From positions 113,964,309-114,028,308 of the forward strand of contig JAUMIR010000002.1 in assembly GCA_030847615.1 (NCBI GenBank): a stretch of 64,000 bases of DNA, read 5' to 3'. The number at the start of each line of letters is the position of its first letter. The first letter of the stretch is position 1. The DNA comes from Gambelia wislizenii (lineage: Eukaryota; Chordata; Lepidosauria; Squamata; Crotaphytidae). Position numbers and translations under genes: made by a program. Positions 1-64,000 of this stretch are shown here, piece by piece. The notes beneath the pieces were generated by a model, which was not told where the DNA came from, ran no database searches, and saw only the letters and a list, made by a program, of their open reading frames with translations.

Positions 1-754
1 GGAGCCAAAAAAAGTATGTACAGGTATTTCAAAAGTTAAATGCAAAACCAGGACAAAAGATGCAAAGGAACAGACTGTAAGAGAATTTACAAACATGCCT
101 GTGGAAAAGGTTAATACTTTCCAAAGAGAAACCTTATTGAAATCCACCTTCACACAGCCTGTGGGAAACTTCAGGTTTTGGAGCTGACTCCCCCTTCCAG
201 CTCACAATTTTTTTTCTCCCACAATTTAGCAGACAGCCTGGCATGTTTGAGTCAATCTGATGAACCAATATTCAGAACAGCAGCTGCCCTTATGCCAGAT
301 CTCTCTCAATGGTATGTGTCCTGAAATCTGTTGTCTTGGTCAAAAGGAAACTGAAAACTCCTGAACTGTTGACCTGCACAAAGGCATCTCTGTGAGAAAC
401 TTTCACTCAGCAAGTCACATTTGAGTTCACAAATTATTCAGCTTTCCTGTAGTGACAAAGTTAACTAAGGCAGAGGAGGTAAAGTTGTTGCTGAGCCCTG
501 TCACTGTGGCACGCAAGAGGTCGCCAACAGGCTAGCACCCAAGATAAAACATGCCATTTCTTGTGCTGACAGCATTCACCTCCACTTCTTTCCTTTCTGT
601 CACTAATCAAACATCACATTAAAATGTTTCATAAAACCTTAGTGGGAGAAATTAATTTGAACAGGTTTGAATAAGAACTCTGTCATGTGGACTGAGAAGC
701 TGTAAACACAAGCTAATGATGAACAGCATTCTTCTACAGAACTGGGAGAAAGCG
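1..754. other. unique AT-rich DNA, no feature seen
   Basis: No repeat family, exon or promoter is recognised here. Short open frames lack familiar domains. Confidence 0.4.
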
Positions 755-885
755 TCTACAGGGAAACCACAGGAATCAGCGTTAAGACTGGTTTTCCTTA
801 ACATCTTCATTAATGATTCAGAAGAGGGATTAAGTAGCTCTGTAATAAAAGTCCCTGATGAATCTAACTCAAGAAGGGTTGCATA
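755..885 (+). mobile_element. ancient CR1 LINE reverse-transcriptase relic
   Basis: Translated on the plus strand, this stretch reads LVFLNIFINDSEEG followed by a degraded form of the FADDTKLG catalytic region of CR1-type reverse transcriptases. A preceding segment resembles the GVPQGSVLG block at the DNA level but has stops. The YADD/FADD equivalent is mutated, so this is a dead, old fragment. A 132-residue minus-strand frame over it is a shadow. Confidence 0.55.
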
Positions 886-1064
886 GAGTAATGAGGAAAT
901 AAAATTAATACAAAAAGGGCCTAGAGAGTTTAAAAATGTGTGTGCGTGTAGTGTTTTGTGCATAAATACTTCCCTGAGATTCAACTTGGGGGAAATGCAA
1001 GCTAAGAATACTGCCATAGGATATTGGTGAAACCAAGACCTTTGCAACATTTTGAAACAGCTTA

Positions 1065-1067
<3 letters not shown>

Positions 1068-1098
<31 letters not shown>
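1068..1098. repeat. (TA)n microsatellite
   Basis: About fifteen tandem TA units. Confidence 0.95.
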
Positions 1099-1100
<2 letters not shown>

Positions 1101-1171
1101 CCAGAATTAATTAGATAAAGTGATTTCAAATACATTTAACCTCTTTTACATTACAGGTTGGAAAACCTTCA

Positions 1172-1332
1172 CTTAGGGAGAAACTATTCTTTAATTTCTC
1201 TGAGGATGCCAGCCACAGATGCAGGTGAAACATCAGAAAGAAACTATTCGAGAACACGGCCTCACAGCCTGGAAAAAACCCAAAGAAAATCTATGGATGC
1301 TGGCCGTGAAAGCCTTCGACTTCATATTCTTT
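1172..1332 (+). mobile_element. Penelope-like interspersed repeat, terminal part (tentative)
   Basis: The segment reading CTGAGGATGCCAGCCACAGA, then a GAAAC motif, then GGCCGTGAAAGCCTTCGAC, recurs on the minus strand at 62,756-62,880, so it is an interspersed repeat. Assignment to Penelope-like elements is a recollection-based inference. The CTGARGA and GAAAC boxes at 1,200-1,231 recall a hammerhead ribozyme core (see findings). Confidence 0.5.
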
Positions 1333-1859
1333 AATTATCTTATACATCCTCTAATGCATGAACTGAAGAGAGAAAAGACTAGACTGAAATGATAGCCATG
1401 TATACTCTGCCAGTTTCCACCACTGTGCGTGAACGGAAATAATTCAAAACATATATTATTGGGAATAAATGGGCAAGTGCAACATAGGAACAAAGCTTGA
1501 CAGAAGCTCCAGCTGTCAAAAACAAAACAAAAGCCAGTGTATTTTGAGATAATGATTGTAACAATCATCACTGGAAACCTTAGTGAGCATAAGTGTTTTA
1601 TGGAATAATATTAACAAGCGGAACAGATGCCCAGCACCAGCTCAAAATACTGTTGTTTATATTGTTGGAATTATAAATCAGTTCTTAATGTTATGCCCCC
1701 TCAAATACTACTTCTTTAGTATTAGTCTGACTTCTGTAAAAATCAGGCTTGTTAATGTTTTCTGAAGTTTTCATTTGTAGCTATTCACTTGTCAAGACAG
1801 TTACTATAAGGGCTTTTCCCTGCATGACATCATGGGTGCAAAGGAATAGTTGTTCTTTT

Positions 1860-2418
1860 CATAGAATCATAGAGTTGGAAGAGACTTCAATGGCCATCCT
1901 GTCCAACCCCCAGCCATTCAGGTATATACAATCAAATCATTCCCGACAGATTTTTTTTAATTTATTTTATTTAGTTATTTATACCCCGCTCTTCAGCCAC
2001 AAGGCTATCAGAGCGGCTTACAAATTGTTTTAAGCAATAGCTATTTACACATCTACACTGCATTAAACAGTTTCCAATGTGTGTTAGCTAATTGCCCCCC
2101 ACGAGCTGGGTACTCATTTTACCAACCTACGAAAGGATGGAAGGCTGAGTGAACCTTGGAGCCCACTGGAATCGAACTTGTGACGTGGTGGCTTGCAGTA
2201 CTGGCATTTAACCACTGCGCCACCAGGGCTCCATCCAACCTCTGTTTAAAAACCTCCAAAGAAGGAGACTCCACCACACTTCGAGGCAGTGCATTCCACT
2301 TCTGAAAAGCTCTTACTGTCAGGAAGTTCTTCCTAATGTTTAGGTGGAATCTCTTTTCCTGTAGTTTGAACCCATTGCTCTGTGTCCTAGTCTCTGAAGC
2401 AGCAGTGCCCCTGGGGCC
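1860..2418 (-). mobile_element. CR1 LINE 3' end, interrupted by a SINE
   Basis: The minus strand carries the CR1 3' region. The terminal ATTCTATG-type repeat is at 1,860-1,872. The C-terminal ORF2 coding segment and 3' UTR follow, with FHLNIRKNFLTVRAFQKW readable at 2,260-2,360. A tRNA-type SINE splits the copy between about 1,951 and 2,231; joining the flanks restores the order seen in the other CR1 copies of the window. The 103-residue minus-strand frame at 2,119-2,430 is a chimera of CR1 and SINE sequence. Confidence 0.9.
1951..2231 (-). mobile_element. tRNA-derived SINE, Sauria-like, full length
   Basis: On the minus strand it starts with a tRNA-like head (GAGCCCTGGTGGCGCAGTGG, with a B-box-like TTCGATTCC). 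A conserved body containing GGTAAAATGAGTACCCAGC follows, then a tail with GCCGCTCTGATAGCC and GCGGGGTATAAATA. This layout is that of squamate Sauria SINEs, whose tail is shared with Bov-B LINEs. It is nested inside CR1, so it is the younger insertion. Confidence 0.8.
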
Positions 2419-2586
2419 CATCCCTAACACAGGTAGTTATTACATCTACACACCTATGGACTATTGGATCCAAAAGGCATTATCAGAACAGCCCTAAATG
2501 TGGTGTCACAATTAAGAGAGTGGCATAGTGATGTGCCACAATTTTTTTTTAACTAACAAACATTTCTTGGAGCTTTTAAAATGGAA

Positions 2587-2805
2587 GTCTAGTTCGATTC
2601 CAGAGGGCTCCAAGGTTCACTCAGCCTTCCATCCTTTTGTAGGTCGGTAAAATGAGTACCGGGCTTGTGGGGGCAATTAGCTAACACACATTGGAAACTG
2701 CTTAATGCAGTGTAGATGTGTAAATTGCTATTGCTTAAAACAGTTTGTAAGCCACTCTGATAGCCTTGTGGCTGAAGAGTGGGATATAAATAACTAGTAT
2801 TTTTT
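2587..2805 (+). mobile_element. Sauria-like SINE, 5' truncated
   Basis: It has the same body and tail as the copy at 1,951-2,231, in the opposite orientation, starting at the B-box-like AGTTCGATTCC and ending in a TATTTTTTTAAAAA stretch. The first half of the tRNA head is missing. Confidence 0.8.
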
Positions 2806-3210
2806 TAAAAAAAAAGTCTAGCAGGCTGCTTAAGCTGCAGTGGTGTAATCCCCATTCTATACTACTCAATCTGTAGGTAACCCTTAAACATGAGTTCATC
2901 TCCTGAAGGTATGTTGGGGGAAAATGTATTTGGCAGTCCTGTGCCAAATGGAGAGATGCTTAGAAGACAGCAGGTGATAATGATGAAAAAGCAGCTGGAA
3001 ATAATTTATGGGGAAATGACAATCAAAATGTAAAACAAATAGGAAAAAGAATACTCCAAGGATATATGCACCAGGTGGACAGATAGAGGGATGAGCATAA
3101 AAATTACTTTCCAGCAATGATACATTTTGAAATAATTTCCAGAGAAAAACAAAACAAAATTGCATGGAAAATTAAAAATCCTACAGAAAGCAGTGATAAC
3201 AGGATGTTGA

Positions 3211-3345
3211 AACCTGTGCCTCGCTCAATGTTGTTTGATGCCAACTTTCATCAAACTCATGTAGCCTAGCCACTGGCTGGGAATGATGCAAGTTATAGTT
3301 CAGCAACATCTGGAAAGTCACCTGTTCCCCACCTCTCCTGTACAG
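3211..3345. mobile_element. hAT-like MITE fragment (tentative)
   Basis: It ends in CAGCAACATCTGGAAAGTCA and CTGTTCCCCACC, resembling a common amniote non-autonomous element whose two halves read 'cagatgttgttggactacaa'. Related scraps occur near 14,735, 15,785, 38,640-38,750, 59,215-59,325 and 59,640-59,700. The termini are degraded. Confidence 0.4.
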
Positions 3346-6300
3346 ACAAGCATCATTTTTGGAACAACCACGGGGGACCAGACTGGTGGCTGCATTCCCT
3401 TTATACATACTTTCCCTCTATGATCCTCTCACTCAAAAGCATACTCTCAGGTGCTCTTCCAGTCCTATGCCTGCTTGGCTGTTTCTGTCTTCTAGCTGCA
3501 CAGCTTTGTGTAGCATGTATGAGATGGCTGCCCAAGGGGATGTTGAACTCTTCATGCTTAAAAACGTCAGGTAAAAGAAAGCTGGAATGGGATCCAGCCA
3601 TGAAACCTGAAATACTCAACTCAAGACTTCCCACCAGGGTGCCTGTAAAAGTCTGCCTGAAACCATCCAGAGGAAATAACCTAAAGCACAACTTGTGTTG
3701 CCTTGAAGAAATGGTTTTGAGTTAATATTCATGATTATGTCCCTTTCACAAGCCTTGTTCAGTGGCACATTACTCCAAATATTGATATGAGGTACCAAAG
3801 ATGGGCAATTGAGGCTTGGGAGTGAAGTACAGCATTTACAGGATTTCCTACTGGTTCTCAGCATATCCCTAATTTCAGAGACAACCCCCCCCCCACAATG
3901 TACTTCAGATGCTTTTTTCTGGGCTGGTTTATGCATGCAGCAAAATGGAATGGTAAAAGTCTGGAATTGGTAGAGTTTGCAGATACCATTTGAAGCTGTG
4001 GAGGAAAACGCATTTCCCCCAATTTTTTTAAAAAAGACCTCTCAAAACAAAACAAAACTATACAACTTGTACATCAGAAAGAAAGTTTCTTGCACATTGG
4101 GGAAAGCAATGCATTTCTGCCCTATCTTACTACCTACGATCCTGTATTATTCAGATGTAGAGAAAAGATTTCTTTTTCCTCCTCCTCTTCAACTTTCCTT
4201 ACAATCAACAAGTCATTGAACCAGTATATTAAATATAAAGGTTTGATAACACACACACATTTTGAGCAAAATACATGTTAGTACAACTCGAGAGGATACA
4301 AGATTTGTAAACAATACTAAATATTAAATGTAAGGAAGGCAATCATAAGGTTTCTGGTGAAAAAAGCCAAATTCAGGAACTTAAGTACTTGCTCAGTGAT
4401 GGACTTGTTGGAGCCCTGAAGCAAAATGATTATCAGGGACTCAGAGCAGCAAAGGAAGGACCACGATACATTCAGTCTTTTCTAGCCCTTGATAATGACT
4501 GCAATGAAATTGAATCAGTTTGTACCACATACCTAAAGGGTAACAAAGGCTGCTTATAATGAAAACATCACTGTTCATAAAAAATGGTAGTAGATTAGCT
4601 CAGATATTTTCTAAAATAGTTTTGACTTAACAGATAAAGAGCAATAATGGAGAGGCACAAAGTAACTAATATTAATATTAACATCTCTGTAACTGCTTAA
4701 GAACATTCCATGTCTCCTGAGCACATCACTCTTGTCAGGACTGCAAGTAGCAAGCAGTACGGAGCAAGAAGACAACTGGGACACCTTCATCTAAGAAAAG
4801 CATATTTTCATGATGTACCCACATAAATGGGCATCAAAGGAGTATGCATTATGCATGATGAGTGTACAGCTCTGGAAAGTGAGCAGCAGGGATGTGGGCT
4901 ATATTAAATAGAAATCTAAAATAGAACATGCACACACACACCAAGAGAGAAACATGCAAAGCAGTTTAAGAGGAGGCTAAAGTTAAAAACAACCCCTGAT
5001 GAAAACAAAATCCAAACACAGTGGGCAGGAGAATAGAGTCTGACTAATATAGCTGTTGCATTCTGGAGACTGTGATGGTAGAGTTGACTGTGCATCATTC
5101 TAGATTGCAAATGTGGCAATCCATTTTTGAATGTCCCCATTCTCTCTCTAAGCAGAAACCCCACTTTAAAAGGTAGAAAAGGTTCCTTTTGGACTAAGCA
5201 TGTACCTGTAGAAAGACTAGGGGATTGGTAGCTTTGAAAATGTTACCTCTTCTCTGGAATCTGAAGCAACACACTCCACTCCACCATCTCAGGATTGTGA
5301 CACTTTATTACTACTTCATTGCTTTTACATGGCGTACTTGGATAAGTAACTATTCTTACTTAGCTACGCATTTTACGGTAGCTTCAACCCTCCTTGCCTA
5401 TGAATTCCTAAGGCTGGGCCCTAATTGGGGAAGGTGGCAGCTGGTAAGATGCCTTCTATGAGTGCGCGTGCACGCACGCACGCACACACACCATCATTAC
5501 TTGTGATGGCACAGATGGTTCTTCTCTTCACTTCAACTCACTTGCCCAGAGAATTGGTGGGTTAGCAAAGAAACAGGCCCTCTCTTTCAGTGGGCCACAG
5601 GCAGTGATGATAACTGGATGTCCCATTCCCAGTCCCCAGAGAGTAGCCAGAGAGAGGGAGAGCAGGCATCTGTAGGCTGTTTTTTTAGCATCATGACAGA
5701 TCACTCACCCATCTGAGCTGCAAGAGTGATGAAGATCTGTTGCATATCCTCTCTTTGGATGGCAAGAAAGGCCAGCAGAGAGCTGTGGTACCTACTGCTA
5801 CCAGTTTTCTTATCTGCTCCCCAGGACAGTAGTGGGAACCATCCAGAAGTTTGTTCCTCTCTGTCACCCAGATAGAGGCAGCTGCTAATTCTCCTTGGTG
5901 CTGCTATCTCTGTTTGCCTGCCAAGCAGGTGAGCATGCTGACAAAGGGTGTGGGGGAGCAGCCATCACGATGGCAGCAGCAGCATTAGCAGGTGGTCAGA
6001 GGGTGATAGTGGTTTGCATATATGCCTTTGTGACAGACACAGTAAAAAAAAAAAGATTAGTGGAAGGTAGGAAGCAGTGAACACTCATTCATTTATGACA
6101 GCTGACTCCAACATTCCAGTCATTTCCAGTGCCCAGAGAAAGGCAGGTCCACACAACCACCTTGTGATTAAATATAATGATATAGTATATTACACAGTTG
6201 TACTGACACCTGTAATGTTTGCTGGCATACTTGTGAGTATTTGATGATTGCAGAGAGGAAAGCAAAGTGAGTTTTCTTTCTGTACCAAAAAAATGAGGTA

Positions 6301-6650
6301 AATCTTTCAGCTCAAAAGAATGAAGAGAACGTTCCTAACCATGTTGCACACATAGCAGAGGGGAAGGAACTTAGGAGAGTTGGCTGAGGCATGCCTAGGC
6401 ATGAACACTGAGGGAGTAGGGAAGGAGTTCTCACCAAAATTGCTCAGCTTTGGAATGATCTGTAGAAGGGTCTGTGCAGGCAGAAACTCTATGAAGACCA
6501 TGAAGGGGAAGATATTGACTGAAATTCACAATCGCAGTTACAAATGTGTAACCTAGACTTAGGCCTTTGTAACTGATTCATATTCACGATCCTTCCATGT
6601 TCAATAGTGTAGGGAATATATAGGGATTGTAAAAGCCCATGCACACACAG
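3346..6650. other. no gene or clear repeat recognised
   Basis: This is AT-rich sequence with short homopolymers and a CA/CG microsatellite near 5,470. No exon, promoter or family-level repeat is supported. Confidence 0.4.
5463..5491. repeat. alternating CG/CA simple repeat
   Basis: A purine-pyrimidine alternating run (GCGCGTGCACGCACGCACGC, then CACACA), of the kind that can adopt Z-DNA. Confidence 0.85.
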
Positions 6651-6892
6651 TGAGCCAGCATAGAGTTGTGGTTTGAGTGTTGGACTACAACTCTGGAGAC
6701 CAGGGTTCAAATCCACGTTTGGCCATAGAAACTCACTGGGTGACCTTGGGCAAGTCATACTCTCTCAGCCTCAAAGGAAGCCAAAGGCACCCCCCCACCC
6801 CAAAAAAAAATCTTGCCAAGAAACCCCCATGATAGGCTTGCCTTATAGTTGTCATAAGTCAGAAATGGCGTGAAGGCACACAACAACAAAAA
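6651..6892 (+). mobile_element. tRNA-derived CORE-SINE (MIR-like)
   Basis: The tRNA-like head (GAGCCAGCATAGAG...GGTTTGAGTGTTGGACTA) contains the B-box GGTTCAAATCC. The MIR-type core GTGACCTTGGGCAAGTCA follows, and the copy ends in CACACAACAACAAAAA. It is one of at least eight copies in the window and one of the best preserved. Confidence 0.88.
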
Positions 6893-7921
6893 TACAAGTC
6901 CCCTAATCCTGACTTATTAGGCAGCACCTGCTGTGAGCAATGGGGGAGGCAGTTTTGTTCTCCTGTCAAGTGGGACACAGCAGGTTGATGTTTCCACCCT
7001 ATCTGATGCAAGAAGGAATTACAACAGGGGCCCTGCTTCTGACAGTCACACCAAAGATCTCTCACATGAGCGGTTGTGTGTGTAGAAATATCAGTGTGTT
7101 GCATCCCAAATGACAGGAGAATAGACCCCCGCTGCTCACAGTGATTGCTGCTGGGTAAGTCAGAATTCAGGTGGTCAGGCCAGGAGACATTACTTATTTA
7201 AGTATACTTAACTGATCTAACTCATCTAGAATCATGGTCATTATTCCTAACAATATCTTGCTAAATAGTGTAAAAGGGGGAGGATTTAGCAACTAAACTT
7301 CATATGGTCATATTTCCTCTAGAGATTAGGTGGCTGCTATTTGCTACAGGTATGCCCGCAATAGAAACAACAGTCTTAAGTGAGAACTTGGCAAGGGAGA
7401 CACTTATCTTTTGTTTATAGCCAAAATAAGGAATAAAGGATGCATTTCTTCAGATGGGAACACTGCCATCTGTTCAAGCATGGCTATCAGGTTCTCAGTG
7501 TCATAGGAATTACAAATGAGACAGACCAATTAGATACAGGCCAACTCTCTGCTAGGGAGGGATTGTTCTTCACTATTACATATCAGCAGTGCCAGTGTTA
7601 ACACCATGGGGGAGTTGTTGGCAGTTCAGTGCCTCCAAAGGAACCAAGGGGGGCAACCACTGAGCAGACGCTGCTGTTGTGCAGCTTAGAAACCTCAACT
7701 TAGGAGGTGCAGTGATAAGGACTGCTCCACCACATAGTACGGAGCAGATGAGCAAACAAAGGCCTTAACTTTTCTAGAACCTCGTCAATACATGAAGCAG
7801 ATTGTTGTGCCAGTGTTTTGAAGTCGCAGAATGGTTAAGCTCACGCGGAGGCAGGTTTATATTTATGAATGTGTCCCTAAGTAAACAATGTAAATGTCCC
7901 TGCCTGGGGTCTATTTTTTTT
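6893..7921. other. no feature recognised
   Basis: Mixed-composition sequence without recognisable coding or repeat content. Confidence 0.4.
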
Positions 7922-8390
7922 TTACTTGTTTACTAGTTTACTAGTTATATTTATATCCTGCCCTTCTTCAACAAGCTCAAGACAGCATGCAATTACAGTT
8001 GCCCCTTCATGTTCATTGGGGTTTGGTTCCAGGGCCCCCTGTGGATACCAAAATCCTTGAATACCCAAGTCTCATTCTATGCGATGGCATAGCAAAATGG
8101 TGCCCCTTACCTAAGATGGCAAAATCAAGGTTTTATTTTTTAATTATTATTATTTAAAGAATATTTTCAAGGCATGAATACTTAAATCCGTGAATACGAA
8201 ATCCGTGGATACAGAGGGATAACTGTACTTCAAGGCTCTTCTCTTCTACACTTTATCCTCACAGCAACCCTGTAAGGTAAGCCAGGGAGAGAGATGGAGG
8301 GCGGATTTCATGGCTCTGTGGGGACTTGAACTTGGATCTCTCAAATTCTAGTTCAACACTCTAACCACTACTTCACATTTGGCTATCAAG
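7922..8390 (-). mobile_element. second-type tRNA SINE, split by a Tigger-like MITE
   Basis: On the minus strand the head lies at 8,390-8,330 (GTTAGAGTGTTGAACTAGAA, then a CAAGTTCAAGTCC B-box). The body includes CTTACCTTACAGGGTTGCTG and the tail GAAGGGCAGGATATAAATAT lies at about 7,945-7,970. A 230-bp MITE at 7,996-8,225 sits between body and tail. Confidence 0.6.
7996..8225 (+). mobile_element. pogo/Tigger-like MITE with TA duplication
   Basis: It starts TA-CAGTTGCCCCTTCATGTTC and ends ATACAGAGGGATAACTG-TA. The termini are inverted repeats and the TA pair on each side is the target duplication typical of Tc1/mariner-pogo elements. Relatives are at 28,388-28,618 and 48,584-48,813. There is no transposase. 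Confidence 0.8.
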
Positions 8391-8451
8391 TCTATGCTAC
8401 AATCTATCCAATCACCCCATGACTCTACCATCTGTTTCATGAGGCTTTAAA

Positions 8452-8835
8452 TACAGGTCACCCTCAGATGTGCAGGACCGATACCCATATTTCAATTATC
8501 TGTCATCTGTAAAATATGGTCTCTCGAGGCATTTCCTCAGTCCTCCAGCATGGCTCTATGATGATTTCCACTGGAAGTTACCATAAAGTTGCACTGGAGC
8601 TACCTAGAGAGGTGTGCTCTCTAGGCATTTCCTCGGTCCTCCAGTGCAACTCTATGGTAATTTCCACCAGAAGTTATTGTAGAGTCAGACTGGATATGCC
8701 TAGAGAGAGGAGGCCTCTCTAGGCATTTCCTAGGTCCTCCAGCATGATTCTATGGGGTTCACTATTACCCACAGCTTCAACTATTCACTGTAAGTCTGGG
8801 AATGTATCCCCTGCGGATACAGCAGGCAACCTGTA
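8452..8835. mobile_element. Tigger-type MITE with internal tandem units
   Basis: The ends are TACAGGTCACCCTC and GGCAACCTGTA, inverted repeats with a TA duplication. Inside, a unit of about 95 bp beginning CTCTC(T/G)AGGCATTTCCT occurs two and a half times (about 8,521, 8,619 and 8,714). Each unit carries internal inverted symmetry (GGCATTTCC / GCCTAGAGAG). A relative is at 46,632-46,968. Confidence 0.65.
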
Positions 8836-10467
8836 TAGTAAGAGTCCATTCCAACTGCTGTTACTGACAACTACTACTTCTTCTTTTCAGGGTGGGAGCT
8901 ATGGTATGTAAACTAGAACAAACAGAAGTGGAGGCACAATTCCAGTGCAGTCCTCTGCATGCCATGTTCAAGTCCAGTCCTAACAACCACATGTTGTTTG
9001 GAATCCTGTTGCTATCTTGTACATATGTGAGTTCCCCATTTTTGTCTGATGCAGAACATTGGCATTCAGTTCAAGGTCATGGAAATGGAGTTGTGCAAGC
9101 AGTGCCATTTGACATGTGTATCTATCTGCCCGTGCTGATATTGGCAGTAGTACTTCTTCAGTTGGGTGTTAAATTGCACAGTTGGTTGTATAATATTGTC
9201 ACTCAGTTCAAGGATCATGTAGCACAATCAACATGTTAACTTTGCATGCAGAGATTTACAGTATGGAGCCTTGGTGTAGGATCTTGACTCCTTGGCTCCA
9301 GGTGACTCTCAACAAGGATCCCTCAGGGACTATCACTGGAAGAGTGAAATTCTATATTGAAGCACACATGACTGCACTGTGCATAATGGCAACACCCATA
9401 TAATATTACCAGTAAATCTTTAATTTTCATTTTTATTCACAAGTTTTCTTTAATGTCTTTAAAAGTCCTTAATCCTAAGTAGAATAGACTCATCAAATCA
9501 ATGATAACTTGGTAAGTCTCCATTTATGTAAGTTCCAATGATTCAGCAGATCTACTCTAGTTAGTATTAACAATGGTGTTCTATGCAAGAGCTTTAACTG
9601 TATTCAGGTCAGACCATGCTAGGGAGAAAAGCCAATAATTATAATAAATGTGAATTATATGCTTGCTGTTAGCTAAGTAAACATCTGGAAAAGAACCCAG
9701 TTACATTGGGATCGCAGCCATCGCCAGATTCCCATACCATGGTGGCAAAATGCACTTAGGCAAGACAAAAGGAATCATTCAATTATCACCCCATTTACCT
9801 GTTACAGAAAAGCCACCCTTGTAATGAGCACTTTGGTAGACTCAGAGGAGATAATATGTACCGCATGTCACAACCCCTAGCAGACAGATTATGGACTTCC
9901 ATTAATGCTCACAAATGATGTGACTAGGCATTTGGTATCCACTGCCTTCAGTGTAAAAAGAAAGGACATCCATGACCTCAAAGGAGAATAAAGCATACTG
10001 CATTCCCTTTCTCCTTGTCCGTCAGTTCAAGAATGGATGTTTCTGAGCCAATCACATTCAGTTAAGACCAGGGCTGACTAATTCAACTATCTATGTTAAT
10101 TTATGTAATCAGGCAGGAGTTTGGGGTTCATTCAAAACACACACAAAGAAGCTTAAGGATGGTGGTGGGGAGATGTCACAAATAAAGACCCTTCTTTGCG
10201 GTAGGGAGTCGTTCCCCATCCCTGATGTCATCTCCTTCCTGTAGGCAATGCCATTATAACACACACATACACAAACCCACAGATCTTTCCTTCATTATCC
10301 AGTTTTTCTGCTCTGCCTTTCTGGAGAAAAGTTTTCTTTCCTTACCACCACTGACTTCTAACCTTCTAGCAGTTTCACTGATAGGTGGAAAGCACACCTT
10401 ACATCAACTAACCATAGAAACTTGGGCTCTAGCTATGGGCAGTCTAGGATTCTTTTATTATTATTAT
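8836..10467. other. no feature recognised
   Basis: A 115-codon plus-strand frame at 8,892-9,239 includes two hydrophobic stretches, but it resembles no family I know and is not bounded by convincing splice sites. I treat it as chance. Confidence 0.35.
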
Positions 10468-10727
10468 TAGTTATTTACACCCTGCTCTTCGGCCATAAGG
10501 CTATCAGAGCGGTTTACAAATTGTTTTAAGCAATAGAAATTTACACATCTACACTGCATTAAGCAGTTTCCAGTCTGTGTTAGCTAATTGCCCCCACAAG
10601 CTGGGTACTCATTTTACCCACCTACAAAAGGATGGAAGGCTGAGTGAACCTTGAAGCCCTCTGGAATTGAATTTGCAACATGGTGACTTACAGTACTGAC
10701 ATTTAACCACTGCACTACCAGGGCTCC
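10468..10727 (-). mobile_element. Sauria-like SINE, full length
   Basis: On the minus strand it runs from GGAGCCCTGGTAGTGCAGTG through GTAAAATGAGTACCCAGC to the tail and an ATT-rich end at 10,455-10,470. It is more diverged than the copy at 1,951-2,231. Confidence 0.8.
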
Positions 10728-13700
10728 TAACTCCTCCGCCCTCTTGCTGGCCTCTCTCTCTCTCATGCACCCATCAGACTGAGCAGGTTGTGAAATGAGA
10801 CACAAGGGAGGACACTGAGGAAAAAAACCTAAATCTTTCCCTTGGATCATTTTTTTGGCTCAGATTTGCCCCTGTTGAATTGCTTCTTTATCCAAAGACA
10901 CAAGTCTGGCATATCTTCCCCTGGTCTGAGTCATGTTAACTTATTGTGGAAGGCTAACGAGGAACAGACTCTTCTAACCTTCTTGCTGATTTAGAGGAGC
11001 TAATTCACATGGAGTGTAACTACATGACTTTTAACAGATCTACTTTTTGCAACCATAGGTACTACTGTAGCTACAAACTGGAGCCCAGATTATTCACTTT
11101 TTGCACAAGCCCTGGATCAACATCTTCCCCAATGAGGTAGTTCCTTGTTCCTTCTTCCACATGCATGGCATGCACACACACAGTATCTTGATGAAACCCA
11201 GACAAATAGTGCAATGTAGAGCTGTTTTGCTTTGTTGTAATTGAAATGAGCGTGTCAAGCTGGAGCTGGGAGGAAGCGATATGGAACAGGAAGCAGAAGA
11301 TGAAGGTCCAAGATTGTGCTTCTCTGTTGCATTGCAAACTGGAAAGTATCTGTGGAGAAGTTCAGATCATCACATACCCCTAATTCTGGGCAAATGATTC
11401 TCTTCTCCATTTCCCTACAAATTGCATGTGAAAGGCAGAATATGAATACTTAGGGGGGAAACACAATAGCTTGTTGTGGTTGTGGCAGGGAACAATGTTA
11501 AACTTCTCTAACATTTGCAATTTAAGTTTCTTCCCACTGCCATGATACCTGTCTACCACATGCCAAGTTTGATCCTGTCCGTATTTAAATGCTCTGCAAT
11601 AAGACAGCCTTATGCCAAAGTGATGAGTCATCCCAAACCAGATGATCCCCAGCTTTGATTAGGTCTTGCCCAGAACTCACTTTAAATGCTGTTGTGCCTT
11701 TCTAATATTGAGACTCAGCAAGCTGGTTCAGCTCCAGTTCAGTTGGAGCCTGTCATGTCTGTACAGGCTCAGCTTATCCCAAAATAAGCCTAACAGCCCT
11801 TTTTCCCCAATGGCACTGTTGCATAAACTCTGCCTGTCTAGCTCACCCTGTTAGTACCATTTCTTGTGTATAAATCCTAAACAGCAAGTTAAATTTCACT
11901 CCCACAAATGCACAATGGCATGCTCCATCTTCACTGGCATCCATGTACCTCATGAGCACTGACCACTCACTTGTGCTGCATCTCTAGGGGATACTGGGAG
12001 TTGTAGGCAAATACTGTACAGTATAACTCTTCCAAACTCTGACCAAGACAATGTGTGATCTCCAAAACTTTGCACCATGTAGGTAAGCAATCATGTGGTC
12101 AACACACCTGCCACAAACTCATCTCTAGTAACACTATATTAGGAGGCCCCCTGCCCTGGGCCACTAAGCATATTCCCTTAGCACAAGGGAATATCAGTTT
12201 ACTACCCAAGATATGGGCCCTTCCCAAAGAGTTTTTTACCCTGATCTTCAGAATGACACTCTTCTTGCCACAAGTTCTCACTCTCTATAACAGCAAAGAA
12301 GCCATTAGCCCAAGGGGCAACGATGCCTGTATTACCTCCTGAAGTTTTCATATATGTATTTTTTTTAGAGGAAACTAAGGAGCTGAATTTTCTCTTCACC
12401 AGACTGATAAACTTATACCTGTATTTTTAAACATACAAAAACAGTTTGGCTCCTCTGCTTTACACAATTCATTAAATTTCATTTTCCATTTTGGACCACG
12501 CACTCACCCACACAAAAACATTTTGAGAACCGTGTGGATTTTTGTGCCATAAGAAGTGCTCTTCAAGTAAGTTACTGGGTCACTTTTGTCTGTTTCTCTG
12601 AATGCCCAGCTAGAATATGAGCAAGCTGGTTTTCAGAAAAGATTTGGCAACAAACCTGGCAGGCCCTTTTCAGAGTAAGGAGGTGCCAAATATAGCAGAC
12701 TGCTTTGTGGGTATTTCTTTTCATTGCAAATGCCGAGACTGGGAATGCATTGTGCCTGCTTCAGTGCTCATAATACATCGCTTGATTCAGTGGGGAGACC
12801 TTAAAATTCATCTTCAAAGCCCACAAAGGCAGCATCAAAACTCATTTCTTTCATCTTTTTCTTTTTAAGTCCATGCATCTTATTCAAGAGAGTTTTTGCT
12901 CTCTGGTATAGTCTTATTTTTCTCTCGGCATCATTTAGCTGTCTTTAAAACTAGAATCACCACAAATTATTCCTAAGCTGCCCACTTCTCATACAACTAC
13001 CTTTCCCAGAACTACCTAGGAAGAGGGAATGACTAGTAAGCATGTTCAAAATCATAATGTCAATATTGCCCAACAAAACATTACCGAAGATGCATTTTGA
13101 TTGTGTCTCTATGATCAATAATACTTTACAGACCAAGTTAATGTAAGTGTGTGCACTAATTGACTTGTGTGGCTGTACATCACACGTTCCCTAACATGCA
13201 GCCAAACCACAGAGCCTGCACCACAAACCAGCGATATGAGTAATGCTGTTGCTTTGCTATATGGCATCAGAAAAGGTATTATCGCTGAACCAACCATGGT
13301 TTTGGTACCCTGTAACTATTCTTCTCATTTCAGGAGCCACACTGGAGCTGTAATGTGGATGCTCCAGAAAGAACTAAAGCTCCAGACATGATGTGAATGA
13401 AGGAATGATGTCAATAGAGAAGACAACAAGAGAACCCTGGTTAATTCCATGCTTTTGCTTTAAGGAAGCAGAATAAAATGTAGTTAAAATAGAGATGCTC
13501 TCTTTTGCAGAATCTGCAAGGCACAGGAAGTATAGTAATTGTTCATCTTGGGCTGAATTCCTATCAATTCTGCCCTTTGAAATTGAAAAGAAGCAACTGC
13601 ACTTTAAAAGAATTTCCCTTCAAAGGTCTTCTGACTTCCTGTAAAAAAAAAATGAATGTGCCATGAATATCAACCTATGAATGTCTCAACCAGGTTGTTT

Positions 13701-15259
13701 AAAGGACATTAAATCTCTCCAGGCAATTGGAATGAGTTCTGTCTCCTTCTTTTGAGCAAAGAGCAGGTTAATTCTGAGGATGAGAAAAAAGCATTCATGC
13801 CTCTCTTTATCTATTCACACCTTTACTTTTGTGAAAGCTCAGGATGACTATTATTTTTTTAATTCACTGAGGTCCAAAGAAAGGGCAAAGGAAACTATCC
13901 ATCTACCTTCTGCCTCCATCACAGTAGCAAACAATACATAATGCACACAGCACCATAGAGCCTCACAGACTGTTGGTTGCACTCACCAGACCTCTTACTG
14001 GTGAATAATAATACTGTATTAGCTCAAAATGAAAAACTCTCAGAGTGGTTTGTAGAAGGCCGCCAATAGCTCTTAAAAAAGCTTTATCCTATAGTGGAAG
14101 CATAAAAGATACTCCAGAAAATATGATGACAGGGAGATGACCTGTCAGTCTTATATTAATCCCTTCTGGGTTATATTTGAACAATTAATGTAAGCTACAG
14201 TTCTAAGACATAAAACCACAACTGTGTTTATTTCTGTATACTACACAGGCTCAGACAATTAATCTGTCCACATCAGCCTAGTATGGTTCTGGATTCAAAA
14301 TCCAAAACAAATTCCCATTACGAAGACTGCATAAGGTATGTTTGGTGTTTTCTTTTCTTAATTCACTAACATTGAGTACAAGGCTGTAGACTTGATGATG
14401 AGGTGTATCCTTTATACACAAGTTCTCCCTCATTCTCCCATGCACACAGTCTGCCCCTCACTTCCCCATGCTGCTTCTCTCTTCCTTCCCTGCTATTGTT
14501 TTGATCATAAGGTGCAAAACTCAATTGGTTTCATGAACTATTCTGGACGGTTTTAATTGTGTCCAAGCAAACAACACCCAAAGTTCAGTTCATTACTGTA
14601 ATTCATTTTCAAGATGTTAAAATGCTGCATAATCTTTATTAACAAACTTGTATGTGGCTTGGGTTTCTCTTCTCCCATGATATATAGAAGTGAGATATAC
14701 AGATGGGGTCGGGAAGGAGAGGGGGAGAACTGTGGTGGACAACTTGTGGCCCTTCAGATATTGCACTACAAAACTCTTCTCAAACGTCATTAGAAACCCA
14801 ACGGTTTTGGAAATTTTGAAGCCAGGGGAAGAGAAAGCGTTGTTGCTGTTTTAAATAAGAAACAAATGGATTTTTTTAAAAAAAAAACAGAAAAATCTGT
14901 TTTATCATGCTTTATAGATTGAATGTCACTTTGTTACTTTAGGCACATAAAAACAGTATGGACAACTTTTGATTTTTTTTTTTTTTGTTACAAATGGAGC
15001 TGCAAGGTCCTGAGCAGTAAGGAATACCTGAACTATAAGGAACCTTTTGTTGTTGTTGTTGCTGTTGTTGTTGTTTTGGCCTATTCCTCATTAACTGGCA
15101 AAACCCAAACAATAATAGCAGAAGAAACCATCAATATTAGTAAAACAAAATTATTTTGTCTTCTTCAGTCCTCCATTGTGCCAAGCAAACATAAACCATT
15201 TATCCCCATAAAAAGAATGGAGTAAAGGAAGCCAAAGCCAGGAATTATAATGGTGCAAG
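10728..15259. other. long unannotated stretch
   Basis: About 4.5 kb without a recognisable exon, promoter or intact repeat, apart from a TTG microsatellite near 15,050 and a degraded MITE scrap near 14,735. The short open frames have no domain character. It may be intronic or intergenic. Confidence 0.4.
15047..15076. repeat. (TTG)n microsatellite
   Basis: Nine to ten GTT/TTG units with one GCT interruption. Confidence 0.9.
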
Positions 15260-15497
15260 GTTGTTGTTGTTATTGTTGTTGTTGTGTGCCTTCAAGTTGT
15301 TTCCAACTTAAGGCAACCCTATTGTGAACCTACAAGTATCATGGGGTTTTCTTGGCAAGATTTGTTCAGAAGGGTTTTGCCTTTGCCTTCTTCTGAGGCA
15401 GAGAGAGTGTGACTTGCCCAAGGTTACCCAGTGGGTTTTCATGGCAGAGCAGGGCTTCAAAGTTCAACACTCAAACCACTACACCACACTTGCTCAC
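15260..15497 (-). mobile_element. CORE-SINE (MIR-like), full length
   Basis: On the minus strand it contains a tRNA-like head (GTGTAGTGGTTTGAGTGTTG), the core GGTAACCTTGGGCAAGTCAC and the 3' end GGCACACAACAACAACAATA. A (GTT)n run at 15,261-15,285 is its tail. Confidence 0.85.
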
Positions 15498-16653
15498 TGG
15501 TATGGTGCGAGATACTGTGTAGCAAAATAGATCTTTATCGTAGCTTACATAAAAGTCTACTTGTAACATATTTTTTAGAAATAATGTGGGGAAATAGATA
15601 TATGAAAACCTTCTCATAAATACTGTGTTCACCATTCCAGAAGAAAATATACCATAATCCATTTTTTCATTTTTTTTTCTTGGGGGAAAAATGGCTTGCA
15701 GGGGGGACATGGCAAAATTGATTTCTCTGTCTGTTTTTGTCTGTTCTTCCCTGGACCTTCACATCCCTAGCCTTTCACCTATGCTGGTTAGAGCTAATGG
15801 GAGTTGTTGTCCAAAGACATCTGAAGTTGTCCATCTGTGATCTAGAACACAGATTATTATATTCCTCTGTCACATATTTTTTTAATCTGTTTTAGTCTGA
15901 TCAATTACACCTCCTGAATTATCCAGTCTGAATTTGAACTAACCCCAGATGTTATTAGCAGGGCTTGCTGAAAAGGATGTTAGGAGCTGGAGTTGGTGCC
16001 AATACTCCAGGTTTATTGTTTATTATCAAAATTTGTGCTAAATTGGATGCAGCAGTTTGCTAACAGAGGATTACACTGTGGCCTTTCATGGCTACAATGT
16101 GATGGTGGTTCAGGTATGGCGTGGTATCTCTCCTTGCAAGAGGTTGGTCTGCTGCTCTTTCAGTGCCAAACAAATTTTTATTACTATAGTATATTTCAAT
16201 GTTTCCTTCATTTTTTCTAAACTGCCCTGGGAATATCATGGAAGGTCGGTATAAAAATACTATAAATTGTGAAAAGTACTAATTGAGAATATAGGACACA
16301 TTTTGGAAAATCACTGAATTTAGGTGTTGCTCCTAATAATTTAGATGAAGGTACTTCCATATAATGCTTGGAAAAGTTACTTTTTCAGCTATAGCCCCGA
16401 GACAACACAGTAACATCTGAGATATCTGATTTTTAACATCTTTGCCTGATGAAGAAGCCAGTGAAGCTTTGAAAACTTGCATGATGTATTTTATGCTTTG
16501 GAGACGGCCCAATAAAGGTATTGTTGCTATGTGGATTGTGGGCTTTGTTGTATTTTGCTGCATGGCCAACACAGCTAATCCTGAATATGTCTTCTGTCAT
16601 AATGCAGTTACTTCACCTGTTGCAGAAGAGTGTTTGGTGACTGCCTGTAACTT
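15498..16653. other. no feature recognised
   Basis: AT-rich sequence. A MITE scrap (GGGAGTTGTTGTCCAAAGAC) lies near 15,800; nothing else is supported. Confidence 0.35.
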
Positions 16654-16984
16654 GGGAGATTTTCAGACACCATTTTCAGCAGTATATATTCCAAACAGCT
16701 CTGTTGCTGCCGCGCGGCAGGGGAGCAGTTTTGGACGACGACGTTCCTCTGCCGAACCCCTCCGTGTCACTTCCGTGACAGAATGGAGGAAGCCGCGTCA
16801 TATTTCACTCACGGGCAACAATTGTGAATGAAATATGATGCGGCTTCCTCCATTCTGTCACGGAAGTGACACGGAGGGGTTCGGCAGAGGAACGTCGTCG
16901 TCCAAAACTGCTCCCCTGCCGCGCGGCAGCAACGGAGCTGTTTTGGAATATATACTGCTGACAATCACATCTGAAAATCTCCCC
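16654..16984. mobile_element. long palindromic foldback element
   Basis: Two arms of about 160 bp are near-perfect inverted copies separated by an 11-nt loop at 16,813-16,823. Matching pairs include GGAGATTTTCAGA at both ends, GCCGCGCGGCAGGGGAGCAG, and CGTGTCACTTCCGTGACAGA near the middle. GC content is far above the flanks. One arm is homologous to a single segment inside the DNA element at 49,768-50,604. Open frames crossing it (16,442-16,831 and 16,835-17,065) are artefacts of the palindrome. Confidence 0.85.
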
Positions 16985-17331
16985 AGAGTTTCTGCACTAT
17001 CTGCCTGCTCTCTCATTGCCATTACTTTCACTAGCCATTCTCCTCTGCTATGGATTTCCTACTGAAGCCTCTGGTCAATTTCACCTTGAGAGTGAAGGGC
17101 TTATTTATTTAAAGCACTGATTGGTCATTTTTACTGCCATGCCACACCGCCATGGCCCCCTGGATGATTCATGCTTCTGGAATCATTACGGAAGCCGATT
17201 GCCCGATAGTATGACACCTGGGTAGTTTATTTTTATTTTAAAATACTGTGTGATCCAATGATGGAGTGTGCATCCCTCTCCATTTCTCCAAATGTACAAG
17301 GCTGTTTCAAGGTTTACTAAAATACTGGCCC

Positions 17332-17538
17332 TGAGAGCCAGCATGGTGTAGTGGTTTGAGAGCTGGACTATGACTCTGAAGAACAGGGTTCAAATCCCCA
17401 CTCAGCCACGGAAACCTTGGGCAAGTCACATGTTCTCAGCCTCAAAGGAAGGTAAAGGTATCCCCACCCTGAAAATCCCATGACAGATTTGCCTTAGAAT
17501 CCACATAGATTGGAAATGAATTGAAATGACACAACAAC
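17332..17538 (+). mobile_element. CORE-SINE with a 13-bp target-site duplication
   Basis: It runs from GAGAGCCAGCATGGTGTAGTG, with the B-box GGTTCAAATCC and core CTTGGGCAAGTCACA, to ACACAACAAC. Flanks AAAATACTGGCCC at 17,319-17,331 and 17,539-17,551 are identical, the mark of LINE-mediated insertion and of a fairly recent copy. Confidence 0.9.
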
Positions 17539-17551
17539 AAAATACTGGCCC

Positions 17552-19080
17552 AGTTCACTATGAAAATTAGTCTTATTCTTGAGAGATATCCTCTTGCCTC
17601 TCTTCCAGTGTGCACCAGAAGAAGCACAAATGCATTGATTTCCATATTTAAAAAATTGCATTTTGTCATTACGTCCATAAAAGACAAAACATGGCTAGTT
17701 CAATCTGTAGTTTATTAAAATGAGCTGAGACCAAAACTGTAATTTCTGATCCTGACTTGTTCCATTAAACTATAGTTCCTCTCACTTCAGTTCCTGATTG
17801 AATTGCAAAAATGAACTGTAGTTAAAAGCATGTGCTCATTTAATCCACACACAGTATTTAATGAATTCTTATTTACATGTGTGGGTGTATGCACAAGGGT
17901 CCATGTATGTAATATTAATACATAACATGAAAGCTGACTTTTCTGCTCCTCCAGATTAGGATATAAACTCATGCAGAAACATGGAAAATTATTAATTTTC
18001 CCTTTCTACAATGACTTTGATTAAAGCCGGTCAAACTTTAACTGAAGCAGCAAGAGCCTTTGCCAGTATGCTTGTCTGTCTCTCTGTGTCTTTTCATACA
18101 GCTGGAGTCCAACAGATTGTAGTTGGAGCAGTCTGAGAATGCTAAAGCATGTCAGTTTTCAAATAATGGATCACAGTAATCAAGGGCTTTCAATGCTTGT
18201 CCTTTAGTAAATATTAATCTGTCACTGCAGTCATTAAGCCTGATGAGAAGAAGCTGAAGATTTTAAATGGGATGGTATCTCAATAAAATTATAGCATGAC
18301 ATAAATTATAGTTTTTTTAATTTATTGCACTTTAGTGTAGGAATGAAGAATTAAACTGGTGAATTTTAGTAATTGCTGAAATTATTTTAATACTTTCAGC
18401 AATGTGTAAGAGTAGAAACTGTAGTCAGTGATCTTTCTATGACAGTGTTTTGTTTTGTTTTAAAAAAACATGTGTCACTTTTTGAAGTGGTGAAATGTTG
18501 GACACCTTAACTCCAGCACAGACAGGACACTAAATGACAAGGGGATCTGCTGCAGTCCTGCTAATTAGGCTATAAACTAACATCCACTTACCTAGCAATA
18601 GGCCACAATGAACACAATAGCGCTTAATTTTTGAGTAAACATACATGGGGCTTTGTAGCAGCTCTTGCTCATCAATAAAATCTACAAAATCATTTGCTTA
18701 ATGCTTAAGGACTGTGACATGAGGCCATATACAGATACAAAGATCTTTATTTATTTGCAGGTTATCCCACCTTAGGCTGATAATAGTTAACATTTAAAAA
18801 CAGAATATAAAGGCATGATGCCTTGTTTTTCCCACAACCTTGCATCTGGATGCTTGAAGGTTTTTTTTATATTTGATAGTAGCAAAGCACTCTATTATCA
18901 GCAAGATATTTTCGGTAAGGAAATAAACCAAACTTACATCAAACTCAGTGTGATGTGTCCAGACAAGACATATAGCAAATCCACTTTATTAAGCCATTAA
19001 TCTAGTTTAAGAGAAACCGCAAGAACCTCTGGTTCTTTTGCTGTCTGGACAGTTGTATCAGGTTTGATTCAGCCTGAACA
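17552..19080. other. no feature recognised
   Basis: AT-rich sequence. The stretch around 18,160-18,300 has a balanced composition that could be a conserved non-coding element, but that cannot be judged from one sequence. Confidence 0.35.
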
Positions 19081-19600
19081 AGCTGTCCACATGCAAATGC
19101 GACACCATCTCCTTACCCTGCACTGAACAGCACAGGGAACTGGTTGGATCCTTTTTGAAGCCGTCACCTGGACAGCCAAGCAGCTTCCTGTGAGAGCCTG
19201 GCTGGTGCGGTCACTTCTGCTGAGGTCAGCGGCACCCATGTGATCAATGAGAAGGGGGTAGTGTGACCACCTCCTTGTTGATTACATGTCTGGGTGCCCC
19301 ATTCTCACCTCATCAGAAGCAATGGCAGTGGCCAGGCTCTCTCAGGGAGATGCTTGGCCATTCAGGAGGCGGCAGCACCAGGGACAAGGGGATGGGACAG
19401 CCAGGCTGATGCAGTGTCAGCCTGGCTGGCCCAGCTGAATTATGACATGGATTCACCCTGGGTATGTATGGCTGCCATCATGTTGAATCTGGGGCCAGTC
19501 CAGAGCATAAATTTTGGTCTCAGCTCATTTCAATAAACTGTAACTGGAACTAGCATAATGCTCCGGACTGGCCCCAGATTAAGGCGCCAGTGTAGACAAG
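19081..19600. mobile_element. GC-rich non-autonomous DNA element (tentative)
   Basis: The right end GTGTAGACAAGCCC matches the GGGCTTGTCTACA-type terminus of the elements at 20,908, 51,883 and 60,008. The left end (AAGCTGTCCACATGC) is degraded. Positions 19,190-19,345 form an imperfect inverted repeat around GAGAGCCTGGC and GGCACCCATGT / ACATGTCTGGGTGCC. An 80-codon frame here is probably chance. Confidence 0.45.
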
Positions 19601-19696
19601 CCCACAGACAATGTTCTGGACTGTTTTTTAAAGAGCAGTTCGACTCAGTCCAAAAGCACCCTCATCATATTCAATGGAAATATATCTCTGATCTCT

Positions 19697-19926
19697 TGTT
19701 GCTGTTTTGTGCTTTCAAGTCAACTCCAGCTTATGGGGAATCATGTTCTAAAGTTTTCTTAGCAAGAATTATTCAGTCAAGGTTTGCCATTGCCTTCTTC
19801 TGAGTATGAGTGTGTTATGTGTCCAAGGTCACCCAGCAGGTTCCCATGGCTGGACAGTGATTCAGACTCTAGTCTCCTGAAGTCCTAGTTTCAACACTCA
19901 AGCCACTCTATACCATGCTGGCTCTT
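19697..19926 (-). mobile_element. CORE-SINE with target-site duplication
   Basis: This is a minus-strand copy; the tRNA-like head begins at 19,926 (AGAGCCAGCATGG) and the 3' end at 19,697 is ACAGCAACAA. The octamer TGATCTCT is directly repeated at 19,689-19,696 and 19,927-19,934. Confidence 0.85.
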
Positions 19927-20907
19927 TGATCTCTAGGAACAGGCTTTGAAAAGGCCAGTTCTGAAAGTGTCGAGTCTGTAGTGTAAACTGGCTGTGCATA
20001 GGGGTGCTTGGCTGCCCCCTGTGGTGTCACCAAGAAACTTCCCCTCCATTTCTTGCACGGAAACAAACAAACAAACAAAAAGATACGGTATTGTGGAATA
20101 TATACACACACATACAGAAAAATGCCCCATGTAATACCTTGACACCTTAAAAAAAAAAGGGACTGGGGGTCAGAGCTCTGTCTAATTCATAGGAAGGGGA
20201 GCAAAGAGATTGCTGAGCCAACTCACTAGAATGCATACCTATCTTTCCAGCCCCTAAGCATGGGAGGAAGAAGCTGGGCTCATGCTTCATCTGAAGAAAT
20301 TGCTGGGAGCTCTTATTTAATTTTGTATTAATATTACATTTGTCTTTATCCACAGGAATTTTCACACCTTAGGACAGACACAATGAGCTTTCTGAATAAA
20401 AGCTGTTGCCATGCAGGAGCCCAGGAGCCTGTCAATATTCCTAGAACATTCCTATTCCATTTTCTGGTCTCATTTGTTTCACTGCTGATCTTTACTATTG
20501 TATGATTCAGATTGTTGTCAGCTGCTTTGAAAGATCATATGCTTGAGAACTAAATAAAATAAATTACTCATTCCAATGGGAGCAAGTTTCACAGATCAGA
20601 TGTTTTAAACCCATTAACAGTTAATGTAATTGAGAATCACCTTACCTCTAGCATTACATGGAAAAGTTAATGACTGGACCCTGTTCACTTTTTAAGCTAT
20701 AGTCACAGTTTTATATACTTCAGCCATATTCCTTTTTGCTTAAGCCACTGCACTCATAAAGCAGTTTAAAGTGTCAAGAATAAATGATCCAGAGGTGGCA
20801 CATGGGCAAAACCAATGCACTGGTGCTGGAACACAACCTGAGTACCACTGCTGATGCAGAAACAGTTAATCCTACCCTGAACACCACAAGATCATTAAAA
20901 TGGACCT

Positions 20908-21441
20908 GGGGCTTGTCTAGACTGGCTAGAATACACCAGTATTTCTTGCCCTGGAGCTGACTCCTGGAGCCCCCCACCCCCATTTTCATGGCGAAAGGGA
21001 CAGGAGTCTGCATGCACATGCCGCCTTCCACACACACACACACACCAGCTGGCATCGGAAGCGGTCATGCATTGTACTTTCTGAAACCAGGAAGGAGGCC
21101 CTCAGCATGTGATCATGGCTGGTCACATGCAGGGAGTCTTGATTATGTGCTGGGGGGGGGGTCTCCTTCCCAGCTGCAGAGCTACTCCAGCGGTGTTAAC
21201 ATTCAGCTATAAAGGCCGGTGTGCAGGTATAAACCCTGTGTTCATAACAGACCCCTCTGAGTTTTCCCACATGATGCGGGTTTTCCTGTTTCTTTTTAAA
21301 TAAATGTTTTAAAGGGCTTTACCCCAGCTTTGCCAGAACTTCCTGGAGGCGAATGGGGGCAAGAGCACTGCATCATTTGGATGGCAGGGCTCTAAGACAG
21401 GGGAGGGGAGCCAGGCTAAATTGCCCATCTAGACAAACCCC
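20908..21441. mobile_element. non-autonomous DNA transposon, GGGCTTGTCTAGA termini
   Basis: It begins GGGGCTTGTCTAGACTGG and ends CCCATCTAGACAAACCCC, imperfect inverted termini. The interior shares GTCACATGCAGGGAG and the theme of two inverted GTGACC-type boxes with the copy at 60,008-60,483. A CA microsatellite lies inside. No transposase frame is present. A hAT-type assignment is inferred only from size and termini. Confidence 0.65.
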
Positions 21442-23016
21442 TGGTCTTATTCTGACATGCCTAGAATCCTGTTAGTAACCATGAGACACACCAGAAATCC
21501 AGGTCTTGGGAAAGTTACTTTTTTGACTACAATGCTCCCAATCCTCCCCCCCCCCACCAGCTTCTGGTAGCTGTAGTCCCCTCTCCCCTCCACCCAAATT
21601 TTTTTCCCCAAGCTAGCACAAATCTAATATGACATTTTCTTGTAATAAGCAATGCTTAGAATGGTAAGTTGCCAGGTGCTTGGTCTTGTTTTAATCATGG
21701 AGGTGCCAGCCACAGCCTATGCTGCCAGAGTGAAAGTTAAATTGATATGAACAAAATGTTAGCTGTTTCTTTAGCTGAACCAGAAAGTGCTAATCCTTTT
21801 AGCTTTTATTTACATGGAAGGCTTGCCTTACCCTGACAATTTCAGTTACACTTCCTAGTTATCTTTATAGCTGTATTATTCCTTTAAAGACTGTTATTGA
21901 GGTGTGGATGCAATGTTGTTTAATATAACAATGTTATGACATGTTCTCTCCTTTTCCCAGTTATCCCTAATATTCTGTTTCCTATTTTTTTGTTGGCAAC
22001 TACAAACCTGATGTTTTTATGAAGCTATTTAACATGACACAAATACTTCTTCCTTCAGTGTTAAAAACAATCAATTCAGTATTTCAAGGTGTACTATAGT
22101 TATCCCCACCCTAAATGCAATGTATTTTGCTTTTATCAAAATTGAACTTGATCTTCTGATACACTCACACCACTGTGAGTTATAGGACAATACAAAGATT
22201 TACAGTGATGTAACCTTTCAGAGCCACCCCTATCATTAGGCAGAATGAGTCTCCTCAGACTGCAGAGTTTGCATATCATGAAAGGGCAGGAAACATTACA
22301 TGTTATTTAATGTTTTGCTATTCCATGTTTACTGCCAGGTACTGGGAGAGGTGCATTTGTCATTTTTCCCTCATGGAGGGGCCAAAATATCATGTCTGAC
22401 TTTTGGTACTGTTCATCATAAGCACTGGGTGCATGAGGAGTCCCATTTACTGTTTGGCACCAGTTTTGCATCAGTCAGCAACATATTTTGCTGAGCGTGG
22501 GCCCCACAATGTTTTGAAAGAGGGGATAGCCTATAACTCAGTAAAAGCAGCATGAAAGTATATTTTGTACCAAGCTTCAGATGGACTGCCCATTCCTATT
22601 ACTTAAAATTCTGCATGTATGCTCATGTATTTAAATTGAGGTTGGACACCTTTTTGCCCTCAAATGCCCCAGAAGTAACCCTAAGGGACCTGGAAGTCAT
22701 CTTTTGGGTCACTTCCTGTCTCCTGAGCCTATAATTGGACCAGGGGGACAAAAAAAGTGGCAAAATTGCTCCACAAACTTCCTAAGGGACATTGGGGGCA
22801 ACTTAAAAAAAAAAAACAGGGTCCTTACATCACAGAAATGGCCTTGGAGCTGCATGAGCTCCACAACCTGAACTTTTTCCACTCTCGTTTCAATGTTCAC
22901 TCATTGTGTACAGTGGAAAATATACAATAAGATGTAAAAGACTTGCAAAAATGCTCTGGGAAGGGGATGAAGTGGGCTGGCAACATTCCATTCCTGAAAA
23001 TTATAACTGTGTATAG
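21442..23016. other. no feature recognised
   Basis: Contains C-runs near 21,545 and a MITE scrap (GGGAAAGTTACTTTTTTGAC, near 21,510) that also appears near 42,670. No gene is supported. Confidence 0.4.
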
Positions 23017-23228
23017 CTACACACCAGATCCTGTGTGATCTTGAAAACTAAGCAGAGTCAGCCCTGGTTAGTATTTGGATGGGTGACCGCTAACGAATAC
23101 TGGGTGCTGTAGGCTATATTTCAGAGGAAGGAAGTGGCAAACCACGTGTGAGTATTCCTTGCCTAAGAAAACCCTATGAAATTCATGAGGTCACCATAAG
23201 TTGAGATGGACTTGAAGGCAGCCACGTG
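23017..23228 (+). mobile_element. 5S rRNA-derived SINE
   Basis: Positions 23,036-23,116 match the 3' two thirds of vertebrate 5S rRNA, including the internal promoter region: AACTAAGCAGAGTCAGCCCT, CTGGTTAGTATTTGGATGGG and CTGGGTGCTGTAGGCT. A CORE-like tail follows (GAAGTGGCAAACCAC, then GTCACCATAAGTTGAGATGG). The mutations and the tail show a SINE, not a 5S gene. Confidence 0.85.
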
Positions 23229-23262
23229 CGCGCACGCACACACACACACACACATACACACA
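23229..23262. repeat. (CA)n microsatellite
   Basis: A CG/CA alternating run grown on the 3' end of the 5S SINE. Confidence 0.9.
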
Positions 23263-24777
23263 GCTACTTCTTCCTGCATATGCTCTCCTCTTCCTTTTCA
23301 GTTCAGTTCTGGAGAGGAGATGTTTCAGATGGACAAAACATGCTATGTACTTCCTGAGCAAACCCACCACTTAAATAGTGATATATCTCCACATGCAACC
23401 TGAGTCTGGCCTTCTTAGTCTCTTCCTGCCAGTCTTCTTTAGACACTTGAACTAAAGAAGTCACTTCAGTGCAGAACTTTTCTGCTTGAAATGTTTTTGT
23501 TAAATAAGTAGAAAAAGAAACTAAATAACTAAATGCCTTCATAAGGTGGGTAACAGCCAAATGTTCATAGATGTTTTCAAGATCCATGAAACAAATTCCA
23601 AATAAGAAACCAACTAGTGCTTCTCCAGAGCACTGGGGCGACAGGAGTGCTCAGAAGACCAGAAAAGAAAATGTATGAAGGATGGCAAAAGTATTTTGCT
23701 GTGCTGTGTTTGCAGATGAGGCAGCTATAATAATGTCCATGGAGAAGAGCTTAACTGGAATCAGCCTAGAATACAGGATTCTTGCCTTTAGATAACTAAC
23801 TGAGAGAACTGGAAAGAAATACAAAAATTTCACAGAACCCCATGCTTTCCCAAATCCTATAAAGAAAGCAGTATCTGCATTCAGACTTCCCAAGTTTGCT
23901 ACATGTTGCTACAGACTTGTTACAAAGGTGAGCAACTGTCCCATAAAACACCTTTTCAACAAGCTCCATCCTGCCCAGTCCTAGATTGGTTGATTAATAA
24001 CAAATACATGGACCAGATCCCATTTTGAGTATTAGCCAGTTTTCCAGCTGGGTTTCTGATTATGCATATTTATTCAGAGGCAAGTCTCATTTGAGTTCAA
24101 GACAAATGATTGTAGAGCTAAATCTGACACAAGATATGTCACTAGTTCAATGGTGCCTTGGTTTCTCAAAAAGGGGAGAATATATGAAGAAGACTGTCAG
24201 CAAAAGGCATTTATTGTCACATGTAGCTATCAGCCTGCCCCTTTGCTAAACGAAGTTTTGTCTTGAATGGAACAGAAATGTAGAAATGTCTGTTTCATAG
24301 TAATCTGGTTATTGGCACAAAAATGACCTCAATAAGGCCTGAGCTTTGCATCCCCCCAAAAAGCAGGGAAGAGACCTCACCACTTTGTTTGCATGTTGCC
24401 CACAGTTTGGAAGTAATGGATTACATATGTGAAGTACAGCTAACACAGTTTTCTATTTTATTTTTATATTTTAGAGCATTTTAAGAGGCACTCTGAATAA
24501 TTTTTTTCAAGATTTATGCCATTCTTTAAACAATCCTAAGGTGTGTTGTTGTTGTTTTTTAATGTAATAAACTGCGTGGTTGTTTTTTTTTTAAGAAGCC
24601 AGCAACAAAAAATTACTTTCAAACGAGTTGCATAAACAAATTACTTTTTAAAAGTAACCTTTCAAACTCTGGTTCTGCCAAGCAGTGCCTCCTCTTCCAT
24701 GGTTTGGGAACAAGTGTGAAGTAACTGCCTTGCAGCAGAAACTACTGTATTGCGTTTATTGCTGATGCTGCTAGATG
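23263..24777. other. no feature recognised
   Basis: Contains short frames of 75-95 codons without recognisable domains, and T-runs near 24,580. Confidence 0.35.
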
Positions 24778-25238
24778 TGTGTGTGCACGCATGCATGCAT
24801 GCCTTCAAATTACCTGTCATCTTATGATGGCTCCATGAAAGGCAAGTACCATACTCAAGAGGTGGTTTTGGCAGTACCTTCCTTTGAAATATAGCCCTGG
24901 TGGTGCAGTGGTTAAATGCAAGTACTGCAAGTCACCACCTTGCAAGTTGCAAGTTTGATTCCAGCGGGCTCCAAGATTCACTCAGCCTGCCATCCTTTCG
25001 TAGGCTGGTAAAATGAGTACCCAGCTTGTGGGGGCAATTAGCTAACACACACTGGAAGCTGTTTAATGCAGTTAGATGTGTAAATAGCTATTGCTTAAAA
25101 CAATTTGTAAGCCGCTCTGATAGCCTTGTGGCTGAAGAGCGGGGTATAAGTAACTTTTTTTTTTATAGTCTACAGCACCTGGTTTCTGTTGGCGATCTTC
25201 CACCCAAGTACTAACCAGGGCTGACCCTGCTTAGCTAC
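24778..25238 (-). mobile_element. 5S-derived SINE, interrupted by a Sauria-like SINE
   Basis: The 5S-like head is on the minus strand at 25,166-25,238 (AAGCAGGGTCAGCCCTGGTT and ACCAGGTGCTGTAGACT). The tail (GCCATCATAAGATGACAGG) is at 24,800-24,890. The SINE at 24,894-25,164 splits them. Confidence 0.8.
24894..25164 (+). mobile_element. Sauria-like SINE, full length, nested
   Basis: It has the complete head GCCCTGGTGGTGCAGTGG, the body GGTAAAATGAGTACCCAGCT, and a tail ending in GAGCGGGGTATAAGTAAC plus a T-run. The flanking ATAG is repeated on both sides. Confidence 0.85.
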
Positions 25239-25830
25239 CAGTCTTTTAATCTTTCTTTTAGCCACAGAAAGGACAGAAGCACAGTCCTTATTTTGACTTA
25301 AGTTTCTGATTACCTTGCATGTAGACAAATCTCATTGAATACTGTGCATAATTTGAAGCTAGACAAGCCTTAGCTTATAGATGCTGTGCCATAAAAAAGG
25401 ACAATCTACTTATCCATCTATCTTACAGTTTGAAAAAAAAGTCTTGGCAGTTTCTTCACATGAAGATGTTAAAACCATCCACTTTTGTAGTGATGACGAA
25501 TTCATATTTAAAGAGAAAAAAATCTCAGTGGTACTCCCACTTTAAAAGATCAATTCCAGTTTCAAAATATGAACTGTAATTCTTAAAATGCCTCATAAAG
25601 CAGGCACGGCTGCAATCCTATGTACCCTCAGTAGGAAGTAAGTAGGGAGTAAGTCCCACTAAATTCAAACTTTTGTTGTTCTTATTGCTAATTGCTATCA
25701 TGTTAGCTTTGATTTATGGAGACCCTATGAGTGATAAATCACAAAGACACCCTGTTATTAACAGCCCTGCTAATATTTATGTGCCACCTTTCTCCCAAAG
25801 TGGGACCCAAATTTGCTAAGGTCTTCCATA

Positions 25831-26037
25831 CTCAGGGCTGTAGCTTCTAAATAGATGATTTGCCATGGCTCCTTCCAATGGAATGCTGGGATTTTTAGTT
25901 TTACAAAGTCTTTAGACGTCTCTGACAGAGTGCAGGTGCCACACCAGACTACAAATCCCAGGATTCCATAGGAAGGAACCATGGCAAATAATCCAGTTTC
26001 AAACTGGATTATCTGTGTAGTGTGGATTTGGCCTGAG
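25831..26037. mobile_element. foldback MITE
   Basis: Inverted halves include TTTGCCATGGCTCCTTCC / GGAAGGAACCATGGCAAA and TGGAATGCTGGGATTTTTAG / CAAATCCCAGGATTCCA. Ends CTCAGGGCTG and GGCCTGAG are also inverted. It is related to 27,080-27,268. Confidence 0.7.
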
Positions 26038-26622
26038 TCTATATTTGTCTTTTCTGACTACCTTCCAGTTCAACTAGCATAATTTGCCTTTTCTTATGAG
26101 TCATGTCATATCATGACATGTCCAAAGTACAACAGCCACAGTTTACCCATTTTTTGGATATTAGGGAGAATTCAGACTTGATTTTCTGTTCCACCCATTT
26201 AACTGTCATGTTTACTTAGACTTATGCCTGAGTAAACAAGGATAAGACTTCATTGGTAGGCTGTTCAATCTTCATAAAAATAGTTATACACATTTAGAGA
26301 AGAGCACAAAGGCCAGGTATAGGAAAATTAAACTTTATAAAGTATTTGGGTATGGAGTGAGAGGACTGGCCAGAATGGTGACAGTAGCACAGTGATTCAG
26401 GTAGCTGTGCAGGATCTCATCTCTGAATTATGTAAGGTTGTGCATGCTTCCCTAAACATACAACCTTCCACATAGATGTACCTCTCACCTCCAAGACAGC
26501 AAATCTTTTCCTTGCATCCCCTCTTTTCTTCTCTCTCTCTCTCACTCACACACACACACACCTCATAATCCTTCAGGCAGATGGAAAACTGGTTGTTTCT
26601 CCTGAATGAATGCACAACCCTG
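26038..26622. other. no feature recognised
   Basis: Contains a (CT)n/(CA)n run near 26,530-26,562; no gene is supported. Confidence 0.35.
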
Positions 26623-26848
26623 CAGGATCAGTTTAAGGAATTTTTGGGGGTCCTGCAATGCTTTATTTTGGGGGGCCCATATGTTTATCTCAGGTCAATG
26701 TAACCTAACTCAACCTAAGCTATTCACAGTACAGGATATTCAGATTATTAGTAATAATGTTTTTGCAGGAGGAGGATTATTACAGGTCTCCCACAATGAT
26801 GGGGCCCCCTGCAGATGCTGATGCCGCTGGTGCCTTAAACCGGCCCTG
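26623..26848. mobile_element. hAT-like MITE, CAGGGCCGGTTTAAGG termini
   Basis: The left end CAGGATCAGTTTAAGG and right end CCTTAAACCGGCCCTG are inverted repeats. The flanking octamers CAACCCTG and CAACCTTG match at 7 of 8, the 8-bp duplication of hAT elements. The interior shares GCAATGCTTTATTTTGGGGG with the copy at 39,156-39,368. Confidence 0.85.
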
Positions 26849-27079
26849 CAACCTTGCTCTTGGGATGGGAGTTAGACCTAATGATAGCAAATGGCCAGAT
26901 GCAAGTCAGGATATGGTTCCTATACCTTTAAGTGTTGCACAGAATAAGGAATTTCAGCAGCTGACCTTGCATGGCACCCCACCCTCTGCTAGCATTCCCT
27001 CTTAGTCACAATTCTTAAACGGTGCAAAAGCTCTGTCCTCTTTTTCATCTGGCCATCCCACCTGAAGATAGTGGCTGTT

Positions 27080-27268
27080 GCAGAAATAATGCAGTTTGAC
27101 ACTGCTTTAACTATTATGGCTCCATCCTATGGAATCCTGGGATTTGTAGTTTGTTCTAGCACCAGAGTTCTCTGACAGAGGTTAGATATCTAATGAAACT
27201 ACAAATCTCAGAATTCCATAGCATTGAGCCATGGCAGTTAAAGCAATGTCAAACTGCATTATTTCTGC
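27080..27268. mobile_element. foldback MITE, near-perfect termini
   Basis: GCAGAAATAATGCAGTTTGA at the left and TCAAACTGCATTATTTCTGC at the right are exact inverted copies. The pairing continues through TATGGAATCCTGGGATTTGTAG, leaving a loop of about 40 nt. It is a hairpin-forming non-autonomous element of the same family as 25,831-26,037. Confidence 0.85.
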
Positions 27269-28004
27269 AGTGTGGCAGCGGCCAGTGGCAGCTGGTGGCT
27301 TCCAAGTTATTGAAGTCATGAATATGCTCTGCATTTTAATTCAAACTTTAAAGGAGCTATCCAAAATTATGAACCCTAACCCAGATAGGTTTAGCATCTT
27401 AAATAGCTCCTTTAAAGTTCAGATTAAATCCAGAGCAGCTATGGCCAGTGAGCCTTTCCAGTCTGTGTGGCCCTACAGGACCTAAAAGAGGGAACTGAAA
27501 AAAAATCAGTGTTGGATAATGTAAAGAGCCCTATTTTCATTCTCCTCGGCACAGCGTTTGTAACATCACCCCATTGGTGGTTTTTGTTTTTTTTTTTTTT
27601 GCAATATTTAGACTTTACATTGAAAGATTGATAAGGAGTAAAGATGGGATTTAAAAAAAAATTATATCAATTTTAAATAAGTGTCACAGAATAAAAGCCT
27701 GAGAGATGAATAAAGGTTAGCAAAGGAAAGGACACAGGAGAAATGACTTGATTCGTGGCTGCAGCATAAATAGTAGTTGTGCATTTCTCATGTTCTGTTG
27801 CATCTTTAAACCCATTATAAATTCTTTATTCTCTAAGTGTGGACATTGCTGAACTTCAGTGATATTAACCATATCACTACTTTCATTGAAAAGAATACAC
27901 TTGCAATAAAGGAAGGAAGGAAGGAAGGAAGGAAGGAGAGTGCTAAGGGACAAAAAAGTAACTGTAATGCACCAGATTCTATGACTGAGCCAGCACAGGT
28001 TATA
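27269..28004. other. no feature recognised
   Basis: Positions 27,345-27,430 contain AAAGGAGCTAT / ATAGCTCCTTTAAAG, a small inverted repeat. Nothing else was seen apart from the AAGG microsatellite. Confidence 0.35.
27909..27937. repeat. (AAGG)n microsatellite
   Basis: Seven tandem AAGG units. Confidence 0.95.
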
Positions 28005-28179
28005 TTTATTTATTTATTTATTTATACCCCGCTCTTCAGCCACAAGGCTATCAGAGCGGCTTACAAATTGTTTTAAGGAATAGGCACTTACACATCTACA
28101 CTGTATTAAGCAGTTTCCAATGTGAGTTAGCTAATTGCCCCCACAAGCTGGGTCCTCATTTTACCGACCTACAAAAGGG
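28005..28179 (-). mobile_element. Sauria-like SINE, 5' truncated
   Basis: The minus strand has the body (GGTAAAATGAGGACCCAGC) and tail, ending in (AAAT)n at 28,005-28,023. The tRNA head is absent. Confidence 0.8.
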
Positions 28180-28387
28180 TATACAAACAAACTGCTTGGC
28201 AAGAGGAGAGTGTCAGAGAACACAGAGATATGTGTTTTAAGCATATGCAGATACAAGCATGAGTGCTAGAGCTGAGTACTCATAGATCCAAGTCTGATAC
28301 AATGGGGCAGGGGGACAACACCTTCGTATTATATTATAACTTTAAAATGTTTGCTTTATATCTTATGCTAAGAAGGCAAGGCAGGCT

Positions 28388-28618
28388 CCATGTCCCTTCA
28401 TATTCACTGGGGTTTGGTTCCAGGACCCCCATGGATATCAAAATCCGTGAATACTCAAGTCCCATTATATGCAATGGCATAGCAAAATGGTGTCCCTTAT
28501 ATAAGATGGTAAAATCAAGGTTTGCTTTTTGGATTATTATTTTTTTAAAGAATATTTTCAAGCCATGAATACTTAAATCCATGGATAACAAATCCGTGGA
28601 TACAGAGGGACAACTGTA
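28388..28618 (+). mobile_element. pogo/Tigger-like MITE
   Basis: It shares GGGTTTGGTTCCAGGACCCC and GGCATAGCAAAATGGTG with 7,996-8,225. The right end GGACAACTGTA is intact; the left end is degraded (CCATGTCCCTTCATATTC). Confidence 0.78.
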
Positions 28619-31600
28619 GTTACCATTTTCTTTAAAAATGCAAAAAAAAAAAAATAAAATGAAAGAAGAAATTTGGAAAGGTATATTTGCTAAACCTTAT
28701 AAAGGTGACAAAAGGCCTAAAGAGCAAACTAAAATGGTATTTGGCAGTTGTCCAAAAAATAAAGTTGGACAAACCAAAGTTGTCCAAAAAGAAGTGTGTA
28801 ATTTTTTTTCTAAAGCAGAAGATATCTTGTGATTTTACAGGTGGAGAAGACCAAGCAATTAATTTTAATCCAAAGAATACTCATGCCTTCTGGTATATTG
28901 CTACAAGTTTCCAAACCATCTATTATAGGATAAAATGTACTACTAGTGAAAAAAGAAAGAAAGAAAGGAAAAGCAAAAGGAAAAGAAAAAAGGACCTCCA
29001 TAAACTTTTGCACATGAGAATTTTGCAAAATCATCATCATGATGATGTTACAATATTTTAAAGTATCATACAACTTCACTTGCCCACATTCTTAGGGTCA
29101 TATAGTTTACCAGAGGCTGTTTGAGAAAGCAGTTCACAAATATGCAAGTAGAGTCCAGTATAAGTGGGGAACCCTCCCTCAAAAACAAAAACAAAAACAA
29201 ACCACATACAGTGGTAAAATTTAATCCATGAGGTGTACTAGAATTACCACTGAGGCTAGCCAAAGTTATTGCAAATACACATATTGTGGAAGGACGCATT
29301 CTGTGAGGCAGGCATTAGGCATATAATTTGTGTACAATGTGTGGTAGTGTGCAAGGATGCAAATCCAGCTTTAGTAGACATAAAAGGCATAACAAGCATT
29401 GCTAATGAGAAAGGTAGCCTTTGTAGTACTGGAGGGAAAAAAAAATAAGACTAGTGCCAAATAAAATAATAGCATCTAAACTTTTCATCTTGGGGTGAGG
29501 AGAGTACCATTTACCGTATCTTATGCACCCCTTTGGTATAATATTTAATTTACATCTCATTTTTAAATATACTAATTTAGTTATTGTAAGTTATGAATAC
29601 TGGCATTAAAATATAATTTCCATTATTTTGACAAAGTAAACATTTCAACTCCACATGTATGGAAGCTACATTTTTGTGCTGAAAGCTACTAACCTTTTTA
29701 AAATTTAAAAGCAGCATTTCAGCTGGATCTGTTTCTTTGTTATTCTAAAACAGCAAATTCTTGCTTTTGGCAACTTTAACATATGCAAATACATTCTCCC
29801 TCACATACACATATACACAGAGCCTTTGTGATACTATGAAGGAGTTTGGATTTAAAGGCTAGGAGGGAGTCTGACCTGTCTACATTCCTGAGCCAGTTCT
29901 CCTCCCCTGTCCTTTATTTTTCCTCTTTGAGTTATCCATGAGCAGAGAACCAGACAGCAGGAGAAAGACACCAGGTATTAGCTTGCACAGACAATGAGAT
30001 GGTATCTCACAAAAGGCTCCCCACAGCAATGACAGCTCAGCAGTTACACTTGGTACAAAGAAGAAAATAGTCTGCGTTGTTTTGCTTTTCATCCTTTAGA
30101 CTCAATTCTAGTTAAATCTTTTAAAGGCAAGGACCAAAATACCAGTGGCCTTATAATCTAGGATTGATCCCTCACTTTCCCCCCTGTGAATCCAAACTAT
30201 TTCATGGATGACCTCACTGAGTTGAGTGGGGGAGCTGTCAGTGATTTTATTCATTGGCTTCAAGAATGTTCTTAGTGTTTAACACAATATTGCATCTAAA
30301 TACACAGTAATTAAAAAAAGGAATGGTAGCACTAATGAATAATGGATCGGCTACAATACTGAACACAACATATGAAGATAATGGTCACTCTTTCAATCAC
30401 ACATACACCACTAACAGCAGCAATCTAGCATACTTGATTTAATTTTGAGAGACCACATCTCACTGTGATGACAGGAGATTCATTAAAAACTTATTGATAT
30501 TCCCAGCCCAGCTTCTATTTCAGATGAAGAGTAATGATAGAATTACTCATTCATTCCTCAAGTTTAAAACAAAGGGTTATTATCTTGCTCTTCAGATTCA
30601 CCAGGGTGTTATTTTACTGAATTATCTGAAGCCTCATGGTCATCTCATAAAATTAATTTAGCCCCTCCATATTGTATTAATAACACACAGCCTTAAACTA
30701 GCCAGTGATCACAAAGACCAGCCCCAGCACTACCATCAAGTCATTATAACAAAGGTTATGAAGCAGCTCCAAAGCAAAGTCCCTATTTTTCAGATTTGAT
30801 CTACGAAGGTGAAATGGGATCCTCTCTTTAGAACCAATATCCATGTCAAATAGTTGTGCTCATAGTACATGCAGAACAAACATGACTACAGAGGTACACA
30901 TGATACTCAACATCATAAAGCAAGGATACAAAACATCAGGATACAAGACAAGCAGAAGTTCAGTATACTGGACCATCAACATAGATACTACTAACAGTAT
31001 AAGACAAAGAAACAAAGACCATTGATACATGAACACAGAAAAGGTGAGGAGGGGAGTGACAAAAATATAGCAATATTCAAGTTTATTAGCTTGAAGTTTG
31101 ATTTTTAAAGATGCTAAACTTGCAGGGTCCTAAAATTAGGAAAATCTTTCCCTTTAAAACATAAGACAAGGCAACTCTTAACTAGAAGCCCAAGGTAGAA
31201 CTAATATAATAAAACACTGACATATAAACGCTAATATAAGCCTCCAGGCACCCACAGTGAAACACTGGTACAAGGTCCTTAAGATGCACAGAATGATATA
31301 CCAATGCAATTTTTTAAAAAAATACATCCAGGCAAAACAAGAGAATCATAACTATGTGACACAAGGAAGACAAGACAACATACACAGATACCTAGATACC
31401 CGTTCACTTCCGTATCCTTGCTAGATGCTTTTGGTGCAGTATCTATCCTATGCCCTATAATAAACCCCACCCACTCTTCATCAGGTTAACGCCATTTTGG
31501 CGAAGTGACAGGTTCCACTATGAAGAACCTATGTTCCTCCTGGGCATAGAACACAGAAAAACAACCGAAGACATGATGTTGGTTCATGCACTAAGATCTG

Positions 31601-32171
31601 CAGGAATGTCCTCTGGAGAAAATACTTACCAGAAAGACTGGGGTGGGATGATGTTGGGGGGAGCAATTTTTCAGCTGAAACAAGCAGGCTAAAGAGAAAG
31701 AAAGTGCAAGTAAGAGACAGAAAATGGTTCTTAAAAACAGGGGGAAGGAAGCTGCCAGATGAAACCAATGCCAGACAAATGGTGAGGAAAAGCAATGTCT
31801 GGAAAACTATAGGAATAGAAGCAAAAGGAAATGAAAAAGGACCAAACTAGACAAAGAGAACTTTTAAAAGTGATAGAATCTAGGTTGCCCTCTAAAGGCT
31901 TGGTTCCAAATTCATTAAAATCTCCAGACACATACACACACAAACCAATACCTCTGGGCTTTTATCAGGCCCAGTAATGCATCTTTAGGTGCCTGATTAA
32001 GTAAGAGTAGTGGGATGGCCAGAGAACAAAAAATGTTTTGTTTGGCATCAACAATGACGATACCCATAGGATCTTCACATATGTAAATCGTAAATCAGGT
32101 TTGTGGTCCTCTTAGTGAGGATATGCTTTTGTAATGCATATCTTTCACGACTAAGACAATATGTGCATGTC
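28619..32171. other. long unannotated stretch
   Basis: 3.5 kb of AT-rich sequence with a purine-rich (GAAA) patch near 28,955-28,992. A 124-codon frame at 28,687-29,061 is lysine-rich because it crosses that patch. No exon or repeat is recognised. Confidence 0.4.
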
Positions 32172-32373
32172 TATGTACCTTCAAGTTGCCTGTTGACTTA
32201 TGGTGGCCCCATGAAATTTATAGGGTTTTTTTTTAAGGCAAGGAACCCTCAGAGGCAGTTTTGCCAGTTCCTTCCTATGAAATACAGCCAACAACACCTG
32301 GTATTCATCAGCGTTCTCCCATCTAAATACTAACCAGAGCTGACCCTGCTTAGATTCCAGGATCAGACAGAAT
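32172..32373 (-). mobile_element. 5S rRNA-derived SINE
   Basis: On the minus strand, TCTAAGCAGGGTCAGCTCTG and GTTAGTATTTAGATGGGAGA correspond to 5S rRNA. The tail (GCCACCATAAGTCAACAGG) lies at 32,190-32,210. Confidence 0.82.
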
Positions 32374-35299
32374 CTGGTGCCTTTGGGGCTTTTAGGCCCA
32401 TGGAAACACTGTATAAGTGGGGTGAAAAGACAGGTATAATGGCTATAGTGGCCAGCCTATGTGGTGAAAAAACCAGACATAAAGCGGCCAGCCTGTGTGA
32501 CACAGCGTTGGATCATGAACTGAGGAGATGAAGGTTCCAATTCCCACTTAGTTAAGAGGTTCACTGGTGACATAGTGGATTAGTCATGATTTCTCAGCCA
32601 CATATAACTCAAAGTTACAGGTAAAACCACCAGCTGGAATTGCTCAAAGGAAATATGGGATACAAATAAAACAGTCAAATGCAAAAAACAAACAAAAAAC
32701 AAAACAAAAAAACCCAACCCTCCTTTGTAAGGTTAATGATGGTTTGTGCATAACTACTTTCCTGACTGACTGTGGCCAGGAAAAATCATTTCAGCAATCA
32801 AAGGAAGCTTTATATTGGCAGGAAGGCTAATAAAGAAGCACCTTTGTGTGCTTTATTTGCAAAACCAGGTTAGCACATGGGCTGGCTAATTTCAGAGATG
32901 TCCTAACTGAAAGACTAGGTGCAAAAAAAGGATTAGTATATATTGTTTTTAGAGTACTTTAATTTCATTCTGTAAACTGCCTTGAATTAAATAAATAAAT
33001 AGTGTACTCTTCTAAATTTTACAATAGTAAAAAAATCTGGAGCCAAACTTTATAAAATGAACTTTGTATCTTTTGCCTCAAAGCTAATAACATGGATAGT
33101 TTCCCCTAAGTAGCATTTAGCCTGCAGAGAAGACATTAAGGGAAAATGTTCATGAAGATACAACCAAGAAACTAAACAAAAGATGCTGGGAAATATTCCG
33201 CAGCAGAGATAAGTGATAAAGCAATGAGCATGAATGTTTAGCTAATACAGCAAACTGCACTGAATTATTCCCAGAACTGTCTGTATTAATGAAAATGCTG
33301 TCTTCTGTTATTACAAACAATAGACAAAACAAAGGTTTCCTGTTTTATCTTTTACATTAGGTTCAGTTTTGCAAATCAACCTAGCTTAATGGAGATGTAA
33401 CAATTGCAGCGACACCCATAATTTTTCTTCCACTTTCCAGTCATTCAGTGTGTCCAGTATTTGAAATAGCATTTGACCCATTCTTTGTTCATACCATGCT
33501 AAAGATGTAAATATATCAATAAGAATTATTATATTGACAAATTTGACAAGATCCAAATCTGGTGACCCAGGGCATATGCTGAGCTAATAAAAAAAACACA
33601 AAAGGCAGAGTCACTTTACACAAATATATGTTAGCCTAATCCTGTCACCTCTTTGAAGATGAAAATGGTAGCTTTGCAAGTGTATGAATAGATTCCCCTC
33701 ACCAATAAGTAAGGTACAGGATTCAAGATAAATACTATATAGCACAAGATTCAAGAGAGCACATAATCCCATCACAACTCACACCTTAAGAGTGAATCTG
33801 GATCCCACACAAATCCTGAGAATAGGGAGTGAAAGAAACTGGACCTTTGGGGAGAAAATATTCCTAAATCTGTTTTTTCTTTGTAGCTTATTATGAGCTT
33901 GCTTGTTGTGCTATGTGGTGTGTGTTACTCTTTACAAACTGTGATTCTCAATTACCACCTCCCCTTCCAAAATTGGGGGGGGGGCTCTTCTTAATATGCC
34001 TATTAGCAAAGAGAATGAATGCATGACAAATCTGGGCATCATCTTAAGTCTCTTAAATGAGAAATTAATATAATTCCAGAAGGCATGATGAAGGTATATG
34101 GGACTACTTCCTTCACTCATTCATTTCTGGCACAGACAAGAGTGGCCTATAGACCACTAGCCTTCAACCGGCCATCTCTGGCACTCTCCATAGTGTCAGT
34201 GACAGAACAGCTGGCTAGCAGGAGTCTCAAGTGCAGTAGGTCCTTTGTTCCTCCAGGTCTCTGTTTCAAACCAGTCTGAAATCACACAAAAATGCCTGAA
34301 CATTTCCTAATCCTTTCCCGGCTGGCCTTTTGCCTCCCCCTTCCCATTTAGCAAGATTTATTCAAGGGGGTGAAACTGCAGCAATAAGGTGGTTAGACAA
34401 GGCAAATTTATGTGATGAACAATGTGCTTTCTGCTGCAAAGCTTAACAAAAGCACACACTACTACTCCCACTTACTTTTTGTAAGCCAACAACAAATGTT
34501 CCCAACTTTGTTCCTGACCCCCATACACCATCTGGTTTTTGGCAGGAAATATAGCATTTAGGAACTGGAGCTCTAGTCATCTGATATATTGAACACTTAA
34601 ACACCTTCAAAGGAGCTCTGTCCCATGTGCTTTGCTTATTGATACAGCATCCCATGTACATGTCAGGGAGCCCATACTTAACAATGTCCCCATCCTAAAT
34701 CTTTATTGCACAGAGATGGAAACTAAAGCAGCAGCGGGTGCTTGTGCCTGTGCATGCACAAATCCTACCACCAGTGCTCATTTGAATGAACTGGTGGTGG
34801 TTATTAGATAGCTGGTTCTCCCATTCAGTGATGAATTAAGTCAGGTTAAATAATAAAGGCTTTCATCTAGTTCCAAAGCCTAGAACACTCACAAAACTTG
34901 GAAAATATTCCCCTCCTCTTTTTAAAAAAGAAAGTATTTGCATTTTAAGTTAAATGTTTGTCAGGCTTTAAATTGCTATCTAGACTTCCTTCCCCACCCC
35001 CACTAAAAAGACGCAAACTCTCCTCCAAGGAAAGAGGCATTCATGAAGAAGACTGTGACAGACCTTTCTCTATGGTGTCTCTAGACAATATGGGAGGGCA
35101 TGTAATAGATGATACCAGTAGGTGAGAACAGTTGCCCCTCACTGACCCGGGGGTGTTTTCTTTCTTCTAGATACTTATGAACCACACACAGAGAGAAAAC
35201 AGAGACAGGAACACATACAGAGACAGAGAAAAAGAAAGCGGAACGTTAATATAGTCAGGTTAAAGCTCAGAAAAATCTAAGGCAACATCTGAATAGTAC
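32374..35299. other. unannotated DNA left of the CpG island
   Basis: No exon is recognised in the nearly 3 kb next to the CpG island. It would be the start of intron 1 if the island fires leftward. Confidence 0.35.
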
Positions 35300-35331
<32 letters not shown>

Positions 35332-35332
35332 G
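35300..35332. repeat. (GA)n microsatellite
   Basis: A GA run just outside the CpG island, preceded by further GAGA-rich sequence. Confidence 0.95.
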
Positions 35333-36589
35333 TCCTGGTGGACTTGGGGCAGCGGGGAAAAGAAGGGGCAGATTCTAATTCTGGTTTCAAAGTGAAGGAC
35401 CAAACTGAGACCGGAAAATCGCACCGCACCCCCCCCCTCGTCTACTGAACTCTGGAGGAGTTTGGGAGAGAATGGCTACATGCTCAAGATGGGAAACCTG
35501 TGCTGAGAGTGGTGTGTTTATTTGATTTGTAACCGGCCTGCCGTAGGGACGGACGCTTCCCCCAGACGGCTGCTCTTGAAAGGGGTAAGGAAACCCCCAC
35601 CGACCTAGAGGGGGAGCGGACTCTGCCGCGGCTGCCTCCTGGAGGCGCTGCAGCTGCCCTCCCCCGTCTCCTCCGCCGGGCCCAAAGGAAGACCCGAGGG
35701 GGCTCCCGACCCCCCCCAACCCCGCGCCCCTTCCGCCCGCCCTTGGCACCTGCGCTTCCACCACTCGCTCGCACCCAGCCCGCCAGCCGCTGTTGCAGGC
35801 ACTGGGCAGTCTCGCCCCCCTTCCAGAAAGCCGCCTGCCTCCGCGACAGAACGGAAAGCGAAAACCAACCCCCCGGAGCGGACCGAGTGCAAGGGACAGA
35901 AGTTCGTTTGCGCCCGAGACGCCTCTGGCGCTGCCGGCCTTCGTGCCCCCTGGCCCTGCCCCGGCTGCCTCCCCAGCGCCCCCCTCCCCCGGCCCGGCCC
36001 GGCCCCTTCCCATCCTGGAAGAAGCGCTTCTTCCTTGCCGGTCCCAACAAGGCGCCAACGCACCTCGCCGCCCCGCCTCGGCCCTCCGCCTTTGCGCCTC
36101 CGCTGGCCCGGGCGGGGTTTCTTTGGCCAAAGCCTCTTGCCCGGGACTCTGCTTTTAGGCGAGCGCTCCCTCCACCCCGTCGCCGCCCTCCTTCTCCTCC
36201 TGTCCTCCCTCTCAGCCTCGGCTGGGGACGGGGCCGACGACCCCCAGGCTCCCCCCCCAGAAAGCCCCTGCCCCCCTTCTTCCCCGGGGCTCCTGCAAGG
36301 AAGGAAGGAAGGAAGGAGGTCTCCCTTCGAGTCACTCCCGGGGAGAGGCGCGCCCCTTTCCCTTCTTGGCCTCAGGGCTCCCGCCAACGCTTCCCAAAGG
36401 GAACCCCGGTCGACTTTCGTCCCTCCCTGTCCGAGAACGGCCCAAGAGAAAGTCGCGGTTGGGCTGCCTCGGCCGGGCTTGGGGCTCCCTCCGTCCCACC
36501 CAGGACCCGCGAGGTCGGCCTCGGCCACCTTGGCGAGGCTCAGAGCCGGCGAGGGAGGGAGGGAGGGGGCGAGGGGGCGCCGGTCCTAC

Positions 36590-37010
36590 CTTGAGCGCCT
36601 CCTCCGCGGGCTCTCCCGCCTTTCTCCCGCGCCCTCGGCGGCTGAGGGGAAGAAGGGGAGCCGCGCTCCCAACCTGGCCGGCGCGGTGCGGCTGCTTCTC
36701 TTCTCTCCTCTCCTCTCTTCTGGCCGTCGTGGCTTCTTCTGCCGGGCGCCTCCTTCCTGCCCAGGCGAGCCGCGGGAGGGGTGGTGCCGAAAGAGAGAGA
36801 GAAAGAGGGGGCAGGAACAGCAGCGGCGGCCGCCTCGCCTTCCCCTCCCTCCCCCGCCTCATTTCGCAGCCCGCAGTGAGGGGCTCCGTCTGCCTGCCTG
36901 CCTGCCTTGGCCGTCCGTCGCCGTCCCCGCCTCTCCCCTCCTGCGCTCTGCGCCAGGCGCTCCTCTCCGCCTTTCTCCAGCTTAGGAGCCGCCGGTGCCG
37001 CTGTCGCGGA
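36590..37010 (-). other. candidate first exon, leftward transcript
   Basis: On the minus strand, CTCAAG|GTAGGA (exon end at 36,590) is a good splice donor some 500 bp from the CCAAT/GC-box cluster at 37,085-37,099. The right edge given here is only a guess at the transcription start. An ATG at 36,860-36,862 opens a frame through the donor, but its product is low-complexity, so the exon may be untranslated. A second possible donor is GCGCAG|GTAAAG with exon end at 37,135, preceded by ATGGAGCGCAG. Confidence 0.35.
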
Positions 37011-37164
37011 AGAGCCGTGGCCGCGAGGGGGTCAGGCTCGTCCGGGAGAACAAAGCGGTCGGGGCAGCAGCAGCACCACCGGCCCGCCCGCCCGCCAATG
37101 AGGAGCCGCGGGCGGCATCAAAGGAGAGCTTTACCTGCGCTCCATCCTTGCTGAGGGCTCTCGG

Positions 37165-37270
37165 AGGGAGGGAGGGAGGGAGGGGAGAGAGAAAGAAAGA
37201 GGGAAGGAAGGAAGAGGAGGAGGAGGAGGAGAAAGGGGGCTCCTCTAAAGGCTGAGAGAGAGAGAGAGAA
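37165..37270. repeat. purine-rich GGGA/GAA/GA repeats
   Basis: Consecutive (GGGA)n, (GAAA/GGAA)n, (GGA)n and (GA)n runs inside the island, polypurine on the plus strand. Confidence 0.9.
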
Positions 37271-37720
37271 GGGGGCGTAGGGGGCGCATTGCCAACACAG
37301 AACCCATGGGGCCCCCTTTGGAAAGGGGGGCCTTCAAGGAAACCTCGCCTCCTCGTCTTTAAGGGAGGGAGTCTTCGTGGCCGCCTTTCTCTCCCCAACC
37401 CCACCCTCCGGCTGGCTCAGGCGGAGGCAAGAGGGGGGGGGAGATTGATATGGTAATAAGAGCGGGGTGGCCATACTTTCTCATTACTGTGGTAACCGAG
37501 GGGGGTAAAAAGGAGTTCAGGACAAAGGCCGCGAGCGAAGGGAACAAAACCAGTGACTGGCCCGGAACGCCCGCCACGGCTCTCCCTGGCAGCGCCTCTC
37601 CTCCCCGCTTTCTCCTGCCTGTGTGTTTTAATTGAAGGCGCCCATTTGCCAGTCACAAAGGGACAAGCCCGCTGCGGGGGGGGGGGAGAAGGGATGAGGA
37701 GGGAGGGGTCTTCTTGGCTT

Positions 37721-38157
37721 AACGCTGCCTTCCCTCAGAGCTTCCCCCTTCATAAAACATGCAGTAAGTGTCAACACCCGCAAGCTCGTTAAAGTTGCCC
37801 CACATGGCGCTTTAAAGGGAGAAATGGTGTGTATGGAGTGGGAGGGGTATGGGCTTATTGGGGGGGGGAAAGCTTTCTCTCCCCCCTGCTCCCTCTCCGA
37901 CCCACTTGCCTCCACCCACTCAACCTACCCACCCACTTGCTAGCCCAGTGGCTCTTTCCTCATCGGCCCTGTCATTCAATCCCTGCAGGCTTTTAGGCGG
38001 CTACAATGCACAGGGGGGGAGTGGGTCAGGAATAACTAACTGCACGGGTTGGCCCAACTCAGGGAGAGGGCTTGGTTCCAAACAGGAAGGTGCAGATCCA
38101 TTCATCTTTGGGGCTCCCTTCTGTGGAAGACACACCTGTAATGACAGGATAGAGCAC
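37721..38157. other. island shore, no feature recognised
   Basis: Composition falls from GC-rich to average. No exon is supported. Confidence 0.35.
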
Positions 38158-38383
38158 CAGGGTGGTGTCATGGTTTGAGTGTTGGCCTATGAATCTGGGA
38201 AGACAAGGTTCAGATCCCTGCTTGGCCATGGAAACACACTGGGTGACACTGGGCACTCTCCCATCCTCAGAGGAAGGCTATGGCAAAACTCCTGTGAACA
38301 AAACTTGCCAAGAAAACCTCATGAAAAGTTTGTCTTTTGGCCGGCATAAGTCATAAACAACTTGAAGTGGCATAATAAAATCA
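38158..38383 (+). mobile_element. CORE-SINE (MIR-like)
   Basis: A tRNA-like head (GGTGGTGTCATGGTTTGAGT, with the GGTTCAGATCC B-box), a degraded core (GGGTGACACTGGGCA), and a tail matching the other copies up to GGCATAATAAAA. Confidence 0.82.
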
Positions 38384-39155
38384 GAGTATGAAAGAAGTTG
38401 CCTTAAAACTATCCTTCTGGAGCGCTGTCAAAGTAGGGAGGGCAAACCTTGCAGTGTCACCAGCCGCTCCAATTCATAATAGACATTCATTCCCCTCTTT
38501 TACTCTGCTGTTGATGTAGGAGCAGTTGAAGTCAGTACAGGAGATGATGCCTTAGGCCTGTGGCCTGGCTGCTTTTTCAGGGTTACCATACATGACACTA
38601 TTTCTGCTCGGGGAGTTATTTAACAAGCAACACACGCAGAGTTGTTACATTGTGCTGCTGCTGTCCTTCAGTTGCCTCTTGCAGAAATATTAGCTATGTT
38701 GACTAGGACTCTTGGAAGTTGCAGCCTAGCAACATCTGGAGGGCTGCATAATTCCTACCCTTGCCTTAAGGGAACCCCCTCCCCACAAATCTTTCTCCCA
38801 ATATGTTTATTCCTTCAGTTGTGAAGAACATACCTAGCATTTCTCTAATTGCTTCATTAGATTTATATCCCGTCTTTCTCCCAAAGATGGGACTCAGGAA
38901 GACTCACAGTAATATTGATTTTTTAAAAGTGCAATTGAAACACAGAGGAAGATCAAACATTAAAACAGGATTCAATAAAAATGCCAATTTGAAACCATCT
39001 AAAACCATTTTAAAATGTTTTTGAAAAAGAAAGGAAAGCACCCAGTTAGTAACAAGCCCTGCCTTCAGCAACCAGTCAATTGCCAAACATCTATCTGTTT
39101 GGTTTTTTTTAAGTCTTTCCTTTCTGGCTGAAGAACAACAGAGAGGGGGCCTGGC
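38384..39155. other. no gene; MITE scrap
   Basis: A fragment around 38,640-38,750 (AGCAACATCTGGAGGGCTG) belongs with the MITE-like pieces noted at 3,211. A TTTATATCCCGTCTTTCTCC piece near 38,865 looks like the tail of an old LINE or SINE. Confidence 0.4.
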
Positions 39156-39368
39156 CAGGACCAGTTTAAGGAATGTTGGGGCCCCTGCAATGCTTTATTT
39201 TGGGGGCCCCATATGTTTATCAGTGTAACCTAACTCAACCTATTCACAGTACATGATATTCAGATTATTACTAATAATGTTTTTGCAGGAGGAGGGTTAT
39301 TAGGGGGCCCCCACAATGATGGGGCCCCTTGTGGATGCTGACGCCACTGGTGCCTTAAACCGGCCCTG
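39156..39368. mobile_element. hAT-like MITE with perfect 8-bp duplication
   Basis: The termini are CAGGACCAGTTTAAGG and CCTTAAACCGGCCCTG. The octamer GGCCTGGC is repeated exactly at 39,148-39,155 and 39,369-39,376. At 213 bp it cannot encode a transposase. It is the short relative of the 3.5 kb element at 40,443. Confidence 0.92.
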
Positions 39369-39489
39369 GGCCTGGCCAGGAAATTCCACAGCCTAGGCAC
39401 TCCTCTCTTCTCTTTCTAACATCCCATGCAATACATTCTACATCCCTGATATTTCAGAACAAAAGCCAATCCTGATTTTAAAAAAAGTT

Positions 39490-39672
39490 AGACAAGAGCT
39501 TACATATAACTGCTTAGAAGAGTGATGGACTCTCCTGCTTTGGAGGGCTTTGAACAGAGGTTAGATGGGCATCTTTCAGGAGTGCTTTAGTTATGTATGC
39601 CTGTATGGCAAGGGATTGGTCTAGATGACCCTTGTGGATCCTTTTGGCTCTAAGATTCTATGATTCTATGAA
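39490..39672 (+). mobile_element. CR1 LINE 3' UTR fragment
   Basis: It contains AGGTTAGATGGGCATCTTTC and GATTGGTCTAGATGACC and ends in tandem ATTCTATG units, the CR1 3' signature. Confidence 0.85.
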
Positions 39673-40557
39673 ATACCTTGCACATGTACAGTTTTGAAAA
39701 TGCGTATCAATAATACATATATTTAAATAGCACAGTCATCATGATTAAAGGCAGAAAATGGATCTTGCTTCCTTTCTTCTACTCTGATGCTAAACACATT
39801 TCCTTGGGACTAAGTTCTATTTTGTGACAGAATAACATTATATTTTTCAACTACAATTAGCATCTTTAACCATCTGTACATCCCCCCACATACCCTCTGA
39901 CTCCATATTTTTAAAAAACAGAAAACGATACAGTGGCAAGCAGCATCAGCCCTACTAAGCCCTTGCATGCCTATGTTGGCACAAATACTGATGCTCAGGG
40001 CTTGTTACTTTCCCCCTATCAACTGCTGCACCACATTGCAAACACTAACTTTGTTGTGTTGTGCTAGCCATGTTGCACATGTGTACAACTGATAGAAGCC
40101 TGTTGCCAAATCAGAAAGGGGTGTTTCATCCTGCTGCACATTCTCTTTCCAAACTATACCTATACTTTAAGGCAAGCTAGGTTAAAAACATGAACAGATT
40201 CTCTCTTTTTCACTCTGCTTACCAATTAATGTTAGGGTTTAGACAAGATAGGGCAAATGGACTGAGTACAATGCTATTCTCTTTATATAAAGGACATCTT
40301 TATTTATAAAAAGTCTGAACACACAACTCCTATGGCGGTTAACTGCAGTATAGATATTTGCTCTGTTGGGTCTGAAACAGAGCAAATGAAACAATGAAGT
40401 GCCCTGTGTCACCTTACAAACCAAAACTTTCATGCTCGCAAACAGGGCTGGTTTAAGGAATTTTGGGGTCCCCTGCAATGCTTTACTTTCGGGCCCCCAT
40501 ATGTTTTTCTCAGATCAATGTAACCTAACCTATTCACCGTACAGGATGTTCAGATTA

Positions 40558-40794
40558 TAGTAGGACCCCTGTATCCATGGATTCATTATCCATGGGGCAC
40601 AAAACAGCACACCTACCATAGAATCTTCCTAGAAAATGTGTCTTCCCTAGCCCTTTTCTAGGCCCTCCAAGGCAACTCTATGGTATTTTAAACCAGAACT
40701 CCCATTATTTTCAATGGCGTTCACTATTATTCATGGTTTTCAGAATCCACGCCCCCCCCCGAACCAATCCCAGTGGATAAGAGGGGCCTACTAT
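40558..40794. mobile_element. Tigger-type MITE nested in the hAT element
   Basis: Ends TAGTAGGACCCCTGTATCC and GGATAAGAGGGGCCTACTA are inverted repeats. The interior has AGGCCCTCCAAGGCAACTCT, as in the elements at 8,452 and 46,632. It breaks the hAT sequence at CAGATTAT. Confidence 0.7.
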
Positions 40795-40834
40795 ATTACA
40801 TAATTTGCCACCAATAATTTAGTTTAAAAAATAT

Positions 40835-41008
40835 ATAGAATCATAGAATCATAGAATTGTACAGTTGGAAGAGACCACGAGGGCCATCCAGTCCAACCCC
40901 CTGCCACGCAGGAAATCACGATCAAAGCATCCCCGACAGATGGCAATCCAGTCTCTGTTTAAAGACCTCCAAGGAAGGAGACCCCACCACGCTCCGAGGG
41001 AGTGTGAA
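40835..41008 (-). mobile_element. CR1 LINE 3' end fragment
   Basis: Begins with tandem ATCATAGA units, then GTTGGAAGAGACC and CCAACCCCCTGCC. Cut at GGGAGTGTG. Confidence 0.88.
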
Positions 41009-41147
41009 GCAGCATCCTGGTTTATTCTTCTGCCTGATTCACAGGAAGGAGTACACAAACCCAAGACGTTGCTCAGGATCCTTTATGCTCATTAACAGAG
41101 GGCAAAAGAATTATTCAATGGTATCTATCAACCCTCTCCCCATAACA

Positions 41148-41182
41148 AAATAAATAAATAAACTAAATAAATAAATAAATAA
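41148..41182. repeat. (AAAT)n microsatellite
   Basis: About eight AAAT units with one AACT interruption. Confidence 0.9.
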
Positions 41183-41638
41183 TCAAGAACTCAAAGGCAT
41201 TGACAGGATCCAACTCAGCTTCATCACTACCATTTGCAACAGTGACACCTGAATATAAAAAAAGACACTGCATTCCAACATTAGATGTTTTGAAGCTAAG
41301 CCACCTTGAGCCCCAAATTGGACATAGAACTCCACTCTAGTCTCCAGCCTACCAATTTGCAACATTTTGGCTAGTCATGTCCCAGAGATCCTCTGAAATT
41401 TGGGGTGAGGTTGGTGGTGGTGAAATGAAGTGCCCTCACATAGCTACAACTAGCTGAAACATACACAGGAACGTTCAGGAAAGTGTGGTATTGGTGGCTG
41501 TTTGGCAGAATCACATAAGGAATACAAGAAATGGAAGATCAAGAGAAAGTACTTTTCAGTTTCAAAATTAGCTAGTTTCTTTGGAGTTTGGGACTGTCCC
41601 ACAGAAGAAAGCAAAGCTCTATAAAACCATATATGTGT

Positions 41639-41662
41639 ACACACACACACACACACACACAC
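41639..41662. repeat. (CA)n microsatellite
   Basis: About twelve CA units close to the WDR77-like exon. Confidence 0.9.
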
Positions 41663-41736
41663 GTATCTCCATGGGATCCAGGCCATTACCAGCAAACCAT
41701 AAAACATTTCACATTACAGGATTTTTGTACACTCAC

Positions 41737-41937
41737 CTGAATCTGAAGCTACCAAGATGCCTTTATCTGCAACCCATTTCAGATCTGCTATTCCAGCTTC
41801 TGTTTGAACTCCAGCAGAGCAAAAGCCTTCATTAGGAGCTTTAGATGAATCCTTGAACACCCAAATGGAACCTACCCAGCAACGTCCACTCAAACTGGAT
41901 GCTCCCAGGAGCAATGAACCATCTGTCCGGTAGTGGG
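41737..41937 (-). CDS. WDR77: WDR77/MEP50-like single coding exon, probably captured
   Basis: The minus strand encodes an uninterrupted stretch containing [31 protein letters not shown] and GILVASDSG. From memory this is the N-terminal part of the WD-repeat propeller of WDR77 (MEP50), the WD40 cofactor of the arginine methyltransferase PRMT5 in the methylosome, with no length change. The exon ends TCAG|GTGAGT, a strong donor at the expected place. It starts after ATAATAG, an AG acceptor with a poor pyrimidine tract. It is 201 nt long with phase 1 at both ends, so it could be spliced into another transcript without shifting frame. No first exon, promoter or later WDR77 exon is seen nearby, and the exon lies inside the element at 40,443-43,950. 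It is therefore more likely a transposon-captured copy than the working gene, though its intact frame implies either recent capture or selection. Confidence 0.8.
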
Positions 41938-42059
41938 CTATTATAGGCACTAACATAATATTTTTTGCTTATTAACAATTAATGTAATGGTGTAGATTTC
42001 CTCAAAGAAAATAAAGAGTAGACTACAAGCTAAACATGAGTTAGCAGTGTGATGCAACA

Positions 42060-42647
42060 GCAAAAAATGCCAATGCAATTCTAGGCTGCATTAATAGGAG
42101 TAGTGTCTAGATCAAGGGAAGTAATAGTATCACTCCATTCTGCTTTGGTCAGACCTCACCTGGAATAGCGTTTCCAATTCTGGGCACAACAATTCAAGAA
42201 AGATACTGAGAAGGATGGTGCGAGGTCTGGAAGCCATTACGCCCTATGAGGAACGGCTTAGGGAGCTGGGTATGCTTAGCCTGGAGAAGAGAAGGTTGAG
42301 AGGGGACATGATAGCCATGTTTAAGTATTTGAAGGAATGTCATACCGAGGATGGAGCAAGCTTGTTTTCTGCTGCTCCAGAGACAAGGACATGGAGCAAT
42401 CAACTCAGACTACAGGAAAAGAGAATCCACCTAAACATTAGGAAGAACTTCCTGACAGTAAGAGCTGTTTGGAAGTGGAATACACTGCCTTGGAGTGTGG
42501 TGGAGTCTCCTTCTTTGGGTTTTTTTAAACATAGGTTGGATGGCCATCTGTCAGGAATGCTTGGATTGTGTGTTCCTGCAGGGCAGAAGCCGATCGGATG
42601 GAATCGCTGTTGGGGTCCCTCCCAGCCCTATGATTCTATGATTCTAG
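42060..42647 (+). mobile_element. CR1 LINE 3' end with ORF2 C-terminus
   Basis: It carries the end of ORF2 (readable pieces RLRELGMLSLEKRRLRGDM and KNFLTVRAVWKWNTLP), then the 3' UTR and terminal TATGATTCTATGATTCT at 42,629-42,646. A frame of 147 codons is open across the coding end. It is 5' truncated, as usual for LINEs. Confidence 0.9.
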
Positions 42648-42759
42648 GCTGCATTTAGAGCCTGGGAAAGTTACTCTTGGATTACACCTCCCAGAATCCT
42701 CCTGCCAGCACCCTTCTCAAGGTCTGGTTGCATTGTTCCTTTTCCAGCATTGTGTAGCC

Positions 42760-43111
42760 CAGTGGTTCTTAACTTGGGGTCTGCAATGTCCTCACAGGGG
42801 GTCCACAAAGGCTTGAAGGCTGCTTGGCCCACCTCCTCCCTGTAGTGGAGTAGCCACATGACAGGAACCAAGGCAAAGGCTGGCTGGCTTGGCCTGCACA
42901 TTGCTATTCAATCCACTCCAGCCACAAACTTGCAGGAAGAAGCAAGAGTGTCTCTGAGGGAAAGTTTAATGGATGGTGTAATTGTATTGTTGTTCTTGTT
43001 AGCTATTATTATTAGCTATTATTATTAGGCTTTTAAATCTTGAGTTAAGTCTTGGGGCAACAAAAGATATTTAAAGGGGGTCCCTGGTAAAGAAAAGGTT
43101 AACAACCACTG
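42760..43111. mobile_element. hAT-type element, CAGTGGTTCTTAAC termini
   Basis: CAGTGGTTCTTAAC at the left and GTTAACAACCACTG at the right are inverted, like the Charlie/MER-type hAT elements of amniotes. Flanking octamers TGTAGCC(C) and TTCTAGGC agree only partly, so it is old. An AATAATAATT stretch is inside. Confidence 0.7.
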
Positions 43112-43243
43112 TTCTAGGCCAATGCCTCTCACATAACACTAAAGCGATACTGGTGTTTTAGTGACAACAATAAAACCATTGTTCCCAGTAATATTGCTCC
43201 AAATTTTTCTTTATATTCTTTATATTCTTCTGTTAAAAGAGCT

Positions 43244-43471
43244 AGAGTGTTGTAGAAGTTTCAGCATTGCCCTATGACTGTGGAGACCAGGGTTTGAATC
43301 CTTACTCAGCCATGAATACCCACTGGCTGACCTTGGGCAAGTCACACTCTCTCAGCCTCAAAGGAAGTCAAAGGCAGACCCCCCTTTGAACAAACCTTCC
43401 CTAGAAAACCCCATGGTAGGTTGGCCTTACTCAGAAATGACTTGAAGGCACCTAGGCAAACACACAAATTT
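43244..43471 (+). mobile_element. CORE-SINE (MIR-like), head degraded
   Basis: Contains GGAGACCAGGGTTTGAATCC, GACCTTGGGCAAGTCACACT and ACTTGAAGGCACCTAGGC. Confidence 0.82.
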
Positions 43472-43597
43472 CTTTTGCAGGCTGAACTCAGTTGGCAGCA
43501 AGGGGAGGAAGCTGAAGAAGACCAAGGGGGAAAGGGAGGGGAGGGGAACCAAGACATGTTAAAAGCAGCTGGAAAGATGGGCTGGAGGGGATCTATG

Positions 43598-43640
43598 TGC
43601 AAGGAAGGAAAGGAAAGGAAAGAAAGAAAGAAAGAAAGAA
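43598..43640. repeat. (GGAAA)n/(GAAA)n microsatellite
   Basis: Tandem GGAAA then GAAA units. A complementary (CTTT)n run follows at about 43,725-43,750, so the pair could fold. Confidence 0.9.
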
Positions 43641-43958
43641 GCCCTTTCTGAGGGAGACAACCTTCAAATTCCCTGTCTCTCACACACACACTCACCCTCT
43701 CCTTCTGCCATGGGGGGTTGCTGTTTCTTTCTCTTTCTCTTTCTCTTTAGTTTTGGAGAGGCTGTTTTGTTTGTTTTGTTTAGAAAAAAAGCCAGCAAGA
43801 GGTTTTTGGAGGAGGAGGGTAAGAGGGGGCTCCTCCCGGCTGTCTCCTGGCTGTCTCCTTCGTCAGATTAAGGAGGCCAACACGGGGTCCTCTCTTGACC
43901 TCGGGGCCCCCTGCCAATGCTGATTTGGCAGACAGGTTAAACCGGCCCTGCTCGCAAA

Positions 43959-44366
43959 TTAATCATAGGGTTGGAAGAGACCACAAGGGCCATTCAGTCA
44001 AACCCCATACTTTGCAGGAATAAAAAAATCAAAAAATTCCCAACAGATAGCCATCTTGCCTCTGTTTAAAAACCTCCAAAGAAAGAGACTCCACCACACT
44101 ATGAGACAGTGTATTCCACTTCTGCACAGCTCTTACTGTCAGGATGTTCTTCCTAATGTTTAGATGGAATCTCTTTTCCTATAGTTTGAGTCCATTGCTC
44201 CATGTCCTAGTCTCTGGAGCAGCAGAAAACAAGCTTGCTCCATCCTCAGTATGACATCCCTTCAAATATTTAAACATGGCTCTCATGTCCCCTCTTAACC
44301 TTCTCTTCCCCAGACTAAAGATACCCAGCTCCCTAAGCCACTCCTCAAAAACTTTCCATGCGGAAA
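43959..44366 (-). mobile_element. CR1 LINE 3' end
   Basis: Minus-strand CR1 from the terminal ATCATAGGGTTGG, next to the hAT duplication, through the ORF2 C-terminal region to CTTAGGGAGCTGGGTATC. The terminal repeat is short here. Confidence 0.88.
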
Positions 44367-45536
44367 CTTTGTCATACCTGACAGTGGATTACATTCACAA
44401 ATACATTTTTTTTTTGTTTCTTGCCCAACTGTGAATGAATCTAGTCCTAAATGGGCATGTTGCTGCCATTAGAATAACATATCCAGGCATCTCTGCTGAG
44501 AGCATAGGTGTGACTGCTCTTCCCACTCTAAGGTGGAAATCATTAGTGGAAACACTACACTGTCAATGCCCATACTCTGAATGGTTGTGATATGACCAGA
44601 AAAATGTAGACGATCTAAACAACAATTCCTATATCACTTTTACAAATACACATCCAGAGTAATCCTAAGAATGCTTACTCCAATGTCAGATCTGGCTGAG
44701 TTCATGAGAACATTGTCAGTATATTAATGTGTTATTTCAAGATATACTTAAGCTTAGAATATGCTGAATAGATAAGAGAAAAATAAATGCTACACAAACC
44801 CATCATTCCATTATTTTCCACTAGTAAAGATATTTTAAAATACCTATATTAAATAAACCATCCATTCTTTTTACAAAAATGGATTTTAGGAAGCACCAAA
44901 TATGTGGTTCAGAACATAATTTGCACAGGAGTAAAAATTACATATGGTACTTACTAGTCACCAGTTGTGTGGTTTCTGTTAGGGAGCATTTTTGGTTGCA
45001 GATACACTCTGCTTTTGCAGTGAGGAGTGGCTCTCTGTAAACTTTGTCCTTCATCTCATGTGCTCAAAGGGTATGTGTAGAGATGTACTCTGCCACCCGG
45101 TTTTCCCCAGTGTCACCTGCATCCAAGAAGATGAGACTGATGGAACTGCGGCCGCACACTTGAAGTGCATCTCTAAGTATGAAAAAAAAATATTCTCCTT
45201 TTACAGCACAGGCTCTTGACCCATTCTTTTTTGGGTCTCCTGCTTCCAGTGTACAGTACATGTGTACAGTACATCTGTATGGATCAAAACAAAAAGCTGG
45301 GGGCCTCCATGTTGTGCTGAGATTTGGGAAGGTAAGGACTGCTGATTTCTGCTTAGGTACAGAGGTATGTCTATGAAAAAGGGGCATTAATTGCATTCAC
45401 AACATATTATTGGCATTATCTCCTTTTTCATGAACTTATAGGGGGAACTATAACTCACTTTCAGACCACATGCTTTCCATGGAGAAACCCCTGGCATTTC
45501 CTAGATCCTAGAGAGCTGCTGAGAATTAGCATAGGT
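44367..45536. other. no confident gene
   Basis: A plus-strand frame at 44,992-45,219 is preceded by a CTTTTGCAG acceptor-like site (about 45,012-45,020) and contains AAAG|GTATGTG (about 45,067). The encoded peptide has no family resemblance I can name. It is noted only as a weak exon candidate. Confidence 0.25.
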
Positions 45537-45730
45537 CAGTGTTTCTTAAGCTATCTGATGTGGGGGACTGACAGGATCCCCTCCCCTGCAATGTGTGCCA
45601 GGAACCTGCATTCTATTTGTGTGCATTGGCTGTACGTGGATCTTTTTTTTCTTGGAAACTCACCACAGACTGGCAGCCAATAGCTTGCAGACCAACACTG
45701 GTCCATGGACCACCACTTTGAGTAGCACTG
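45537..45730. mobile_element. hAT-type MITE (old)
   Basis: CAGTGTTTCTTAAGC at the left pairs with TTTGAGTAGCACTG at the right. The interior (CCAACACTGGTCCATGGACC) is typical of amniote MER/Charlie-like MITEs. Confidence 0.6.
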
Positions 45731-46631
45731 GTGTAGTCAACATTGCACTAAATGGACCAATGGCCTGATTTGTTAAAAAGGCAGCTACCTGTGTTAATTA
45801 CAACCTTGTTAATTTAGCAGTATAATAACTATTTTTAGATAATCATATAACACTGGAGAAGTTCAGCTATACAGTTTACCTTTGATACTTTTAAGTTTAC
45901 TGCTTTTAAGGAATCCACCCCTTATATCTGGGGTACTTTGTTAATTGTGTTTTCATTGGAGAAGGATTAAAGTTGTGCATTCAGAAGAGGAGGGACATCC
46001 AGACCTGCTTCAGGTACCAAAGCTAAAAGAACTAAACCATGAAACACCTGGGGATATCATTGACATGCTTCGCCCCTGGGCACCATAATTCTCCTTATCT
46101 AATGATGTTTGGATGGCTGCAGGCTCTCCTCTGATTCTGCCTAGCGACTAATTCTGACCTATATTTGCCAGTTTGAACATGTCAGCAACTTCCTTCCTGG
46201 AGACCAAATGAGAGAAATGCTACAGGTATGAGGTGATGAGCAGGCAGGTAGTGTCCACTGTCTTTAGTCTATTAATAATAATGCCCTAGGAAGTGTTAAG
46301 GAAAGCAATGAAATAATAATGCAAAGGACTGCAAGAAAATCAGTGAACCAAATCTGATTGGAGTGCCCTGGGTTGGCATATTCAATAAGTCTATGGCCTG
46401 GTTCAATGTACATTTCTGGCTCGTTAAGCTATAAAGTAAACCATAGGTTAGCAAATTGGGAGTGAACTCTCCCCCATGCTTTCCCCTGTCTCCTCCTCTC
46501 ATAAACAAACTTCAGCATGTTGATCTGAAATGGCAAACTCTAATTTAATATCAGTTTATTAACCAGGATTTCAAGCTGCATGTCAACTGTGGGAGCCAGA
46601 TATATCAGGGAAGTGTAGTTCTCACTAAGAC
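45731..46631. other. no feature recognised
   Basis: AT-rich sequence without exon or repeat signature. Confidence 0.35.
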
Positions 46632-46968
46632 TACAGCTTGCCCACTGTATCTGTGGGAGATACATTCCTGGACTTACCACAGGTACGTGAAACCAAGTAT
46701 AATAGCAAACTGCCATAGAATCACACTGGAGGGCCTAGAAAATGCCTAGAGAGGATTCCTCTCTGGACATCTAGAACGACTCTATGGTCAGCTTCCAGTG
46801 AAAGTTAACCGTAGAGTCATGCTGGACGAGCTCCTAGTGTCAAGAGACATCCCCTCCAGCATGTCTCTATGGTCCTCATGATGCCTAAACAGACCATCCC
46901 CTCCTCCGATCGCAAGTAAGTGAAATTGCGGGTACTGATTCTGCATAAAAGGGAAGGGGTGACCTGTA
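46632..46968. mobile_element. Tigger-type MITE
   Basis: It begins TACAGCTTGCCCACTGTATC and ends GGGGTGACCTGTA, with TA at both edges. The interior holds the inverted pairs ACGACTCTATGG / CCGTAGAGTCAT and GGGCCTAGAAAATGCC, as in 8,452-8,835. Confidence 0.65.
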
Positions 46969-48001
46969 TGAAGAGGCGTGGAAGGAGGAGGGATATAAAT
47001 CTTCAACTCTTTGTGCTCACATATGTGGATGAATGATATCCATAGTTATCTCCCCACTCTGGAAAAAAAACAAGTATTTCCATATAGTTTTCACCCAGTA
47101 TTCACACATCTTGAAGAGTCTTGTCAGATTATTCTGTACAGAAATACACATTGGCTTTTGTAAAAAAAAATTATGGAGTTTGATGGAGAAAACCATGGTT
47201 GTTTGGTGTTTTTTGCATGAAAACCACTTATTACCAGATATGCACAGTATTTGAACAAAAGCCACATGTGTTTCTGGAAAAAGTGGCTGAGATGCTACGT
47301 CAGACATGTAGCTATGATGTTATCGCTACACTCTGTCTCCTGGTCTGACCCCAAAAACCACCTTAAAATCCAGGCAGCTTTACTGAGTGATGGAGCTTGG
47401 CAACTCTGGCAAGTTGGGTGCAGAAGGGTGATGCATCCAGTCTCCTCCCATCAGCAAGCAGCTGTGTGACAAGGAGTTGTGACAGGGGTCCCTTCTTCTG
47501 CTTGTTGCATTGCTGTTCACTCGTGCATGGCGGCTAGCTGTGTCATCTTTCAGCACTCTCTTTACCAGCATTGCAGAACTCTGTTCCTAGGCACAGCTGC
47601 CTGAGTTTAAGGTAGGTTTCGAGGGCATTTGAGGTCATGGCAATGGTATCACAATCATAAATGTGGATACCAAACAATTATGAGATCATAAGCCTAGCTT
47701 ACAACATCATAATTGTATAACAGGATGCCAGCCAGTAGTTTTTGTGTGTGAAAAATGCAGGGGTTTGCACAAAAACTCACAATTTTGTGCAAAACATCCA
47801 ATTTGTATTTCTGCACAGAATAATTTCCCCAAACACTTCAGGATGTGCAAATACCCATTGAAAACAGCACATAATTCTCAGGTCTATGTTATTCTTCCTG
47901 GCTGGATTTCCTGAGGGTTAGGGAACCAATTTTTCAGCTGGGAAATGGATAAAAATGAATATTCTTTCCATTTATAGGAAAGAGCACATGGTGCCACTCA
48001 T
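46969..48001. other. no feature recognised
   Basis: Unique-looking AT-rich sequence. Confidence 0.35.
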
Positions 48002-49445
48002 TCATAGAATCATAGAATCATAGAATTGCAGAGTTGGAAGAGACTACGAGGGTCATCTAGTCCAACCCCCTGCCATGCAGGAATACACAATCAAAGCATC
48101 CTTGACAGATAGCCATCCAGCCTCTGTTTAAAGACCTCCAAGGAAGGAGACCCTCCCACGCTCCGAGGGAGTGTGTTCCACTACCGAACAGCTCTTACTG
48201 TCAGAATGTTCCTCCTAATGTTGAGGTGGAATCTCTGTTCCTGGAGCTTGCACCCATTGTTCCGTGTTCTAGTCTCTGGAGCAGCAGAAAACACGCTTGC
48301 TCCATCCTCAATGTGACACCCCTTCAAATACTTAAACAGGGCTATCATATCGCCCCTTAACCATCTTTTTTCCAGGCTACACATACCCAGCCCCCTAAGT
48401 CTTCCATCATAAGGCATGGTTTCCAGACCTTTCACCATTTTAGTCACCCTTCTCTGGACACGCTCCAATTTGTCAATATCCTTTTTGAATTGTGGTGCCC
48501 AGAACTGGACACAGTATTCTAGGTGAGGCCTGACCAAGGCAGAATAGAGCAGCACTATTACTTCCCTTGATCTAGACACTATACAGTTGTCCCTTCACAT
48601 TCGCTGGGGTTTGGTTCCAGGACCCCCCGTGAATACCCAAATCCGTGAATATTCAAGTCCCATTATATGCAATGGAAGAGCAAAATGGTGTCCCTTATAT
48701 AAGATGGCAAAATCAAGGTTTGCTATTAGGACTGTTATTTTTTTAAGAATATTTTCAAGCCGTGAATACTCAAATCCGTGAATGTCAAATCCGTGAATGT
48801 GAAGGGACAACTGTACTTCTATTGATGCAGCCAAAATCGCATTGGCCTTTTTAGCTGCCGCATCACACTGTTGACTCATGTTCAACTTGTGGTCTACTAG
48901 GACTCCTAGATCCCTTTCGCACGTAGTCTCGTTCAGCCAGATCTTCCCCCATCCTATATCTATGCATTTCGTTTTTCTGCCCTAAGTGCAGTACCTTACA
49001 TTTCTCCGTATTGAATTTCATTTTATTAGCTTTGTCCCAGCTCTCCAGTCTATCCAGGTCATTTTGGATTTTGATCCTGTCCTCTAGGGTATTAGCTACT
49101 CCTCCTAATTTGGTGTCATCTGCAAATTTGATAAGGACGCCCCTAATTCTGTCATCCAATCATTGATAAAGATGTTGAATAGCACTGGGCCCAGGACAGA
49201 ACCCTGTGGCACCCCACTGGTCACATCTTTCCAAGACGAAGAGGAGCCACTGCTGAGCACCCTTTGGGTTCGGCCGGTCAACCAATTACAAATTCATTTA
49301 ACAGTTAACTTGTCTAGCCCACATTTTACAAGCTTGTTTTCAAGAATGTCATGGGGAACCTTGTCAAAGGCCTTACTGAAATCGAGGTATGCGATATCCA
49401 CAGTGTTCCCTTCATCTACCAAGCTGGTAATTTTATTTTTTTTAA
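48002..49445 (-). mobile_element. CR1 LINE, long 5'-truncated copy, split by a MITE
   Basis: This is the best CR1 in the window. Reading the minus strand from 49,445, the reverse transcriptase blocks KITSLVDEGNTVDIAYLDFS and KAFDKVPHDILENKLV appear first. [20 protein letters not shown] at about 49,080-49,140 holds the catalytic aspartates. The thumb follows, then [19 protein letters not shown] near 48,530, then the 3' UTR and tandem ATTCTATG repeats at 48,002-48,026. Frames are broken by stops and indels, and by the MITE at 48,584-48,813. The endonuclease and ORF1 are missing. Confidence 0.92.
48584..48813 (+). mobile_element. pogo/Tigger-like MITE nested in CR1
   Basis: It begins CAGTTGTCCCTTCACATTCG and ends GAATGTGAAGGGACAACTG, almost perfect inverted ends, with TA at 48,582-48,583 and 48,814-48,815. 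Removing it with one TA rejoins the CR1 sequence ACTATACTTCTATTGATG. This is the most intact of the three family members. Confidence 0.92.
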
Positions 49446-49539
49446 AAATCCAAGTTTGCTTAACTATGGTAACCCAAAACAGGTCACTATGGGTGGATAG
49501 GGACTCTGGAGACATAAAATTTGGGGGCTAAGCCCTTAC

Positions 49540-49757
49540 TGATATAGTGATTTGAATGTGGGACTATAAGTCTGGGAGACCAGATTTGAATCCCTGCGCA
49601 GCCGTGGAAACCCATTGGATGATCGTGGGCAAGGCACACTCAGCCTCAGAGGAAGGCAATGGCAAACTTCCTCTGAAGAAATCTTGCCAAGAAATACTTA
49701 GGAGAGGGCTGCCATAAGACAGAGTCAACTTGAAGGCACATAACAATGACAAGGCTC
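49540..49757 (+). mobile_element. CORE-SINE (MIR-like)
   Basis: The head (GTGATTTGAATGTGGGACTA), a B-box-like GATTTGAATCC, a degraded core (GATCGTGGGCAAGGCACACT) and the tail GGCACATAACAATGACAA. Confidence 0.82.
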
Positions 49758-49767
49758 TTATTGGACT

Positions 49768-50604
49768 AAGGGCATTATCAGACTAGCGAGTTAAAACGCT
49801 GTAATTATGCAAATAAGGAAGGTGGAATCATCATGGCATTATAGCTGAAATTATAAAACAACCACCACTAGCGTTTTCAGAATGGGATTAAGGAGATTTT
49901 CAGACCGCGTTTCAGTGTGCCTAGCGCGGGAGGAACTTTCGGGAGAGGGACGGCGGTCTTGTGCGGCAGGGGGGCGTTTTCGGACGCCATTGTCCCTCTC
50001 CCAAACCCATCCGTGTCACTTCCGTGAAGCTTCGGAAGCCTCAGCGCCATATTTTAATCACGGGCAAAGGTCCCACTACAGTAGCACTTGTCTTCACATA
50101 GCCTTCTAATTATGCTGTAATGACCACTTACTTCCATGTTAGTGGGGGCAGGAGATCTCGGCAGTTCTCAGAAGAAGACATGAGTTCATGTAAAAACACC
50201 AAAAACACTTAAAACAAATTAAATACACAGATAACACCTGAAACACATAAAAACTTGCCAGCAATATGGGACAGTTCATAAAAAGGGCATCCTGTTGATT
50301 GTTTTCACATTGTCACCTGGAAGTTTTCTCAGTGGCAACAGGAACAGGGGAAAGAGGACCACCCATTCACTTTATATCCTCATGATTACAGCAGGACTTG
50401 GTTTCTCACGCTCTCAGTATCAAGAAAATAGTGATATTAAAGATCTATTGACGGCTTAGCCCGTGAATAAAAAGTGATGCCTTATTTTCGGCTTGTGCAC
50501 ACACTGGCCACTGGAGGACAGCGACGTTGACTGGTAATTTCAGTCTGTTATGTTATTATCGTGTTGTAATGACACAATTTTTTCCTTGTCTGATAAAGTC
50601 CTAA
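49768..50604. mobile_element. DNA transposon, non-autonomous, related to the foldback at 16.7 kb
   Basis: The termini GGGCATTATCAGACTAG and CTTGTCTGATAAAGTCC are inverted, and further pairing follows (AACGCTGTAATTATG / CGTGTTGTAATGAC). Positions 49,890-50,068 align with one arm of the palindrome at 16,654-16,984, sharing GCGGCAGGGG, TCCGTGTCACTTCCGTGA and TCACGGGCAA. TAGCCCGTGAATAAAAAGTG near 50,457 is a degraded inverted copy of the inner part. No transposase frame is present. Confidence 0.7.
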
Positions 50605-51132
50605 GTGTTCCGGTCCTGACAAGCAATCTTGTTTCCATTTTAAAATAAATCATACTCTTACTGTTTTTGCAGATAATGACCATACCGTACGTTTAACACA
50701 GAGAAAGAGCGCATTAATTCAAGCTGTGTGTGGTGTGTGTGTATACATGTACATCCACACCTATGACCCTCCTCCTCCTCCCCCTCTTCAGTAGAGAGTA
50801 TAAAATAAATAATTTGGGGAAAATACTTCGTTTCAGGGCAACTTCCCAGATGAGTTTCCTTTTGAAGAAAGATTGATGGGAACTTGTGTTTTATTTATTT
50901 ATGAAAATACAGCCTGAGCAGGCAGGAAGACAATAGGTATATGGGTAAATTGTGCTAATCTCAAATGCAGACAGACAGAAAACATTGCTTTCCCTTTATC
51001 TGATCAAACTGTACATTCTGTTCCTTCCAATCTTACAGTATTGGTTATTGTTGTGTTGTCTACCTTTCATAATATTTTCCCCTCCCCACCGCCACATCAG
51101 ACTTGCTCACATGTGAAAGGAAAAGTAGCAGA
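50605..51132. other. no feature recognised
   Basis: Contains a short GTGTGTGTG run near 50,730; no gene is supported. Confidence 0.35.
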
Positions 51133-51316
51133 TCATAGAATCATAGAGTTGGAAGAGACCACAAGGGCCATCTAGTCCAACCCCCTGCCCTGCAAGAATA
51201 CACAATCAAAGCACTCCTGACAGATAGCTATCCAGCCTCTGTTTAAAAACCTCCAAAGATGGAGACTCCGCCACACTCTGAGGCAGTCCATGCCACTGTC
51301 AAATAGCTCTTACTGA
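51133..51316 (-). mobile_element. CR1 LINE 3' fragment
   Basis: ATCATAGAATCATAGAGTTG, AAGGGCCATCTAGTCCAACC and onward to AGCTCTTACTG, where it breaks off. Confidence 0.9.
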
Positions 51317-51882
51317 CTCTGCAGATGATGAAATGTTGCTTTGCTTGTTTTGGAAGAATCTGGGATGTGCTTACACAGCAATGGAAAGACAATGAAAGAG
51401 CACCTTGGACCTTTTCCTTGGAAATATTATAGGAAGTTATATTCCTAGGAGAATGATCTATATAGTCAATTGTTATAGTTATTTCCAATGTCAGGAGAGC
51501 TTAACTTCTCATTTAGGTGCCAGTCAAAACTGAAATTGAAATTTTCTAAATCTAAATCTTAGTAGCCCCCACCCCCATCACATGGATTCATCCCATGAGT
51601 AGCACATCATCACTGGCAAAATCAGGGGTGGCAACAGGGTAGTAGTAGCAGGGAGAGACTGGTACATCTGGTTCAGTGGCGAGCCTTTTAAATATAATAG
51701 CAGTGCCATAGGAGAAATCCATAGATCAGCAGATCCCCTGTCATTATTCGTTTATCTACAAAATACCCAAACCCTAAACAATATGTTAACTTGAAACATG
51801 TTGGGTTGTCCAAGATTTTACAACCCAAGTTTTGATAGTAGGAATTAACTCTTGTATTTAATTGAGAACAAATAAAATTCTA
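51317..51882. other. no feature recognised
   Basis: AT-rich sequence without recognisable content. Confidence 0.35.
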
Positions 51883-52066
51883 GGGCCTTGTCTACATGGG
51901 CAATTTACCCCCTCTTGCCCCTGTCTTAGAGCCCTGTAGTCCTGATGATGCAGGGCTTTTGCCTTGTTCTGCCCCTGGGCAGTCCTCACCACCCCTGGGG
52001 CAGATATGGGACTCAGATGGGGTAAGATGGGGTAGGGCCTGATATAACATTTTAAAATAATGCCTA

Positions 52067-52445
52067 TGCCATGCTCGTCCATGGATTCTGGGTATTAGAG
52101 TAGACTCCATGGAAGACCCTCACATGAGTTTGGTTTTAGGCCTGCCATGAGTTTGGTTCCCCTGCCTGATTCCCCTGCCTGGGCCTCTCTGTCTCTGGAT
52201 GGAAGCCAGCCCACCTTGTGGGTCTAGGAATGCTGTTCCTCGGGTAGCTTCAAGGCCAGAGCACCTGGAGGTAGCTGCTACTCTTACAGCCCTTTCTACA
52301 CGCCATTCTCACGCTGTAAGGGTTTATCTGGTGTCTGTACTGGATTGGTTTCAGTTCTGGCTTTGCCTATGTTACTGGTCTGTGTTTCCTTGCTTAATAA
52401 AGAAATCTTATTGAGTTAATGTGAACGTGTGTCTGGTACATCACA
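52067..52445 (+). repeat. 5' LTR of the gypsy element
   Basis: It starts TGCCATGCTCGTCC and ends GGTACATCACA (TG...CA). It holds the polyadenylation signal AATAAA at 52,396-52,401. It has a GAGTA insertion relative to the 3' LTR. Confidence 0.92.
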
Positions 52446-52483
52446 GTAAGCCAGAACTCACCAATTCTTCTTAATTCCTACCT

Positions 52484-53038
52484 GTGATGTCTGACGACAT
52501 GGAGATTGGAACCCAGACGGAGAAAGATCTAGCCACAGACGATGGCCAGGGAGCTGGCTTGCTGGAGGATGGTGCAGGTGTGCCAGAGGAAGAGCTGAGC
52601 CGAGCCCGATGGAGGGCTGGAAGGCTGACCCTTCCCCCCCCCATCCTCATGGAGCTGGGAGACAGGCAAGGCCTGGGGATGGGCAGCCTACCTTTCTCAG
52701 GGACTCCAGTGCATGGGGCAGGAATGGCCATGGGAGCTAGCTGGCTCTGGCTGGAGGAGCAGGATCGGGATGAGCGGAGATCCCTACGGTGGGATCAGCC
52801 CCTAGCCGAGGGGTTTCGTGAACCTGGGGGAAGACCCCACTGTGCAGAACTGGAGAAGGAGGTACAGCAGCTGGAGCAACAGGTGGAGACCATGCAGAAA
52901 AGCCTCCTGGAGATCTTACAGAGACTGCCTCAGCAACCTGCAGTCCTGGGGGAGGCAACCACCCCAGGGACCCCAGCTGCCAGCTCCTCAAGGGGGTGGG
53001 GTCCCGGGTCCCCCAGGTGGGGTCCCCACAGCTCCTGA
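52484..53038 (+). pseudogene. gypsy gag, N-terminal segment
   Basis: An open frame of 184 residues begins about 40 bp after the 5' LTR. It is acidic at the start (MMSDDMEIGTQTEKD), with a probable coiled-coil stretch rich in Glu, Gln and Leu at about residues 122-146 (ELEKEVQQLEQQVETMQK). Such a segment precedes the capsid domain in Sushi-like Gag proteins, where it helps assembly. The frame stops at 53,038, and the capsid coding resumes in another frame at about 53,100, which implies a frameshifting indel. Confidence 0.75.
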
Positions 53039-53099
53039 TGGAGGCCCCATCCCGTAGGCTCCTGGTCCAGTACCCCCTGCAGGGGCTGGCCCGGTTGAG

Positions 53100-54133
53100 C
53101 TGCAGGAGAGACCACGTGGTCTCAAACACCGGGACTTGAAGGCCACTTTTGATGGAGACGCCACGAAGTTGCCATACTTCTTAACCCAGGTGATGGGATT
53201 CATGTCTCATTGGGAGGAAGAATTCCAGACGGAGGCCGAGAAGGTGCAGTACGTCTCTAACCAGCTAGATGGGGAGGCAGCAAACTGGCTGGTGGGGCTC
53301 TACGACATGGGGCTCCATAATTAGGGAGCTCCTACGACTTCATGATGGCCCTTAGAGCTCAATTCAAAGACCCCCTGAGGATGAGGCGTGCATGCACAGA
53401 ACTTCAGAAACTGCACCAGGGTTTGAGACCCGTGGCTGAATATGCCTCCGAATTTCGCCGCCTGGCCAGCCAGATCCCCAACCGGACCGAGGCCACTAAA
53501 GTGCAGTATTTTCAGGATGGTCTTAACACTGACATCCTAGAGTGGGCCTTGGTCCAAGGGAACCCAGAAATCCTCCTGGGGTCAGTACAGCTGGCTGGGG
53601 AGGTGGAAACCCTGAGACAGAGCGTCAAGCTGGCCCGGCAATGCCAGGGGCTCGGCGGGAAGCCCAGTGGGTGCACAGGGAAGAAAGCTAAGGTGGCTCA
53701 ACCAGCAGGAGGCACATCGGGGGAGTTGGAGAGGGAGCGACGGATGTGGAAAGGCCTGTGCCTGCACTGCGGAAAAGGTGGATACCGCATAGCTGAGTGC
53801 CCAGAGAAGCAACCCTGGGACAAGCCCGTAGAAGAGAGACCCAAGAAGGTGGATGGGAGACCAACAGCACCCAAGACGCCGTTCAAGCCAAAGCCCAAAG
53901 TATGTGCCTTGATCCCTGGTCATGTGGCAGGTGAATCTTCTGAGGAGCCGAATGACAGTGGATCCGCTTCCGATGCTGAGCCGGCGGGAAATGGATGCAG
54001 CCTGCCCTACTGCACCCGAGGGCAGGCTTATCCTGAAGGGTGCCTAAGTGCTGTGGTGAGTGGGGTGAAAACCCCATTTTTTCTAAAAGCCAAAATAGGG
54101 GTTGCAGATAATGCCCCCCCCCCTGAAAAGTGA
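53100..54133 (+). pseudogene. gypsy gag, capsid and zinc knuckle
   Basis: The capsid-type region starts near FDGDATKLPYFLTQVMGFM (53,140) and continues through VQYVSNQLDGEAANWLVGL. An in-frame stop interrupts it at 53,322-53,324, and it resumes in the 263-residue frame from 53,342 (EYASEFRRLASQIPN). One zinc knuckle, CLHCGKGGYRIAEC (about residues 140-153 of that frame), has Tyr where CCHC knuckles have His, which should weaken zinc binding. The C-terminal part is basic then acidic. The frame overlaps the pol start by 4 nt (ATGA), so pol was probably expressed by a shift or restart. Confidence 0.85.
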
Positions 54134-55485
54134 TGATAATGGTGGATTCCGGGTGTACCGAGGTGCTAATTCACTCCTCCCTGGTCAGTGAACTTTCAGT
54201 TAATACCATCAAGCTAGACAAGCTGGTGTGGCTGTCTCAGATGGACGGGGGGATGATGAAGGGGGCCCCTGCGAGGCACATGACTGGCATGGTACAAATG
54301 AAGATGGGAAATCATCAGGAGGAGCTCCAATTTGTGATAGCGCCAGGCTTGGTCCCAGCCGCAGTAGTAGGCTTGAACTGGTTAAAGTTCCACAACCCCA
54401 CTATAGACTGGATCAAGGAAACTGTGACTTTTATAGACCCCATGTGCATGCGGAAACACGGGGTGTGTGACTCCAGTGGGGCCTTGCTGGGGAGGGGAAT
54501 CCCACAAGGGACCAAGCAGCAGAACTCTAAGGTCGTTAAGGTGCAAGGGGAAGTGAGAGAATTACCAGTGGAGTATAAACAGTGGCAGTATGTGTTTGAA
54601 GAGAAAGAATGTGACATTCTACCCCCCCACAGGCCGTTTGACTGTGCAATTGAAATAGTCTCAGAAGTGGCACTGCCCAAGTCCAAGATTTACTCCATGA
54701 CCCCGGTGGAGATGGACGCCTTCCGCGAGTTCATAGATAAAAACTTGACCTGGGGGTTCATTAGACCTACAACCTCCCCCTTGGGGCCCCCGGTGTTGTT
54801 CAGATGCAAACACGATTCTTCTCTCCGCCCCTGCATAGATTACAGATCCCTAAATGCCATCAGTGCATCAAATCATTACCCACTCCCCTTAATGAAAGAT
54901 ATCCTGGCTCATTTAGCCAAGGGGAAGATATTCACCAAGCTGGACTTGTGGGAGGCCTATTACATGGTGAGAATTAAGGAGTGGGATGAGTGGAAAACTG
55001 CTTTTAATTGCCAGCTAGGGACATTTGAATTCCTCGTGATGCCGTTTAGATTAAGTTGGGCCCCCGGGGTGTTCCAGAACTTATTTAATGATGTGCTTAG
55101 AGAATTTTTGTACAAAGGGGTACTGGTATATCTGGATGATGTGCTCATCTACTCAGAGGACTATACGTCCCATGCTAAGCTGGTTAAGAAAGTACTCAGT
55201 AAACTGGGGGGAAACCATTTGTATGCCAAAATGTCGAAATGTGAATTCCACCAAAGCTGCTTAGATTATTTGGGGTACCGCATCTCTAGCAGGGGAGTTG
55301 AAATGGACCCTGAGAATGTCAAGGGGGTCCTTGCATGGGAGGCTCCCAGGTCCAGGAAGCAGCTTCAAAGCTTCCTAGGATTTGCTAACTTTTACTGGTC
55401 CTTCATCCCTGACTTTGCTGAGGTTGCCTTGCCCCTGACTGACCTGTTGAAAACCAAGGGTATGTGTGTGTGTGTGTGTGTGTGA
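54130..55485 (+). pseudogene. gypsy pol, protease and reverse transcriptase
   Basis: This 451-residue frame opens with the aspartic protease active site VDSGCTEV (Asp at residue 6). The reverse transcriptase follows, with LRPCIDYRSLNAISASNHYP, KIFTKLDLWEAYYMVRI and the catalytic YLDD box at residues 334-337 (55,129-55,140). In the LDL motif Trp replaces the usual Arg. The connection region starts at RKQLQSFLGFANFYW. The frame ends where a (TG)n microsatellite (about 55,461-55,484) has replaced or expanded within the coding sequence, creating MCVCVCV then a stop. As a protein it would lack RNase H and integrase. Confidence 0.9.
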
Positions 55486-55531
55486 GAAATGAACTGGGAA
55501 GGGTAAGGAAGAGAAGCCTCCCTAAAAGATT

Positions 55532-56141
55532 GTGTGGTCTGACCAATGTCAAAGAGCATTTGACAAGCTGAAAAAGCTTTTCACCTCTGACCCTATCCTT
55601 AACCCCGAGCCCGAGCAGCCTTTTGTGGTTCAAATGGATGCCTCTGATGTGGCAATGGGGGGGGGTTTGCTGCAGTGGGACGAGGGGGGAGCTCAGACCC
55701 TGTGCATACCTATCAAGGAAGTTCAATGATACTGAATGAAATTGGCCAGTGTGGGAGAAAGATGCAGGGGCAATAAAAGTAGCCCTGGGGACTTGGTGCC
55801 ATCTGCTGGAAGGATCTTCCCAACCTTTTGAGGTTTGGACAGATCACAAAAACTTGGAGGCTTTGAAAACCCCATGCCGCTTGAACCCCAAACAATTTAG
55901 GTGGGCCAGTTTCTTTTACCGGTTCAACTTCCCACTGACGTTTCTCCCTGGGAAAAAGAATTTCTTGGCTGATGCTTTGTCCAGGCTCTCTCAACATGAC
56001 AGTAAGCGGAAGAAAGTAATAGACACGGTTTCCCCCCTCCCATTTGGGGTTGGCAGTTCTCACACGCAGTCAAGCCAAATGCCAGGAGGCCCTTGGTGGT
56101 CCTGCTTTGGGCCAGGAGCGAAACTTAACGGGAGGGCCTGA
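55532..56141 (+). pseudogene. gypsy pol, RNase H region, frameshifted
   Basis: The first part, at 55,532-55,729, includes QRAFDKLKKLFTSDPIL and the RNase H start VVQMDASDVAMG. It ends in stops near 55,728-55,735. The second part lies in another frame at 55,749-56,141, with DAGAIKVALGTW, VWTDHKNLEAL and the Ty3/gypsy hallmark NFLADALSRLSQHD. A further shift near 56,050 follows the RNase H domain. Confidence 0.88.
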
Positions 56142-56178
56142 CGGGCCACCCTCAATGGGTGCGACCCCAACTGCGCCA

Positions 56179-57039
56179 CCAGCCCCAACAGGCCTAGAGC
56201 CTTCCCCCCTCATGACAGAAGACAGCGGGGGTGGGTGGCAGGCTCAGATGGCAGCTGCTCTTTCCCACAACCCCTGGTACCTTTCTCACAAAGGGGAAGT
56301 AGTACTACGAGGGGGTTTGGCTTGGAAGGGGGAACGCATGTACGTCCCCGAGGCTATGAGGACTGCCATCCTTAAACAGTGCCATGATGTGAAAAGTGCA
56401 GGTCACTTTGGGTATGTGAAAACATTGCATTTAACATGACGGCAATTCTGGTGGCCCAAAATGCGAAAGGAACTGGAGAATTATGTAAAAGGGTGTCATA
56501 TGTGTGCGGTGGCAAAAAGAGCCAGTGGAAAACCAAAAGGCCTGTTACTACCATTAACTACCCCCACTCAACCTTGGGAGGTCATTAGTACAGACGTCAT
56601 TGTTGAGTTGCCAGAGAGTAAGAAAAAGATGGTTATTTGGGTAGTGACTGACCTGTTTTCCAAGCAAGCTCACTTTGTTACCTGCAAGAAACTCCCGACC
56701 ACCCCTCAACTGGCCAAGCTTTTTGTGCAACACATATACAGGCTACATGGAGTTCCTGCCAAAATCATCTCAGATAGGAGTGTTCAATTCACCTCCCAGT
56801 TCTGGAAGGCGTTTACAAGGCTGTTGGGAATTGAGCTAGCGATGAGTAGCTCTCATCATCCACAAAGTGATGGCCAGACTGAACGTTTGAACCAATTTTT
56901 GGCACAGTATTTAAGGTGTTACGTCAACTTCCAGCAGTCTGATTTGGTTGATCACCCTTCACAGAGGTGGCATGCAACAACGCCATACACCAAAGTACTG
57001 GCTTGTCCCCCTTTAAAATTGTTTCAGGACAGGACTTAG
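56179..57039 (+). pseudogene. gypsy pol, integrase
   Basis: The zinc-binding part has HDVKSAGHFG and, after an in-frame stop at 56,437-56,439, KGCHMCAVAKR. In the 192-residue frame from 56,461 the catalytic triad is complete: Asp45 (VISTDVIV), Asp105 (IISDRSVQFTS) and Glu141 (SDGQTERLNQ), with 35 residues between the second Asp and Glu. This segment otherwise reads well. Frame is lost again near 57,000. Confidence 0.9.
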
Positions 57040-57635
57040 ACCCTCTGCCTTTGGGAGAGGGGGATCCCAGAGACCCAGTTCCTGGGACTCAATGGAACAC
57101 TCAAATCAAAGACGCCTGGCCCAGAGTTGTGTCGGCCCTAGAGTACGCGAAGGCCCGCTACAAAGAGCATGCGGACAAGAAACATGACCCTGCCCCAAGC
57201 TACACTGTGGGAGACTTGGTATATCTTTTCACTAAGTCCCTGAAGAGCCCGCAGCCCTCAAAAAAGTTGGGGCCTAAATACATTGGACCTTTCCCTATTG
57301 TTAGGGAAATCAGCCCTGTGGCTTTTGAACTATCCTTGCCCAAATTGTATCGTAACATCCATCCTGTGTTTCATTCTAGTTTGCTCAAGCCTGCGTGCCC
57401 TCCAGATCAACATCATCGAGTTCCTGAAACGCCCTGCCCTATCATGGTGGACAATGATCAACATTTTGAAATCTCTGATATGCTGGACTCTCGGGTTCAC
57501 AGGGGGGGGTTGCAGTACCTGGTAAAATGGAAGCATTTGCCTATGGGTCATGCTGAATGGGTCAATGTTGAACACGTCAAGGCTCCACGCTTATTGAGGA
57601 AGTTCCATGCCTGCTTCCCTGATAAGCCTGGCTGA
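56967..57635 (+). pseudogene. gypsy integrase C-terminus with chromodomain
   Basis: A 222-residue frame overlaps the previous one in another register. It has the GPY/F-type module (LGPKYIGPFPIVREISPVAF and HPVFHSSLLKPA). At about residues 168-215 it ends in a chromodomain: FEISDMLDSRVHRGGLQYLV, then VKWKHLPMGHAEWVN. Chromodomains of this group recognise modified histone tails and can steer integration to particular chromatin. The aromatic positions are largely kept. Confidence 0.9.
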
Positions 57636-57730
57636 ATGGAGCCCCCCTCCATTCCTGTGTTTTGCTTGGTATTTTCCTTTGTCTGCTGGTTTGGTTTTGG
57701 GAAGGGGGGGTTCTCCTCGAGGAGGTGGTA

Positions 57731-58103
57731 TGTCATGCTCGTCCATGGATTCTGGGTATTAGACTCCATGGAAGACCCTGGCATGAGTTTGGTTTTAGGC
57801 CTGCCATGAGTTTGGTTTTCCTGCCTGATTCCCTTGCCTGGGCCTCTCTGTCTCTGGACAGAAGCCAGCCCGCCTTGTAGGTCTGGGAATGCTGTTCCTC
57901 GGGCAGCTTCAAAGCCAGAGCACCTGGAGGTAGCTGCTACTCCTACAGCCCTCCCTACAGGCCATTCTCACGCTGGAAGGGTTTATCTGGTGTTTTTACT
58001 GGATTGGTTTCAGTTCTGGCTTTGCCTATGTTACTGGTCTGCATTTCCTTGCTTAATAAAGAAATCTTATTGCGTTAATGCGAACGTGTGTCTGGTACAT
58101 CAC
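57731..58103 (+). repeat. 3' LTR of the gypsy element
   Basis: It starts TGTCATGCTCGTCC and ends GGTACATCACA, with AATAAA at 58,055-58,060. By hand alignment about 24 substitutions and one 5-bp indel separate it from the 5' LTR, roughly 6%, so the insertion is not recent. Confidence 0.92.
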
Positions 58104-58422
58104 AGCCTGTTTTACACCGTTTCTGCCAGGAGGAAACGGATCGGGTCCCGTGTGTCCACAGGAGTCTGTCCTGGCAGGCTTGGCCTTGCTGCAGCTGCTG
58201 GTCTCCCTGGTTCTCCTGGAAGGTAGGAAGGAGTCACGCAATATGTGACCAAGGCTGGTCACATGCAAGGGCCATGGTCACATGTTGTGGGCTGGCTTCC
58301 TGCCTTCCGAGACAGTGAGGGAGATAACAGTGGTGGCAACTGCAGTGATAGGCCAGCATGCCCATCTGGACTCTGGCCTGTTTGGAACAGTAACAGGAGA
58401 ACAACGGGCCTGATCTGTGGCC

Positions 58423-60007
58423 AGGATATGCCAGCAGAGAGCCAGTGTGTTCTGGATCATGTAGATGAGCTCTTGGTGTCATTGAAAATAATCTCTGTTG
58501 ATTGTAATGTATCCCTAATTCTTTGATATAAGCAACAGAAGAGCAAATGGGCCCAGGAGCATAGCATTCTATATGTAGTTAAAATTAATGTGGCAGTTCC
58601 CTCTCCTTACCCATTTTTAGGATTACTACCTCCCCCGCCCCCAGCAGTGCAGACCACTGTCTGATTTCAAATGTTCCAGTAAGCAGCCTTCCTGTGTTTA
58701 TATATTTTAATTTCTAGGGAGTCAAATGCCAAAAAAATAAGTAAACAGATGTTATAATAATTTCCAGCTGAACCGATGGTGTTAATTTAATCTCTTTATA
58801 TCATCCCAAATTCCTAATCCTCACCTGCATAAATAAACCCTATGGTTCTCCCTCAACTATTAGAGCCAATTCTCACAAACAGCAGGTGAGCTGGTAAACC
58901 TATGTTTGCATTATGCTGGCTGGAGATTTGGGGACTTGTAGTTCAAAAAAGCAATGTTGAAAACAAGCTCTGGTCTGGACAATATGATTTCAGTCTGCCA
59001 TGAAAGCCCAAGTGATGGAATGTTGTTCCATTGCAGGATGTCAGGGAGAGGTCTAGGCTAGAACGTTTATCCCTCATACCTACTTTTCTTGTCTGGGGTA
59101 TAATTTTCTATGATGAAACATTCAATTACAGAAGCATCCACAAGCAGGCTGAACTCAGTCCAGAGACAAAGTTTTCTCAACTCATCTGTATGAAAGCACA
59201 GGTCTATATCACAGGCAACCCTCCAGATGTTGAACTGCAAACCCTAGCATTCTTTACCATTGGCTATGCTGCATAGGGCTGCTGGGAGTTGTAGTTGAAC
59301 ACCATTTGATTTGCACTCCTGATTTAAATGTAAATCACATTGTCTTTAGCAAGATTATGTAACTACAGTGCGCTAGAAGGGGTAGGTGTGTCTCTGATTC
59401 AGATCTAACTCTCCCTCCATTTGTCCATTTTCATGACCAGTTGCTAAAATGGGGGCGTGTGGGGTGAGGATGCATTCCTACATCTTTTTAGTATTCTTTG
59501 TATGAAAATCATTACTAGAATGTTGTTTTTAAAATTCCTCTAGTTTCTCTCATTTATATTTTCCCACACAGTCACTGTCATGATGTTGGTACTGCTGTTC
59601 TCATTTCCTTTGCCATACAGAAGGGCTAGGGAACCAGAAATTCTCCAGATATTGTTGAACTGCAGTTCCCATCATGGTCCAACACTGGCTGAACTGACGG
59701 CGAAAAGGACTTTCCATCAAGGGAGGTGGGGGGAGGCCACAGGTTCTTCTACAGTGCCATATATGTGTTGTAAGGTGATGTCTCATGGCTTAGTTTAGGT
59801 TTTAACCTTTCCAAAACTGTAAGATAGACTTAGCCATGTTGTTATGGAAAGTCACCTGCTTCTTTTGTGGCCTCAATGCCCATAACAGGTACTTTATTGA
59901 TTACCTGCAGACTTACTGTTCTGTCTTGCACCTGTCCCAGTTTGGCAGGGACAGTCCAAATTAATCCTTAGTTGTCCCACTTTCCCAGCTGCTTTTAACA
60001 TATCCCA
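58423..60007. other. no gene; MITE scraps
   Basis: Fragments near 59,215-59,325 (GGGCTGCTGGGAGTTGTAG) and 59,640-59,700 (CTCCAGATATTGTTGAACTG) belong with the MITE-like pieces noted at 3,211. No exon is recognised. Confidence 0.4.
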
Positions 60008-60483
60008 GGGCTTGTTTACATGGGCAATTAACCCCGTCTTGCACCTGTCTTAAAGCCCTGCAGTCCTGATGACACAGGGCATTTACCCCATTCTGCCTCA
60101 CCACCCCTGGGGCAAAGACAGGGCTAAGACGGGAGGAAGATGGGGGCAGTGCCTGAAAAATGTTTTAAAATAATACCTGGTTTAGTCCTTTACTGCCACC
60201 AAAAATGTATTGGGCCCCATGTGTCCACAGGAGCCCGTCCTGGCAGACTGGCCCGCCCGTAATTACAGCTGCTGGTCTGCCTTGCTCTTCCAAAGCAGGA
60301 AGAGCTCCCGCAGCATGTGACCAAGGCTGGTCACATGCAGGGAGCCTTGGTCAAATGTTGCAGGCTAGCTTCCTTACTTCTGGGATAGCAAGGGGGATGG
60401 CGGTGGCTGTGGCTGCAGCCCATGGACTCCAGCCCATTTGTAGGCTGTAACAGGGGAGGAATGGACTTGTGTGGATGAGCCCC
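60008..60483. mobile_element. DNA transposon, GGGCTTGTCTACA family, uninterrupted copy
   Basis: Begins GGGCTTGTTTACATGGGCAA and ends GACTTGTGTGGATGAGCCCC, inverted with divergence. The interior matches both halves of the copy broken by the gypsy element, and the VCTTGGTCACATG-type palindrome GTGACCAAGGCTGGTCAC is conserved. It shows the pre-insertion arrangement. Confidence 0.78.
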
Positions 60484-61316
60484 CAGTTTCTCTCTCCTCC
60501 TCCACTTTCACTCTTTGTCCTCAGCTTACTTCAGTTGCTGCAAATTGAGCTCAAAGTGCAAAAGTAGTTTGAAGTCAATTAACTCAGCAGATGGGGAGAA
60601 GAGGGTGGAACCTTGTCCTTCCCAGTAGGCTTAGGCAAAAGAAAACTGTTGCAGCCTCTCCTAGCTTGTCCATTCTTCCTCATTAACAACTTTTGCCATC
60701 TTGATCACACTTTGATGTTGCCTGACTCCACATGGCCCAATTTTCATCTCTGAAATGTTGGAGGGCATGCTACTATTTTTTCCCCCTCTACCTTCTAACT
60801 ATGCTGACATTGCTACAAGTTGAGACAGCCCTGTCTTCAAAGCACTCTGCTGGTGTAAGCTCCAGGAAAGGATTAGTTTATAGCCCGGTAGACACTGAAG
60901 CAATTATGCCATGTGTGAGAGCTGGGAGCATCTGGATTTGGATAATTTAAATGATTAGAGAAATCAGGGAAGCAGAAGACATTTTGGGCAAGGGCAGCTG
61001 CTTATTATGCATTTATATATCTCTGCCAGAAAAAGAGACAGGGGAAAAAAGTACTGGGGGGGGGGGTAGAGTAGACTTGCTGGGACTGGCTTTAAAGGAA
61101 CAGGAAAGCTACATGAATTTGCCAGGAATTCTGATATTGGGCTGGAAGGATTTTCCAGTTGATTCTACAACAATGGCCAGAAATCGAAGGCCAGGCACAT
61201 AATAAGAGGCTTTTGACTTCAATTCATGAGGTGGACACATAATTTCATGCCTGTGCTCCCTTGGCCTTAATTGCCGAACAGGTCTCTCCAGGGGTGTTTG
61301 CATGGAAATAAGATCC
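60484..61316. other. no feature recognised
   Basis: Mixed composition, with a G-run at 61,057-61,066. No gene is supported. Confidence 0.35.
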
Positions 61317-61708
61317 TTAGAATCATAGAATTGTAGAGTTGGAAGAGACCACAAGGGCCATCCAGTCCAACCCCATTCTGCCATGCAGGAATCACGATCA
61401 AAGCATCCCTGACAGATGACCATCAAGCCTCCGCTTAAAAATCTCCAAAGAAGGAGACTCCACCACACCCCCAGGCAGCGCACTCCGCTGCCAAACCGCT
61501 CCCACTATCAGGAAGTTCTTCCCAATGTTGAGGTGGAATCTCTGTTCCTGGAGCTTGCATCCATTGCTCCGTGTTCTAGTCTCTGGAGCAGCAGAAAACA
61601 AGCTTGCTCCATCCTCAACGTGACACCCCTTCAAATACTTAAACAGGGCTATCATATCGCCCCTTAACCATATTTTTTCTAGGCTAAACATACCCAGCTC
61701 CCTAAGTT
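61317..61708 (-). mobile_element. CR1 LINE 3' end
   Basis: The minus strand from AGAATCATAGAATTG through the ORF2 end ([35 protein letters not shown]) to CTTAGGGAGCTGGG. It is fairly well preserved. Confidence 0.9.
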
Positions 61709-61924
61709 TTTAATATGTCAGAGCTGTGTTACATGCATATTTTAGCCTAGGGTCAATCTCTTCTTGGCAGGAATTTGCAGTTAAAAGTTGTCATGGTGGA
61801 ATCTGGCCATACATTTAGCTACTGCCACACTAGGTATCCTTTAGTAAAAGCAGAACTTGGGAAGTTTAGCTTGGAAAAGCAATTGGCCATGCTTGCTGGG
61901 GGATTCTGAAGGCTGTATTTCTCA

Positions 61925-62157
61925 AAGGAGCCAGCATAGTATAATGGTTTGAGTGCTGAGTATACGACTCTAGGATATCAGGGTATGAATCCCAACTCAG
62001 CCATGGAAACCCATTAGGTGACCTTGGGGAAGTCATACTTTCTCACTCTTAGAGGAAAGCAATTAACAAAACTTCTCTGAATAAATCTTGCTAAGAAAAC
62101 CATAGGATAAAGTCACTATGAACTGGAATTGACTTTATGGCACCTAACAACAACAAA
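61925..62157 (+). mobile_element. CORE-SINE (MIR-like), full length
   Basis: GGAGCCAGCATAGTATAATG, then GGTGACCTTGGGGAAGTCAT, ending GGCACCTAACAACAACAAAG. CTCAAAG / CTCAAAA on the two sides may be the target duplication. Confidence 0.85.
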
Positions 62158-62239
62158 GTCCTCAAAAGTAACTTCCCCAAGGTTTGCTTTTAGAAAGTCA
62201 TGAATAATTCTAATTCCTTAGATTTGTGCCCTTGTCTTC

Positions 62240-62437
62240 ATTCAAAGACCTCTGGACAGTGTGGGAGGGATTTTCATTTCTCATTTTATCCACACAACAA
62301 TCCTATAAAATATATTCAGCCAAGAGACAGTGGGTGGTCTACCAGTCTCCATGCCTGTGGAGGGCTTTGGATGCAGATCTTCCTAGTTTAAATTCTGCAC
62401 CATATCCAGTGCACCACAAGGGGTGGGGAATTGACAG
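62240..62437 (-). mobile_element. second-type tRNA SINE fragment (tentative)
   Basis: On the minus strand GTGCACTGGATATGGTGCAG, then TAAACTAGGAAGATCTGCAT and a GGATTGTTGTGTGGATAAAA body resemble the copy at 7,922-8,390, with a degraded head. Confidence 0.4.
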
Positions 62438-62755
62438 TACTGAAATGTTTTGCTGTGTGGGTGTGAATACTTAGCACTACCACAGTATTCTCAGTTTTGG
62501 TGCCTTGGGGTAATGAAAATGTATTGATGGTGGCAATACTAGATACTGGTGTGTTGCAAAAAGCAAATACATTAATAAAAGTGATATGGTCACATGAAAG
62601 GTGACCACATACAGCCAATTCACATAACTACTGGTGGCCTGGTAGCGCTCAATGCAAATAGTTCCTAGATAGCCAAATGTAAGAGATCATCCAAAAGACA
62701 GTTGCACTTGATATCTGATGTCCATATTTCTCACAAACACTGCTTTGTGAAGTCG

Positions 62756-62880
62756 AAGGCTTTCACGGTTGGCATCAATAGATTTTCCTTGGGGTTTTTT
62801 CGGGCTATGAGGCCGTGGTCTGAAATAGTTTCTTTCTGACGTTTCGCCTGCATCTGTGGTTGGCATCTTCAGAGAATAGT
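62756..62880 (-). mobile_element. Penelope-like repeat, terminal part (tentative)
   Basis: On the minus strand CTCTGAAGATGCCAACCACA, GCAGGCGAAACGTC, then GAAAGCCTTCGACTTCAC. It matches the copy at 1,172-1,332 closely and may extend to about 63,080. Confidence 0.5.
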
Positions 62881-63669
62881 TGGGTAGGAGTGTGTGGAGT
62901 TTATATATATATTGTGAACCCCTGTTGGGGAGTATATGTAAATTTGTGTAATTGAATGGTTAGTTTCTGGGTATAGAAATGCAAGGATTGTTAGTGTCTG
63001 TTTGGCTAATGGTTGGTTGGTTGATGGGCCATTATCTTCTGGGAATCCCCTTGTCCCTGGGTGGAATTCCTTTGTAAGAGTTGGGTTTTTAAGTCCTAAT
63101 GATACTTTCAACATTATATGGTAAGCAGGTAACAGTAAAAGAAGGAGGATTTGACACACGTTTCCCCTATATCCCTAAACCAACCTTAACTGTAGACATG
63201 GAGTAGATGACCATCTTTCTCCTATCCTCCAGCCTGAGTCAACCTATGACTCATGAGAACAAAGCAGTTTACTTTTTAAGGTTTTCCCACAGATTAGACA
63301 GTTTCAGCATACTCAGATTTTGTAGCTAATCATACACTTGGCAGTATGGCTGAAGCCAAAATACGAGCCCCCAAAACCCAGAGTGTCCCACAGTAATGGC
63401 ATTTCATAGCAGCTGTGACTTGTCTTAATGGTTTGCATGCCCACCAGTCAAGATGGCAGCTGTGAGTGAATTACTTAAGTTTTTAACTACCATAATATGC
63501 TACTGAACTTTTTAAAAAACTATTTCAACTGTATGCTGGAGCGATATTTTGCCTTTACAAAAAAAAAAGGGGGGGGAGGGGAACCAACACCCTGTTTTCT
63601 TGCCTTGGCACTTGCTTGCTAAGGCAAAAAATCAACATGGCGACACCAAGCACTTGCCCTGGTAGCAAG
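62881..63669. other. no gene; part of an interspersed repeat
   Basis: 62,881-63,080 may continue the Penelope-like repeat. The rest is unassigned, with A- and G-runs at 63,558-63,580. Confidence 0.35.
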
Positions 63670-63694
63670 CCCCGCCCACACTCATCCAGCCAAT
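63670..63694 (+). promoter_or_regulatory. GC box and CCAAT box pair
   Basis: GCCCCGCCCAC at about 63,669-63,679 is followed by AGCCAATCA with CCAAT at 63,690-63,694. The spacing suits a TATA-less promoter firing rightward, about 150 bp before the ATG at 63,845. The surrounding GC content is only modest. Confidence 0.4.
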
Positions 63695-63844
63695 CACCTT
63701 TGCTCTTCCAGTGATTCATATCAAATCACTTGCCCCAATGAGGGGGAATGCACATTCTCCCTGCAGTTCTTAAAAACTCTGGGAAAAGCTGCAAAGGCTT
63801 TCCCTGCATAGTTTTTTATGTTTTGGGGCCGCCTCCTTCGCAAA

Positions 63845-63877
63845 ATGGCAGAACAACGTGGCCTGCCATTAAGACAG
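63845..63877 (+). CDS. candidate first coding exon, gene unknown
   Basis: AAAATGG is a fair initiation context. The frame reads MAEQRGLPLRQ (11 codons) and ends AAGACAG|GTAGGG, a good splice donor in phase 0. The CCAAT/GC-box pair upstream supports a promoter here. The rest of the gene would lie beyond the right edge. I do not recognise the peptide, and a stretch this short can arise by chance. The alternative is no gene at all. Confidence 0.25.
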
Positions 63878-64000
63878 GTAGGGTTCTCCTCACATTCCAT
63901 GAGGAGTTTTTTCACCATTAAGACAACCCCAAAGTTATCAGATTTTGTTTTTACTACACATTACACTGTAAGAGTAGATTTTTTAAAAAAATGGAATGTG

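Follow-up and report, generated by a model that had tools for sequence, protein, structure and literature searches.

In the survey by Tan et al. (2021; PMC8277862), 100 animal genomes contain 370 Pack-TIRs, and 208 of these belong to hAT, the most common superfamily. In the same survey, the median gap is 4.6% of the transposon length, the breakpoints are internal, and 91 of 97 primate cases have an unfilled transposon at the orthologous position. More than half of the sources (56.9%) are located less than 15 kb away. The cargo has a median length of 224 bp (the largest human case is 3,585 bp), and 13.4% of captures are exonic, including a human ERP44 coding exon with part of its neighbouring introns. 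Multicopy Pack-TIRs number only four (1.4%), with multicopy hAT examples in the western clawed frog, and the paper cites a multicopy fraction of 36% for rice Pack-MULEs. The published criteria are an internal sequence of 100–5000 bp between pieces of the same TIR element, each including 10 bp or more of the terminus, and a single best-matching parental copy elsewhere (minIdentity 90, 80–120% of the length) that is not itself flanked by transposon sequence; retrocopies are excluded. An initial annotation of the locus described here called the capture of gene pieces by DNA transposons rarely described in vertebrates. This is out of date given the 370 animal Pack-TIRs of PMC8277862, 38 of which are in the American alligator.

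Element ends and MITE arms

The window, the whole 64-kb stretch of DNA that was analysed, contains a hAT-like element at 40443–43950. The inverted ends of the element, CAGGGCTGGTTTAA (40443–40456, plus strand) and CAGGGCCGGTTTAA (43937–43950, minus strand), begin with CAG and are identical at 13 of 14 positions. Short terminal inverted repeats that start with CAG are a hAT motif. An exact 8-bp repeat, CTCGCAAA, directly adjoins both ends (40435–40442 and 43951–43958, plus strand), as in the target-site duplications of hAT elements. This sequence has exactly two copies in the window when both strands are searched. The count alone is unremarkable (mean of 0.76 expected; at least two copies in 21 of 100 shuffles), and the evidence carries weight because the copies are at both ends. 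A joint scan for inverted 14-mers with at most one mismatch and an exact 8-bp flanking repeat, at a spacing of 60–10,000 bp, has three matches in the window and none in 60 first-order Markov simulated windows. This confirms the initial claim of hAT-like ends with an exact 8-bp repeat outside both. The second match is another MITE (16718–16918) and the third is within an inverted CR1 pair, where the flanks are the palindrome CAAGCTTG.

Two sister MITEs in the window, m1 (26623–26848) and m2 (39156–39368), are 86% alike. Their 8-bp target duplications are identical at 8/8 positions in one and 7/8 in the other. These two copies, rather than a published consensus, are the reference for the arm comparison. 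The left arm (40443–40555, plus strand, 113 bp), which includes the terminal repeat CAGGGCTGGTTTAA, corresponds to m2 1–110 and extends up to m1 123, with 86–87% identity over 105 ungapped columns. The right arm (43802–43950, plus strand, 149 bp) ends in TTAAACCGGCCCTG and matches the MITEs in part. A 33-bp piece corresponds to m2 124–156 (85%), the terminal 48 bp correspond to m1 179–226 (77%), and the 69 bases between them are weakly matched or unmatched. This arm is about 59 bp longer than the right half of m2. The initial annotation had both ends matching two short MITEs, which is clear for the left arm; the right arm resembles them much less.

In m1 coordinates, the left arm extends to 123 and the right arm begins at 137, which leaves about 13 bp (6% of 226) missing. 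The arms are consistent with a single MITE of about 226 bp opened near its middle, with a clear fit on the left and a weak one on the right. If so, the duplication dates the MITE and not necessarily the cargo. A combined arm divergence of 0.39 substitutions/site was discarded, as the right arm was misaligned, and the left-arm figure alone is used below.

Cargo and the WDR77 exon

Approximately 3.2 kb is enclosed between the arms of 113 and 149 bp, which is within the published range of internal lengths. Positions 40556–40795 (plus strand) probably hold a small MITE with inverted repeats that ends in TA. Its 22-bp arms are complementary at 18 of 22 positions, and it lies either on the left margin of the cargo or inside the hAT MITE. 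A resumption of the hAT left arm beyond this MITE is not significant, with 840 (m1) and 655 (m2) of 5000 shuffles as good. Next is the 3' end of a 5'-truncated CR1 element (40835–41006, minus strand), 91% identical to window positions 48004–48175. The block at 41007–42016 (minus strand) contains the WDR77 exon and its presumed intron flanks. It is non-repetitive within the window, with only short CA-microsatellite matches elsewhere. It is followed by a CR1 3' region (42017–42646, plus strand), with matches at window positions 48898–48814, 48581–48070, 44347–43961 and 61706–61318. A second hAT-type insertion (42760–43111, plus strand) has the ends CAGTGGTTCTTAAC and TTAACAACCACTG, which were recognized by eye and checked for position. 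The SINE-like repeat at 43238–43451 (plus strand) has several copies in the window that are 71–84% alike.

The WDR77/MEP50 exon (41737–41937, minus strand) is 201 nt long, open and of phase 1-1. WDR77 is a housekeeping gene, and its product MEP50 is a partner of PRMT5. The translation is identical to WDR77 of Podarcis and Sceloporus at 64 of 66 residues, and it matches 13 distinct methylosome protein 50 sequences in the PDB (best E 4.4e-32), including 4gqb, 8g1u and 8cyi. It covers the equivalent of human WDR77 residues 36–100. The 3' boundary, at S|G, is the point where Mandrillus isoform X3 (P0029) departs; on the 5' side, WDR77 homology ends at A|HYR and the exon boundary is placed there by homology. 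Homology to WDR77 thus appears limited to one exon with correct boundaries, and the parent is identified as WDR77 at the protein level. The copy does not look like a spliced retrocopy, since the donor and the non-coding sequence that follows it are kept. A search of the 64-kb window with six WDR77 queries revealed no further WDR77 exon (best other E values of 0.24 and 0.79). Among the papers searched, none mentions both WDR77 and squamates.

The splice scores are based on vertebrate position frequencies and are relative only, as each site is ranked among all AGs or GTs in the window. The donor after 41737 (CAG|GTGAGT) scores above 99.98% of window GTs. The acceptor before 41937 (..CCTATAATAG|CC) is weak and non-consensus, at the 62nd percentile of 8955 window AGs, and another AG is present 12 nt upstream. 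The initial description of an intact exon with a strong donor, apart from other WDR77 exons, is borne out within the window; the acceptor, which it did not mention, is poor.

Pfam searches in all six frames find nothing at approximately 1–30 kb or at 34–39 kb. At 39–52 kb they find reverse transcriptase pieces near 49 kb and nothing else, and therefore no transposase domain. Coverage also includes 52.5–57.6 kb (three plus frames) and 58–64 kb (two of six frames). These null results say little about short stretches or exons, because the WDR77 exon itself is missed by Pfam. There are no Rfam matches at gathering scores. Scanning the window for host exons with splice and codon scores yields 10 candidates, none convincing by eye; it is insensitive, as its acceptor threshold would have dropped the WDR77 exon.

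Among seven squamate WDR77 proteins, fetched from 120 of 348 matches listed, the exon has one private residue change. The private branch of the left arm is 0.118 substitutions/site (95% 0.051–0.199; 105 columns), a value that overstates age because it includes pre-insertion divergence between subfamilies. In neutral simulations, two or fewer residue changes without a stop have a probability of 0.025 at d=0.05 and 0.0005 at d=0.08, and occur in 0 of 4000 runs at both d=0.10 and d=0.12. Since so few changes are improbable under neutrality, the exon looks younger than the left arm: it is either a later arrival or under constraint. The contrast would be explained equally well by selection on the exon. 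This age argument is based on squamate proteins only, without a DNA-level outgroup.

Origin of the exon copy

On balance, a gap-filled MITE is the more probable origin of the exon copy. A hAT-like MITE of about 226 bp would have inserted here and produced the CTCGCAAA duplication, as follows from known hAT behaviour. Repair of a later break near the middle of the MITE may have copied in about 3 kb from the WDR77 gene region, presumably intron 1, exon 2 and intron 2 with resident CR1, SINE-like and MITE copies. The outcome would be foreign sequence flanked on each side by a MITE arm. This route corresponds to the transposition-independent gap filling described for Pack-TIRs in PMC8277862. The position of the break and the approximately 13 missing bp are similar to the small gaps reported there, and the exon is less changed than the left arm. 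The absence of other WDR77 exons from the window, the weak acceptor and the lack of a Pfam transposase at 39–52 kb are also congruent with gap filling. Several observations are not. The alignment of the right arm is poor (85% over 33 bp and 77% over 48 bp, with 69 barely matched bases between), so this arm could come from a longer subfamily rather than from a split MITE. Most sources in PMC8277862 are near (56.9% within 15 kb), yet no source is present in the window, and a 3-kb cargo is large relative to the published median of 224 bp. The apparent youth of the exon is weakened by the overstated age of the left arm and by selection as an equally good explanation. Under gap filling, the exon is probably a solitary, non-functional duplicate, and movement as a 3.5-kb unit probably did not happen.

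Capture of a WDR77 segment elsewhere by a hAT element, followed by transposition here as a 3.5-kb unit, is unlikely. The exact 8-bp duplication at both outer ends and the 13/14 inverted ends are consistent with it, as are the multicopy hAT cases in the western clawed frog in PMC8277862. However, the arms resemble a MITE split at one internal point, the exon is far less diverged than the left arm, a second copy is absent from the window, and multicopy Pack-TIRs number four (1.4%) in that survey. The initial interpretation therefore stands for an exon copy enclosed by hAT-like ends with a duplication, apart from other WDR77 exons. Its capture and movement as a unit are less well supported, since the arms look like one split MITE, which the cargo could have entered later by gap repair.

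Reverse transcription is a very improbable source. Here, a transcript spanning WDR77 exon 2, part of intron 2 and a CR1 3' end would have been reverse-transcribed from that CR1 end (5' transduction) and inserted within the MITE. Read on the exon strand, the block terminates in a CR1 3' end in sense orientation (41006–40835), near one edge of the cargo. However, 39 bp and the probable 240-bp MITE separate this end from the hAT arm, a second CR1 is present in the opposite orientation within the same block, the inner boundaries have no duplication by eye, and the idea is post hoc.

The exon is scarcely likely to be the functional exon 2 of the native WDR77 gene, flanked by very long introns, in which case the hAT-like boundaries would be coincidental or reflect partial gene relocation. 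Its 64/66 residues shared with two lizards and its donor, above 99.98% of window GTs, are as expected of such an exon. However, there is no other exon in 22 kb upstream or 41 kb downstream, and a 2.5-kb CpG island at 35.5–38 kb would fall in intron 2. Among acceptors sampled from the splice model, only 0.7% score this low, and ends with a duplication appear in 0 of 60 simulations. There is likewise little prospect that the exon is kept by selection. Under that reading, its strong donor, perhaps paired with a cryptic acceptor, would join it to another transcript of the minus strand and add an N-terminal WDR77 WD-repeat segment to a new protein, or else the exon would be the one that the species uses in its own WDR77, relocated by a transposon. 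The initial suggestion that it could be donated to other transcripts is congruent with the excellent donor. It is doubtful because the acceptor, at the 62nd percentile, scores like an average AG. A WDR77 fragment misplaced here by an assembly join is highly improbable, as the window has no N and the foreign block is bounded by MITE arms and a matching duplication, unlike a random misjoin.

Comparison with known transposon-linked duplications

The exon copy is a well-formed example of a known transposon-linked duplication. A complete coding exon, with presumed introns on both sides, is present at a new position between transposon ends, which makes the locus a large and clean candidate Pack-hAT in a squamate. 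Should the exon turn out to be in use, the locus would exemplify the shuffling of exons by a DNA transposon in a vertebrate. Otherwise, it would add one member to the 370-strong catalogue and a test of the gap-filling model, because the exon appears younger than the adjoining transposon arm.

Unlike full WDR77/MEP50, the copy here is a single exon without the start or the remaining WD repeats. In maize, Ds includes filler-containing forms and macrotransposons. The locus shares hAT ends, an 8-bp duplication and foreign sequence between the ends with maize Ac/Ds (hAT; PMC3260210). It differs in having no Pfam transposase at 39–52 kb and no sign of two complete paired elements. As in plant Pack-TYPE elements and Pack-MULEs (PMC8903248), a non-autonomous TIR element encloses gene pieces; the plant elements are often multicopy, whereas one copy is present in this vertebrate window. 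Relative to typical Pack-TIRs in PMC8277862, the cargo is larger (about 3 kb versus a median of 224 bp) and the right arm is diverged. Like the animal Pack-TIRs of that survey, the locus has a small internal gap and a single TIR element whose two ends enclose foreign host sequence.

Termini and the MITE family

The element at 40443-43950, read directly from 40435 to 43958, has 14-bp inverted repeats with one mismatch at its two ends. The 8-mer CTCGCAAA adjoins both ends and has no further occurrence in the window. By itself, a twofold occurrence of such an 8-mer is unremarkable (21 of 100 shuffles). A scan for 14-bp inverted ends with at most one mismatch, an exact 8-bp flanking repeat and a spacing of up to 10 kb gives three matches in the window versus none in 60 first-order Markov simulations, which upholds the ends and 8-bp duplication reported in the initial annotation. 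One match is the WDR77-bearing element itself and another is a separate 201-bp, hAT-like MITE at 16718-16918 with perfect 14-bp ends (CAGGGGAGCAGTTT) and a perfect 8-bp duplication (CCGCGCGG). The third sits between inverted CR1 copies, has a palindromic flank and was not accepted as a transposon. hAT elements make 8-base duplications and have ends starting with CAG.

Two short MITE relatives, m1 (26623-26848) and m2 (39156-39368), share 86% identity, and their 8-bp flanking duplications agree at seven and all eight positions, respectively. The left arm (40443-40555) aligns to m2 from base 1 through position 110 (m1 position 123). For the right arm (43802-43950), the alignment begins at m2 position 124 (m1 137) and extends to the last base; a 33-bp piece matches at 85% and the terminal 48 bp at 77%, and the intervening 69 bases match little. 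The earlier likening of the ends to these MITEs is therefore sound for the left arm and weak for the right. In the simplest reading of the alignments, the arms would be a single MITE opened near its middle, with approximately 13 bp missing. There is room for a longer subfamily as their source, because the right arm matches weakly. A CR1 copy (43961-44347, minus strand) starts 2 bp beyond the right target duplication, so the insertion site of the MITE may have been all but at the 3' end of a CR1.

The cargo and its exon

The arms enclose a probable small MITE that ends in TA (40556-40795), a truncated minus-strand CR1 (40835-41006), a CR1 in the opposite orientation (42017-42646), a further hAT-type insertion recognized by eye (42760-43111) and, besides a SINE-like repeat (43238-43451), a GA-rich tract. 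The two CR1 copies bound a stretch of approximately 1 kb that is not repeated elsewhere in the window and holds the exon. This cargo looks like ordinary intronic DNA, and the exon's flanks probably come from introns. Elsewhere, a Ty3/gypsy-type retrotransposon (52475-57632) has matches to gag, reverse transcriptase, RNase H, integrase and chromodomain. Because these are scattered across three plus frames, the element seems to have lost an intact reading frame. A minus-strand CR1-type reverse transcriptase fragment lies at about 49144-49395 (Pfam RVT_1, E 6.3e-11), with a weaker piece in the adjacent frame.

The 201-nt, minus-strand exon (41937 to 41737) matches methylosome protein 50/WDR77, as initially annotated. 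One homology search matched 348 proteins, 120 of them listed. Its peptide is identical at 64 of 66 residues in Podarcis and Sceloporus, 63 in Hypsiglena and Salvator, 62 in Phrynocephalus, 61 in Gekko and 60 in Tiliqua. The T in YRTDG is common to Sceloporus and Hypsiglena, and the sole private residue relative to these seven squamates is the S in KDSSK. Taken together with the CR1 copies and the Ty3/gypsy element, this similarity indicates a squamate source. Mandrillus isoform X3 diverges from the full-length protein at S|G, the exon's downstream boundary, which indicates that the homologous unit is one exon. In tblastn searches of the 64 kb with human WDR77 and five squamate WDR77 proteins, no second WDR77 exon rises above background (next best E 0.24 and 0.79), in agreement with the earlier claim. 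No other native-gene exons are visible on either side, over 22 kb in the upstream direction and 41 kb in the downstream direction.

Splicing potential

The donor, CAG|GTGAGT, was previously called strong and outranks 99.98% of 6599 GTs in the window. The acceptor, ATGTTAGTGCCTATAATAG|CC, was left out of that claim and is weak, ranking at 62% among 8955 AGs; 0.7% of acceptors sampled from a model of vertebrate position frequencies score this low. A second AG lies 12 nt upstream. The CpG island at 35501-38000 (GC 0.59-0.73, CpG observed/expected 0.44-0.79) is no obvious promoter for the exon, because it is downstream on the exon's strand. Six-frame translation of the island contains no Pfam domains, and it is possibly the promoter and first exon of a gene. 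The exon copy is probably without function.

Age, mechanism and the Pack-TIR class

The main interest of the element is how well its exon is preserved. Of the 105 columns compared for the left arm, 11 carry substitutions private to it, which gives a private branch of 0.118 (95% 0.051-0.199). This length is an upper limit for time since insertion, because it includes subfamily divergence. Under simulated neutral decay, the probability of at most two residue changes and no stop is 0.78 at d=0.01, 0.18 at 0.03, 0.025 at 0.05 and 0.0005 at 0.08, with 0 of 4000 at both 0.10 and 0.12. Set against the left-arm branch, these values mean that the exon either arrived later than the MITE or is under constraint; protein data alone do not discriminate between the two. 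The MITE would have been resident first, its gap being filled later with WDR77-bearing DNA.

The ends, duplication, exon, its solitary status within the window and its weak acceptor are established, and the element is real and well formed, a probable member of a published class, the Pack-TIRs (TIR transposons enclosing foreign host sequence). PMC8277862 describes 370 of these across 100 animal genomes, 208 of them hAT, as mainly single copy with small internal gaps. In its primate cases, 91 of 97 have an unfilled element at the orthologous locus, and its account for most is repair of a break in a resident element with another locus as template. This element differs in having a cargo of approximately 3 kb, against a median of 224 bp, and no source in the window. 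Its apparent internal breakpoint, its small gap and an exon that seems younger than the arm agree with that repair model.
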